Under the pieces are notes generated by a model. That model saw only the letters and a list, made by a program, of their open reading frames with translations, ran no database searches and was not told the origin of the DNA. This document shows, one piece after another, positions 1 to 43,246 of a DNA stretch of 43,246 bases. The stretch spans positions 1 to 43,246 of IMG/VR virus record IMGVR_UViG_3300033141_006331; one strand, written 5' to 3'. The stretch is from a virus. The translations under genes and the position numbers were made by a program. Within the stretch, counting starts at the first letter, position 1. Each line of letters opens with the position of its first letter.

Positions 1-963
1 TTAACCCATTTCCATACCCAACCGCCATTCAAGGGTTTTCTCAAGACCCTTGCCAAGGGAGGTTTTCGGTTCCCACCCCAATATGGCTTTTGCCTTTTCC
101 ACCCGAAGGCAGCTCCTGGTTAAGTCCCCTGGCCGGGCCAGCTCTCGCTTGGGTATGGCCAATTCATTCGGAACATCTCTGCCAAATTTCTTGAAGGTCC
201 CAAATATGAGTTTATATAGCTCAAGGGTTCTGGTCTCAACGCCTGTCCCGATATTAAAATAATCTCCATCCCCTGCCTCTAAGGCCCTTAGATTGGCCTC
301 CACCACATCGCCCACATAGCAATAATCCCGGACCATACCCTCAGGGTCGTCTTGGAAGTGGTAAAGGACCGATGGCTGTTCATTTATTAAATTGTCCATA
401 AAAATGGCCACCACACCGGCCTCTCCATGCCTAATCTGCCTCGGCCCGTAAATATTCGAATACCGCAGTGTGGTATATTCGATCCCATACTGGTGTTTGT
501 AGTATGCCAGGTATTTTTCGGAGCAAAACTTACTTACCGCATAAGGCGATAAGGGCTGGGGCGGGTAATGTTCTGAGGTGGGATATTCCGTGGCCTCCCC
601 ATAAATGGCGCCTCCCGAGGATATGAATATCACCTTTCGAACCCTATGGCCCACAGAGCATTCAAGCAGGTTAAGGAATCCTTTGATGTTCACATCTGCA
701 TCAAACAGGGGATCGGTCACGGACTCAGGGACGCTGATCTGGGCAGCGTGATGGTTCAGAATGTCTGGTTTTTCCTTTTCAAAGATACGCTGCATTTCAG
801 AGGAGCGAATATCCACCTCATAAAATGTGGCTTCCGGGGGTACGTTTTCTCTGGTGCCACTGGACAGATTGTCAACAACTACGACTTGATGTCCTTCCTT
901 AATATATCCATCTACCACATTTGACCCAATAAACCCCGCTCCACCTGTAACCATAATTTTCAT
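1..963 (-). CDS. NAD-dependent epimerase/dehydratase (UDP-glucose 4-epimerase-like)
   Basis: Extended short-chain dehydrogenase/reductase acting on a nucleotide sugar, typically C4 epimerisation for surface polysaccharide. The 320 residues are complete; the stop codon is the first three bases of the window. The N-terminal Rossmann motif GGAGFIG is at residues 7-13, with Asp31 at the end of beta-2 for NAD ribose binding. The catalytic Ser115/Ser116 region and the YxxxK pair Tyr141/Lys145 are present, as is the family motif RYSNIYGPRQ at 167-176. It diverges from the cysteine synthase fusion across about 150 bp of non-coding DNA. The exact sugar substrate cannot be read from sequence; UDP-glucose/UDP-N-acetylglucosamine epimerase or a related dehydratase are alternatives. 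Confidence 0.9.
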   Translation of the reverse strand: MKIMVTGGAGFIGSNVVDGYIKEGHQVVVVDNLSSGTRENVPPEATFYEVDIRSSEMQRIFEKEKPDILNHHAAQISVPESVTDPLFDADVNIKGFLNLLECSVGHRVRKVIFISSGGAIYGEATEYPTSEHYPPQPLSPYAVSKFCSEKYLAYYKHQYGIEYTTLRYSNIYGPRQIRHGEAGVVAIFMDNLINEQPSVLYHFQDDPEGMVRDYCYVGDVVEANLRALEAGDGDYFNIGTGVETRTLELYKLIFGTFKKFGRDVPNELAIPKRELARPGDLTRSCLRVEKAKAILGWEPKTSLGKGLEKTLEWRLGMEMG

Positions 964-1170
964 AACTTCCCTCCCCAGTTTTTGATACGAACCTAACAGG
1001 ATTCCATCCTGCGGTCAACAAACAGTCTTTTCCTTAAGCAAGCAAGACATGTATTATCTTAAGAAAATATTCCCTTTTCAGGTGGGCTACCTACAAGGGA
1101 AAAATAAATTGAAATGAACCAAATGGTTGGATATAGTGACAGGCTTAACTTTGACGGAGAGCTGCATTAC

Positions 1171-3492
1171 ATGGCCAAAAAGTTCGACAACATCTTGGAC
1201 CTGATTGGGAATACCCCTCTTGTCCCGATTCAAAAGCTGGCTACCAATAGTCAAGTGCAAATCCTGGCCAAATTGGAGTGCTTCAACCCGGGCGGATCGG
1301 TAAAAGACAGGCCTGCCCTTTATATGATCGAAGAAGCTGAAAAAAGAGGCGAGCTTACTAAAGATAAAATCATCCTTGAGGCCACAAGCGGAAACACTGG
1401 TATCGGTCTTGCCCTGGTGGCTGCAGTCAAAGGCTACCGGATCCTACTGGTCATGTCCGAGTCCGTAAGCCAAGAAAGGGTCAAGATCCTCAAGGCCATG
1501 GGCGCTGAAATTCGCTTCACCCCTGCACGGCTTAGCACTGACGGGGCCATTGAATATGTTTACAAACTGGTACGTGAAGAGCCTCATAGGTATTGGCTGG
1601 CAGATCAATTCAACAATGAGGCCAATTGGAAGGCCCATTACCACGGGACGGCCATGGAGATATGGAAGCAAACTCAGGGGCAGTTGGATGTGGCCATGGC
1701 GACCATGGGAACCACTGGTACGCTTATGGGGATTGCTCGTCGTCTTAAGGAACTCAACCCACGTATACAGGTGGTAGGGGTGGAACCCTACTTGGGCCAT
1801 AAGATTCAAGGCCTCAAAAACATGAAAGAGTCTTATCAACCCGGGATTTTTCAGCGAGAGCTTCTGGACCGAATAATTCATATTGATGATGAAGAGGCCT
1901 TTCATACGGCCAGGGAACTGGCAAAAAAAGAGGGGGTGTTCGTTGGTATGAGTTCCGGAGCAGCCATGGCAGCAGCGTTGCGGCTTGCTGCTGAAATGGA
2001 CAAGGGCCGCATTGTGGTGGTCTTGCCTGACGGAGGCGAGCGATATCTGAGTACCCCCCTGTTCACTGTAAAAAAGACCTCCGGCATACGTTTTTACAAC
2101 ACGCTCACTCGCAAGAAAGAAGAATTTATACCCCTGGAGGAAAACCAGGTGACTATCTATTCCTGCGGCCCAACCCTCTGCCAATTAATCAACCTGGGGC
2201 AGTGCAGGAGGTTTGTGTTTGCAGATCTATTGAGACGCTACCTGGAGTTCAAGGGATTCAAGGTCATTTATATTATGAATGTCACAGACCTGGACGACCG
2301 CACAATTGAGGGAGCAGAAAAGGCCGATATGTCGCTAAAGGAGTATACAGAGGGTTATTATAAGGCCTTCATGGAAGACCTGGATAAACTCAACATCAAA
2401 AAGGCGACCCACTATCCAAAGGCCTCTGATCATGTTGACGAGATGATCTCCCTGACTAAAAAGCTTGTGGAAAAGGGCCTTGCTTACGAAAAGTTCCGCT
2501 CCATCTATTTTGACATATCTCGTGCAAAGGGATATGGAAACCTTTCAAAGATCGATCTTGACAAGATTCAACTGGGTAAAACCGTAGATTTAGATCAATA
2601 TGAGAAGGACAATCCTAGGGACTTCACATTACTAAAAAGGTCTACCTTAAATGAGTTGAAAAAAGGGATCTTTTATCAGACCCCTTGGGGCAACGTAAGA
2701 CCCAGCTGGCATCTAGAGTGTTCTGCCATTGCACGGAAATTTGCTGGTGAGACCTATGATATACATACCAGTGGCGTGGAGCTTATATTTCCTCACCATG
2801 AAAATGCCATAGCCATCAACAAGGCCTTAAGTGGCAGCCCACCAGCCCAATTTTGGCTGCATAATGAATTGGTGACGGTGAACAACAATAAAGGGGCCGA
2901 CTCGCAAGCCCCTGACTTACTCCTTTTGAGAGATATTCTAAAAGAGGGCTACACAGGCAGAGAAGTGCGTTATTTCCTCATGAGTCGTCACTATCGCAAG
3001 CCCCTCATATTTTCTTGGGCAAAACTGGATTCAGTCAAAAACACCTTGGCCCATTTAGACAGCTTTGTCCAAAAATTGCATTTCTGTGCCGAAGCCCCCC
3101 CGAATCAGGAAATTGACCAGCTTATCTATGATCTGCGCCATGGGTTCACAGAGGCCATGGACGACGATATGAATATAGCCGCAGGTCTTGCCTCTCTCTT
3201 CCATTTTATGAGACAGATTAATCGTATAATGGACCGCCACGGCCTCTCCCAAGATGATAAAACAAAAACGCTCAAAGCACTTGAGCGAATCAATACCGTC
3301 CTGGGTGTGATGCATCTGGAACCACACCAAATAAGCGAGGAAATCATGGCCTTGATCAAAGAAAGAGAGACCGCCCGAAAGAAAAAGGATTGGGATACTG
3401 CTGATACTATACGTAATCAGCTTCGGGATATGGGCATTGAGCTTGTGGATACCCCTGAGGGTACCATCTGGCGCAAATTGGACGAAACCTGA
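1171..3492 (+). CDS. Cysteine synthase fused to a degenerate cysteinyl-tRNA synthetase-like protein
   Basis: A PLP-dependent cysteine synthase (about the first 300 residues) joined to a full-length CysRS-like region. The frame is open from ATG 1114; I prefer ATG 1171 (773 aa) because it follows GGAGA and begins the conserved domain. Numbering from the 1114 start: PLP lysine K64 in SVKDRP, substrate loop SGNTGIG 92-98, MSSGAA 279-284. In the CysRS half, zinc ligands C351, C536 and H561 and the C-terminal tRNA-binding helices (about 740-790) are recognisable. The HIGH motif, normally HIGNAR, reads INLGQCR at 359-365, and the KMSKS loop reads KGADS at 593-597. The glutamate ligand four residues after H561 appears to be Ala565. 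The synthase half should be active; aminoacylation by the second half is doubtful. A role in cysteine or persulfide metabolism is speculation. Confidence 0.85.
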   Translation: MAKKFDNILDLIGNTPLVPIQKLATNSQVQILAKLECFNPGGSVKDRPALYMIEEAEKRGELTKDKIILEATSGNTGIGLALVAAVKGYRILLVMSESVSQERVKILKAMGAEIRFTPARLSTDGAIEYVYKLVREEPHRYWLADQFNNEANWKAHYHGTAMEIWKQTQGQLDVAMATMGTTGTLMGIARRLKELNPRIQVVGVEPYLGHKIQGLKNMKESYQPGIFQRELLDRIIHIDDEEAFHTARELAKKEGVFVGMSSGAAMAAALRLAAEMDKGRIVVVLPDGGERYLSTPLFTVKKTSGIRFYNTLTRKKEEFIPLEENQVTIYSCGPTLCQLINLGQCRRFVFADLLRRYLEFKGFKVIYIMNVTDLDDRTIEGAEKADMSLKEYTEGYYKAFMEDLDKLNIKKATHYPKASDHVDEMISLTKKLVEKGLAYEKFRSIYFDISRAKGYGNLSKIDLDKIQLGKTVDLDQYEKDNPRDFTLLKRSTLNELKKGIFYQTPWGNVRPSWHLECSAIARKFAGETYDIHTSGVELIFPHHENAIAINKALSGSPPAQFWLHNELVTVNNNKGADSQAPDLLLLRDILKEGYTGREVRYFLMSRHYRKPLIFSWAKLDSVKNTLAHLDSFVQKLHFCAEAPPNQEIDQLIYDLRHGFTEAMDDDMNIAAGLASLFHFMRQINRIMDRHGLSQDDKTKTLKALERINTVLGVMHLEPHQISEEIMALIKERETARKKKDWDTADTIRNQLRDMGIELVDTPEGTIWRKLDET

Positions 3493-3614
3493 CTGCCCTA
3501 AGTACTTTCGGAGTCTCTGGGTCTTGTGCGACCCTTTTACTACCTTAATTTATCCAAAGGGGGGAGGAGGTCGGTCATCGGCCCATTATTTACCTTGCAA
3601 ACCATTGGGGGTTC

Positions 3615-4004
3615 ATGTGGGAGGCTGAGGTGGAAAAAGACAAACCTTTAAAATGGCAGGAAGAGCGCGAAAGAAGTCGTGAACAGGCCCTGGCAAAGCA
3701 CCATGAGCTGCACAAGCTTTACAAGGAAAATCCATTTGTCTTTGAAATGAAAAGGAAAAAGGCCATTGAAGACCTGATAAACAGCGCCCAAGACCCGGAG
3801 CTGAGAAAAAGGCTTTGGGACATGCAACGGCGGTGGGATCAGAGAATGCGTAGCGCTGGATCCGCGCATAACCGCTTTATCCTGGCCCAGACCCTTTTTT
3901 GGGATCACTTGGTAAACGAGTGGGTACCAACCCTCCAAGAGATCCGCAATCAATTGCAAGGTCTGCATGGCATTGTATCCACCAAGACCAATAGTTCTGG
4001 CTAG
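3615..4004 (+). CDS. DUF3135-like coiled-coil protein
   Basis: 129 residues, highly charged and helical, with no signal peptide or membrane segment. The central region, from about residue 40 to 100 (FVFEMKRKKAIEDLI, then DMQRRWDQRM and a WDHL segment), matches the layout I remember for DUF3135, a family of short uncharacterised bacterial proteins with a conserved arginine/tryptophan helix. The start is uncertain: ATG 3615 follows only a GGGGG run. It lies about 120 bp after the cysteine synthase fusion in the same direction and could be co-transcribed. Function unknown. Confidence 0.65.
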   Translation: MWEAEVEKDKPLKWQEERERSREQALAKHHELHKLYKENPFVFEMKRKKAIEDLINSAQDPELRKRLWDMQRRWDQRMRSAGSAHNRFILAQTLFWDHLVNEWVPTLQEIRNQLQGLHGIVSTKTNSSG

Positions 4005-4209
4005 TCCTTATTCTGATTTTTTTCTGAAGTGTGCACAGGGGTGTGACAGTAGTGGCCATTGGCCCCGATTGCCGTCCCAGGACGTTGCCAGGCATTTGCC
4101 CAAGGCCTGAGGGCTATTGTGTCCCTTGGAATTGTAAAAAAAGGAAAAATGCATGCAGTCTGCACACCGAATAGATCGCCCTTGGTCTTCCCCAGGGCCT
4201 TTATCCTCC

Positions 4210-5175
4210 TTAGTTCCCATTGTCTCCCTTGCCATTGCGGGTTTTTGGTGAAAAGCCTGGTGACAACAAACCCCAAATCAGGCGCATGGTTTCATAATGG
4301 GGTGGATAAAACGCTCCTCTGAAGGCCACCACTGCAGCGCATCCACATCTGGTACAATCAGCGTTATCACCATAGGTACAGGCCTTGGGCTCCCCATTGG
4401 CCTTATAACACCTGAGGCCCTTGGAAACAGGGCACCTTTCATAGCTGTTCCATGCATGAAACCCGGCGGTTGGCAAAAGCTGCCTTCCCATGGCCTCCGT
4501 AAACCCTATTTGCTCCCCGTATTTCTCCCGCAGTGCCAGGAGCCTCTTAATCACTCCCTCCCTCTTGGAAACCGGGATCAAAAGCTCGTCGTCGATCTTT
4601 GTATGCATAGGGGTATAAAAAGAAAAGCCTATCCCTTTTACGGGAAGGCCCAGCATTTCCTGTGAAAACTCTTCCAAATAAGGCTCATTCCACTGTGTGA
4701 TAGTAATATGAACTATGGGTGACCGCGTTGCCTTTTGGAGGTTCTTTACAGCAAGATCAAAGACCCCAGAGCCTCGAATAGCATCATTTATTTGACGAGG
4801 GCCGTCAAGAGAAAGTATCCATTGACCACCTCGGATTTCAGGGAATCCAAGGGTCCCATTGGTAAAAATTAATGTGAAATCAAATACCTCACTAGCTGCC
4901 TTGCAGATACTGGGGCGCAGGGCCGGCTCCCCTCCGTACAATATAGCCGCACGTAGTCCTTGCCCCCTCAAGGCCCGGAAAAAACGTACCATTTGCACAT
5001 CATCCAATTCATTGGGGTGATCCTGCTCCCACCAATAACAATGCTTGCAGCGTAGGTTGCACCGATGGGTAATATCTATTGCCGCTGCCGCCACCTTTTT
5101 CATCAGCAATTGCCCGATGACCGGCACAGCTCTCCCCAGTTCGCGTATCATAGAGATCCAATGACTCATTACCAC
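4210..5175 (-). CDS. Radical SAM protein with C-terminal cysteine cluster
   Basis: 321 residues from GTG 5175, or two codons shorter from ATG 5169. The 4Fe-4S/SAM motif CNLRCKHC is at 39-46 and the GGEP motif at 81-84, both typical of radical SAM TIM barrels. The last hundred residues carry seven or more cysteines (CPVSKGLRC, then CTYG, CTRCGC), like an auxiliary SPASM/Twitch cluster domain, so a peptide- or protein-modifying role is plausible. No precursor peptide or partner is visible nearby. It converges with the DUF3135-like gene; the 205 bp between them contain no recognisable gene. The specific reaction cannot be assigned. Confidence 0.85.
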   Translation of the reverse strand: MVMSHWISMIRELGRAVPVIGQLLMKKVAAAAIDITHRCNLRCKHCYWWEQDHPNELDDVQMVRFFRALRGQGLRAAILYGGEPALRPSICKAASEVFDFTLIFTNGTLGFPEIRGGQWILSLDGPRQINDAIRGSGVFDLAVKNLQKATRSPIVHITITQWNEPYLEEFSQEMLGLPVKGIGFSFYTPMHTKIDDELLIPVSKREGVIKRLLALREKYGEQIGFTEAMGRQLLPTAGFHAWNSYERCPVSKGLRCYKANGEPKACTYGDNADCTRCGCAAVVAFRGAFYPPHYETMRLIWGLLSPGFSPKTRNGKGDNGN

Positions 5176-5547
5176 CTATTATCTACTAAAGGCAACTTCC
5201 ACCATAACCCTTTGTTTCTTGCCGCCTTTTGCTGATCATCACCGAAAAACAGCTCATTTATAAAAATACACCATCTTGACAAATAAGGGGAACGGAGTGT
5301 TCCCGAAGCGGCGTATTTTGGCCTTAGAGCAGGATAGCGGAAAGGGCAAAGCTGCTTGCTGCAGGCAAGAATCCGCAGTGCTTGTCCGCCTTAGGCGGGA
5401 AATTAATGGAGGGAATATTCCGTTCCCCCTGTTCTTGGGTCCACAAAAACAACCCCGTTTTCACAGCAAACCTGAACCGCCTGGAATCAATGCTCTGATA
5501 ACGGCCAGAAGGAAATTTCGATTTTGGATCGAGATTATTCAAAAAAA
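5176..5547. other. Intergenic region with short palindromes next to the prophage
   Basis: No convincing gene. It holds a perfect 6-bp hairpin (GGGAAC/GTTCCC, 5288-5304), whose left arm extended to ten bases recurs in reverse complement near 5421-5430, and a short palindrome GTCCGCC-TTA-GGCGGGA at 5384-5400. The palindrome belongs to a dispersed class also seen inside the prophage. The open frames crossing this stretch also run through the tRNA fragment and look like chance. Confidence 0.55.
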
Positions 5548-5613
5548 TGGCGGAGAGAGAGGGATTCGAACCCTCGGTGGATCTTTCGACCCACACTCGC
5601 TTAGCAGGCGAGC
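5548..5613 (-). tRNA. 3' fragment of tRNA-Ser(GCU), truncated by prophage insertion
   Basis: Read on the minus strand: a perfect 5-bp anticodon stem CTCGC/GCGAG around loop CTGCTAA (anticodon GCT), a long variable arm typical of class II tRNA-Ser, T arm GAGGG-TTCGAAT-CCCTC, acceptor 3' strand TCTCTCC, discriminator G and an encoded CCA (5548-5550). The matching 5' acceptor strand GGAGAGA and D arm are absent; bases beyond 5613 are unrelated. It is therefore a duplicated 3' part, not a working tRNA. The intact gene should be rebuilt at the other prophage end, outside the window. Confidence 0.88.
5548..5613. other. attL: left prophage attachment site in tRNA-Ser
   Basis: The tRNA identity ends sharply at the anticodon stem and phage sequence follows. 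A tyrosine integrase lies at the opposite end, pointing away from this site towards where the complete tRNA would be. This is the usual geometry for integration into the 3' part of a tRNA gene. The core should be at most these 66 bp; the second copy (attR) lies beyond 43246, so the exact core cannot be measured here. Confidence 0.8.
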
Positions 5614-5821
5614 TAAATCATGCGTTAATGTGAGCCGAAAAGGGTTCAAATGTAGTTCTTTTACCCTCAAATCCCCCACTACTCCCCTACTTAGTTTTTT
5701 ATTATCTATACAAGGTCCAAAATGTAAAGTCAATCCCTTTGGGTTCTTCCTGAAGGCCTTGAACACAGTTTCCACCAGCACGATGGTCGGCCGTTTTTAG
5801 GATTTTATTTGGAATGGAAAA

Positions 5822-7450
5822 ATGGAAAACGGTGCTGATAGAGAAAAAATAGAGAGGATTCGGCAGGCGGTTGAGGCCAGGGCCAAAGAAAGGGCCGCCA
5901 AGCTGGAGCAAGAGGCCAAGGTGGACAAAGACAAGGGCTTAGGTGGCGGCAGTAGTAAGGGGCCTGGTGGATTTGGTACGGACAAGGTGGACTCTAACCT
6001 GATCGAGGAATGCCTCAATGCCAATGAGCTGGGCGACGGGATTCTCTACAGCGTCCTCAATGAAGGCAAGTACGTATACAACAAATCCAGCCGTGAGTGG
6101 CTCAGATGGACTGGACACCACTGGGAGCTGGACGTGATGGAAAGCTCCTTGGCGGCTGTTGAAGATGTGTGCCGTGCGTACCTGCGCGAGGCGGTGAATA
6201 TTGTACAAAAGATAGCCAAGGCGAGCGAAGGGGGTGACCAAGACGCCAAGCAGCAAATCGCTCAATTAGAGAAGACCCAAAAGTGGATCTATAAAAGGGT
6301 GTATTCGTTGCGGGCTGACACCAGGCGCAATAGTTGCCTCAAATTTGCCCATAGTAACCCGGTCAAATCCCTGAGTATTAAAGGCGATGAGCTGGATCAA
6401 AACCCCTGGTTACTGGCCTGTAAGAATGGAGTCATTGATTTGCGAACAGGGGAGTTAAGGCCGGGGAGGCCGGAAGATTATCTGCTCAAGGCGGCACCAA
6501 CGGAATGGAAAGGAATCAACGGGCCAGCGCCGACCTGGGAGCAGGCCTTGTTCGAGATATTCGATGGTGACGAGAGCATTATCAAGTATCTGCAGCGGCT
6601 ATTTGGCTATGCCATCACCGGACTCACGCGGGAGCACGTATTCCCTATACTCTACGGCAAGGGCCGTAATGGCAAGGGCACGATTGTGGAGGCAATCTGC
6701 CATGTACTGGGACCGTTGGCTGGGTCTATACAATCCGAAATGCTTCTGGACCAGGGGCGTGTGAGAAGCTCAGCAGGCCCCTCTCCTGATGTGATGGCAC
6801 TACGGGGGTTGAGGTTGGCATTTGCGAGCGAGACAGACGAGGGACGGCGGTTTTCCACTGCTCGGGTTAAATGGCTGGTGGGCGGAGACACACTGGTGGG
6901 CCGGCTACCCCATGACAAACATGAAATTCGATTTAGACCGACCCACACGCTGTTCTTGTTAACAAACAATTTGCCCAGAGTGAACCCGAATGATTTCGCC
7001 TTTTGGCAGCGCGTGCATTGCATTCCTTTCGAGATGGCATTCGTGGACCGGACACCTCAGAAGAACAATGAGCGGCGGGCCGATAAGACGCTACCAGAAA
7101 AGCTCCAGCGCGAGGCTTCTGGCATCCTGGCCTGGCTCGTGCGCGGCTGTATTAAGTGGCAAGAACGGGGGCTGGATCCTCCGGAGGTAATACGCGAGAA
7201 GACAGAAGAGTATCGCAGCGATGAAGATGACCTCGGCAAGTTTATTGAGGAATGCTGTTATATCGATCCCACGGCCCGGGTGCAGGCATCTGAGCTATAT
7301 GATGCGTTCAAAGACTGGTGGGAAGGGCACGTTAGCAAGAAAAGCATCCCCTCCCAAAGAAAATTTGGAAAATTGATGAAAGATAGGTTTGAAAAGGTTA
7401 AATCTGGTACTTTTTATTATGTCGGGCTGCGGTTGCTATCGGGTCTGTAG
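5822..7450 (+). CDS. Phage/plasmid primase-helicase (D5/P4 family, SF3 helicase)
   Basis: 542 residues. A charged, glycine-rich N-terminus (1-55) leads into a D5_N-like region (about 70-240) and then an SF3 helicase. Walker A GKGRNGKGT is at 279-287, a Walker-B-like stretch RLAFASETDE at 331-340, and the SF3 sensor region LFLLTNNLPRV at 377-387 includes the conserved asparagine. The C-terminal winged-helix-like segment follows about residue 470. It should unwind the phage origin and load or act with the primase encoded next. It is the first phage gene after attL; in the circular phage it would follow int. Confidence 0.93.
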   Translation: MENGADREKIERIRQAVEARAKERAAKLEQEAKVDKDKGLGGGSSKGPGGFGTDKVDSNLIEECLNANELGDGILYSVLNEGKYVYNKSSREWLRWTGHHWELDVMESSLAAVEDVCRAYLREAVNIVQKIAKASEGGDQDAKQQIAQLEKTQKWIYKRVYSLRADTRRNSCLKFAHSNPVKSLSIKGDELDQNPWLLACKNGVIDLRTGELRPGRPEDYLLKAAPTEWKGINGPAPTWEQALFEIFDGDESIIKYLQRLFGYAITGLTREHVFPILYGKGRNGKGTIVEAICHVLGPLAGSIQSEMLLDQGRVRSSAGPSPDVMALRGLRLAFASETDEGRRFSTARVKWLVGGDTLVGRLPHDKHEIRFRPTHTLFLLTNNLPRVNPNDFAFWQRVHCIPFEMAFVDRTPQKNNERRADKTLPEKLQREASGILAWLVRGCIKWQERGLDPPEVIREKTEEYRSDEDDLGKFIEECCYIDPTARVQASELYDAFKDWWEGHVSKKSIPSQRKFGKLMKDRFEKVKSGTFYYVGLRLLSGL

Positions 7451-7663
7451 GGATGAAAGGGACCATAGAACGAAAAGTGCACATAATTAATTTTCCAGGG
7501 CAAGCACTAACTCCTAGTAGTTTATTACATACATTTAAGGTCCAATCATCCCTAATAAGAAAAAACTTATTGAAAATAATAAAGAAATTAATAGGGACCT
7601 TAGGTGGACCATGGGGTTTTAAGGTCCATAAGGTCCCAAAACAGGGATAAAGGCCATAGGATC
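7451..7663. other. Candidate replication origin or control region: AT-rich, AAGGTCC repeats, two hairpins
   Basis: 213 bp between the helicase and primase genes. AAGGTCC occurs at about 7537, 7621 and 7630, and in reverse complement (GGACCTT, 7595-7601). An AT-rich core (about 7550-7592) contains a perfect hairpin AATAAG-A6-CTTATT (7554-7571). A second, larger hairpin pairs GGGACCTTA (7594-7602) with TAAGGTCCC (7629-7637) and TGGACC (7605-7610) with GGTCCA (7623-7628), with a GG bulge. Repeats plus an AT-rich unwinding tract beside replication genes suggest an origin or an operator; this is inference. A 65-codon frame from 7453 crosses the region but looks like chance. Confidence 0.4.
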
Positions 7664-8725
7664 ATGCTGACTGTCCTGGATGTGTTTCGGCAGAATGGAT
7701 GGGCACATAATGTTCGCACCAGGACGCAGAAACGTGGGCTGGAATATCAGGGCCCATGTCCCTGGTGCGGCGATGGCGGCAAAGGTCGCAGCTCCGACCG
7801 GTTCCACGTATTGCCCGAATGGGGCGATAAGGGAGGCTCATACTGGTGCAGGCAGTGTGGCAAATCTGGCGATGTGATACAAGCGCTTCGCGATCTCGAA
7901 GGCCGCAGCTTCAAGGAAGCATGTGAACTGGCTCAGATCGACCCACCCCGCCAGGTTCCCATGAAAACACCTGCGCCTAAGCAACAGGCCTCGGAGGATA
8001 TCCCCTGGCACCCGGAGCCAGCGCCAGAGCCTCCCGAGCAATGGCAGCACAAAGCACAAAAGATGATCCAGTGGGCATTTGAGAACCTCATGCGAAACGA
8101 TCCGGTCAAGGGCTGGCTAGCAGAGCGTGGCATCAGCGAAGTGGGCATCAAGCTGTTTCGCCTTGGCTGGTGTCCCGCGGATATCTTCAGGCCCCGGGAG
8201 AACTGGGGCCTGCCCACCGAGAAAAAGTCTGACGGCCAAAAAAAGCGCTTGTGGATCCCACAGGGGCTCGTGATCCCTTATCGGATGAAGGGCCAGTATG
8301 TGCGGATCCGCGTACGCCGGCCCAGGGGTGAGCCCCGGTATTATGTGGTGCCCGGATCCAGTTCCGCCACCTTTGTCCGGGGCTTGAAGCAGAGGGCCTT
8401 CGTAGTCGTGGAATCCGAGCTGGATGCAATGCTCCTTGAGCAGCAGGCCATTGATATGGCCGGGGCCGTAGCCCTGGGCTCAGCCAATGCAAAACCGGAC
8501 AAGGGGCTTTATGAGGTGCTCAAGTCATGTGCGAGGATCCTGGTGAGTCTGGACTACGATAGCGCTGGCACTAAGTATACAGAATGGTGGCTCAAGGAGT
8601 TTCCTCAGGCCAAGGATTGGCCCCCGCCTACAGGTAAAGACCTGGGCGAGGCGTACAAGGCGGGCGTGGACATCCGGGCATGGGTGGCTGCGGGATTGCC
8701 CGAAGCATGGACTATAGCGGTCTGA
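7664..8725 (+). CDS. DNA primase with CHC2-type zinc ribbon and Toprim domain
   Basis: 353 residues from ATG 7664; an in-frame start at 7604 would run through the hairpin region and lacks homology. The zinc ribbon has CPWC at 32-35 and CRQC at 62-65. The Toprim domain begins with VVVESELDAM (Glu250) and ends with LDYDSAG (Asp297, Asp299), giving the catalytic metal-binding acids. This architecture makes RNA primers for phage replication with the SF3 helicase upstream. The gene follows the candidate origin. The stop is followed by about 320 bp without genes that contain the structured RNA element. Confidence 0.92.
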   Translation: MLTVLDVFRQNGWAHNVRTRTQKRGLEYQGPCPWCGDGGKGRSSDRFHVLPEWGDKGGSYWCRQCGKSGDVIQALRDLEGRSFKEACELAQIDPPRQVPMKTPAPKQQASEDIPWHPEPAPEPPEQWQHKAQKMIQWAFENLMRNDPVKGWLAERGISEVGIKLFRLGWCPADIFRPRENWGLPTEKKSDGQKKRLWIPQGLVIPYRMKGQYVRIRVRRPRGEPRYYVVPGSSSATFVRGLKQRAFVVVESELDAMLLEQQAIDMAGAVALGSANAKPDKGLYEVLKSCARILVSLDYDSAGTKYTEWWLKEFPQAKDWPPPTGKDLGEAYKAGVDIRAWVAAGLPEAWTIAV

Positions 8726-8778
8726 GGGAGCTTGTTTTAGAAGTCTTTAAAAAGGGGAAAGGAGCGACATTTCATGGA

Positions 8779-8971
8779 GTTATGCCCGCCCGTAATAGCA
8801 TGCGATCGAAAGGCGGCGAGGGCCAGACGGGAATCTTGCCACAGTACCGTGAAACAGAGGCTTAGGCCTCTGCGCTTGGCCGATTCGGATCCGCCACCTC
8901 CCTCTCGCCGGGTAAGAGGTGGCCATGCAAGTCCAACCCCATAGAGGGCTCTGGCGTGAGGGCGGGCTAAC
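8779..8971 (+). ncRNA. Structured RNA resembling HEARO / IscB omega-RNA, without iscB
   Basis: The element is closed by a 12-bp stem, GTTA+GCCCGCCC (8779-8791, one bulged T) with GGGCGGGCTAAC (8960-8971). Inside are GCATG/CATGC (8798-8802/8924-8928), CGGCGAG/CTCGCCG (8814-8820/8904-8910), GGCCA/TGGCC (8821-8825/8877-8881), ACGG/CCGT (8827-8830/8847-8850) and hairpin CAGAGGC-TTAG-GCCTCTG (8855-8872). A further hairpin GCCACCTC/GAGGTGGC (8893-8900/8916-8923) is present; because it straddles one strand of the CGGCGAG stem the two form a pseudoknot or alternatives. GAATC/GATTC (8831-8835/8882-8886) is a second pseudoknot. Size, multi-stem pseudoknotted form and segments such as GACGGGAATCTT resemble HEARO/omega-RNA as I remember it. 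No IscB gene exists in the window. By analogy a guide would be about 8763-8778. The family call is from memory. Confidence 0.55.
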
Positions 8972-8975
8972 CACA

Positions 8976-9015
8976 ATATCTTGTATTGCGGAGGCCTCCG
9001 GGAAGCACAAGATAT
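8976..9015 (+). repeat. Imperfect hairpin, possible right end of a lost IS200/IS605-like element
   Basis: ATATCTTGT (8976-8984) pairs perfectly with ACAAGATAT (9007-9015); within the loop CGGAGG/CCTCCG forms a second 6-bp palindrome. It starts five bases after the closing stem of the structured RNA and ends 27 bases before the next gene. Subterminal hairpins of this kind mark ends of IS200/IS605-family transposons, which often carry omega-RNAs. Alternatively it is part of the RNA or a terminator, though no U tract follows. Confidence 0.4.
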
Positions 9016-9042
9016 GGGAAAGCGGCAACAAAGGGAAGAAAA

Positions 9043-9426
9043 ATGAAAGTATTGATCACAGGAAGTAGGTACTGGAGCAACTGGAAGCTTATGAATAGCA
9101 GATTGAGCAGGTTGCCACATGATACTTTGATAATTCATGGTGGCTGCCGGGGTGCAGACAGAATGGCCGACCAAATAGCAAGAAAAATAGGCTTACCTAC
9201 GCCTAGGGTGTATCCAGCGAACTGGGACACGTATGGCAAGGGGGCAGGACCAATAAGGAATCAGCAAATGCTTGATGAAAACCCCGACATTGATTTGGTG
9301 ATAGCCTTTCATGAAGACATAGCCAAGTCAAAAGGGACAAGAGACATGATTAGAAAGGCGAAGAAGAAAGGGCTTCGCATTGAGATTGTTAACGGAGATA
9401 GAAGGCCATACATAAAAAGACGATAA
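9043..9426 (+). CDS. DUF2493 (SLOG superfamily) protein
   Basis: 127 residues from ATG 9043, behind a good AAGGGAAG ribosome site; an upstream in-frame start at 8986 would lie inside the hairpin and lacks homology. It begins MKVLITGSRYW, has the phosphate-binding GGCRGADRMA motif (about 33-42) and NWDTYGKGAGPIRN further on, the hallmark pattern of DUF2493. SLOG proteins have Rossmann-like folds proposed to bind nucleotides or nucleotide-derived signals; the function of phage members is unknown. It is spaced four bases from the phosphoribosyltransferase fusion, so the two are probably co-translated. Base composition is more AT-rich than the terminase gene. Confidence 0.88.
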   Translation: MKVLITGSRYWSNWKLMNSRLSRLPHDTLIIHGGCRGADRMADQIARKIGLPTPRVYPANWDTYGKGAGPIRNQQMLDENPDIDLVIAFHEDIAKSKGTRDMIRKAKKKGLRIEIVNGDRRPYIKRR

Positions 9427-9430
9427 AGGG

Positions 9431-10534
9431 ATGGCACAGGAACTCAAACATAGAGTTTTAATCTGGAAGGGTATTTATGGTTTCAAACTATATCTACCTT
9501 CACTGGGAAAATTGCGCCAGCTAGATCACTCGGACGAATTGAAGACCGAGACACAATGGGTGTTTGATTTTAAGAAAAAAGGCAAGCACGCAGCAGAGGT
9601 AAAAGCGCTGTGTGAATCTTTGGCTGCTGAATTAAGTTGCGATAAGATAGTGGCTATTCCACCCAGCAAGCCATCAGACCAGCCGAATCAGCTACAAAGA
9701 CTATTTGGGGCAAATATCTCAAGGATAAGAAACGTCGAAACTCGCAAATACAACCACAACAAGCCCCTACCGGATGATTATGGCGGCAGTTACATAATCA
9801 CTGGCATAACAAAAGGAGAAAAAATCCTATTGGTCGATGACATATGCACAACTGGACGGACCATCGTGCACTTTAAAGAGAGACTTGAATCTTTTGGTTT
9901 TGAGGTGAAGCCTGCATGTCTGGCGTTTTACTACAGGCTCGAACCAAATGAAGCCGAGGACATAACACTAAAGGTCAATCACAAAGATTCTGAGCCTTCC
10001 ATTGCCGGGAAGGATACATTTAAAAACACCCTTGAAGTCTACGAATACCTCAAGAATGAGTGGAAGGTATCGAAGAGCACGATATACAATCACGTTAAGA
10101 AAGAAGGCAAGCTTCGCCCTGAAAAGGATGGCACTTTCTCTCTAAAGGCAGTGCAGAAATATGCTCGCACATGGCTTAGGCCTAAGGAGTTAACTCTCAA
10201 GCTGGATGACGAAGAGTTGCGACGCACCCGCGAGAAGCTTGAGCTAGCCTTTAGAGAAGAGCAGGTCAAAATTGCTAAACTCAAAAGGCAACGTGAAGAA
10301 GGGCTTCTTATCCCCAGGGCAGATTTTGAGCTGGAGCTGGCCGCCCGTGCTGGCGTGCTCATGGCAGGTTTTGAGGCCATGATCCACGAAAAGGCAGGAG
10401 AAATAATAGAACTGGTGGGAGGAGATACATCAAAGCTTCCGAACCTTATCAGGTTTTTACACGACGCTTATGGCGAGCTGATGAACGAGTATGCCTCCAC
10501 CAGGGAATTTCACGTGATGTTTACTGATGGGTAA
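9431..10534 (+). CDS. Phosphoribosyltransferase domain fused to terminase small subunit-like domain
   Basis: 367 residues. The N-terminal half (about 1-175) has a PRPP-binding loop LLVDDICTTGRT at 133-144 with preceding type I phosphoribosyltransferase-like strands (KIVAIPPSKPSDQPN, 72-86). The C-terminal half (about 200-360) has a helix-turn-helix (EYLKNEWKVSKSTIYNHVKK, 205-224), a charged helix and an end region resembling Nu1-like small terminases. It sits two genes before the large terminase, as expected for DNA recognition in packaging. Why a nucleotide-metabolising domain is attached is not known; it could be a regulatory or salvage module. The two halves are joined without a stop, so this is a true fusion if the assembly is right. 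Confidence 0.75.
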   Translation: MAQELKHRVLIWKGIYGFKLYLPSLGKLRQLDHSDELKTETQWVFDFKKKGKHAAEVKALCESLAAELSCDKIVAIPPSKPSDQPNQLQRLFGANISRIRNVETRKYNHNKPLPDDYGGSYIITGITKGEKILLVDDICTTGRTIVHFKERLESFGFEVKPACLAFYYRLEPNEAEDITLKVNHKDSEPSIAGKDTFKNTLEVYEYLKNEWKVSKSTIYNHVKKEGKLRPEKDGTFSLKAVQKYARTWLRPKELTLKLDDEELRRTREKLELAFREEQVKIAKLKRQREEGLLIPRADFELELAARAGVLMAGFEAMIHEKAGEIIELVGGDTSKLPNLIRFLHDAYGELMNEYASTREFHVMFTDG

Positions 10535-10913
10535 GAATGACGCTTATAGTGGATTTTGGTCGGTCACATGGTTGAATCCGTACACAAAGCCGCCTGAGGG
10601 TATGCCTATAAGGCTAGCGGGGCCAGTAGAGATAAAAAATTGGGCTGCTAATAAAGAAAAAAAGCCCCCAAAAGAGTTAGAGATTATAGCTGCAGCTAAT
10701 CCTGGTTATGTAGTCACATGGGAACCGGAATATATTGCTAAAAAAAAGTGGTCACGTAAAGCAAAAGCAAAAAATCGGTTGAGAAGGCTTAGATTAAGAG
10801 CTGAAAAGAAATGTCCCTTATTTGCAGATGAATATATTCGAAAAGAAATCGCTAAGAAACCATTATATTTTGAGGCCCGCGATCCTAGATTTGATATTCA
10901 AGAGAGAAGCTAA
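10527..10913 (+). CDS. Small basic phage protein of unknown function
   Basis: 128 residues, overlapping the end of the previous gene by eight bases, which suggests coupled translation. The middle is strongly basic (KKKWSRKAKAKNRLRRLRLR, about 72-91), so nucleic-acid binding is possible. There are no cysteine motifs or membrane segments. Codon usage is AT-rich like the two genes before it and unlike the terminase gene after it. I do not recognise a family. Its place between the two terminase genes hints at a packaging or head role, but this is inference only. Confidence 0.7.
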   Translation: MGKNDAYSGFWSVTWLNPYTKPPEGMPIRLAGPVEIKNWAANKEKKPPKELEIIAAANPGYVVTWEPEYIAKKKWSRKAKAKNRLRRLRLRAEKKCPLFADEYIRKEIAKKPLYFEARDPRFDIQERS

Positions 10914-10916
10914 ATA

Positions 10917-12908
10917 ATGCTCAACATAGCCACTAAAATAGAACCCATTCACATTCCAATATTCCGGCCATGGGTGCCCGAACCTGCAAGGCAGGCCGCT
11001 GGAGCATCCAGGGTGTTGCGTTTTACCGGGCCCGAGCGCAGGCGGTTCCGCCGGCGGCGCAAGATTCCAGTCTTCCGCTGGGCAGAGGCACACCGCGTGG
11101 TCACCCGCGGGCCCCTTGAGGGCACCCGCTGGCGCAATTCCACCACGCCCTATCTTGCCGGCATCATGGACGCCTCGTTCTTCCCATCGGTCCAGACCAT
11201 CATCGTGGTCTCCGCCCCACAGGTGGGCAAAAGCGCATGCGTGGACACCTGCGTGGGCTATATCATAGACCGAGACCCTGGGCCCGTACTCTATGTGTAC
11301 CCCGACCGCGACACAGCAGAAGAAAACGCCAAAGACCGCATCATTCCCATGATCAATACCTCGCCCCGGCTCCGCTCCTATCTTACAGGCTCGGCTGATG
11401 ACGAAGCGGCCAAACGCATCAATCTCCAGCACATGCAGATCTATATGGCATGGGCGCATTCGGCCATAAAGCTGGGCAACAAGTCCATCCGCTACGTGAT
11501 CTTTGACGAGGTAGATAAGTACCCTGAGACCGCAGGCAAGCGCGAGGCTGATCCTATATCCCTTGGTGAGGCCCGCACCACCACTTATAAATATTCCGGC
11601 CGCAAGATCTGGAAGGTCAGCACGCCTACCATTGAGGATGGCCCCATCTGGAAGGCCTTCACCCAGGAAGCCCAGGTGATATTCGACTACCACGTGCGCT
11701 GCCCGGAGTGCGGCAAGCGCCAGGTGATGGAATTTGAGCAGATCAAATGGCCTGAAGATGAGCGGGATCCCCGCAAGATCGAACTGCTAGGCCTTGCCTG
11801 GTATGAGTGCAAACATTGTCAGGCCCGTTGGGATGACTATATGCGTGATATGGCGGTAGCAAAGGGTGAATGGCGCACCCGCCCCCACGAAACGAGCGGG
11901 CAAGCCCGTGAGGGTAATCGCGGCCTTTGGCCTTATCTGGAGGCCGAGCGGCCCTTGAAGATCGCCTTTCATATTCCATCGTGGCTTTCTCATTTTGTCG
12001 GTCTTGCAGAGGTGGCGGCCGCCTTTTTGCGCTCTCTCACTGATAAGACCAAGCTCAAGGACTTTCGCAACAAACACCAAGCCTTGCCATGGCTCGACTA
12101 TACCCAGGAGCGAGAAGAGGACAAAATCCTGGCCCTTCGCGATGATCGGCCCCGGGGGCTGGTGCCTTCCGGCGGCATAATAAGCTGCCTCACCGCCGGA
12201 GTGGATACCCAGGACAATGGTTTTTGGTATGAGATCCGGGCATGGGGCTATGGCCTGGCGCTTGAGAGCTGGCAGATCCGCGAGGGCTTTGTGGACACTT
12301 TTGAGGCCCTGGCCCAGGTTCTTTTTGAGGACGCATATTTCGATATTGATGGCAATGAATACCGTGTCCGTTTTGTGGTGCATGATGCCATGGGCCACCG
12401 CACGGCCGAGGTGTATGACTTTGCACGGCTCCACCGCGGAAGGCTTCTGCCCTTCAAGGGCGAGCAGCGCATGCGCCAGCCCTGGGCTCTCAGCAAGCTG
12501 GATGTGTACCCTGGCACCAGCAAGCCCATTCCCGGAGGCCTGCGCCTACTTCGGGCAGATGTCAATTTCTACAAAAACATCCTGGCCCACAAGCTGGAGA
12601 TTGCCCCGGCAGACCCCGGGGCCTGGCACCTCCACAGCGAGACCACCGAGGAATGGGCACGCCAGATGTGTGCTGAGTATATCAATGACAAAGGCCTATG
12701 GGAGAACCCCCAGGGCCGTGCAAACCACGCCTGGGATTGCTCGGTTTACAACCTGGTGGCGGCCGACTACTTGGGCGTGAAATACTGGAAGAAACCAGGC
12801 CAAAAGGAGCAAAAGGCCGAAAGGCAAAAGACTTCTCTCCCCACCGCCCGCAGGCCCAGGCAAAGGTCACGCAAGGGGTGGGTGGAAAGGCCGGGGAAGT
12901 GGATTTGA
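10917..12908 (+). CDS. Terminase large subunit, GpA family
   Basis: 663-residue packaging motor and endonuclease. ATPase domain: Walker A region SAPQVGKSA at 99-107 (Lys105) and Walker B YVIFDE at 193-198 (Asp197, Glu198). A zinc ribbon follows, CPEC (262-265) and CKHC (298-301). The nuclease domain starts near TAGVDTQDNG (427-434), with Asp430 a likely metal ligand. Length and domain order match the lambda gpA family, implying cos-type packaging. It starts three bases after the small basic protein. The last 50 residues are basic and of low complexity. Confidence 0.95.
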   Translation: MLNIATKIEPIHIPIFRPWVPEPARQAAGASRVLRFTGPERRRFRRRRKIPVFRWAEAHRVVTRGPLEGTRWRNSTTPYLAGIMDASFFPSVQTIIVVSAPQVGKSACVDTCVGYIIDRDPGPVLYVYPDRDTAEENAKDRIIPMINTSPRLRSYLTGSADDEAAKRINLQHMQIYMAWAHSAIKLGNKSIRYVIFDEVDKYPETAGKREADPISLGEARTTTYKYSGRKIWKVSTPTIEDGPIWKAFTQEAQVIFDYHVRCPECGKRQVMEFEQIKWPEDERDPRKIELLGLAWYECKHCQARWDDYMRDMAVAKGEWRTRPHETSGQAREGNRGLWPYLEAERPLKIAFHIPSWLSHFVGLAEVAAAFLRSLTDKTKLKDFRNKHQALPWLDYTQEREEDKILALRDDRPRGLVPSGGIISCLTAGVDTQDNGFWYEIRAWGYGLALESWQIREGFVDTFEALAQVLFEDAYFDIDGNEYRVRFVVHDAMGHRTAEVYDFARLHRGRLLPFKGEQRMRQPWALSKLDVYPGTSKPIPGGLRLLRADVNFYKNILAHKLEIAPADPGAWHLHSETTEEWARQMCAEYINDKGLWENPQGRANHAWDCSVYNLVAADYLGVKYWKKPGQKEQKAERQKTSLPTARRPRQRSRKGWVERPGKWI

Positions 12909-12945
12909 GGCATTAGGTGCAAGGCGCAAGGCGCAAGGTATAAGG
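12909..12945 (+). repeat. Short tandem repeat GGCGCAA at a gene junction
   Basis: About four imperfect copies of an 8-bp unit (GTGCAAGG, CGCAAGG, CGCAAGG, TATAAGG) lie between the terminase stop and the strong AGGAGGGGAGG ribosome site of the next gene. Similar but different mini-repeats occur at other junctions in the window. No gene or terminator is seen here. Confidence 0.6.
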
Positions 12946-12964
12946 AGAAAGGAGGGGAGGAATC

Positions 12965-13270
12965 ATGAAGACAGCCTTGAAAATAGTCTGTAAAGACGGG
13001 GATCCGTTTAAGGCAGAAGTTTACCTGGATCACAGAAGGTTAGACCACATTTTGAACGATGTGGAAATCAGAATAGGAGTCGGATCAATGCCCAGGGCCA
13101 TATTGACAAGCGTGATCCACGATGTGGAAGTGGATTTTGAGGAGTGCCAGATCAAATTCAACGGTCACTTCGTAGACCAACAACTGGCCTACCAGGCCTA
13201 TCAGGACTTGAAGAAATTTTTTGAGCAGGAAATACCGCCAGGCTTTTTGGGTTTAAAGAAGGAGGAATAA
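12965..13270 (+). CDS. Hypothetical protein, accessory cassette
   Basis: 101 residues behind a very strong ribosome site (AGGAGGGGAGG). A mixed alpha/beta pattern begins MKTALKIVCKDGDPFKAEVY and there is no signal, membrane segment or metal motif. I do not recognise a family. It is first of three small genes between the large terminase and the head connector, a common insertion point for accessory genes. Confidence 0.7.
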   Translation: MKTALKIVCKDGDPFKAEVYLDHRRLDHILNDVEIRIGVGSMPRAILTSVIHDVEVDFEECQIKFNGHFVDQQLAYQAYQDLKKFFEQEIPPGFLGLKKEE

Positions 13271-13271
13271 C

Positions 13272-13577
13272 ATGCAAGAAAAAAGAAAATTAGGAAGGTT
13301 TCTTGTGGATCGAATTCTTATTGAGAATCGGACGGATGAGGTAGCGGCAGTATTTGCAGAATTAAAGTTTGTACCAGTTGATATTTTATATCATTTTGAT
13401 CTGGATAAATATGAATATATAGGCATTTCAGAATTTTTTGAACCTGTCCCCAAAGGCTTCAAAGCTCCACTTTATGATATCCTAGTAATCGGAACTAATA
13501 AACGAGGTAAAATCATTCTGGAAATAAAAAAGCTGGCTACTGATACCTGCTTACCAGCAGGCAGGGCTGAGGGCTGA
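13272..13577 (+). CDS. Hypothetical protein with palindrome-derived C-terminus
   Basis: 101 residues, one base after the previous stop. Family not recognised. The last residues (TCLPAGRAEG) are encoded by a perfect palindrome CCTGCT-TACC-AGCAGG at 13546-13561 plus a GGGCTGA repeat that supplies the stop. The native C-terminus was therefore probably near residue 90 and has been replaced by repeat sequence. The body is AT-rich and acidic/aromatic, unlike the GC-rich tail. Confidence 0.65.
   Translation: MQEKRKLGRFLVDRILIENRTDEVAAVFAELKFVPVDILYHFDLDKYEYIGISEFFEPVPKGFKAPLYDILVIGTNKRGKIILEIKKLATDTCLPAGRAEG
13546..13561 (+). repeat. Dispersed short palindrome inside a coding sequence
   Basis: CCTGCT-TACC-AGCAGG, a perfect 6-bp stem with a 4-base loop, located in the 3' end of the gene at 13272. 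It encodes the residues CLPAGR. It is of the same type as the palindromes at 5384, 14064, 16166, 20590 and 39011. Confidence 0.7.
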
Positions 13578-13585
13578 TAGCTTAA

Positions 13586-13849
13586 ATGAGCTGGATCGAA
13601 AAAACAGACAATTGGCTTGAGGGATTAGGTGAATCCAGGCGAAGGCGGCAATTAAAGCCTAAAAAGGCCCCCGAGCCAGAAGTTGTCTACACTGTAAAGG
13701 AAATTGCGAACATATTGAAAGTCAATCGCAACACAGTGTTTAAATGGATTGAAACAGATGTCTTGGGCCCGGAGGATTATTTCCGCCTCCCAGGCGGGTA
13801 CCTCCGGATCCGCCACAGCGCCCTCATGAAACTTATGAACCAAATCTAA
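13586..13849 (+). CDS. Helix-turn-helix DNA-binding protein (HTH_17/excisionase-like)
   Basis: 87 residues. The region YTVKEIANILKVNRNTVFKW (about 35-54) is a MerR/excisionase-type helix-turn-helix, followed by a wing with RLPGGYLRIRHSALMKLM. The N-terminus is basic. It is the third gene of the small cassette between terminase and head genes; far from int, so a local regulator or DNA-binding accessory protein is as likely as an excisionase. Confidence 0.75.
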   Translation: MSWIEKTDNWLEGLGESRRRRQLKPKKAPEPEVVYTVKEIANILKVNRNTVFKWIETDVLGPEDYFRLPGGYLRIRHSALMKLMNQI

Positions 13850-13984
13850 CTAAACCTTCCTTAAAACCTGCCTGTTTCGGCCATTTCGTGAAAACACTTC
13901 CTAGACATACCACATATTGTAGGCCATAATTTCTCGCAACACTGGATGTAGTCTAATAGGCGCATCCTCAACCTCCTTTCTGTT

Positions 13985-14098
13985 CCGGCCGGTGCGGCGG
14001 CCCTGCCTGCAGCCAGATCGAATGGCCGCACACATTCGAGATGGCAGGCAGGCGCACACTTTACCTGCCTTAGGCAGGGTCGCGCTGGCCGGTTTTTT
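13985..14098 (+). terminator. Three-way-junction RNA structure ending in U6 (terminator or attenuator)
   Basis: A 12-bp basal stem pairs CCGGCCGGTGCG (13985-13996) with CGCGCTGGCCGG (14081-14092), with two G-U pairs, and is followed at once by six T (14093-14098). Inside are two hairpins: CCTGCCTGC/GCAGGCAGG (14002-14010/14044-14052) extended by TCGAATG/CATTCGA (14018-14024/14033-14039), and the perfect palindrome CCTGCC-TTA-GGCAGG (14064-14078). A competing 7-bp pairing GTGCGGC/GCCGCAC (13992-13998/14025-14031) would break the basal stem. It ends 13 bases before the head connector start, so it could terminate the accessory cassette or attenuate late transcription. Confidence 0.6.
14064..14078 (+). 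repeat. Dispersed short palindrome within the attenuator-like structure
   Basis: Perfect CCTGCC-TTA-GGCAGG. It forms the right arm of the three-way junction at 13985-14092 and is nearly identical in layout to the host palindrome GTCCGCC-TTA-GGCGGGA at 5384-5400. Confidence 0.7.
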
Positions 14099-14111
14099 AG
14101 TGGGAGTGCTT

Positions 14112-14705
14112 ATGGCAGATACCGATCTTCCAACCCGGGAACCCGAGAAATTTACAGCCGGGGATTTTGTCTCATGGCTGAAAGAATATGAGGAAGTGAC
14201 CGACCTGGAGGGCAATGAGCTAAAGGCCTCTGACGGCTGGACCCTCTCCTATGCCTTGGTCAATTCCTCTGGCCAGATCACATTTGATGCTACAGCAGAT
14301 GGTGATGATTATCTCGTAGAGCTTTCCCCCTCCACCACAGCAAATTACTCCCCTGGTATCTATAAATGGCAGGCATATGTCACTAAGGATGATGAACGTT
14401 ATACCATAGATTCCGGCACTATAGAAATCTTACCCAACTATGCAACACAAACCAGCGGTTATGATGATCGCTCCGATGCCCAGAAAATCTATGAAGCCTG
14501 CGAAGCCCTCCTTCTGAACAAAGCCACCAAAGGCCAAGCGGAAATGCTAGTGGGCGGGGAAGTGCTTTCCTCCTTTCCACTCCCCCGCCTACTGGAACTC
14601 CGCGACAAATACAAGGCCATCTGGGAAATGGAAAAGCGACAGGAGCGCATAAACAATGGCCTGGGCCACCCGGGCAACATTTACGTGAGGTTCACTGATG
14701 CCTAA
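14112..14705 (+). CDS. Head-tail connector-like protein (gpW-like C-terminus)
   Basis: 197 residues from ATG 14112 (ribosome site GGGAG); upstream in-frame codons from 13992 lie in the structured RNA and are rejected. The N-terminal 110 residues look like a beta-rich Ig-type domain. The C-terminal part (DAQKIYEACEALLLNKATKG onward) has the helix-hairpin-helix pattern of gpW-type connectors, including LLELRDKYKAIWEMEKRQER. It overlaps the portal start by eight bases, the place where gpW lies in lambda-like phages. The N-terminal domain is unusual for gpW and may be a fusion. Confidence 0.7.
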   Translation: MADTDLPTREPEKFTAGDFVSWLKEYEEVTDLEGNELKASDGWTLSYALVNSSGQITFDATADGDDYLVELSPSTTANYSPGIYKWQAYVTKDDERYTIDSGTIEILPNYATQTSGYDDRSDAQKIYEACEALLLNKATKGQAEMLVGGEVLSSFPLPRLLELRDKYKAIWEMEKRQERINNGLGHPGNIYVRFTDA

Positions 14706-16197
14706 CTGGAAATTCTGGCAGCGCAAGAAGAAACACAAAGGCTTTCGCGGATTTGATGCCGCTGCCATCAACCGCCTGCTCAATGATTGGGTCACCACCT
14801 CCAAATCTATTGACCAAGATCTCAAAAACGGTGTGCTCAAAATACTGCGGGCCCGGTCCCGCGACCTTTGCCAAAATAACGATTATGGCCGCAAGTTTCT
14901 AAATCTTCTTGCCACCAATGTAGTTGGTCCAAATGGCATTAGACTTCAGAGTAAAGTTTACCGCCCGCCCAATTCGCGAGGTAAGGTAGTGCTTGATGGT
15001 CCTGCCAATGAACAAATCGAGAGAGCCTGGCGTAAGTGGTGCAAAAAAGGCAATTGCACCGTAGACGGCCAGTTAGGTTTTGTAGATGTTCAAAAGTTGA
15101 TTATCAAGACAGCCGGCCGGGATGGCGAAGCGTTAATAAGAATTGTTCGCAATTTTCCTAATGAATTTGGTTTTGCTATTCAGATATTAGATCCAGCAAG
15201 ATTAGACGAAGATAAGAATGATAACCGACAAAACATCACTCTTGGAGTTCAGAAAGATGAATGGGGGCGCCCTATAAATTATTATATAGTGTCTCAGGAC
15301 GCAGTTGATGGTTATTATGAGAGTATAGTCTATGACCACGAAATCCTACCCGCTGAAGAGATCATTCACTTATATATTATAGAACACCCAGGCCAAAGCC
15401 GAGGGGTCCCCTGGCCTATTACAGCGCTTAAACGCCTTCATATGTTGGGCAATTATGAAGAAAGCGAGCTAGTGGCATCCCGCATCGCTGCGGCCAAGAT
15501 GGGTTTTTTCATCAACCCTGATGGCTCCCTTTACCCCGGCGATGACACTGATAGCCTGGGCAATGTAGTCACCGAAGTGAGCCCCGGCAAATTCGAGCAA
15601 CTCCCTGCAGGCTGGGATTTCAAGGCCTTTGATGTGGACCATCCCACAACGGCGTTTGAGGATTTTATAAAGGCTATACTCAAGGGAGCAGCAGCCGGGC
15701 TCAATGTATCTTATGCAAGTCTGGCAAATGACATGGCTGACGCTAATTATAGCTCTACCCGACATGCCACACTTGAAGAACGTGATCACTGGATGTCACT
15801 TCAGCGCTGGTTTATTGAAAATTTTATTAATCCCATTTTTGAAGAATGGTTGAGAATGGTCCTATTGAAAAAAGTTCTCAATTTACCTGCTGAGGCCTAT
15901 GAACGTTGGAATTCACCGATTTGGCAGCCAAGGCGCTGGTCATGGATAGACCCACTTAAGGATGTTAAAGCTTCTGAAACAGCCATAGCTATGGGCATCA
16001 ACAGCCGCACGCGCATTGCCAGCGAACAAGGCCATGATTTCGATGATATAATCGAAGAGCTGGCAAGAGAAAAGGAAAAAGCCCAGGAATTAGGCCTGGA
16101 CCTAGAGGCTAAAAAACCCCAAACCCAAGGAGTAAAAAGCAATGGATTCCTTGGAATTACACCTGTCCGCCAGTCAGGCGGAAAGGCCTTACCCTAA
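14698..16197 (+). CDS. Phage portal protein, lambda family
   Basis: 499 residues. Family features include NNDYGRKFLNLLATNVVGPNG near the N-terminus, the RDGEALIRIV strand near residue 145, and RGVPWPITALKRLHMLGNYE and SSTRHATLEERDHW, all typical of lambda gpB-like portals. It forms the dodecameric DNA entry channel at the head vertex. The C-terminal segment PVRQSGGKALP is encoded by a palindrome (TCCGCC-AGTCA-GGCGGA, 16166-16182), an insertion at the gene end. The stop overlaps an ATG at 16197 that leads into the next frame-disrupted region. Confidence 0.95.
   Translation: MPNWKFWQRKKKHKGFRGFDAAAINRLLNDWVTTSKSIDQDLKNGVLKILRARSRDLCQNNDYGRKFLNLLATNVVGPNGIRLQSKVYRPPNSRGKVVLDGPANEQIERAWRKWCKKGNCTVDGQLGFVDVQKLIIKTAGRDGEALIRIVRNFPNEFGFAIQILDPARLDEDKNDNRQNITLGVQKDEWGRPINYYIVSQDAVDGYYESIVYDHEILPAEEIIHLYIIEHPGQSRGVPWPITALKRLHMLGNYEESELVASRIAAAKMGFFINPDGSLYPGDDTDSLGNVVTEVSPGKFEQLPAGWDFKAFDVDHPTTAFEDFIKAILKGAAAGLNVSYASLANDMADANYSSTRHATLEERDHWMSLQRWFIENFINPIFEEWLRMVLLKKVLNLPAEAYERWNSPIWQPRRWSWIDPLKDVKASETAIAMGINSRTRIASEQGHDFDDIIEELAREKEKAQELGLDLEAKKPQTQGVKSNGFLGITPVRQSGGKALP
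16166..16182 (+). repeat. Dispersed short palindrome at the portal gene 3' end
   Basis: TCCGCC-AGTCA-GGCGGA, a perfect 6-bp stem with a 5-base loop. It is translated as part of the portal C-terminus, which it extends beyond the lysine/glutamine-rich tail. Confidence 0.65.
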
Positions 16198-16426
16198 TGA
16201 GCATGCATGAAGGCTGAAGGATCCTGCTCAGTATGAGCGGTTTGCGCGGAAGAATTGCTACAAGAAACACGATGGCAAATGTGTTGATTACATCTTTGGA
16301 ATCAAGAACGGCAAGAGCGAGGTACAGGCCTTGCGTTATCCAAAAAAGACCTGGACCGCAGAGGCCGCCCGCAAAGACTGCCAGAAGCGTGGAGGAACAT
16401 TTGAAGCTGCTGCAAAGGAGAAAGGC
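16197..16426 (+). pseudogene. Small head-gene domain with disrupted start, merged into the protease frame
   Basis: From 16211 the frame used by the protease encodes RLKDPAQYERFARKN and, further on, ALRYPKKTWTAEAARKDCQK, a conserved small domain I have seen between portal and protease or at their ends in other phages. It has no ATG or GTG of its own: ATG 16197, overlapping the portal stop, begins M-S-M-H-E and then needs a -1 shift at about 16210 to enter this frame. Only CTG 16214 or TTG 16331 could start it in frame. The GAAGGCTGAAGG repeat at the break suggests repeat-driven frame damage, or an assembly error. Confidence 0.5.
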
Positions 16427-18361
16427 ATGAACAAGGCAACGATTAAAACAGGCGTTATGTTCCGCTCTCAGCCTATCACCAGGGCGGACATCAATGAAGA
16501 GGAAAGGACGGTAAAGATCAGCTTCTCGTCAGAGGAGCCGGTAGAACGGTGGTTCGGGGTGGAGATCCTGGACCACAGCCGCAAATCAGTGCGCCTGGAC
16601 CGGCTCAACAATGGTGGCGCACTCATACTAGAGCATTTGCCGCGTGACCAGATAGGCGTCGTGGAAAAGGCCTGGATCGGGAGCGACCGAAGGGGCCGGG
16701 CGCTCGTCAGATTCGGCAGATCTGGCCTAGCCGAAGAGGTCTTTCAGGACGTGCTTGATGGCATCCGGCGCAACATCTCGGTAGGTTACCGCATCCATCG
16801 CATGGTGCTGGAAGAAGAAAAGGACGATGGTGCCATTTACCGGGCCATGGATTGGGAACCGCTTGAAGTGAGCTTGGTTTCCATTCCAGCAGACACCAGC
16901 GTGGGTGTGGACCGTGCCGGAGATGGTGAACTGTTCGAGACGGTCATTGAAAACAGAAACGAAGAATTAGAGGAGGTAACTCAAATGCCTAAAGAAGAAA
17001 AAAAAGAAGAGAAAAGAGAAGAAAAAATCGAGGCAAAGACCTCAGAGCCTCAAACAAAAGTGAGCGAAATTGAGGAGAAATTAGAGGAAAGGGCCACTAA
17101 AGCAGAAAAAGAGCGCTGGGCCAAAATCAAAGCCTATGCTGAATTGGCCAGGGTCCCTGAAGAACAGGCAAAAATGGCTTTTTTGAGGGGTATTAGTGCC
17201 GAAGATTTCCGCAAAGAGATCCTGGAAGAAATGAGTAAAAAGGTTAAACCAATCAAACCTGATGATGGAAGACTAGATCTTGCCGCCAAGGAAGTTAAGC
17301 AATTCAGTTTTTTTAATCTAATAAAAGCATTGGCCAGTCCTACAGATAGAAAAGCTCAAGAAGAGGCCAAATTTGAATTCGAAGTATGTGAGGCCTTTGA
17401 AAAGAAAATAGGTAAAAGTTCCACTGGTAATGGAAGAATCGTCCCTACCGAGGTCATGTTTCGTGATCTTTCCGTAGGTACGGACACCGCCGGCGGGTAC
17501 TTAGTTAGCACAGATCTCTTGGCTGATAAATTCGTAGAGATGCTAAGAAACAAGCTCGTAGTGTTACGAGCCGGCGCAACTGTATTTTCCGGTTTGGTAG
17601 GAGACGTGGCAATACCTAAACAAACCGGAGGCGCAACCGCTTATTGGGTTGCTGAAGATGGCAGCGTCACTGAAAGCGACCAAACTTTTGGCCAAATAGC
17701 CATGGCCCCCAAGACAGTGGGGTCCAGAACGCAGATTACAAGAAAATTGCTGCTTCAAAGCTCTCTAAATATTCAAAATTTGGTCAAAAATGACCTCATT
17801 AAGACTATTGCCACGGCGGTGGATTACGCTGCGTTGCATGGTTCGGGAACCAGTAACCAGCCTACTGGAATAATAAATACCACCGGCATAGGTGTTGTGG
17901 CTATAGGCACGAATGGTGGGGCCCCTACTTGGGCGCACATTATTAATTTGGAGAAGGAAGTAGCCGTTGACAATGCAGATGTTGGCCGTTTGGCCTATAT
18001 GACCAATGCTAAAGTCAGGGGCAAGCTAAAACAGACCTTCACCAATGCCACTTACGGCGAGATCCCGGTATGGAAAGATGGAAATAAAAGTGGAGTGGGA
18101 TTAATGAATGGTTATCCTGCCTATGTGACCAACCAGGTGGCCAGTGATCTTACCAAGGGCACGGGCAGTAACCTCAGCGCTATCTTTTTCGGCAACTGGG
18201 CTGATTTGATCATAGGATTTTGGTCTGGTGTAGATATTATCGTAAATCCTTACAGCGACGATGCAAGTGGCAAGATCACGATTACTGCGCTCCAAGACTG
18301 CGACATTGCAGTGCGGCATGCAGAGAGCTTTGCCGTAATCAAGGATGCCAGCACTTCGTAA
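16427..18361 (+). CDS. Prohead protease fused to HK97-fold major capsid protein
   Basis: 644 residues from ATG 16427, which has the ribosome site AAGGAG six bases upstream. The frame stays open to 16211. Residues 1-165 form a HK97-type (S78) prohead protease with His70 (LILEHLPRDQ) and Ser118 (RNISVGYRI). Residues about 175-275 form a Lys/Glu-rich coiled coil like a capsid delta domain. The rest is the capsid, with TDTAGGYLVSTDL, then SRTQITRKLLLQSS and GSGTSNQPTGI. Protease and capsid are usually separate or the capsid is made in large excess; an internal start at 16985 can supply free capsid. Cleavage in the coiled-coil region would free the capsid from the fusion too. Confidence 0.9.
   Translation: MNKATIKTGVMFRSQPITRADINEEERTVKISFSSEEPVERWFGVEILDHSRKSVRLDRLNNGGALILEHLPRDQIGVVEKAWIGSDRRGRALVRFGRSGLAEEVFQDVLDGIRRNISVGYRIHRMVLEEEKDDGAIYRAMDWEPLEVSLVSIPADTSVGVDRAGDGELFETVIENRNEELEEVTQMPKEEKKEEKREEKIEAKTSEPQTKVSEIEEKLEERATKAEKERWAKIKAYAELARVPEEQAKMAFLRGISAEDFRKEILEEMSKKVKPIKPDDGRLDLAAKEVKQFSFFNLIKALASPTDRKAQEEAKFEFEVCEAFEKKIGKSSTGNGRIVPTEVMFRDLSVGTDTAGGYLVSTDLLADKFVEMLRNKLVVLRAGATVFSGLVGDVAIPKQTGGATAYWVAEDGSVTESDQTFGQIAMAPKTVGSRTQITRKLLLQSSLNIQNLVKNDLIKTIATAVDYAALHGSGTSNQPTGIINTTGIGVVAIGTNGGAPTWAHIINLEKEVAVDNADVGRLAYMTNAKVRGKLKQTFTNATYGEIPVWKDGNKSGVGLMNGYPAYVTNQVASDLTKGTGSNLSAIFFGNWADLIIGFWSGVDIIVNPYSDDASGKITITALQDCDIAVRHAESFAVIKDASTS
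16985..18361 (+). CDS. Major capsid protein from an internal start (nested in the protease-capsid frame)
   Basis: ATG 16985 is preceded by a perfect AGGAGGT (16971-16977) with eight-base spacing, the strongest ribosome site in this part of the window. It would give a 458-residue delta-domain plus capsid protein starting MPKEEKKEEK, a natural N-terminus for HK97-type capsids. Making capsid alone from this site explains how hundreds of capsid subunits are produced while the protease fusion stays scarce. The product is inferred from the ribosome site, not shown. Confidence 0.7.
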   Translation: MPKEEKKEEKREEKIEAKTSEPQTKVSEIEEKLEERATKAEKERWAKIKAYAELARVPEEQAKMAFLRGISAEDFRKEILEEMSKKVKPIKPDDGRLDLAAKEVKQFSFFNLIKALASPTDRKAQEEAKFEFEVCEAFEKKIGKSSTGNGRIVPTEVMFRDLSVGTDTAGGYLVSTDLLADKFVEMLRNKLVVLRAGATVFSGLVGDVAIPKQTGGATAYWVAEDGSVTESDQTFGQIAMAPKTVGSRTQITRKLLLQSSLNIQNLVKNDLIKTIATAVDYAALHGSGTSNQPTGIINTTGIGVVAIGTNGGAPTWAHIINLEKEVAVDNADVGRLAYMTNAKVRGKLKQTFTNATYGEIPVWKDGNKSGVGLMNGYPAYVTNQVASDLTKGTGSNLSAIFFGNWADLIIGFWSGVDIIVNPYSDDASGKITITALQDCDIAVRHAESFAVIKDASTS

Positions 18362-18381
18362 GTCTTAACCAATAAAACCTA

Positions 18382-18404
18382 GGCCCCGGATCCGCTCCGG
18401 GGCC
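18382..18404 (+). terminator. GC-rich hairpin after the capsid gene
   Basis: A perfect 9-bp stem GGCCCCGGA/TCCGGGGCC with a TCCGC loop lies 20 bases after the capsid stop. Only TTCAAC follows, not a U run, so it is more likely an mRNA-stabilising or partial termination hairpin than a strong terminator. It could raise capsid mRNA relative to downstream tail genes. Confidence 0.55.
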
Positions 18405-18426
18405 TTCAACAAGGGAGGAACAACAA

Positions 18427-18864
18427 ATGATCAGAGATGTCATAAACAACCTCAAGATTGACCAGGTGATTGAGACCGCTGTCCAGACTTCTGATACCGA
18501 TGGCTCTAGCGTGGACATGCAGGGCTATACTTATTGCACCTTTATAGCGCTAATAGGCGAGAGTGGAGACACCCTTTCTGGTTCTGTGAAGATAGAACTA
18601 GAGGTAGAGGAATCTGATGACGATAGCACCTTCACCGATGTAGCTGACAGCGAATTGCAAAACTATGTGGATGGCACCAATGATGGATGTTTTGGTGTAA
18701 TTGATGGCGCTGCTGATGATCAAAAGGCTTATTTCTGCACTTACAGAGGTAATGCCAGGTATGTGCGGCCAGTGCTCAATTTTACCGGCACCCACAGCAA
18801 CGGCACGCCCATCGGCGTTGTGGCGATCCGCCATGGGGCTGAAGAGCTGCCTGTGAGCAATTAG
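18427..18864 (+). CDS. Head decoration-like protein
   Basis: 145 residues, acidic, beta-rich and without a signal or membrane segment, behind the ribosome site GGGAGGAA. It lies directly after the capsid gene, where siphoviruses encode head stabilisation or decoration proteins. The pattern of alternating strands (YCTFIALIGESGDTLSGSVK, then ARYVRPVLNFTG) fits a compact beta sandwich. Sequence alone gives only the position-based assignment. Confidence 0.6.
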   Translation: MIRDVINNLKIDQVIETAVQTSDTDGSSVDMQGYTYCTFIALIGESGDTLSGSVKIELEVEESDDDSTFTDVADSELQNYVDGTNDGCFGVIDGAADDQKAYFCTYRGNARYVRPVLNFTGTHSNGTPIGVVAIRHGAEELPVSN

Positions 18865-18872
18865 GAGGCGCC

Positions 18873-19094
18873 ATGAGGGTTAAGATACTTCGTGACACAG
18901 TGGCAAGCGGTAAGGGCCTTGCGGCTGGCAGAACTTATGATCTATCTGAACAGGATGCCAAGATTCTGCTTGCCATGGGTAAGGCGGTGCCGGTAGGTAC
19001 CAAGGTAAAAAAACCCCAAGAGCGCGATAGCGAGCTAGTCGAAGGTCTCAACACTAGGAGCGCCTCAGCTCTTATAGCGGGCAAGAAAGGCTGA
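18873..19094 (+). CDS. Small phage structural-region protein
   Basis: 73 residues with ribosome site TTAGGAGG. It starts MRVKILRDTVASGKGLAAGR and contains YDLSEQDAKILLAMGKAVPV, a pattern common in short proteins located between capsid and tail-completion genes. The C-terminus is basic. Function not known; possibly a head-tail junction or accessory structural protein. Confidence 0.65.
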   Translation: MRVKILRDTVASGKGLAAGRTYDLSEQDAKILLAMGKAVPVGTKVKKPQERDSELVEGLNTRSASALIAGKKG

Positions 19095-19105
19095 AAGCTG
19101 AAATC

Positions 19106-19573
19106 ATGAACAACTATGATTTCTATAAAACATTCATCGATGCCCTGGGCCAGGATCAAGATATCCAGGCCTGGGGCCAGTTGAATTTTGATTCAGCAGT
19201 GAGCATATTTGCGGACCTTCAGACCCAGAGCCCACCTGGCGAGGATGATATGCCATATATCCTGATCCACACGCCGGAGATCATGAAGGGCATGGAAGAG
19301 AGGATCCAGGATTATGGTCTAAGCATTGACCTGGCCTTGACTAAGAACGCCTTACAGACAAGGGCCGATGATGTGGAGGAGCCCTCGGGGCTGGAACTGA
19401 TCCTGGATTTTGGTGAGCTGGTAGTGGACTGTATCGAAGATGCCCTGCCAGACAATATGGTCATGAGCTACAGACTCCGGGGTGATACCACAGGCTCATT
19501 GCCCGATGTCTATGGGTTTCTGGAGTTCAGGTTCCGCAAATATCTGTCCATTGGAGATAACACTCTAGGTTAA
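19106..19573 (+). CDS. Tail terminator/completion-like protein
   Basis: 155 residues, acidic, placed immediately before the tail tube gene. The sequence has the alternating helix/strand layout of tail terminator proteins (gpU-like), with the start MNNYDFYKTFIDAL and a final strand GFLEFRFRKYLSIG. The assignment rests mostly on synteny. The junction in front of it carries a short repeat (AAAGGCTGAAAGCTGAA). Confidence 0.55.
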   Translation: MNNYDFYKTFIDALGQDQDIQAWGQLNFDSAVSIFADLQTQSPPGEDDMPYILIHTPEIMKGMEERIQDYGLSIDLALTKNALQTRADDVEEPSGLELILDFGELVVDCIEDALPDNMVMSYRLRGDTTGSLPDVYGFLEFRFRKYLSIGDNTLG

Positions 19574-19588
19574 GGGGGGACATTTAAA

Positions 19589-20536
19589 ATGGCCCAACAA
19601 AAAGGTTCAAATGTAAAGATTTTGATGGGCTTTGAGAGTACCTTTGGGACTGCGGCAACTGATGGATATTCCCTTTATGTTAACCCGCCGGTATCCCTCA
19701 GCCCTAATAGGCCGCCCCAACAACCAGCTACTTTGCGAGGCAACCGTAACCCTGTCACACCGTTCTTCGGCAATCTAGATATTGGCGGCGACATTAATAT
19801 CCCTATAGACAGCACTATGATGGCCTACTGGCTAAAGTGTATGTTTGGCGATCCAACCACCACTGGCACAGACCCTTACACTCATGAGTATAAAATAGGC
19901 GACACCATGCCTAGCTTTACTTTCGAAGAGGGGTTTGAGGATTTAGCCACCAATGAGTACATCCGCTATGTGGGATGCAAGGTTAGCCGATTTTCCATGT
20001 CTGTGGGGGGTGATGGCGAGCTTGTGGCAACCCTGGGCGTGCTAGGTGCAGATTATAGCATTGAGACATCAGCTTTCGATGCTACACCCACAGAACCTTC
20101 GTTCACACGGCTATATAATAGTCAAGCCACTGTGACTGAGGGAGGCTCTGCGGCAGGCGATCTTACCAGTTTTGATATAGCCGTGGAGTTTGGTCTAGAC
20201 CCAGATATATATCCCATCAACAGCCAAGGAGCCAGAGGTAGCCTGCCAGAAGGGCAAGTAGCGGTTACTGGGAATATAAAGGGATTATTTAAAGATGTCA
20301 CATTGCTCACTAAAGCCAAAAATCAGACTGAGACTAGCCTTAAGGTGACTATCCAGGCATCTTCTAGCAGTATTTTTGAGGTGGAGATCCAGGAGCTAAA
20401 GTTCCAGGAACGTATGCCTAGTATTGATGGCCCCCAGGGGCTCTTGGTAGATCTAGATTTTTCTGCCTATTATAATGATGGGTCTGAGGCTAGCGCTATA
20501 GTGGCAAGGGTGACGAATAGTTTAAGTAGCTTGTAG
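19589..20536 (+). CDS. Major tail tube protein
   Basis: 315 residues with ribosome site AAGGGGGGA. The opening (KILMGFESTFGTAATDGYSL) and the central strands (GDINIPIDSTMMAYWLKCMF) match long-tail phage tube proteins, which stack as hexameric rings around the tape measure. The second half repeats the same fold type (SFDIAVEFGLDPD, then IKGLFKD), which fits a two-domain tube subunit. It is followed by the tail chaperone genes, as expected. Confidence 0.8.
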   Translation: MAQQKGSNVKILMGFESTFGTAATDGYSLYVNPPVSLSPNRPPQQPATLRGNRNPVTPFFGNLDIGGDINIPIDSTMMAYWLKCMFGDPTTTGTDPYTHEYKIGDTMPSFTFEEGFEDLATNEYIRYVGCKVSRFSMSVGGDGELVATLGVLGADYSIETSAFDATPTEPSFTRLYNSQATVTEGGSAAGDLTSFDIAVEFGLDPDIYPINSQGARGSLPEGQVAVTGNIKGLFKDVTLLTKAKNQTETSLKVTIQASSSSIFEVEIQELKFQERMPSIDGPQGLLVDLDFSAYYNDGSEASAIVARVTNSLSSL

Positions 20537-20622
20537 GTTCACAGTTCACGGTTCACAGTTCACGGTCAACGGTGAACGCCTGCCTGCCCTGCCCGATGGT
20601 CAGGCGGGCGTCAGACAGGGAC
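20537..20622 (+). repeat. Tandem GTTCAC repeats and palindrome between tail tube and chaperone genes
   Basis: GTTCACAGTTCACG occurs twice in tandem (20537-20550, 20551-20564), followed by CGGTCAACGGTGAAC, which pairs back with the repeats. A palindrome of the dispersed class, GCCCGATGGTCAGGCGGGC, follows at about 20591-20609. A related GGTCAACCGTGAACGG is found at 40584-40599. No gene in this stretch. Confidence 0.6.
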
Positions 20623-20646
20623 AACACCGAGCAAAGCGAGGTAATT

Positions 20647-20910
20647 ATGCGTGAAATAGAGATAAACGGTCGGAGGTTTCAAGTTCGTGGCCTCAAACGA
20701 AAGGAGATCAGGACTCTGCGCGAACAGGGCTTTGTCTTATTAGCTTTAAAAGGCGAGGATTTGGATGCGGCGCAGGATGCCACTTTTGAGATAGTTTTTG
20801 GGCCTGAAGATCTTGCGGCCATAGACGAAATGGATAACCGTGATGCCCTTAAATTATGGGATGCCATTTTGCGTGAAACATATCCCGCGGCGGACGAAAT
20901 AAAAAACTAG
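20647..20910 (+). CDS. Tail assembly chaperone, short form (gpG-like)
   Basis: 87 residues from ATG 20647 with GAGG six bases upstream; upstream in-frame codons lie in repeats. It begins MREIEINGRRFQVRGLKRKE. Its place between tail tube and tape measure, and a slippery heptamer at its last codons, match lambda gpG-type chaperones that coat the tape measure during tail assembly. Confidence 0.8.
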   Translation: MREIEINGRRFQVRGLKRKEIRTLREQGFVLLALKGEDLDAAQDATFEIVFGPEDLAAIDEMDNRDALKLWDAILRETYPAADEIKN

Positions 20911-21293
20911 AACAGGTCTGGGCCTGGTGCATAGATGAGCAGAGAATTGAATATTGCAAGGCGTGTAAGAAGGCAGGAAAAGCAGATTGCAATAACTGTG
21001 AATGGAAGCAGCCAGAGCTCAGACCTGAAAATCAAGAGGCATGGGAATTATGGCAGGCAGTACAAACGCAATGGAGATCTGGCCCATCAGGTCCTATTGG
21101 CTTAGATTATGGTGTAATGATGAAGGTGGCAAGGTTATTAGGGGTTGATTTATCGCCTGCTGTATTTGGAAAAATCCAAGCGCTTGAAAAACAAACTTTA
21201 GATCATTGGGTAAAAAGCCATGATCAAGGCCACCATCAAGGGATTAAAAACTCTAGACCGAAACCTCAAGGCCAAGGCGGCCAAGGCCAATAA
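20647..21293 (+). CDS. Tail assembly chaperone, -1 frameshift product (gpGT-like)
   Basis: A shift of -1 at A AAA AAC (20901-20907) passes the TAG stop at 20908 and continues in an open frame to TAA 21291-21293, giving 215 residues. The extension begins LEQVWAWCIDEQRIEYCKAC and contains two CxxC pairs eight residues apart (CKAC, CNNC), a likely zinc site, then a helical part with GLDYGVMMKVARLLG. The extension has no ribosome site of its own and fills the otherwise gene-free stretch 20911-21219. It overlaps the next gene by 74 bases. The longer form is expected as a minority product, as in lambda. Confidence 0.82.
20901..20907 (+). promoter_or_regulatory. Programmed -1 ribosomal frameshift site (A AAA AAC)
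   Basis: The heptamer lies in the correct phase (ATA AAA AAC TAG) for tandem slippage, directly followed by the stop of the short chaperone. Canonical slippery sequence X XXY YYZ with X=A, Y=A, Z=C. I did not identify a clear downstream stimulatory hairpin or pseudoknot. Confidence 0.85.
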
Positions 21294-21855
21294 GGCCCTT
21301 GAAACGGCCATCAAGATTGAAGGTTACCGGCTGCGCCGCCAGCTCATTAAGGAAATCCGCCAGGGCGCCCCGGGTGGTCGGCCCTTTGCGCCGTTAAGCG
21401 TAATAGGTGCCCGTACTAAGGCTAGCAATCTACGCGGGGCCAGGCAGATAAAGGAATTTGGCAGAGTTGGCCTGCTAAACCGCCCTAAGAAAACGCCTCT
21501 GGCTAGGCTTGCCACTGCGATACGCTATCAAGTCCATAAGGCTCCGAACTTTCGCATGGAAGTAGGTTGGGTGGGGCCGAAAGTATCCAAAAGCTGGAAA
21601 CGTATAGCCCGCATGCAGCAAGAAGGTTTTATGCTGGACGTGACTGATGAAATGCGCAGAATGTTTCGGCGCTTGGGCGCGTCTATGTCCAAGCGGTCTA
21701 AATACCGTAAATATTTTTTTCTGCGCAAGGGAACCGCTAGGCTCCGGGTGCCAGCCAGGCCCATCATAGAACCTTTTTGGCAGGTGCATGAACGTGAAGC
21801 GAGGGATAATATAAGAATCAATTTCCATCGTAAACTAAGAGGAGAAAGGATCTAG
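21220..21855 (+). CDS. Phage morphogenesis/tail completion-like protein
   Basis: 211 residues, very basic. It starts MIKATIKGLKTLDRNLKAKA and has the pattern of minor tail/virion morphogenesis proteins (gp10/gpZ-like). A central block GRPFAPLSVIGARTK and repeated basic/aromatic strands are visible. It overlaps the chaperone frameshift product and precedes the tape measure gene. The precise structural role is inferred from position. Confidence 0.65.
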   Translation: MIKATIKGLKTLDRNLKAKAAKANKALETAIKIEGYRLRRQLIKEIRQGAPGGRPFAPLSVIGARTKASNLRGARQIKEFGRVGLLNRPKKTPLARLATAIRYQVHKAPNFRMEVGWVGPKVSKSWKRIARMQQEGFMLDVTDEMRRMFRRLGASMSKRSKYRKYFFLRKGTARLRVPARPIIEPFWQVHEREARDNIRINFHRKLRGERI

Positions 21856-21863
21856 AAGCTAGA

Positions 21864-23654
21864 ATGCTGGGTGATGAAAAACTCAGAGTAGTGCTGGAGG
21901 CCCAAGATCGGGCTACACGCGTAATCAATCAAGCAGCCAGCCGCCTCGAGGCTAGAATGCAGGGCATGCAGCGGTCTTTTACTGATATGATGTCAGTGGC
22001 TGCTAAGGTGACAGGTTCCATCTATGCTATTCGCGAGGCATGGGACATGGTGGAGCATGGCGCTCGTATCGCTCAGCAACGCAGGACCTTTGAACGCCTA
22101 GCCGCTTCTTACAATGCCTCGGCCAGTCAGATTATTGCAGACCTCAAGCGCGTTTCACGTGAAACTGTTGACACTGCTTCTATGATCCAGGCGGCAGGAA
22201 CCGCTATGATGATGGGTATCCAGCCCGAGGCACTTACCCGCCTTATGGCTATTGCGCGGGCCACCGCCAAAATGACAGGCCAGGAAGTCACTAAGGCATT
22301 TGAGGACATTACTCTTGGTATTGCGCGGCAAAGCAAGATGATCCTGGATAATCTAGGTATCATCATTCGTGTCAAAGAGGCTAACGAACGTTATGCCGCG
22401 GCCCTTGGCAAAACCGCCAGTCAACTCACAGACGCTGAGAAGAAGCAAGCGTTTCTCAATGCAGCCCTTGAGGCAGGCGAGGACCTGATGCGCCGCTTGG
22501 GGGATCAATCAGATACCACTGCCGATAAGATTCAACGCCTAAAAACAGATATGCAGAATTTCTGGAATTGGCTTTCCACAGAGGTGGCAAGTGGATTCGC
22601 TGATTTTATCTATGAATATACGCCAATTGGCTGGGCGGATAAGTGGGCTGACTATGTAGAATCTTGGCGTAAATTCACCGAGAGCTTAGCTATGGAAATG
22701 AAAGGCCTGGATGCGGAATTAGCCATGACTCTTTATGGGCCGCGAAAAGGAAGAGGTAAAGTTAGCCTTCCTACTTTAGCTCTTGACCAATCTGAGCACA
22801 CTCAAGCCCTCCGGCAATACGAAGCCAGTACCTTCGAAGTTTTAGAAGAAATCAACCAGCAATGGCGCGAGGCCCATAAAGATATGGCTGCCAGGGCGAA
22901 GGAGGCCTACCAGGCAGACCTTGAAGCTCTGAAATATGCCAAGGAATCAGCAGTTCGCATTGAGATAGAGGCGGCCGAGCGTGGCCTGGATACATGGAAA
23001 GAAGTCAATGCGGAGATGATGCGCATTTCTGACGAGGTATGGGAGGCCTATACTTATCATGGAACTGAGGCACTTGAGAGCGTAAATGCGACTGCTGAGC
23101 AATCTTTTGATTATATGGCTGATCTTTCGCAGCGCACAGCAGAAGCTATGGAGCAAAATTTCAGTGACTTTTTCTTTGATGTTATGCGCGGAAAGTTCAA
23201 GGATTTTGGCGATTATGTGAGCGGATTTTTGACTTCGATACAGCGGTCTATTGCGGATGTGATGGGTCAAATGTTTGTGCGTCAAGTAATACCTGCTGCT
23301 GGTGAGTGGCTAGGCGGGAAGCTAATGGGTGGCGGGCTTTTCTTTCATCAGGGTGGAATTGTTGGTGAAATAGCGCCCCCGGTGCGTCCAGTACCTACCA
23401 CGCTTTTTGCTCATGCACCTAAGTTGCATTCGGGGCTCGGGCCTGATGAATTTCCGGCAATCCTTCAGAGAGGCGAGACAGTGCTTCCGAGAGGAGTAGC
23501 ACCAGCTCAAACCACCAATATCACGATATATGCAGTTGATTCTCAAAGTTTTGCCGACGCTATAAGAAGGAATAGAGCCGTCGTGGTGGGCGCATCTATT
23601 GAAGACGTGCGCTCGAACGGTCAGCTTCTGCAGATTTTAAGGGGGTTGCTCTAA
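21864..23654 (+). CDS. Tail tape measure protein
   Basis: 596 residues, mostly helical with long coiled stretches (MLGDEKLRVVLEAQDRATRV at the start). A C-terminal domain contains FADY-like aromatic spacing and SIQRSIADVMGQMFVRQV near residues 455-475, as in lambda-family tape measure C-termini. A glycine-rich hydrophobic segment (GGKLMGGGLFFHQGGIVGEI) follows. Length sets tail length; at the usual rough ratio it implies a tail of about 90 nm, short for a siphovirus. It is followed at once by the DUF2460 gene. Confidence 0.88.
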   Translation: MLGDEKLRVVLEAQDRATRVINQAASRLEARMQGMQRSFTDMMSVAAKVTGSIYAIREAWDMVEHGARIAQQRRTFERLAASYNASASQIIADLKRVSRETVDTASMIQAAGTAMMMGIQPEALTRLMAIARATAKMTGQEVTKAFEDITLGIARQSKMILDNLGIIIRVKEANERYAAALGKTASQLTDAEKKQAFLNAALEAGEDLMRRLGDQSDTTADKIQRLKTDMQNFWNWLSTEVASGFADFIYEYTPIGWADKWADYVESWRKFTESLAMEMKGLDAELAMTLYGPRKGRGKVSLPTLALDQSEHTQALRQYEASTFEVLEEINQQWREAHKDMAARAKEAYQADLEALKYAKESAVRIEIEAAERGLDTWKEVNAEMMRISDEVWEAYTYHGTEALESVNATAEQSFDYMADLSQRTAEAMEQNFSDFFFDVMRGKFKDFGDYVSGFLTSIQRSIADVMGQMFVRQVIPAAGEWLGGKLMGGGLFFHQGGIVGEIAPPVRPVPTTLFAHAPKLHSGLGPDEFPAILQRGETVLPRGVAPAQTTNITIYAVDSQSFADAIRRNRAVVVGASIEDVRSNGQLLQILRGLL

Positions 23655-24233
23655 GTGGCTAAGTTTCCTGATACAATCAGCGCTGTTTATCCTCTTATTG
23701 AGGAGATAGCATTTAAGACGCTGATAAGCAATTTCGACAATTTAGGCGAAGAGCAGCGTAAGCGCAAGTGGTTGTATCCCCGCAGGATAATCACGCTCAG
23801 GTTCAACGGACTTAGTCAGTCTGACATTCGTACTCTATGGCAATTTTACTTGGATCGAAGCGGTTCTTATGAAGCATTCAACTGGTTTCATCCCTACTCG
23901 AATACATATGAGGGCGAGTATGTAGGAACAGGGGATGGGTCTACAACGGTTTTCAACCTGCCATCAAAGAGTGCAACTTCCAGGACACTTTACATAGATG
24001 GGGTGTCGCAAACAGAGGGTACTAATTGGACGTTCACCTCAGAGGGTGGGGCAGATGGAGCTGACAAGTGCGAGTTTACTACGGCTCCTAACTCTGGCCA
24101 GAGGATAACATTTGATTTCTCAGGGTATTTGAAAGTCAGATGTAGGTTCGCAGAAGACATAATGAGTTTCGAAAACTTTGTGACCACACTTTACAGAACA
24201 GGGTTGAAACTTCAGGGATTATTAAATGCGTAA
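23655..24233 (+). CDS. DUF2460 family distal tail protein
   Basis: 192 residues starting with GTG directly after the tape measure stop. Conserved features of the DUF2460 (TIGR02217) family are present: FPDTISAVYPLIEEIAFKT at the start, RRIITLRF, an aromatic FNWFHP turn and the GDGSTTVFNL core. The protein forms part of the baseplate/distal tail complex in GTA-like and HK97-like tails. It overlaps the next gene by eight bases. Confidence 0.88.
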   Translation: MAKFPDTISAVYPLIEEIAFKTLISNFDNLGEEQRKRKWLYPRRIITLRFNGLSQSDIRTLWQFYLDRSGSYEAFNWFHPYSNTYEGEYVGTGDGSTTVFNLPSKSATSRTLYIDGVSQTEGTNWTFTSEGGADGADKCEFTTAPNSGQRITFDFSGYLKVRCRFAEDIMSFENFVTTLYRTGLKLQGLLNA

Positions 24234-25506
24234 CATAAACACAGATGTGCTGAGTGCATTAGCTGCCGAGGAATTAAGGCCATTTCTTCTCTTGGAAATG
24301 ACTATTGACGGCACAACATACAGATATACGAACTGCGACGTTCCGATCAACTATAATGGCAACACTTACGAGCCTTTAGGTATGCGGATCGGCTCTATTA
24401 GGTATAACTCTACAGGCATGGTGGACGGATTCGATATTACCCTGGACAACCTCAACTCTGTTTTTACGTCAATCTTTGTCGGTGGTACACCGCAAGGGTC
24501 GCCAGTCATATTGAGACAGATGTTAATGGATAATGATTGGCACATTTTAGGCCAACCTTGGGGCTTGGTGGCTGCTTATGACTTTGACGAAGGATCTGGA
24601 ACAACGCTGCATGACAGAAGCGGAAACGGGAATGATGGTACCATATATGGTGGCCCCGATTGGGTTACTGGAAAAAGTGGGTATGCTTTAGATTTTGATG
24701 GGACGGATGATTATGTTTCGGTTCCTACTTCTATTTTAAACCAAGATGCTGGTACATGGTCTGCCTTTGTATATGTTGACTCAACAACAAATAATGTTCG
24801 TATATTTTGCAGCGAGCATAGCAGTGCTGGAAACTATGAGTTTAGAACATACTACTATTCAAGTACGAACGGTCTTTTTTGGATAGTTGGGAATGGTGAT
24901 ACAACCTATTCCGTGATGCTTACGGATGAGTTATCTCTTGATGAGTGGATACATTTTTGTTGTATCTGGGAATACAACAGTGGCTCAGGCGAAACGACAA
25001 TCAAAGCATACCATAATGGCTCTCATACAGGCAGCCAATCTTTCTCTGGCAAGATACAAATACCAGATCAAGATATTAGAATAGCTAGATGGGGTTCACA
25101 ATACTTTGATGGAAAGGTTGATGAACTAAGAATTTATAACAGAAAACTTTCAGATGCAGAAATAAGTTATCTCTACAACAACCCAGGCCAGGACATGTCA
25201 GCGGGGGCTATAACATTGTTTAATGGGCAGATTGACAGGTGGTCATTAGACGAGGCTCAATTGGTGATGACAATTGCGGATATGAATGTTCAGTGGGCTC
25301 GTAAGCCACTTTCCCGTCATCCCGCATCGTGCAGGTGGCGCGTATTTAAAGGGCCAGAATGCGGTTATACAGGATCTGAAACCTGGTGCGATCGCAGTTA
25401 TGCTCGATGTTCAGCCCTCGGCAATACTGCGAATTTCGGCGGCTTCCGGTGGCTGCCATCTATAATGGATAAAGAAATCTGGTGGGGGAGGCAGCCAAAG
25501 TCATGA
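24226..25506 (+). CDS. BR0599/gpL-like tail hub protein with inserted LamG domain
   Basis: 426 residues. The N-terminal 110 residues (LLLEMTIDGTTYRYTNCDVP region) and C-terminal 100 residues (ITLFNGQIDRWS onward) are the two halves of a phage BR0599/DUF2163-type protein. The C-terminal half has four cysteines, C369, C379, C388 and C395, expected to hold an iron-sulfur cluster as in lambda gpL. Between them, about 112-322, is a laminin G/concanavalin-like jelly-roll domain (WGLVAAYDFDEGSG, GYALDFDGTDDYV, KVDELRIYNRKLSD). The insert could bind glycans on the host surface. Confidence 0.85.
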   Translation: MRNINTDVLSALAAEELRPFLLLEMTIDGTTYRYTNCDVPINYNGNTYEPLGMRIGSIRYNSTGMVDGFDITLDNLNSVFTSIFVGGTPQGSPVILRQMLMDNDWHILGQPWGLVAAYDFDEGSGTTLHDRSGNGNDGTIYGGPDWVTGKSGYALDFDGTDDYVSVPTSILNQDAGTWSAFVYVDSTTNNVRIFCSEHSSAGNYEFRTYYYSSTNGLFWIVGNGDTTYSVMLTDELSLDEWIHFCCIWEYNSGSGETTIKAYHNGSHTGSQSFSGKIQIPDQDIRIARWGSQYFDGKVDELRIYNRKLSDAEISYLYNNPGQDMSAGAITLFNGQIDRWSLDEAQLVMTIADMNVQWARKPLSRHPASCRWRVFKGPECGYTGSETWCDRSYARCSALGNTANFGGFRWLPSIMDKEIWWGRQPKS

Positions 25507-25937
25507 ACATCAGGCTTCTGACAGATAAATTCAGGGGAGCACCCTACAAGCTTGGAGGGTGGAACAGAAAAGAAGGCTTTGACTGCCTTAGCCTGATCAT
25601 GTGTGCAGGTGAGCATATCGGGGTTAATCCACCAATCGTGTTTAAAGATATCACAAAAGAAAGCTATCCTCAGTTGTGGATTGAGGATCAGGCAAAAGCT
25701 GAAGCTATCTTTTCAGAATTTTTAAGGGAGTTAGGCGATGAAATACCGCCTGAAAGAGCTTTGGCGGGAGACATCCTAGAACTTAGGGCAAAAGCAAGTG
25801 GGGAAAAGGTTTTTGGCATTCATGCAGGGCAAACTCTTGTATTGACAGCACTTGAAGACAAGGGTGTTGAGCTAGTTAGTCTAAGACTTTTCGAGATAGA
25901 GAAGGCTTATAGATGGGCAAAGAAGCAGGGCAAATAA
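25503..25937 (+). CDS. NlpC/P60-type phage cell-wall peptidase
   Basis: 144 residues from ATG 25503, which overlaps the preceding stop as ATGA and has GGGGGAGG upstream; GTG 25482 is less likely. The catalytic Cys28 is in GFDCLS and the His107 in GIHAGQTLV, with the usual spacing for lambda gpK-type C40 peptidases that open peptidoglycan for DNA entry at the tail tip. The third polar residue is not obvious. It overlaps the start of the tip protein gene. Confidence 0.8.
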   Translation: MNIRLLTDKFRGAPYKLGGWNRKEGFDCLSLIMCAGEHIGVNPPIVFKDITKESYPQLWIEDQAKAEAIFSEFLRELGDEIPPERALAGDILELRAKASGEKVFGIHAGQTLVLTALEDKGVELVSLRLFEIEKAYRWAKKQGK

Positions 25938-28366
25938 TAGGAATAGCTGGGGCAGTCGCTGGCATTGTTGTCGGCGGACCTCTCGGTTTTGCTATTGCTT
26001 TTGGTAGTGGGATTGTGGGAGGGCTTGTCTCTAGGTCCGATATTGAGTCTCCAAAGCTAGATGCTACTGATTTGCTCACCCGCGGATCTGCTGGGCTCAA
26101 ACTCAATACCCGCTCTACCAGCGAACCCTTGAAGATAGTTTATGGGCAATTGCGAGTTGGCGGCAATGACATATATATCCATTCCACAGGTGATGATCTC
26201 AAAGATCTGTGGATTGTACAGACTTTAAGCGAAGGAGAGTGTGATTCTATTACAGCCGCCTATTTAGGCGATAAGCTTTACAGTGAATATGGGGGAAACG
26301 CTGAATATTGGTTCCATTCGGGCTCTTCATCCCAAACTTATGATACCAATCTTCATACAGCAGATTCCCGTTGGACAGACAATTTGCGCTATACCTGTTA
26401 TATTGTGTGGCATCTCACTTATGACAGGGATTATTTTCAAAACCTGCCGCAACGCACGGTCATATTGAAGGGCCGCAAACTATATGATTTCCGTGACAGT
26501 ACCACGGCATGGTCGCAAAATCCCGTGTTAATTGCATATGACTGGCTCACCAACAGTCGGTATGGTTTGGGGAAAAGTGCATCGCAAATAGATACTGACT
26601 CCTGGACTGCCGCGGCCAATTACTGTGACACGAAAGGATGGAAACTTAATCTAGCAGTGTCCAATGCTCAATCATCTGGTTGGGATATTCTCAAAACTAT
26701 CCTGCTTCATGCAAGGCTCACTATTACTCAATATGATGGCAAGTATTATCTCTACTATGCTGATACCACTAGCGAATCCACAGTCATGGACATCACCGAT
26801 GAGCACATCGTCCAAGGTCCAGACGGCAAGGCGATGATCTCAGTTGATCAAGATTCCATGTGGGACCGGCCAGATGGGCTCAGGGTTTATTATATTAAAG
26901 CCGACAATGACGAATATGTAGAGGATTCTTTCTTTGTCGGTGAGGAAACTGGCAATATCAAGGATTTGCGGCTCACAGGCTTCACAGATAGGGAGACAGC
27001 GGGGCAACTTGCCACATACTGGTTGGAGCGCTGGCAGCTAGATCGCACTATCTCGTTGACTGTAAGAGACGATGCGGTAAAGCTAGAGCCACATGACTTA
27101 GTCACACTAACATCATCTGCGATCTCGGTCTCAAACCAACTAATGAGAGTTGCAGAGGCTAATATCAGGCCCGATGGATTTATTGACCTCAAGCTGCAAT
27201 ATGAGTCTGATGATCTGTATGATGATGAGTATAACATTAACACCGAAGAAACCTATACTACTACCCTACCTGATCCAACTGATGAACCGCCATCTGTTGG
27301 CAATGTGACCCAAAGTGAGGAAGTTTACTACTACCGCTTGAGATCCTTCACCCGCTGGAAGATCAGCTTTGACGAGCCTGCCAATTACCCCTGGTTTAGC
27401 CACGTGGAAGTATGGTGGAGCACAGATGATTCCAACTATAAACACCTGTTTGATACCACCAATGACTTTGCAATTGATCCGGTCGAAGAAGGTGAAACAC
27501 ATTACGTCAAACTCCGTACTGTCTCTATCTGGGGCACAAAGCAGAGCATGAGCAATGCTTACAAGATCTCACGCACTATTCAGGGAAAAACAGATGCACC
27601 GACATCGCTTTCGGCTCTGCATGCGATTGTGAACGCCAATACTATCAATTTGTATGCTGAGAAAGTCAGCGATCCTGATGTCGAGCTTTACGAATTTCGG
27701 CTTGGCCCATCGTGGTCAGGTGCGATATTCCTGGCGGCATTAAGAGCCCCGAACTTGAGCCTATATGGAGTAAAACCAGGAGAATATACTTTTTTTGCCA
27801 ATACTTTAGCCAACAATGGAGAATATGGAGATACACCAAAACAAGCATCTGCGTCTCTGCAAGATCCTCCCGATGGATGGACTGTGCAGCACACTGAGGC
27901 CTGTGATTATTCCAGTGGTACTCACAATAATACTGAGCAGACTACATACAACAGCGAATATTATCTCAAGTGTTCACATAGCAGTGGTAATCTGACAGGA
28001 ACCTATACATCTCCGGTTTACGATCTCGGATCTTCGGGCAGGTACATGGTCTATGTGCTGGTAGACATAGTAGTTACTGGGGCGGGCACAACATGGAATG
28101 ACGTGATTCCACCTGGTACAACATGGGATGAAATAGGAATCTCCAGTAAAACCTGGAACGAAATCTTTGAGCTGAACGCTGGGCCGCAGGTAAAGATAAA
28201 ACTTAAATATGGTGAGACAAACCCGCCCACCAATGAAGTTGAGAAGATGGAAATCTTGTCAGCCATAGTGACCGGCAGGTATTTCCAGGTAGAGATTGAG
28301 ATTACCGATCCGAGCGATGCGGTAAATGTTCTAGTTGAGCATTTCACCCTGAAATTCTGTCAATAG
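25913..28366 (+). CDS. TipJ-like host specificity/tail tip protein
   Basis: 817 residues. A glycine-rich hydrophobic N-terminus (about 5-40, GIAGAVAGIVVGGPLGFAIA) is followed by the attachment-protein core. The core includes LKIVYGQLRVGGNDIYIHS and later repeats of beta-rich, aromatic segments, two fibronectin-like modules (about 440-640) and a C-terminal beta domain. It closes the tail tip and probably contacts the receptor. It overlaps the NlpC/P60 gene and leads into the fibre genes. Confidence 0.85.
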   Translation: MGKEAGQIIGIAGAVAGIVVGGPLGFAIAFGSGIVGGLVSRSDIESPKLDATDLLTRGSAGLKLNTRSTSEPLKIVYGQLRVGGNDIYIHSTGDDLKDLWIVQTLSEGECDSITAAYLGDKLYSEYGGNAEYWFHSGSSSQTYDTNLHTADSRWTDNLRYTCYIVWHLTYDRDYFQNLPQRTVILKGRKLYDFRDSTTAWSQNPVLIAYDWLTNSRYGLGKSASQIDTDSWTAAANYCDTKGWKLNLAVSNAQSSGWDILKTILLHARLTITQYDGKYYLYYADTTSESTVMDITDEHIVQGPDGKAMISVDQDSMWDRPDGLRVYYIKADNDEYVEDSFFVGEETGNIKDLRLTGFTDRETAGQLATYWLERWQLDRTISLTVRDDAVKLEPHDLVTLTSSAISVSNQLMRVAEANIRPDGFIDLKLQYESDDLYDDEYNINTEETYTTTLPDPTDEPPSVGNVTQSEEVYYYRLRSFTRWKISFDEPANYPWFSHVEVWWSTDDSNYKHLFDTTNDFAIDPVEEGETHYVKLRTVSIWGTKQSMSNAYKISRTIQGKTDAPTSLSALHAIVNANTINLYAEKVSDPDVELYEFRLGPSWSGAIFLAALRAPNLSLYGVKPGEYTFFANTLANNGEYGDTPKQASASLQDPPDGWTVQHTEACDYSSGTHNNTEQTTYNSEYYLKCSHSSGNLTGTYTSPVYDLGSSGRYMVYVLVDIVVTGAGTTWNDVIPPGTTWDEIGISSKTWNEIFELNAGPQVKIKLKYGETNPPTNEVEKMEILSAIVTGRYFQVEIEITDPSDAVNVLVEHFTLKFCQ

Positions 28367-28376
28367 GAGACATCAT

Positions 28377-29081
28377 ATGGCACAAAACTGGGCAGATGAT
28401 GTTTTTGCGGGTGGACACGTTGGCCAGACGGATCTTCAAAACATGGAGAATAATTTTGCTTGTCTTAAATCTATGTTCTCGGGGGGCTCGGCCCCATCCA
28501 ACACCATTGCGGGCATGCCCTGGTTCGATACTACGCAGAAAGTCCTCAAATACCGCGACAGCGCAAATGCTGCCTGGCTCGGCCTAATGCACGGCGATAC
28601 AAATCAAAAGGTATGGGTTTACCGTGATAGTGCTATGGATGGATGGGCGGTAGATTCATCTATAACTGATCTAGTGCTGGCAATTAAAGGAGGTTCAACT
28701 TACACATCAGGAGGTGCTACGGCTGGAAACTGGTCTATAACAGGTTTGAGTGATAATGGACACACACATGGAGCAGGATCATATACGGTCAATGCCCACA
28801 ACCATCAATGGTATAATGAAAAAGGGAATAACGGTTGGGATGACTCCTACAACAGTGCTGGCGATGCACAAGGAATCCAGAAATACGGACCGAAATCGAG
28901 TAGTCGTAATCATCTTATTGTAAGCGACAGCACTACTGACTACTATCCCCAAGACCTCTATACAAATAACGCTTCTCCTGGTTTATCTGGTACCTCTGGC
29001 ACAGGAAATGCGTCCATATCCTCTAACGCAACTTGGCGCCCAGCAGCAGCGGTGGGCACATTGCAATATCTTGATCTGTAG
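28377..29081 (+). CDS. Tail fibre/collar-like adhesin
   Basis: 234 residues. The N-terminus (FAGGHVGQTDLQNMENNFAC) is followed by two short repeats around KVLKYRDSANAAW and KVWVYRDSAMDGW. A histidine-rich stretch (GHTHGAGS, then AHNHQW, about 123-142) may bind metal. The C-terminus ends in WRPAAAVGTLQYLDL, a motif typical of fibre tips. It likely contacts the receptor or a companion fibre. Confidence 0.75.
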   Translation: MAQNWADDVFAGGHVGQTDLQNMENNFACLKSMFSGGSAPSNTIAGMPWFDTTQKVLKYRDSANAAWLGLMHGDTNQKVWVYRDSAMDGWAVDSSITDLVLAIKGGSTYTSGGATAGNWSITGLSDNGHTHGAGSYTVNAHNHQWYNEKGNNGWDDSYNSAGDAQGIQKYGPKSSSRNHLIVSDSTTDYYPQDLYTNNASPGLSGTSGTGNASISSNATWRPAAAVGTLQYLDL

Positions 29082-29089
29082 GAGACGAT

Positions 29090-29494
29090 ATGCTTAGCAA
29101 AAAAGACAAAGAAGAAATCAGGCAAATGATCCAAGAAGAGCTGAAGGCAGCCCTTTTCCGTAAGATCACAATCGAACGAGGCCCGCGAAAGCAGGGAGAT
29201 CCTGAAAAAGTCATCAAGGAAGAAGAGTGGAATGTGCTGGACTTCTTGGCTGCCTACCTGCCGCGGATCGAAGCAGCTATGAGAGGTATGCAAGAAGATT
29301 TGGATCATACAAAGAACAAAGTCGAGACCTATAACCGGAAGCTTGAGGCAGTTGCCCAGACGTTGCTTGGCATGGAGAAGGCGGCAAAGAAAGTCGCCCT
29401 CTTATCGGATATGATTGCCGAGCGACAGCGGTTACTTCAGATTCCTGGTTATCAAATGGGTCATGAGGTTTTGAAAAATGAGAGCAGTGGTTGA
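29090..29494 (+). CDS. Coiled-coil tail-region protein
   Basis: 134 residues, mostly helical, charged, with heptad-like patterns (IRQMIQEELKAALFRKITIE; YLPRIEAAMRGMQEDLD). No membrane segment. It lies between fibre genes and overlaps the next gene by 17 bases. A structural or fibre-assembly role is possible; family not recognised. Confidence 0.65.
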   Translation: MLSKKDKEEIRQMIQEELKAALFRKITIERGPRKQGDPEKVIKEEEWNVLDFLAAYLPRIEAAMRGMQEDLDHTKNKVETYNRKLEAVAQTLLGMEKAAKKVALLSDMIAERQRLLQIPGYQMGHEVLKNESSG

Positions 29495-29933
29495 TCAAGA
29501 CCTAATCATTCACATCACAGAGCGAGGCGATACCGAGATCGGCCGTTTGCCCAAGGGCGTCGGGCTGGAGCGGCTGCGATGGGACGGTTCCAAGATCGTT
29601 GATCTAGCAGACTTGGATAAGATCTGGGTTGAGTGTAGAAACGGGGTTTTCATTCTTCATGCGGTCGAAGTTCCAGGGAGCCAGCTTGTGAAGATGAAAT
29701 ATGCAGATCGGAAAAGGTTGACCAAAGACGGAGATAAAATCAGGCTCAAAACAGCCGCAGAGATCGAGGCTGAGGCAAAGGAAGAAGAGCTGAAGGCTAA
29801 GCTCTCAAAGCTCTCACTCGATGATATTAGAGTTGCCTTGGTTCATTTGCTCAAGGCGACTAATATCATATCAACAACGGTGTCAATACCGACGGAGAAA
29901 TTGCAGTCAATAGCTAAACGTTTGGAGGAATGA
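29478..29933 (+). CDS. Hypothetical tail-region protein with acidic helical middle
   Basis: 151 residues. The first half is beta-rich (DQDLIIHITERGDTEIG, then RLRWDGSKIVDLADLD); the second is a charged helix (AAEIEAEAKEEELKAKLSKL). The start overlaps the previous gene by 17 bases. Not assigned to a family; probably part of the fibre/adhesin gene set. Confidence 0.65.
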   Translation: MRAVVDQDLIIHITERGDTEIGRLPKGVGLERLRWDGSKIVDLADLDKIWVECRNGVFILHAVEVPGSQLVKMKYADRKRLTKDGDKIRLKTAAEIEAEAKEEELKAKLSKLSLDDIRVALVHLLKATNIISTTVSIPTEKLQSIAKRLEE

Positions 29934-29934
29934 C

Positions 29935-30240
29935 ATGGCACGTATAAAAACAAAGACAATCCATTGGAACCCTTCACCAGACAGCGATGTTGCTGGCTAT
30001 AACGTCTATGTGCTGTTTGGTGAAACAGCACAACCCTATGAAGGGACAGCCATAAATGTGACAGGCACAGAAGTAAAGGTTCCTGATGACTTTCCCGATG
30101 GGACGTTTGACCAGGAAGGCAAGTATGTCGTCCAAGTAGCTGCAATTGATGACATGGGCAATGAGAGCGACACGATTCAGACAGTAGCGGAGTTTGATTT
30201 CGTCCCCCCTTTGCCACCGAGTGGCTTGGAGGTTTTATAA
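29935..30240 (+). CDS. Fibronectin type III-like single-domain protein
   Basis: 101 residues. The start KTIHWNPSPDSDVAGYNVYV and the EGKYVVQVAAIDDMGNESD strand match the beta sandwich of fibronectin type III, including the conserved Trp and Tyr. It ends PPLPPSGLEVL. Such stand-alone Fn3 domains in phages help bind surfaces or act as spacers. Confidence 0.7.
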   Translation: MARIKTKTIHWNPSPDSDVAGYNVYVLFGETAQPYEGTAINVTGTEVKVPDDFPDGTFDQEGKYVVQVAAIDDMGNESDTIQTVAEFDFVPPLPPSGLEVL

Positions 30241-30251
30241 GATGGCTCAAG

Positions 30252-30680
30252 ATGATTTGGTCAACTATCCAAAAATGGTCAAAACATATTCTTTTTATAA
30301 CGGTGATTCTTGTCTTGCTGACTGTGCCGATTGCAGTTGCTGGGGTTATTGCCCAGTGGGACGGGTTAATGTACGTAGCCCAAGACAAGATCACCTTCGC
30401 CTGGGATCCAAGCCAGGGGGCAGACTATTACGAGGTCCAAGCTCTATGGATAGACCCGACAAGCGGCCCTGTGATCTACGATCTTGGGCAGACCTCGGAT
30501 ACCCAAATGGAGATTATGAAGCCGAGGACTGGGCATTTCTATTTCAGGGTGAGAGCTTGTAATGAAGCAGGATGCAGTGATTGGAGTGAAAGCATTGACC
30601 CAGAAAAGACACAAATTGGTAAGCCATTTAGGGTTTATTTTAAAACTGCACCACCACAAGGCGGAATAACTATTGAGTAA
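30252..30680 (+). CDS. Membrane-anchored fibronectin type III-like protein
   Basis: 142 residues. An N-terminal hydrophobic segment (HILFITVILVLLTVPIAVAG, about 12-31) resembles a signal anchor or uncleaved signal peptide, then an Fn3 domain (DKITFAWDPSQGADYYEVQA; HFYFRVRACNEAGCSDWSES). The signal-like segment is unusual for a virion protein, which suggests an envelope location, for example on the lysogen surface. Start chosen at ATG 30252. Confidence 0.65.
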   Translation: MIWSTIQKWSKHILFITVILVLLTVPIAVAGVIAQWDGLMYVAQDKITFAWDPSQGADYYEVQALWIDPTSGPVIYDLGQTSDTQMEIMKPRTGHFYFRVRACNEAGCSDWSESIDPEKTQIGKPFRVYFKTAPPQGGITIE

Positions 30681-30692
30681 GGAGAATGGACA

Positions 30693-30965
30693 ATGGCGCT
30701 CAAAACTAAGCATATCTCAAAACGAGACAACGGCACTTACATCATAACGGCAGAAGAAACATCTCTCCAGATCGGAACAGATGAGAAAGGAGATCCGATC
30801 TATCAGACATTCTCTGTGATACACAATCCCAAAGACAAGGACACAGTGTTGCAGGAAAAGTTCACCAAGGAGATACAAAGGTACAAACAGAAGCAGGAAG
30901 CCTTGGCAACAGTAAAATCAAAAGTTGATACAGTGCTTGCAGAAATTGATTACAGCAAGCTTTAG
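30693..30965 (+). CDS. Small tail-region protein, charged C-terminal helix
   Basis: 90 residues with ribosome site AAGGAGAA. The first half is a beta hairpin type segment (GTYIITAEETSLQIGTDEKG) and the second a coiled helix (YKQKQEALATVKSKVDTVLA). No assigned family. Translation context suggests it belongs to the same late operon. Confidence 0.65.
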   Translation: MALKTKHISKRDNGTYIITAEETSLQIGTDEKGDPIYQTFSVIHNPKDKDTVLQEKFTKEIQRYKQKQEALATVKSKVDTVLAEIDYSKL

Positions 30966-30975
30966 GAGGTAAGAG

Positions 30976-31419
30976 ATGGGTGAAGTAACCTGGACCAGTT
31001 ATGGAACGTGGACTACAGCTATTAGCTCTGGCCTTGATAGCTTGGCAGATGATGGGCTGGCTATAAGTTCTGCCATAGATAACAGTTCCAATAAAAAGCT
31101 ATTCGTTGACATTGAGGTTTATCTGGCTTCAGTTGATCTATCCTCTTCTACGAATCCAGCTATCTACATCTGGCTTATTGCCCGAACAGACGGAACTAAT
31201 TTTGAAGATGGTGGAACGAGCGTAACCCCTGCCCGTGCTCCTGATGCCATTATCCCACTTAGAACAGGTACGGGAGCTATGACTCAAAGGGTATTTGCTC
31301 GAATGCTCATGGCAACGCCGGACCAATTCAAGATTCTCGTGCAGAACAAAGCAGGAGCTACGTTAGCAGCAAGTGGCAACACGGTTAAATATAATCTCTA
31401 CGGAGAGACGGTAGCCTAA
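30976..31419 (+). CDS. Phage tail/adhesin domain protein
   Basis: 147 residues, ribosome site TTTAGGAGG. Serine/threonine-rich, beta-strand-heavy (KLFVDIEVYLASVDLSS; YIWLIARTDGTNFEDGG). It overlaps the following adhesin by one base (TAATG). Resembles small tail-associated proteins near LamG adhesins; function inferred from neighbours. Confidence 0.6.
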   Translation: MGEVTWTSYGTWTTAISSGLDSLADDGLAISSAIDNSSNKKLFVDIEVYLASVDLSSSTNPAIYIWLIARTDGTNFEDGGTSVTPARAPDAIIPLRTGTGAMTQRVFARMLMATPDQFKILVQNKAGATLAASGNTVKYNLYGETVA

Positions 31420-32915
31420 TGTTCCGACTAATCCGAAACCCCGACCCTCGAAAGAAACCGCCCTACGGCAGCAGGATTGATCCTACACATCCTTTGGCGC
31501 AGGGATTAGTGGGGTGTTGGTTGTTTAATGAGGGTGGGGGAGATAAAGTTTTTGATTTGAGTAAAAGCAAAAATAATGGAGTAATTAGTGGGGCAAGTTG
31601 GACTACCCAAGGAACAGAAGCGGGATTACATTTTAATGGGACGAGCGATTATATGACAACTGATTGCCTGTTGAACATAAAACAGTCTTCAATAATTGCA
31701 TTATTGAATACTACGTCTACAACTGGCGATGAAGAATATTGTGTTGGGGCATACAATGATAATATTTTAATACAAATGGGGCAATATCAGAACCTTACAA
31801 GATACGCAACAAAAAATGGTTCGACATTCAGAGGTCAGAGTGGAAATAGTAGTTTAAATGATGGCCGTAATCATATGCTTGCAGTGGTTTCTACAGATGA
31901 GGCTTTCACGATATATCTTGATGGAGTTCAAGATGCTTCTCCATTTGATATTTCTGGCCTTGCAGATGTGCAGACAACCATTGGATTAGGTATAGGAGCG
32001 AGGAATTCCTCTGGTACTCATGATGCTTTTTGGGGTCCTGGGGACATCATTGCAGTGTGGTTATATCATCGCCCGTTATTGGAATCAGAAATCACCCAAC
32101 TCTATGCCGAACCCTACTCCTTCATCCTTACCCCCCAATACTGGTACATGGTGGATTTTGGGGCAGTGGAAGGAGCGACTTATGATGTCTCTTTTTCTCT
32201 TGCCCAATCATTTGCCATCAGCGACCAGGCGACAGCGGATGCTCAGGCGGCAGTTACTTTAAGCCAAGGGCTTGCAGTGTCGGATCAGAGCAATGCTATT
32301 GCTGAAGCCCTCACAAGCCTTTCTAAATCCCTGAATATCACGATTCAGGCAGACGCCGTAGCTGAAAGCACCCTCAGCCTGGCCGTCCAGTTAGCCATGT
32401 CATTGGCCAGTGAGGTAGTAGGGGAAATAGTGGGCCAAATCTCTTTACCACAGGCGCTTGGCCTGGCCGTATCTTCAGATGCCCAAGCACAGGCGGCACT
32501 TACTCTTGCTTATAACATGGCTTTATCGACTGCCGGAACAATAATCACAGAGGGCGTTTTGTCTTTGGCAATCCAGAAAGGCCTCACGACCAGTTATGTT
32601 GTGACTCAGGAAGCCGTGTTGTCCTTGGCCCAGGCACTCGGCTTGTCCTCAACAGCTACAGCAACAGCAGAAGGTCAGGTTGCATTAGCCAAGATCCTAG
32701 CGGTTTCAGTGTTAGGTCAGGCTTTGGCCGAGGCAGGGGTGAGCCTGGACCAGGTGGTATCTGTGACATTGATCGGCACCACTATCATTGCAGGACTTGA
32801 GACCCCTGATGGGCGGAAATATACGATCTCTGTTGAGGTTAGGACTATGGATATTGAGGCAGAAAGCAGAACCCTGGTTATAAGCCCGGAGAACAGGACT
32901 GTAACCATAAACTAA
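31419..32915 (+). CDS. LamG adhesin with ten 20-residue repeats
   Basis: 498 residues. A LamG/concanavalin-like domain covers about 25-235 (LVGCWLFNEGGGDKVFDLSK; FTIYLDGVQDASPF). Then ten tandem repeats start at residues 261, 281, 301, 321, 343, 363, 383, 403, 423 and 443; nine are exactly 20 residues and one 22. Consensus is near LAxxLAxSxxAxAxAEAxLS. The C-terminus (PDGRKYTISVEVR, then RTLVISPENRTVTIN) is a short beta domain common in phage tails. The repeats may form a helical or solenoid stalk carrying the domain away from the tail. Confidence 0.85.
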   Translation: MFRLIRNPDPRKKPPYGSRIDPTHPLAQGLVGCWLFNEGGGDKVFDLSKSKNNGVISGASWTTQGTEAGLHFNGTSDYMTTDCLLNIKQSSIIALLNTTSTTGDEEYCVGAYNDNILIQMGQYQNLTRYATKNGSTFRGQSGNSSLNDGRNHMLAVVSTDEAFTIYLDGVQDASPFDISGLADVQTTIGLGIGARNSSGTHDAFWGPGDIIAVWLYHRPLLESEITQLYAEPYSFILTPQYWYMVDFGAVEGATYDVSFSLAQSFAISDQATADAQAAVTLSQGLAVSDQSNAIAEALTSLSKSLNITIQADAVAESTLSLAVQLAMSLASEVVGEIVGQISLPQALGLAVSSDAQAQAALTLAYNMALSTAGTIITEGVLSLAIQKGLTTSYVVTQEAVLSLAQALGLSSTATATAEGQVALAKILAVSVLGQALAEAGVSLDQVVSVTLIGTTIIAGLETPDGRKYTISVEVRTMDIEAESRTLVISPENRTVTIN

Positions 32916-32930
32916 GCGGAGGTAAATGAG

Positions 32931-33434
32931 ATGGAGAAACTTAATATGAAACTTGGCGATATCTTCCTGGTAGAATGTTATGACAAGGATGGGAACCTGA
33001 AATGGCGGGACACGATCAAAAACCTTGTCGTGAATGAAGGTTTGAATGACGTATTGGACAAGTACTTTAAAGGATCGTCCTATAGCGCGGCTCATTACTG
33101 CGGTCTGACGGACGGCACTCCCAGCTTTGCAGCAGGTGATATTATGTCGAGTCATGCTGGGTGGACAGAAGTCACTGGATATTCAGAAACCACAAGGCCA
33201 CAAATTACCTGGGGCACAGTGTCCGGGCAAAGCGTTGACAATAGTGCGAGTAAAGCCAGTTTTTCCATTAACGCCTCGGTGACCGTCGGTGGGGCCTTCC
33301 TCTGTACGGATGATGCCAAAGGCGGTACAAGTGGGACGCTGTATGGCGGCGGCGCATTTTCCGGTGGCGATAAGTCTTTGACTGACGGTGATACTCTTAA
33401 TGTGCAGGTGACGGCAACTGCATCTGCTTCGTAA
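32931..33434 (+). CDS. Phage tail/fibre-associated protein
   Basis: 167 residues. It starts with a short strand-helix region (KLGDIFLVECYDKDGNLKW, LVVNEGLNDVLDKYFKGS), followed by a beta-rich Ser/Gly/Thr region that ends in a VQVTATASAS strand. The N-terminal pattern DxxLVVNEGLNDxLDKYF recurs in many phage adhesin clusters as I remember it. Ribosome site upstream: GCGGAGG. Confidence 0.7.
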   Translation: MEKLNMKLGDIFLVECYDKDGNLKWRDTIKNLVVNEGLNDVLDKYFKGSSYSAAHYCGLTDGTPSFAAGDIMSSHAGWTEVTGYSETTRPQITWGTVSGQSVDNSASKASFSINASVTVGGAFLCTDDAKGGTSGTLYGGGAFSGGDKSLTDGDTLNVQVTATASAS

Positions 33435-33446
33435 TAGGAGTTGGAG

Positions 33447-33719
33447 ATGGCTAATCAATTCCTCAAAGATCCTGATGCAGTTTTGGACTATGCCTTTGAC
33501 TGGTCCAGTTGGCTGCAGTCAGGCGAAACGGTCTCTAGTTATGTCATTACTGTGGACACTGGGTTGACCAAGGAAAGCGATGGCGAAGCCGACGGTGTGG
33601 TCACAGTATGGCTCTCTGGCGGGACAGCAGGCAGTGAATATACTGTTTCATGTAAAATTACCACTAGCATGAGTCGGACGGACGAGCGCAGCATGACTAT
33701 TAAAGTTATGGAGAGATGA
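33447..33719 (+). CDS. Fibre-tail adaptor-like protein
   Basis: 90 residues from ATG 33447 (AGGAG six bases upstream); an in-frame TTG 33441 is less likely. Sequence FLKDPDAVLDYAFDWSSWLQ, then DGVVTVWLSGGTAGSEYTVS, is a beta-sandwich type module known in long-tailed phages that link fibres to the tail, as I recall. Ends before a membrane protein gene that starts the lysis region. Confidence 0.7.
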   Translation: MANQFLKDPDAVLDYAFDWSSWLQSGETVSSYVITVDTGLTKESDGEADGVVTVWLSGGTAGSEYTVSCKITTSMSRTDERSMTIKVMER

Positions 33720-33722
33720 CCA

Positions 33723-33968
33723 ATGTGGGAATCAATAGCAGGCGGAGGTTTTGTAGCATTGTTGTTTGGTTTCATACTTAATGGTTTCCGTGGGCGATTG
33801 AATAGAGTTGAACAATGTAAGGTTGATAGTAAAGTTTGCATTGAGCGCCATGCCAATATCGAGCAATCACTTTCGCGTGGAGATGAAAAGTTTCAACGTA
33901 TTGATGAAAAGCTGGATATTATGACACAAGCATTGGCCCGTATTGAGGAACGAGTGAAGAATTTGTAA
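33723..33968 (+). CDS. Small membrane protein with coiled coil (lysis-region)
   Basis: 81 residues. One N-terminal transmembrane segment (GGGFVALLFGFILNGF, about 7-22) and a C-terminal coiled coil (GDEKFQRIDEKLDIMTQALA). Two cysteines at about 32 and 39. It might be a holin-like or antiholin protein or an XhlA-type lysis helper; none of this is proven. It lies directly before the endolysin genes. Confidence 0.65.
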   Translation: MWESIAGGGFVALLFGFILNGFRGRLNRVEQCKVDSKVCIERHANIEQSLSRGDEKFQRIDEKLDIMTQALARIEERVKNL

Positions 33969-33983
33969 AACGGATAATGAACA

Positions 33984-34169
33984 ATGACCGAGCAACAACG
34001 TAAAGAATTAGAATATTTAAGACACATGGTGCTTAACAGCATCGTGGTTATGCGAGCGCATGTAAAACAGATCGAGGCCCAGTGCGCACTGATAAGCGCG
34101 GCCCTGGATGACTATCAGGCCACATGGGAGGTGCCTGAAAATGAGCAAGCTGATCATAAGGACCGATAG
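33984..34169 (+). CDS. Small helical lysis-region protein
   Basis: 61 residues, helical and charged (KELEYLRHMVLNSIVVMRAH). It overlaps the endolysin start by 29 bases. No signal or membrane segment is clear. Function unknown; overlap suggests translational coupling. Confidence 0.55.
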   Translation: MTEQQRKELEYLRHMVLNSIVVMRAHVKQIEAQCALISAALDDYQATWEVPENEQADHKDR

Positions 34170-34518
34170 CCAGGGCGACGGGCATTTCGCCGCCCCACGA
34201 GGCTACAGGCTCCATTATGGAGTGGATTATCAATGGAGGCCCGGTGAGGTAGTGCCGGCGTTTCTGCCCGGCAGGGTCAATCGAATTATATTTCCTTACG
34301 CTGATGACAAGCTGTTTATGGGGCTCGAAATTGTCAACGACACTTTTGTGCTATGGCAGCTTTATATAGATCCGCTTGGCGGTATCATAGGAAAGGCGGT
34401 AGATCGTGGTGACATCATCGGCGCGGCCCAGGACCTCTCGCGGCGCTACGGATCCGGCATGATCAATCATATACACGTGCAGGTTTACATAAACCCTCAG
34501 GTGCTTTTTGGAGGTTGA
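34141..34518 (+). CDS. M23-type peptidoglycan endopeptidase (putative endolysin)
   Basis: 125 residues from ATG 34141. Zinc ligands of the M23 (LytM-like) fold: H25xxxD29 in HYGVDYQ and H110-I-H112 in NHIHVQV. The lysostaphin-like core appears as GRVNRIIF and VDRGDIIGAA. Position between a membrane protein and the holin supports a lysis role. It has no signal peptide, consistent with holin-dependent release. Confidence 0.8.
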   Translation: MSKLIIRTDSQGDGHFAAPRGYRLHYGVDYQWRPGEVVPAFLPGRVNRIIFPYADDKLFMGLEIVNDTFVLWQLYIDPLGGIIGKAVDRGDIIGAAQDLSRRYGSGMINHIHVQVYINPQVLFGG

Positions 34519-34769
34519 ACATTGGGGGACGCCAATCTAGAAGACAAATCGAAAGAGAGCTGGAGGCTTGCCGGCTTCGTTGTAGGCTCCTCATTGCGGA
34601 ACTCAAGGCGGAATATGCACGCTATGACCGACTCAAGGCGTCCTTGGCCCATTATGAATGTGAGAAAGACAGATTCAAACGATTGCGACTACAAATACTG
34701 GGTTTGGCGCCCTTTTTCCGCAAAGCCAAGGTGCAGTTTAAGAAATGGTGGGCTGTGCATAGAAGATGA
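34515..34769 (+). CDS. Small coiled-coil protein with TTG start (lysis-region)
   Basis: 84 residues; TTG 34515 overlaps the endolysin stop, so translation is probably coupled. Strongly basic coiled coil (SRRQIERELEACRLRCRLLI; KAEYARYDRLKASLAHYECE). The alternative frame from 34522 looks like chance. No hydrophobic segment is obvious, so it is not a clear spanin; function unknown. Confidence 0.55.
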   Translation: MNIGGRQSRRQIERELEACRLRCRLLIAELKAEYARYDRLKASLAHYECEKDRFKRLRLQILGLAPFFRKAKVQFKKWWAVHRR

Positions 34770-34798
34770 ATGCCCGCAGAGGATATAAGGAGGATAAC

Positions 34799-35308
34799 AT
34801 GCCATTACCAGCATTAGTAGGATTAGGTTTGTCGCTTTTGCCCAAGCTCCCAGAGATATGGTCAGAAGTAGCCAAGCTCTTTGGCAAGGAGCCGCCAAAA
34901 GGGGTGGAGCAGGCCAAGAAACTGGCCGATGAAGTAACCAACCTGTTTCAGCAGGGCAAAGTTCCGCCCGAAGTGCAGGTCAAATTGCAGGAGCTCATGT
35001 ACCAGCATGCCGAGCGCATCTACGAGCTGGAGATCCAGGACCGCCAAGGGGCCCGGCGGCGGGAAATAGAGGTGGTAAAGGCCACTGGCACCAAGGATGT
35101 TTTTTTATATTTTCTGGCCATGCTAGTGGTGGCGGGATTTTTCGCTTTATGTGCTTTGCTGATGTACAAGCCTCTACCCCAGGGCTCCACCCAGGCGGTG
35201 TTCCTGCTCTTTGGGGCGTTGGCCACGGGCTTTGGCTCAGTGCTTAATTACTTTTTCGGCAGTTCCAAAAGCAGCAAAGAGAAAACCGAGCTGCTGGCTA
35301 AAAAATGA
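34799..35308 (+). CDS. Holin (GTA/3TM-like family)
   Basis: 169 residues from ATG 34799 with a perfect AAGGAGG ribosome site; the upstream in-frame start at 34766 is rejected. An N-terminal hydrophobic helix (LPALVGLGLSLLPKLPEIW), a charged coil in the middle, and two C-terminal transmembrane segments (FLYFLAMLVVAGFFALCALL; AVFLLFGALATGFGSVLNYF) ending in a SSKSSKEKTELLAKK tail. This pattern fits GTA_holin_3TM-type holins that release the endolysin. Confidence 0.78.
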   Translation: MPLPALVGLGLSLLPKLPEIWSEVAKLFGKEPPKGVEQAKKLADEVTNLFQQGKVPPEVQVKLQELMYQHAERIYELEIQDRQGARRREIEVVKATGTKDVFLYFLAMLVVAGFFALCALLMYKPLPQGSTQAVFLLFGALATGFGSVLNYFFGSSKSSKEKTELLAKK

Positions 35309-35309
35309 A

Positions 35310-35594
35310 TTATTCCCACTTAATCACGCCCCGGTCAATGCCGTCTTGATAACAGGCCTTGCAGATAACCCGCCCTCTCCATTCTGTCTTTTCCTCAATG
35401 GGCAGGTCCTTTTTGCACCATTCGCACTTAAAGGTAGGAACATTGGAGACATCTTTGCCCGATAGTTCATAAAGCAGGTTGTATATTTTTTTGAGCTGTG
35501 TGGCTGTTTCCTTTGTGGCATTTGCGGTGCGGTGCAACCATACCAGTACACATATTAAGATAATAAGGCTAATGAGACCGAAGAAGAGTTCCAT
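35310..35594 (-). CDS. Membrane-anchored zinc-ribbon protein
   Basis: 94 residues on the minus strand, last gene of the lysogeny operon. One N-terminal transmembrane segment (FFGLISLIILICVLVWLH, 4-21) and a C-terminal zinc ribbon with CEWC and CKAC about 20 residues apart. It converges with the holin gene with one base between their stops. No family recognised; small membrane proteins in this position often alter lysogen envelope or exclude other phages, but this is inference. Confidence 0.7.
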   Translation of the reverse strand: MELFFGLISLIILICVLVWLHRTANATKETATQLKKIYNLLYELSGKDVSNVPTFKCEWCKKDLPIEEKTEWRGRVICKACYQDGIDRGVIKWE

Positions 35595-35609
35595 CCTAAT
35601 ATGCTTTCT

Positions 35610-36005
35610 CTATGATCCGCGAAATGAGTTCTCTGAGGCCCTTTTGATTCTGTTAAAAATACTTTTTACCATTCTCCCTTCATGTCCGAAATCACCCCAC
35701 CCCCACACAGTTCCAGCGCTGAATTGCATTATTGTCTGGTTTTTTCCCTTTGGGATAAGCCTTATACTCACATCGTCACCCCAACTCCAAAACGTTATAT
35801 GCTTTTTTGCGGCTATAAAATAATCAGCTTTGCTAACGGTTTTGATAGTCATTCTTTCAGTAGGCAAAATTTCCAATGTTTTTTGCCATACAATATCAAC
35901 AGGCGCGTTAATAATGTTCTCCGCTTCCGGTAACCTAGTTGTGGAGTATGTAGCGCAGCCGAGACATAGCAATCCTAAAAAACCAACGAGGAACAATTTT
36001 TTCAT
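35610..36005 (-). CDS. Lipoprotein, possible lysogenic conversion factor
   Basis: 131 residues. The signal peptide MKKLFLVGFLGLLCLGC ends in a lipobox-like CLGC with Cys17 as modified residue; the -3 position is Cys rather than Leu, which is unusual. The mature part has a small mixed domain (PEAENIINAPVDIVWQKTLE; TVSKADYFIAAKKHITFWSW). A good ribosome site AAGGAG precedes the start. Expressed with the repressor, it may be surface-active in lysogens. Confidence 0.75.
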   Translation of the reverse strand: MKKLFLVGFLGLLCLGCATYSTTRLPEAENIINAPVDIVWQKTLEILPTERMTIKTVSKADYFIAAKKHITFWSWGDDVSIRLIPKGKNQTIMQFSAGTVWGWGDFGHEGRMVKSIFNRIKRASENSFRGS

Positions 36006-36022
36006 ACCATGCTCCTTTCTGC

Positions 36023-36817
36023 TTACCTTAACACTTCAAACAGCTCCGTTTCCTTTGCAGTCACCTTGCCATCTGCCTCGATCAATAGTTTAGCTTTTTC
36101 TAAAAAGTAAAGAATATCATCTTGATCCATGTAACGCAGCCTCTCGACATCATCCAAAAAACCTTGCTTTTTCACCCGATGATTGAAAGCATATGCTTCA
36201 ATTAATGATAGCTTTGGACCCTCATAGAAATCCCCGATGACACCCACAATTACTTGTTTTTCCTCATCAACAAATCTCCTATCTGCCCGGGCGAGATAGG
36301 AAAGAATATGCAGAAAGATCTGAAGTTTTTCCAGCTCTGACCCCTCAAATAGGCTATATTTGTCGAAAAAAGCAGTGGGTGGCTCAAATATCTCCCCCGT
36401 TTCGAGGTCTACTAATTCCTGGATCCTATCCTCACGGAAATTTCGCCAGGAATTGCGCAAGAGACATAGCCCTTTTATATATCTGAACCCATCTTCAGAG
36501 CTTAAGATACTATGGATCTCCACTCTTCTCTTACTAGAATTGCCCCTAGAGTCCACGTAAACAAGCCCTGCCATCATATCAAGATTGCAAGCCAATGGCC
36601 TACACTGTCTTCGCCATCTCTCTATATCAGCCTCAAGGGCCGCATCTTCTCTTGTCAAAGTCGGTGAGGGATAGGCAGTCTCCACAGACAGAATTACTTC
36701 TGTGGCGTCATCACTTACCTGGCTGGAAATTTCGTAGGGAAAATAATCGATTTCTGGATCTTGCTTTTGACCCGCAAATTGCTTTAGCCTCTGTACTATT
36801 GAATTAATCCTTAGCAT
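36023..36817 (-). CDS. WYL/TerB-like protein
   Basis: 264 residues. The N-terminal half (about 65-140) contains VEIHSILSSEDGFRYIKGLC and WRNFREDRIQEL, a WYL-like ligand or nucleic-acid sensing core as remembered. The C-terminal part (about 165-262) matches a TerB-type helical metal-binding domain: ARADRRFVDEEKQVIVGVIG and LIEADGKVTAKETELFEV. Such combinations occur in stress, defence and tellurite-type islands. It is transcribed with the repressor and is a candidate phage-exclusion or stress sensor gene. Confidence 0.65.
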   Translation of the reverse strand: MLRINSIVQRLKQFAGQKQDPEIDYFPYEISSQVSDDATEVILSVETAYPSPTLTREDAALEADIERWRRQCRPLACNLDMMAGLVYVDSRGNSSKRRVEIHSILSSEDGFRYIKGLCLLRNSWRNFREDRIQELVDLETGEIFEPPTAFFDKYSLFEGSELEKLQIFLHILSYLARADRRFVDEEKQVIVGVIGDFYEGPKLSLIEAYAFNHRVKKQGFLDDVERLRYMDQDDILYFLEKAKLLIEADGKVTAKETELFEVLR

Positions 36818-36849
36818 GGTGATCTAAAAACTGATAAATATAACATTCC

Positions 36850-37377
36850 CTATGCGGCGTTTGATTCGGGCTCTGGCGTCTCCCGGGCCCCGGCTCTCGA
36901 CCGCTCCAGTGCCTCAATCCGCCTTTTTAGGTCCTCGATTTCCTGCCTTTGCCTCATCTCGTTTCGCACCGCACCGCTGAAGGCCTCTAGGTTGGCTATA
37001 ATAGCGTTAATCAGGCTTTGGTTTCCAGAATCGAGAACTTCCAATAACATCTCTATAGCATGAGATCTCAGCCTCGGATTATCATAGATGTTTATGATGG
37101 CATTCTCTTCGTCATTCGTAGCGCATAAGAATGCCTCGATTTCTTCTTTGCTGTGGTCGCTACAGAGCCACTCTACGTCTACATTAAAAGCTTTGGCAAT
37201 TTTAAAAATCGTCTTGTCGGGTCTATTAACGTCTGTCCTATAGGCATTCCTGATACCGGCTTTTTCGGCGAACTCACCTTTTTTAAGGCCATGACGAGCG
37301 CGAATGAGGTCCAGATTGCGAAAATAGATTTCCCATTCGATCTCCGACCACTTTGGCTTATTAAAAAAATTTCCCAT
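36850..37377 (-). CDS. Prophage repressor, HTH_3/XRE family (CI-like)
   Basis: 175 residues. The helix-turn-helix spans about 20-72 (IRARHGLKKGEFAEKAGIRN, then KTIFKIAKAFNVDVEWLC). A helical middle and a coiled C-terminus (RQRQEIEDLKRRIEALERSR) replace the usual S24 peptidase, so it is not cleaved RecA-style. It is the first gene of the leftward operon, facing the early rightward operon over an 87-bp control region. Its target operators are likely the CACGTNAAAT repeats. Confidence 0.85.
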   Translation of the reverse strand: MGNFFNKPKWSEIEWEIYFRNLDLIRARHGLKKGEFAEKAGIRNAYRTDVNRPDKTIFKIAKAFNVDVEWLCSDHSKEEIEAFLCATNDEENAIINIYDNPRLRSHAIEMLLEVLDSGNQSLINAIIANLEAFSGAVRNEMRQRQEIEDLKRRIEALERSRAGARETPEPESNAA

Positions 37378-37464
37378 TCCGTGAATTTTCTTCTTGACAG
37401 CACGTTAAATATATATTATCTATTTACCCGTCACGTAAAATTTGCAGCCTAGAGAGACATTCCC
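37378..37464. promoter_or_regulatory. Divergent control region between repressor and early operon
   Basis: A candidate rightward promoter has TTGACA (37394-37399), a 17-base spacer and TATCTA (37417-37422); the -35 is perfect, the -10 modest. Direct repeats CACGTTAAAT (37401-37410) and CACGTAAAAT (37432-37441) are 31 bases apart, about three helical turns, one covering the spacer and one downstream of the promoter, as for repressor operators. Promoter and operator roles are inference. Confidence 0.55.
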
Positions 37465-37602
37465 ATGCACAAAGTCATTATCAAAAACGGTCATCGCACT
37501 TGGTTCTTTCGCGATGAGATCGTTGAAATCATCGGCCAGGACAAGCTCGACAAATCCATCGGCTCAATTGAATTTCCCCCGGCTATGGAATCCCATTCAT
37601 AG
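37465..37602 (+). CDS. Small early protein (first gene of rightward operon)
   Basis: 45 residues, MHKVIIKNGHRTWFFRDEIV onward, ending in PPAMESHS. It is too short for easy family detection. It is placed where a cro-type gene would lie, but no helix-turn-helix is evident. The next gene begins nine bases after its stop with an AGGAGG ribosome site made partly by its stop codon. Confidence 0.5.
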   Translation: MHKVIIKNGHRTWFFRDEIVEIIGQDKLDKSIGSIEFPPAMESHS

Positions 37603-37611
37603 GAGGCCGTC

Positions 37612-38043
37612 ATGCAACGAATCATAGTCATCACAGGCCCCGGCGAAGGCAAAACCCATATGGCCCATGTGCTGGAAGACAGCTACAGGGCCCAGGGTAT
37701 TCCCTGCAAAGTGATCTATGCCGGGGAAGTTGATCTCAAACGGACCCTTGAGGACCTCCGGGACTTCCACGGCTATATCATCGTGGACAACCCGGGCGCC
37801 CTCGGCCCTTGGCCCAAGGACTTGCAGCCATGGCAGACCATCATAGTTATTGGCGGTCACTGCGCACATCCAGGCGACGGCCTCAATCCGCCTCGCGTAT
37901 CTCAGCCAGCTCCTTCTTGGTCATCATCTGGAGATAATAACCCGTTTGGCGAAAAGGGCTGTCAGGCTCTGTGCAATGGGCTACTCTGTGCGATTTCTCT
38001 CTTGGCCCAAGCCCGCTGCCCGCGCCATGCAGATGCCAGGTAG
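37612..38043 (+). CDS. P-loop ATP/GTP-binding early protein with antisense-derived tail
   Basis: 143 residues. A Walker A motif GPGEGKTH at 9-16 and a Walker-B-like YIIVDNP at about 55-61 show a P-loop fold. From about residue 90 the sequence is compositionally odd (Pro/Ser/Cys-rich) and lies exactly opposite the zinc-protein gene on the minus strand (37883-38116). The native C-terminus probably ended near 37880, and the frame was extended when that gene was inserted or its stop was lost. Function of the P-loop part is unknown. Confidence 0.6.
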   Translation: MQRIIVITGPGEGKTHMAHVLEDSYRAQGIPCKVIYAGEVDLKRTLEDLRDFHGYIIVDNPGALGPWPKDLQPWQTIIVIGGHCAHPGDGLNPPRVSQPAPSWSSSGDNNPFGEKGCQALCNGLLCAISLLAQARCPRHADAR

Positions 38044-38116
38044 CGCAAAAGGGGCACCATGCCTTGAGCTGGCCGCCCTTACGATAACACTTTAAAACAG
38101 GAGTCTTTTTAGCCAT
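37883..38116 (-). CDS. Conserved small zinc-type prophage protein (minus strand)
   Basis: 77 residues from ATG 38116, with ribosome site AAGGAAA; the longer frame from 38182 adds unsupported sequence. It contains WCPFCATWHLHG, HRVAHC and SPFRQTGYYL, a pattern seen in many small prophage proteins, with a likely zinc-binding site. It is the only leftward gene within the early operon, overlaps the P-loop gene antisense by 161 bases and shares its start CATG with the next rightward gene. Confidence 0.8.
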   Translation of the reverse strand: MAKKTPVLKCYRKGGQLKAWCPFCATWHLHGAGSGLGPREKSHRVAHCTEPDSPFRQTGYYLQMMTKKELAEIREAD

Positions 38117-38489
38117 GATTTCCTTACCTAACAAAAATGAAAATTTTCCGCAACAAAATAAAAATCGTGCTGCGCTTCGCACATTACTGGCCCTGGGTTA
38201 TCCCTTGGATCGGATCCGCCACGCCCTTATCATCCTCAATGGCCGAAAGATCACTGACATCAATGGTTCCGGTGTTGGCAAGACCGTAATCTACAATGCG
38301 GTGAAGGGCAAGACTCATCATTATCCCGCTATGAAAGCCGTGGCCCAAACCCTGGGCCTGCATGTTGAAGAGCTTTTTGATGAGGGCCCCGGGGCCTTCA
38401 GCCCCAAGGGCCCAACCTGCTCCGCCGCACCGAAGCAGGCCAACCTCGAGGATCCCCACAACGCTAAGGAGATCATATGCCAAAGATAA
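38115..38489 (+). CDS. Ner/Nlp-like DNA-binding regulator
   Basis: 124 residues. The region LRTLLALGYPLDRIRHALII and VIYNAVKGKTHHYPAMKAVA resembles Ner-type phage regulators (helix-turn-helix plus a following helix). The C-terminus is a low-complexity Pro/Ala stretch. The start ATG 38115 overlaps the minus-strand gene start in the palindrome CATG; ribosome site AGGAG lies 11 bases upstream. It likely controls early transcription. Confidence 0.65.
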   Translation: MISLPNKNENFPQQNKNRAALRTLLALGYPLDRIRHALIILNGRKITDINGSGVGKTVIYNAVKGKTHHYPAMKAVAQTLGLHVEELFDEGPGAFSPKGPTCSAAPKQANLEDPHNAKEIICQR

Positions 38490-39007
38490 TACGGCACTTA
38501 AGACAAAGGCAATTGGAAAAAGCGGACATAATTCCAGCGCAGAGCTGGGAGGTCTTTTCTTTCGCCCTCCATACCCTGGGCAAGCCTGCCTTGAAGCTCA
38601 TATTCGGCAAAAGCGAGTCAATGATTTACAGTTGGGGGACCCCGCCAACCAATGAAAGCCATCAAATAAACCCGATCGACCGCATCTGCTGGATGATGGA
38701 GGCCCTTGCCGATGCAAACCGCCACGAAATAGGGCGCGCTGCCATCGACATAATGGCCGCGCCCCTGGGGGGGCACTTTGAGTACTTGCCCGGGGCCGAG
38801 ACAGACAAAGGCACAGTGGATGGAGAGCTGGCCGATAGCCTGGTGGCCCTGGGCGAGCTGGCAGATACCTGCCGCCATGCAGTGGCCGACGGCAGGCTGG
38901 ATTCTTTAGAGCGCGAGGAGATCCTGGAGGATTTGCGAGAGGTGTACCTGCAATTAGCACAGCTCCTGTCTGCGATAGAAAAGGAGACGAGCGGTGAGAA
39001 AGGCTAG
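38477..39007 (+). CDS. CII-like phage regulatory protein
   Basis: 176 residues, AAGGAG ribosome site eight bases before ATG. It starts MPKIIRHLRQRQLEKADIIP and has the layout I associate with phage CII-type (CP76) regulators: VFSFALHTLGKPALKLIF, a DNA-binding region near 40-60, and a long helical C-terminus (DRICWMMEALADANRHEIGR). CII-type proteins activate lysogeny promoters. It overlaps the previous gene by 13 bases. Confidence 0.65.
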   Translation: MPKIIRHLRQRQLEKADIIPAQSWEVFSFALHTLGKPALKLIFGKSESMIYSWGTPPTNESHQINPIDRICWMMEALADANRHEIGRAAIDIMAAPLGGHFEYLPGAETDKGTVDGELADSLVALGELADTCRHAVADGRLDSLEREEILEDLREVYLQLAQLLSAIEKETSGEKG

Positions 39008-39010
39008 GAG

Positions 39011-39073
39011 GCCTGCCCGACGGTCAGGCGGGCCTGCCCGACGGTCAGGCGGGCCTGCCCGACGGTCAGGCGG
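39011..39073 (+). repeat. Three perfect tandem copies of a 21-bp palindromic repeat
   Basis: GCCTGCCCGACGGTCAGGCGG occurs at 39011-39031, 39032-39052 and 39053-39073 without spacers. Each copy is an imperfect palindrome (GCCTGCCCGA...TCAGGCGGGC overlapping the next copy). The flanks carry short GGCTAG(A)AGG repeats. The unit is of the same class as the dispersed palindromes. It could be an IHF-like or recombination-prone site; no coding function. Confidence 0.85.
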
Positions 39074-39095
39074 GCTGGAAGGCTAGAAGGCTAGG

Positions 39096-39302
39096 ATGCT
39101 TAAGAATCGTACTCCATATGACCCCCCGGCACCAAAGATGACCAAGCACGACAAGCTGGCAGTGGCCCGCTGGCTGCGCGGCCAATTGCGGCGCATTGAA
39201 AAACTCCCTCATGCTCCTCAAATGAGGGATCAGATAGACCGGCTATGGCAAACCGTGAACCAATTGGAAAAGGAGGGCAGACATGAAAGCTGCGGTCGCT
39301 AA
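39096..39302 (+). CDS. Small early protein, basic
   Basis: 68 residues from ATG 39096, MLKNRTPYDPPAPKMTKHDK onward. Basic and helical (LAVARWLRGQLRRIEKLPHA). It follows the tandem palindromic repeat and overlaps the next gene by 20 bases. No assigned family. Confidence 0.55.
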   Translation: MLKNRTPYDPPAPKMTKHDKLAVARWLRGQLRRIEKLPHAPQMRDQIDRLWQTVNQLEKEGRHESCGR

Positions 39303-39786
39303 CCAATTTGCAAGTCCAGTTAGCATTGAAGCCGAACATAACTGCCCTGATACAAAAGGATGTTTGTGGTTGTGGGCGCATGTTCTATTAAGGGCAATTG
39401 ATGATGCGAAAAACAGAGTAAAAGCTCTATCGGGCTTCGGCGTCAGTATGCACCGCAAAGATTTAATCGCAAAACAGGCTCGCGCATGGTTTCGCAGCAA
39501 TAATACCGATATGGGCAGCTTTTTATGGATATGCTGGCTATTTAATTTGGACCCCGAGGCTGTGCGTGCTGCAGTATTGGAAGGCATTAAACCCAATGTG
39601 CCTGCGGTGCATTATGGCCTTACCATCCGAACTGACCGTCGGCAAAAAAGCTTAACTCAACACGACTTAGCAGAGGATCTGGGTGTGACCCAACAGGCAG
39701 TTTCAAGGTGGGAGCGCGGTTTATGCGGACCCTCCAGATCGGTTAAACAGCAGCTAGTGGCTTTATTGGAGGAAGTATTGGCATGA
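39283..39786 (+). CDS. XRE-family HTH regulator with N-terminal helical domain
   Basis: 167 residues. The C-terminal helix-turn-helix (LTQHDLAEDLGVTQQAVSRW) covers about 123-142. The N-terminal part (CLWLWAHVLLRAIDDAKNRV; SFLWICWLFNLDPEAVRAAV) is a helical region found in other phage regulators. It overlaps the following zinc protein by four bases (ATGA). Confidence 0.75.
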   Translation: MKAAVANQFASPVSIEAEHNCPDTKGCLWLWAHVLLRAIDDAKNRVKALSGFGVSMHRKDLIAKQARAWFRSNNTDMGSFLWICWLFNLDPEAVRAAVLEGIKPNVPAVHYGLTIRTDRRQKSLTQHDLAEDLGVTQQAVSRWERGLCGPSRSVKQQLVALLEEVLA

Positions 39787-39965
39787 AGGATTATATCTGG
39801 TGCCCTTACAATGGCTATACCCGCAGGATACATCCGGCGGTTTGCGAGTGGCATAAGCAAGAGCGGGATCCTGTTTGCGTTCGTTCTAAATGCAAAAGGG
39901 CAGATTGGCCCTTAAGGAAGGAGGATAAAAAATGTCGTACGCGGTCGCAAGCCTCCTTTTTATAG
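39783..39965 (+). CDS. Small CxxC-type zinc protein
   Basis: 60 residues. Four cysteines (WCPYNG, VCEWHK, PVCVRSKC) suggest a zinc site; the short N-terminal block YIWCPYNGYTRRIHPAVCEW resembles other phage zinc proteins as remembered. The last 25 residues overlap the ribosome site and start of the next small membrane gene, so the C-terminus may be extended. Start overlaps the previous stop (ATGA). Confidence 0.6.
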   Translation: MKDYIWCPYNGYTRRIHPAVCEWHKQERDPVCVRSKCKRADWPLRKEDKKCRTRSQASFL

Positions 39966-40084
39966 CTTCTTTTTTTGTTGGAGTGTTTGCAGGAGGCATG
40001 ATCATGCGCGAGATCATGAACCGGAATTTCAGGCGAGAGATCAGAAAATACCGTAAAGTGGTGCATTTGGGCAGGAGGGTATAA
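39932..40084 (+). CDS. Small membrane protein (early region)
   Basis: 50 residues from ATG 39932, behind AAGGAGG. One strong transmembrane segment (VASLLFIASFFVGVFAGGMI, 5-24) followed by a basic cytoplasmic tail (MREIMNRNFRREIRKYRKVV). It overlaps the previous gene. A single-pass small membrane protein; possible role in exclusion or lysis control, unproven. Confidence 0.65.
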   Translation: MSYAVASLLFIASFFVGVFAGGMIMREIMNRNFRREIRKYRKVVHLGRRV

Positions 40085-40158
40085 TGAAGCTCGAAGAAGC
40101 CAAAATCTGCATAAACTGCGATGAGCTGTTTGTAGGTGATGTCTGCCCTTTTTCATGA
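40084..40158 (+). CDS. Tiny CxxC protein, possibly truncated rubredoxin-like knuckle
   Basis: 24 residues, starting at the TAATG overlap with the previous stop. MKLEEAKICINCDELFVGDV then CPFS-stop. The CINC...CP pattern would normally continue with a second CxxC pair, so the gene looks truncated by a frameshift. Overlaps the next gene as ATGA. Confidence 0.4.
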   Translation: MKLEEAKICINCDELFVGDVCPFS

Positions 40159-40595
40159 GCCCTTATTATGATTATGCACTAAGCACTGAGGGCCTAGAGC
40201 CAGAGCCCGGGCCGCACTTCAGCGGGGCCGATGAAGTGGCCGCCCACCAAGCAGAGAATCTGCGCCGGGCCATAGGTGATGAGTTGTGGGAATGGTTGTG
40301 TGAGATGGAGAGAAAAATGGAAAAAAAAGAATTAGAAGAATGCATTCAGGCAGTACGGGCGGTAAAGGAAGCCCAAAAAAAAGCGGATGAGAAAATAAAG
40401 CAAACGTTTTACGGGGGGCGAAAAATATATTTTTTCACCCCTTCTACTATGCGGCGTGCCGCGCCTGCCCGAGTGGAATGGGCAAGGGTGATTCAGGCAC
40501 GTCCAGAAATACGCATTAGAAATTTGCGGACAGGAAAAGATAGGACTATTCATTTGGACGATGTTATAGATGAACCGCACAACGGTCAACCGTGA
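40155..40595 (+). CDS. Hypothetical early protein
   Basis: 146 residues. An acidic, helical start (GADEVAAHQAENLRRAIGDE) is followed by a charged coil (KMEKKELEECIQAVRAVKEA) and a basic beta region (RIRNLRTGKDRTIHLDDVID). The C-terminal EPHNGQP comes from a GGTCAACCGTGAACGG repeat. Family not recognised. Confidence 0.6.
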   Translation: MSPYYDYALSTEGLEPEPGPHFSGADEVAAHQAENLRRAIGDELWEWLCEMERKMEKKELEECIQAVRAVKEAQKKADEKIKQTFYGGRKIYFFTPSTMRRAAPARVEWARVIQARPEIRIRNLRTGKDRTIHLDDVIDEPHNGQP

Positions 40596-40608
40596 ACGGC
40601 AAACGCGA

Positions 40609-40971
40609 ATGCTCCTAATTCCCATTGACGATATACTTCGCACCACGGCCAACGGCGTCCAGGTCCTGGTCTCCCATACGGGCAAACCCGCCTGGGTGCC
40701 GAGAAACCATGTGCTCTTTATTCCGCATGCTATGATAGTGCCTGAATGGCTTGGCAGGCGCCTCCTTTTTGCGGAAACCGAAAAACCCCCTCAGACGGCC
40801 CCCCGGGAGCCCGCTGTACGCAAATCCCGGCATGATCGTGGGCGAGTCGCGAGAGTGCGCTCAGCCAGCGAGCCAAAGATCAGCTGTGATCCGGTAGCCA
40901 GCGAGCCAAACTCCGCCTCGCGGCCGCCCATTGATCGCATATTGGGAAATGGATCCAGAACGCTGGCTTGA
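40609..40971 (+). CDS. Small early protein with WVPRNH motif and low-complexity tail
   Basis: 120 residues from ATG 40609 (an upstream in-frame start at 40570 lies in repeat sequence). IPIDDILRTTANGVQVLVSH and PAWVPRNHVLFIP match a small phage-specific fold I have seen in other early operons. The C-terminal 45 residues are basic and low-complexity with an internal 15-bp duplication (AGCCAGCGAGCCAAA at 40863 and 40896). Confidence 0.55.
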   Translation: MLLIPIDDILRTTANGVQVLVSHTGKPAWVPRNHVLFIPHAMIVPEWLGRRLLFAETEKPPQTAPREPAVRKSRHDRGRVARVRSASEPKISCDPVASEPNSASRPPIDRILGNGSRTLA

Positions 40972-41533
40972 ACAGAACACGTTTCAGTGTGCTATGGGCC
41001 GCGTGAGCCCGCGGCAGTGTAGGGCGCTCAGGGCTAGGCCAAAAGACCCCCTGGAAGGCCCTGGACCCTGGCAGCCTTTTGAGTGCGTACGCTGCACAGA
41101 ATGGAGGAAGAAGATCATGGAGCTTGAACAAACAACCGTAAATCCCACGAGTAAAAAGTGTACCAAATGCGGCGAGGAAAAACCGTTAAAGGAATTCTAC
41201 GCTGATCCCAAAAGCAAAGATGGCCATTCCTATCATTGCAAAGAATGCCAGCGCCAGGCCGGACGCGAACGACGATTGCGCAAAAAGCTGGGCAAGTCCT
41301 CTGCCTCTCAAAAAACCGAAACCAAAATTTCCGATTCTGTTTTGGAGCCAGCTTTTGCCGAATATTTTATCTGCGCAGACTGCGGTTTTCCTATTAATAT
41401 GACCAATGAAGAAGAAGCGTTTTTCCGCCCGCATATGCGCTACCGCAACGGCGAATGCCGCTGCTTGCCTTGTGCCGAAAGATACGCTGCCAAACGGCTA
41501 GGCAGAAAGGAGGAAACATGCAAACCGGTTTAG
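40949..41533 (+). CDS. Multi-zinc-ribbon protein (possible HNH-associated)
   Basis: 194 residues from ATG 40949; TTG 40931 is an alternative. Several CxxC pairs: CVRC, KKCTKCGEEKPLKEFYAD with CKECQRQAGRER (an HNH-nuclease-style N-terminal ribbon), and CADC with CRCLPC near the C-terminus. No HNH catalytic histidines are apparent, so it may be only the zinc part of such a nuclease or a DNA-binding protein. Overlaps the previous gene and ends just after the next ribosome site. Confidence 0.6.
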   Translation: MDPERWLEQNTFQCAMGRVSPRQCRALRARPKDPLEGPGPWQPFECVRCTEWRKKIMELEQTTVNPTSKKCTKCGEEKPLKEFYADPKSKDGHSYHCKECQRQAGRERRLRKKLGKSSASQKTETKISDSVLEPAFAEYFICADCGFPINMTNEEEAFFRPHMRYRNGECRCLPCAERYAAKRLGRKEETCKPV

Positions 41534-41709
41534 TTTATACCGACCGCGGATTTAAAACCTTTACCGATTACCGCCGGATCCAGCGCGGCCCCCGCCGCGG
41601 CATGGTGGAGGTGTGCATCTGCCGTCCCGTCCAAGCGGGCGTCAAGTACGTGCCCCGCGTGGTTCATCCAGACCAGATCAAAAGATATCCTGAACGGAGG
41701 ATTGAATGA
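41518..41709 (+). CDS. Small basic early protein
   Basis: 63 residues from ATG 41518 with AGGAGG; a longer frame from 41455 is rejected because it overlaps the zinc protein. MQTGLVYTDRGFKTFTDYRR and VKYVPRVVHPDQIKRYPERR: basic, beta-rich, no known family. Overlaps next start as ATGA. Confidence 0.6.
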   Translation: MQTGLVYTDRGFKTFTDYRRIQRGPRRGMVEVCICRPVQAGVKYVPRVVHPDQIKRYPERRIE

Positions 41710-41993
41710 GCTCAATGGACAACACGTATAAATTAAATGCCGCATGGGTTGCTGGATACATTGAAATATTAAATATCATGACCAGTTTAGCTTATGTTCT
41801 AGCTGTTCCAGCGGATTTGGACGAGATGTTTTATAAATCCTTACAAGAAAGACTCTTAACAGTGCCAGGGTTAGACAAAAAAAACGCTTTGAAGTTAGTC
41901 AACGAATATCGCAGCTCAGTACAAACCCTGCGAACTGCCATAACCTCTTGGCACCAGGCAAAGAGGAACGACGATGAATCAATTGACCCCTGA
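41706..41993 (+). CDS. Small early protein, helical
   Basis: 95 residues starting in an ATGA overlap. Helical, moderately acidic (YKLNAAWVAGYIEILNIMTS; LLTVPGLDKKNALKLVNEYR). No family recognised. Belongs to the operon that leads to the excisionase-like gene and int, which it overlaps by 20 bases. Confidence 0.6.
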   Translation: MSSMDNTYKLNAAWVAGYIEILNIMTSLAYVLAVPADLDEMFYKSLQERLLTVPGLDKKNALKLVNEYRSSVQTLRTAITSWHQAKRNDDESIDP

Positions 41994-42366
41994 AATGCAA
42001 AACATTATCCTCGACCTCGAAGGCCTGGCCAAGGCCCTGTGTTGCAACAAAGATTTTTTGCGCCGCTATTGGCGCGATCTGCCCCATGTATTCATCGGCC
42101 GTGGCCGCGATGCCCGCGGGGCCAGGTTTAATCTCGCCGAGGTCTGGGCCTATCTCCGAGCAGCAAGGGGGGTCAATTATGAGCATCTACAAGGACAAGA
42201 ATCGGGGATGGTGGGTCAGCGATTTTTGGCATCGAAAGCGCCGGTACCGCAAGGCAGGCTTTCCCACGCGCAACGATGCGCTCCGTTGGGAAGCCGTAAA
42301 ACGCGAAGAGCTGGCAGCGCCGAAGATCCAGATCCCTTTAATCTCCTTCCAGGAGCTGGCGACTGA
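41974..42366 (+). CDS. Excisionase-like DNA-binding protein with extended tail
   Basis: 130 residues. The N-terminal part (LEGLAKALCCNKDFLRRYWR; RGRDARGARFNLAEVWAYLR) is a winged-helix/excisionase-like module. From about residue 78 the sequence overlaps the integrase gene (188 bases) in another frame and looks like chance sequence, so the protein may have gained a longer tail. It lies directly before int, the usual place of xis. Confidence 0.6.
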   Translation: MNQLTPEMQNIILDLEGLAKALCCNKDFLRRYWRDLPHVFIGRGRDARGARFNLAEVWAYLRAARGVNYEHLQGQESGMVGQRFLASKAPVPQGRLSHAQRCAPLGSRKTRRAGSAEDPDPFNLLPGAGD

Positions 42367-43246
42367 GTATCTTAAATGGTGTATGTTGAGGATGCAGCCT
42401 AACACAGTGAGACAAAAGAGATTTGTTTACCGCTCATTTCTGGAGTTTGCCGGAGGTGATCTGCCTGCCGAGGCCGTCACTCGCGCCCAGGTGGGCCGCC
42501 TTATTCAGCTCCGGGCCACCCAGGCCGGCAACAAGGCTGCCAACCGTACCCTGCGCGATCTTAAAGCCCTTTTCAACTGGGCCATTGACCAGGAGCTTTT
42601 CTTTTCACCCAATCCATGCCGCAAGATAGAGCCGTTACCAGAGGAGCCATACAAACCCTATGTGCCCCCGGCAGAGGACATCGCCAAGGTCCGCCTGGTG
42701 GCCGACCGTGACGAACGCGATTTCATTGAAACCATTTACCACACTGTCTGCCGCAGAGCCGAGGCTGCCCGCCTCACCTGGGAGGACATCAATTTTGAGC
42801 GCCGTTCCATAGTCATGTATACCCGCAAACGCCGCGGGGGCCAGTTAGAACCAATTGTGAAGCCCATGAACCGCACGCTCCATGATATACTACTGGCCCG
42901 CTACCGCAGGCGCGACAAATCATCCCCTTATGTGTTTAATTTCAGCCAAGATCGACTGGACCATATGATGCCACGCCTTTGCGCCAAGGCTGGGGTTAAA
43001 CGGTTCGGCTTCCATGCCATTCGCCATTTTGTCTCCAGTATCATAGCAGATACAGAGAAGGGCTCGCTCAAGGCAGTCCAGGAATTGTTAGGCCACAAGC
43101 GCCTCGCTACCACAGAGAAGTATTTACACATAATAGGAAAGGCCGTGTGGGATGCGGTGGAAGTTTTGGATTCTGGGAAAAGTCCCCGACTTTTCCCTAC
43201 CAAATTAGCAACGGCAAAATCTTCGGGAGGTGAGCTAAGTGATTGA
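42179..43246 (+). CDS. int: Tyrosine site-specific recombinase (phage integrase)
   Basis: 355 residues from ATG 42179 with GGGGGG just upstream; a longer frame to 42086 lies inside the excisionase-like gene. The catalytic set is visible: Arg in CRRAEAARLTW (192/193), beta Lys217, H279xxR282 in HAIRH, His306 in LLGHK and Tyr315 in TTEKYLHI. The N-terminal SAM-like core-binding domain covers about 55-145. The protein should insert the phage at tRNA-Ser. The stop is the last codon of the window, so attR should be within a short distance. Confidence 0.93.
   Translation: MSIYKDKNRGWWVSDFWHRKRRYRKAGFPTRNDALRWEAVKREELAAPKIQIPLISFQELATEYLKWCMLRMQPNTVRQKRFVYRSFLEFAGGDLPAEAVTRAQVGRLIQLRATQAGNKAANRTLRDLKALFNWAIDQELFFSPNPCRKIEPLPEEPYKPYVPPAEDIAKVRLVADRDERDFIETIYHTVCRRAEAARLTWEDINFERRSIVMYTRKRRGGQLEPIVKPMNRTLHDILLARYRRRDKSSPYVFNFSQDRLDHMMPRLCAKAGVKRFGFHAIRHFVSSIIADTEKGSLKAVQELLGHKRLATTEKYLHIIGKAVWDAVEVLDSGKSPRLFPTKLATAKSSGGELSD

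Follow-up and report, generated by a model that had tools for sequence, protein, structure and literature searches.

Repressor–WYL gene pairs recur in viral loci and include a candidate lysogeny operon encoding a WYL-TerB protein and two putative envelope proteins

Prophages often place anti-phage functions that protect their host among the genes expressed together with the repressor, and the lambda operon has the order cI-rexA-rexB. Within the Rex system, RexA is activated by a protein–DNA complex and RexB is a membrane channel (PMC9311878). After DNA damage, PafBC and DriD detect ssDNA through their WYL domains (PMC11804915, PMC12340889), and nucleotide binding has also been proposed for WYL domains (PMC4012209, PMC9503650). 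The fusion of a WYL domain to a TerB domain is already on record (PMC4012209).

Here we describe a cluster of four genes in a 43,246-base virus record (IMG/VR IMGVR_UViG_3300033141_006331), the whole of which was analyzed and is referred to below as the window. The cluster encodes a repressor-like protein followed by a WYL-TerB protein, a lipoprotein-like protein and a membrane protein with two CxxC motifs. Like lambda cI-rexA-rexB, it combines a repressor, a soluble protein whose trigger is presumably DNA-related and a membrane protein, all presumably made in the lysogen. However, the window proteins match no RexA or RexB family (Pfam at E up to 10, PHROGs at E up to 1), the 94-aa membrane protein has one hydrophobic segment rather than four helices, and the window has an extra lipoprotein. 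Among named phages, Yersinia phage vB_YenM_201.16 resembles the window in that its WYL gene lies 14 bases behind cI (the order is cI, membrane-WYL, integrase), as do Acetobacter phage phiAP1 and Komagataeibacter phage phiKM1 in that the WYL genes in their immunity regions lie close to XRE regulators. Unlike the window protein, the WYL proteins of all three lack the TerB half and are not accompanied by a lipoprotein, and in vB_YenM_201.16 and phiAP1 a hydrophobic N-terminus is fused to the WYL domain; their genes are annotated as hypothetical, ‘WYL domain protein’ or ‘YafY’. The published WYL-TerB fusions have both domains in common with the window protein, but the passage that covers them (PMC4012209) lists the fusion and gives no link to phage repressors. 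Finally, the WYL domains of PafBC, DriD and Pif1 share an ssDNA-binding arginine pattern with the window protein; these are transcription factors or a helicase, whereas the window protein has a TerB-like half and no recognized DNA-binding domain.

The window carries tailed-phage genes (terminase, portal, major head and tape-measure-like) and an integrase at its right end, while its left 4 kb (1-4004) resemble host DNA, encoding a DUF3135 protein, a cysteine synthase fused to cysteinyl-tRNA synthetase and, on the minus strand, an epimerase; for these reasons we consider it probably a prophage plus some host flank. The IMG/VR record thus includes bacterial DNA. A second record (IMGVR_UViG_3300033148_006747; G001, or L002 as a locus) is 99.8% identical over window 1-31254 and ends before the operon; at the other end it extends 190 bases past the left end of the window.

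As originally predicted, all four genes of the cluster follow one another on the minus strand, separated by 32, 17 and 15 bases: the repressor-like gene (36850..37377), the WYL-TerB gene (36023..36817), the lipoprotein-like gene (35610..36005) and the gene for the CxxC membrane protein (35310..35594). The cluster stops one base short of a convergent plus-strand ORF (34766-35308) and is flanked on that side by late genes running towards it, which could be only weakly assigned, and on the other by divergent early genes on the plus strand, one of them for a CII-like regulator. Between the repressor-like gene and the first plus-strand ORF, which begins at 37465, lies a divergent region that, from its sequence, we take to be regulatory (37378..37464). 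Closely spaced same-strand genes behind a repressor are the arrangement of repressor-linked cargo, and the four genes would accordingly be co-transcribed as a lysogeny operon and expressed in the lysogen. A promoter scan returned sites no more numerous than in shuffled sequence, and the divergent region, when scanned with looser settings, showed no clear leftward promoter; nor were 11-base repeats found there, even when one mismatch was allowed. The lipoprotein gene is preceded by an AAGGAG ribosome-binding site, and the WYL-TerB gene has no clear one.

The 175-aa repressor-like protein matches phrog_8 (1.5e-10) and phrog_4 (8.7e-7), with a Pfam HTH_3 score of 21.4 bits that falls under the cut-off of 23, and Pfam finds no S24 peptidase in it. 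Two loci, L084 and L085, resemble only its HTH part.

For the 264-aa protein, the original prediction had named both WYL-like and TerB-like regions. Pfam places a WYL domain (PF13280) at residues 86-135 with a score over the cut-off (7.8e-7; 29.4 bits against 21.8), and that part of the assignment stands. The N-terminal HTH that precedes WYL in proteins of the PafBC, DriD and BrxR type is absent: Pfam gives WYL alone, and NCBIfam and PHROGs give no HTH. The TerB part holds only by way of six viral relatives: Pfam TerB (PF05099) gave no direct match to the window protein at E up to 10, but with an E limit of 1 it matched six of the seven full-length WYL-TerB proteins that we aligned (best 3.8e-9), the seventh being the window protein itself. 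Because the relatives match the family and the window protein does not do so directly, its C-terminal half appears to be TerB-like by descent rather than a strict member of the TerB family. The TerB structures 2ou3, 2h5n and 2jxu match the WYL-TerB profile weakly (E 0.017-0.1). Single-sequence structure models were too poor for use (mean pLDDT 44 and 42), and the fold search yielded nothing usable. Ter partners (TerC, TerD or other) were not found among the four genes or in the part of the remaining window that was scanned.

The relatives come from a set of 59 viral WYL loci, found with patterns derived from a four-protein WYL alignment and merged into 41 clusters by shared 4-mers. The C-terminal half matches in seven of these loci, which form six clusters (L152 with L153, L158, L161, L163, L164 and L178). 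Taking one protein per cluster, they are 23-28% identical to the window protein, and in L163, L152 and L158 the tblastn alignment stops no more than one residue short of its end. Viral-contig scans with the whole protein and with the TerB half alone found no relatives, and of 30 virus records chosen by capsid similarity, many of them fragments and some short, not one matched it (0/30). When loci were pooled for tblastn, with pieces of 24 of these 30 records (G001 plus 23 others), the WYL protein gave 8 matches, of which the 6 listed were all to named phage or plasmid records; the same search found no relative of the window repressor or of the zinc-type CxxC protein. No match in the phage and plasmid collections spanned 80% of a WYL-TerB query. 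Among 396 Acidobacteriota genomes (not known to be the group of the host), the window protein had 4 matches, and the 3 read in frame are HTH-WYL regulators by eye; the WYL-TerB profile had 14, none reaching beyond model position 153 of 265, so that TerB is covered in none. The genome-contig matches L086 and L087 were rejected as chance matches to a thioredoxin-like protein, and L148 as a chance match to a repeat protein.

The best solved structures for the WYL-TerB profile are PafBC (6sj9), PafC (7p5x) and 8bnv (E 5.6e-7 to 1.4e-6). We infer that 8bnv is the Pif1 of PMC9964779, whose crystals held a truncated core, because the residue numbers agree. In Pif1, R464, R491, R495, R498 and R501 are modelled on ssDNA (PMC9964779). 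R97, R121, R125, R128 and R131 of the window protein align with these five and are invariant in 7/7 WYL-TerB proteins. Similarly, the PafB variants R211A/R214A, R181A and R181A/R204A/R208A lose ssDNA binding (PMC11804915), and the 4-3-3 spacing of PafB R204, R208, R211 and R214 equals that in the window protein. Across the 41 WYL clusters, R97 is kept in 40 (the other has a gap) and R121 in 28, while R125, R128 and R131 are kept in 41/41, one of the two search patterns having contained these residues. From this pattern, single-stranded nucleic acid is the most likely ligand of the WYL barrel, and nucleotides are possible ones.

Of the two putative envelope proteins, the 131-aa one has a hydrophobic start ending in LCLGC, which by our reading would be a lipobox that is non-canonical at position -3; it matches phrog_19323 (4.1e-5) and, below the cut-off, DUF1499 (0.065). 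The N-terminus of the 94-aa protein is hydrophobic (mean hydropathy up to 2.74); the protein has a CxxC-17-CxxC arrangement, and its matches to LIM, zf-FCS and PP0621 are all below cut-off. Viral-contig scans with either protein found no relatives, and tblastn across the 59 WYL loci found no relative of either or of the window repressor; none of these loci showed the three-gene set, a check suggested together with the original prediction. In the pooled loci, the lipoprotein had a single tblastn match, to Klebsiella phage 2 LV-2017, where an unannotated ORF (L088:5977-6390) resembles it without the hydrophobic start and lies immediately before the tape-measure gene. A lipobox scan gave 4/313 ORFs near WYL genes versus 14/1752 others. 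Inspection by eye left just the one in L164 as a clear lipoprotein, which makes lipoproteins no regular partner of WYL. L164 is also the only one of the six WYL-TerB clusters with a lipoprotein gene within the operon, and that protein has no sequence relation to the window lipoprotein.

The position of the WYL gene recurs where the envelope genes do not. A same-strand repressor lies upstream of the WYL-TerB gene in five of the six relative clusters: in three it is adjacent, in L164 one gene intervenes and in L163 two do. In L152 the repressor is separated from the WYL-TerB gene by 77 bases, in L158 an S24 repressor is separated from it by 10 bases (depending on the chosen start), and in L178 an S24 repressor is separated from it by 127 bases. 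The order in L164 is repressor, lipoprotein, WYL-TerB, and L163 (2596-5606) has an HTH gene, a weakly HipA-like protein (below cut-off), a 292-aa protein and WYL-TerB in a row; L161 is the sole cluster of the six with no same-strand repressor upstream. The repressors of L152 and L164 have no phrog_4 match at 0.001 and match Phage_CI_repr and phrog_12107 instead, whereas those of L158 and L178 match Pfam S24, and further repressors before WYL genes carry the S24 signature by motif. In L178, the genes after WYL-TerB oppose it, among them those for an endolysin and a holin (L178:2700-3546), a layout similar to that of the window.

For the 41 clusters as a whole, we collected the same-strand ORFs of at least 60 aa that end no more than 400 bases upstream of the WYL gene (62 ORFs from 40 clusters, since L174 has no upstream ORF by this rule) and, as a control, those that start no more than 400 bases downstream (54 ORFs from 37 clusters). 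Counting per ORF and family, the repressor family phrog_4 was matched by 25/62 upstream versus 2/54 downstream ORFs (Fisher p 1.5e-6). For phrog_8 the counts were 23/62 and 6/54, so that the downstream control contains regulators too; the integrase family phrog_1 was matched by 6/54 downstream ORFs. The ORF caller is crude, and in GC-rich loci it chose antisense frames; by eye, a repressor-like HTH gene lies just upstream in about 25 of the 41 clusters (counting L164, with its one gene between). Thus, of the gene order proposed for the window, a repressor followed by WYL or WYL-TerB recurs beyond chance but the full four-gene set does not, and, judged by gene order, the recurrent core is repressor plus WYL. 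WYL genes are also found outside lysogeny operons, as in two P2-like phages where they lie near ogr, and lytic-type Stenotrophomonas phages carry WYL-only proteins. In Stenotrophomonas phage Stm18 (L089:4004-4213), a 69-aa protein that is hardly more than a WYL domain is encoded directly before the primase gene.

Most WYL proteins of the set appear to carry their own membrane anchor: in 32 of 41 a hydrophobic segment begins within the first 80 residues, compared with a mean of 4.15 and a maximum of 10 in 200 rounds of shuffling. The window WYL-TerB protein has no such N-terminal segment, and its operon encodes a separate membrane protein and a lipoprotein; these could replace the fused anchor. 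A Pfam scan of ten neighboring proteins chosen by eye found a ThsB-type TIR (2.4e-16) in L173 (3660-4890), where a repressor-like gene, membrane-WYL and TIR follow each other 4 and 24 bases apart, and an FRG-domain protein (1.3e-19) in L156 (2279-5198), between an HTH gene (by eye) and membrane-WYL. The remainder were DUF3644 in L171, DUF4238 in L183, the WYL protein of L188 and five proteins without a family. This eye-chosen sample leans towards conflict functions.

Our best explanation, which we hold tentatively and at somewhat short of an even chance, is that the operon encodes a Rex-like, lysogen-expressed nucleic-acid sensor that is coupled to the membrane and excludes other phages, with co-transcription, the ligand, the coupling and the phenotype all being proposals; the original prediction had proposed superinfection exclusion or lysogenic conversion as a candidate function. 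The cargo behind the repressor gene would be produced in the lysogen, with the WYL-TerB protein as a cytoplasmic sensor that is inactive until a second phage replicates and ssDNA, or some related signal, accumulates. The WYL barrel would bind single-stranded nucleic acid (ssDNA in the characterized WYL domains closest by profile), and binding would alter the TerB half and so signal to a membrane partner: in the window the co-encoded CxxC protein and lipoprotein, in most relatives the hydrophobic segment within the WYL protein itself. The superinfected cell would then be arrested or the other phage excluded, a logic like that of lambda cI-rexA-rexB with unrelated parts. We count in favor of this explanation the 15-32 base spacing, the recurrent repressor–WYL order, the hydrophobic N-termini, the arginines and the defence-type genes in L173 and L156, and against it the envelope genes without relatives in WYL loci, L161, the WYL genes outside lysogeny operons, the retention of R121 in only 28 of 41 clusters, the choice of neighbors by eye and the lack of a RexA or RexB match.

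A first alternative is a sensor of DNA damage that acts on lysogeny, in which the ssDNA-bound WYL-TerB protein weakens a repressor that has no self-cleaving domain and so provides a route to induction. The damage sensing of PafBC and DriD, the window repressor without an S24 match and the frequent placement of the WYL gene directly behind the repressor all fit. However, several repressors before WYL genes, such as those of L158 and L178, have the S24 signature, so WYL is no replacement for self-cleavage, and most of the WYL proteins in the set look as if they sit in the membrane, which is awkward for action on a DNA-bound repressor; we regard this route as unlikely. About equally unlikely, in our view, is that the three genes are loose lysogenic-conversion cargo, expressed together but with no function in common; a stress sensor next to unrelated envelope proteins would be an example. 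That the envelope genes are not conserved partners, that Klebsiella phage 2 LV-2017 is alone in having a protein similar to the lipoprotein, there encoded between tail genes, and that the genes behind the repressor differ among relatives would all be expected of such cargo, but the tight spacing and the repeated presence of WYL in this slot call for a function of at least the repressor–WYL pair. The ThsB-type TIR gene 24 bases behind membrane-WYL in L173, together with the nucleotide binding proposed for WYL domains, raises the further alternative that WYL senses not ssDNA but a nucleotide signal from an enzyme, TIR-like or other, as one arm of a signalling defence system. With no signal-making enzyme recognized among the four genes, a single TIR case among the inspected neighbors and an arginine set that matches the ssDNA binders, we think this quite improbable.

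The Rex-like explanation can be extended beyond the window, although we are rather doubtful of the extension: repressor-linked WYL genes would form a widespread, unnamed class of prophage modules, ssDNA- or nucleotide-gated sensors either fused to an anchor or provided with separate envelope partners, that perform the role of lambda Rex using unrelated proteins in many temperate phages, the window WYL-TerB operon being a form with the membrane part in separate genes. The WYL-TerB fusion and repressor-linked cargo are already known, and the recurrent repressor–WYL pairing looks new: a search of mostly non-subscription papers on WYL domains and phages yielded no description of such a module. An ssDNA-type arginine sensor that recurs behind the repressor, mostly with a hydrophobic N-terminus, offers a testable route by which a resident phage might detect the replication of an invader; WYL domains would gain a role beyond transcription factors, and the pairing hints at a little-noticed way in which a resident virus protects its host or senses stress.

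TerB is not the only kind of C-terminal half in the set. That of the WYL protein in L188 (4773-5465) looks BRCT-like (Pfam BRCT 0.0026, below cut-off), and by eye similar BRCT-like C-terminal halves are present in the WYL proteins of L196, L200-L203 and L206.
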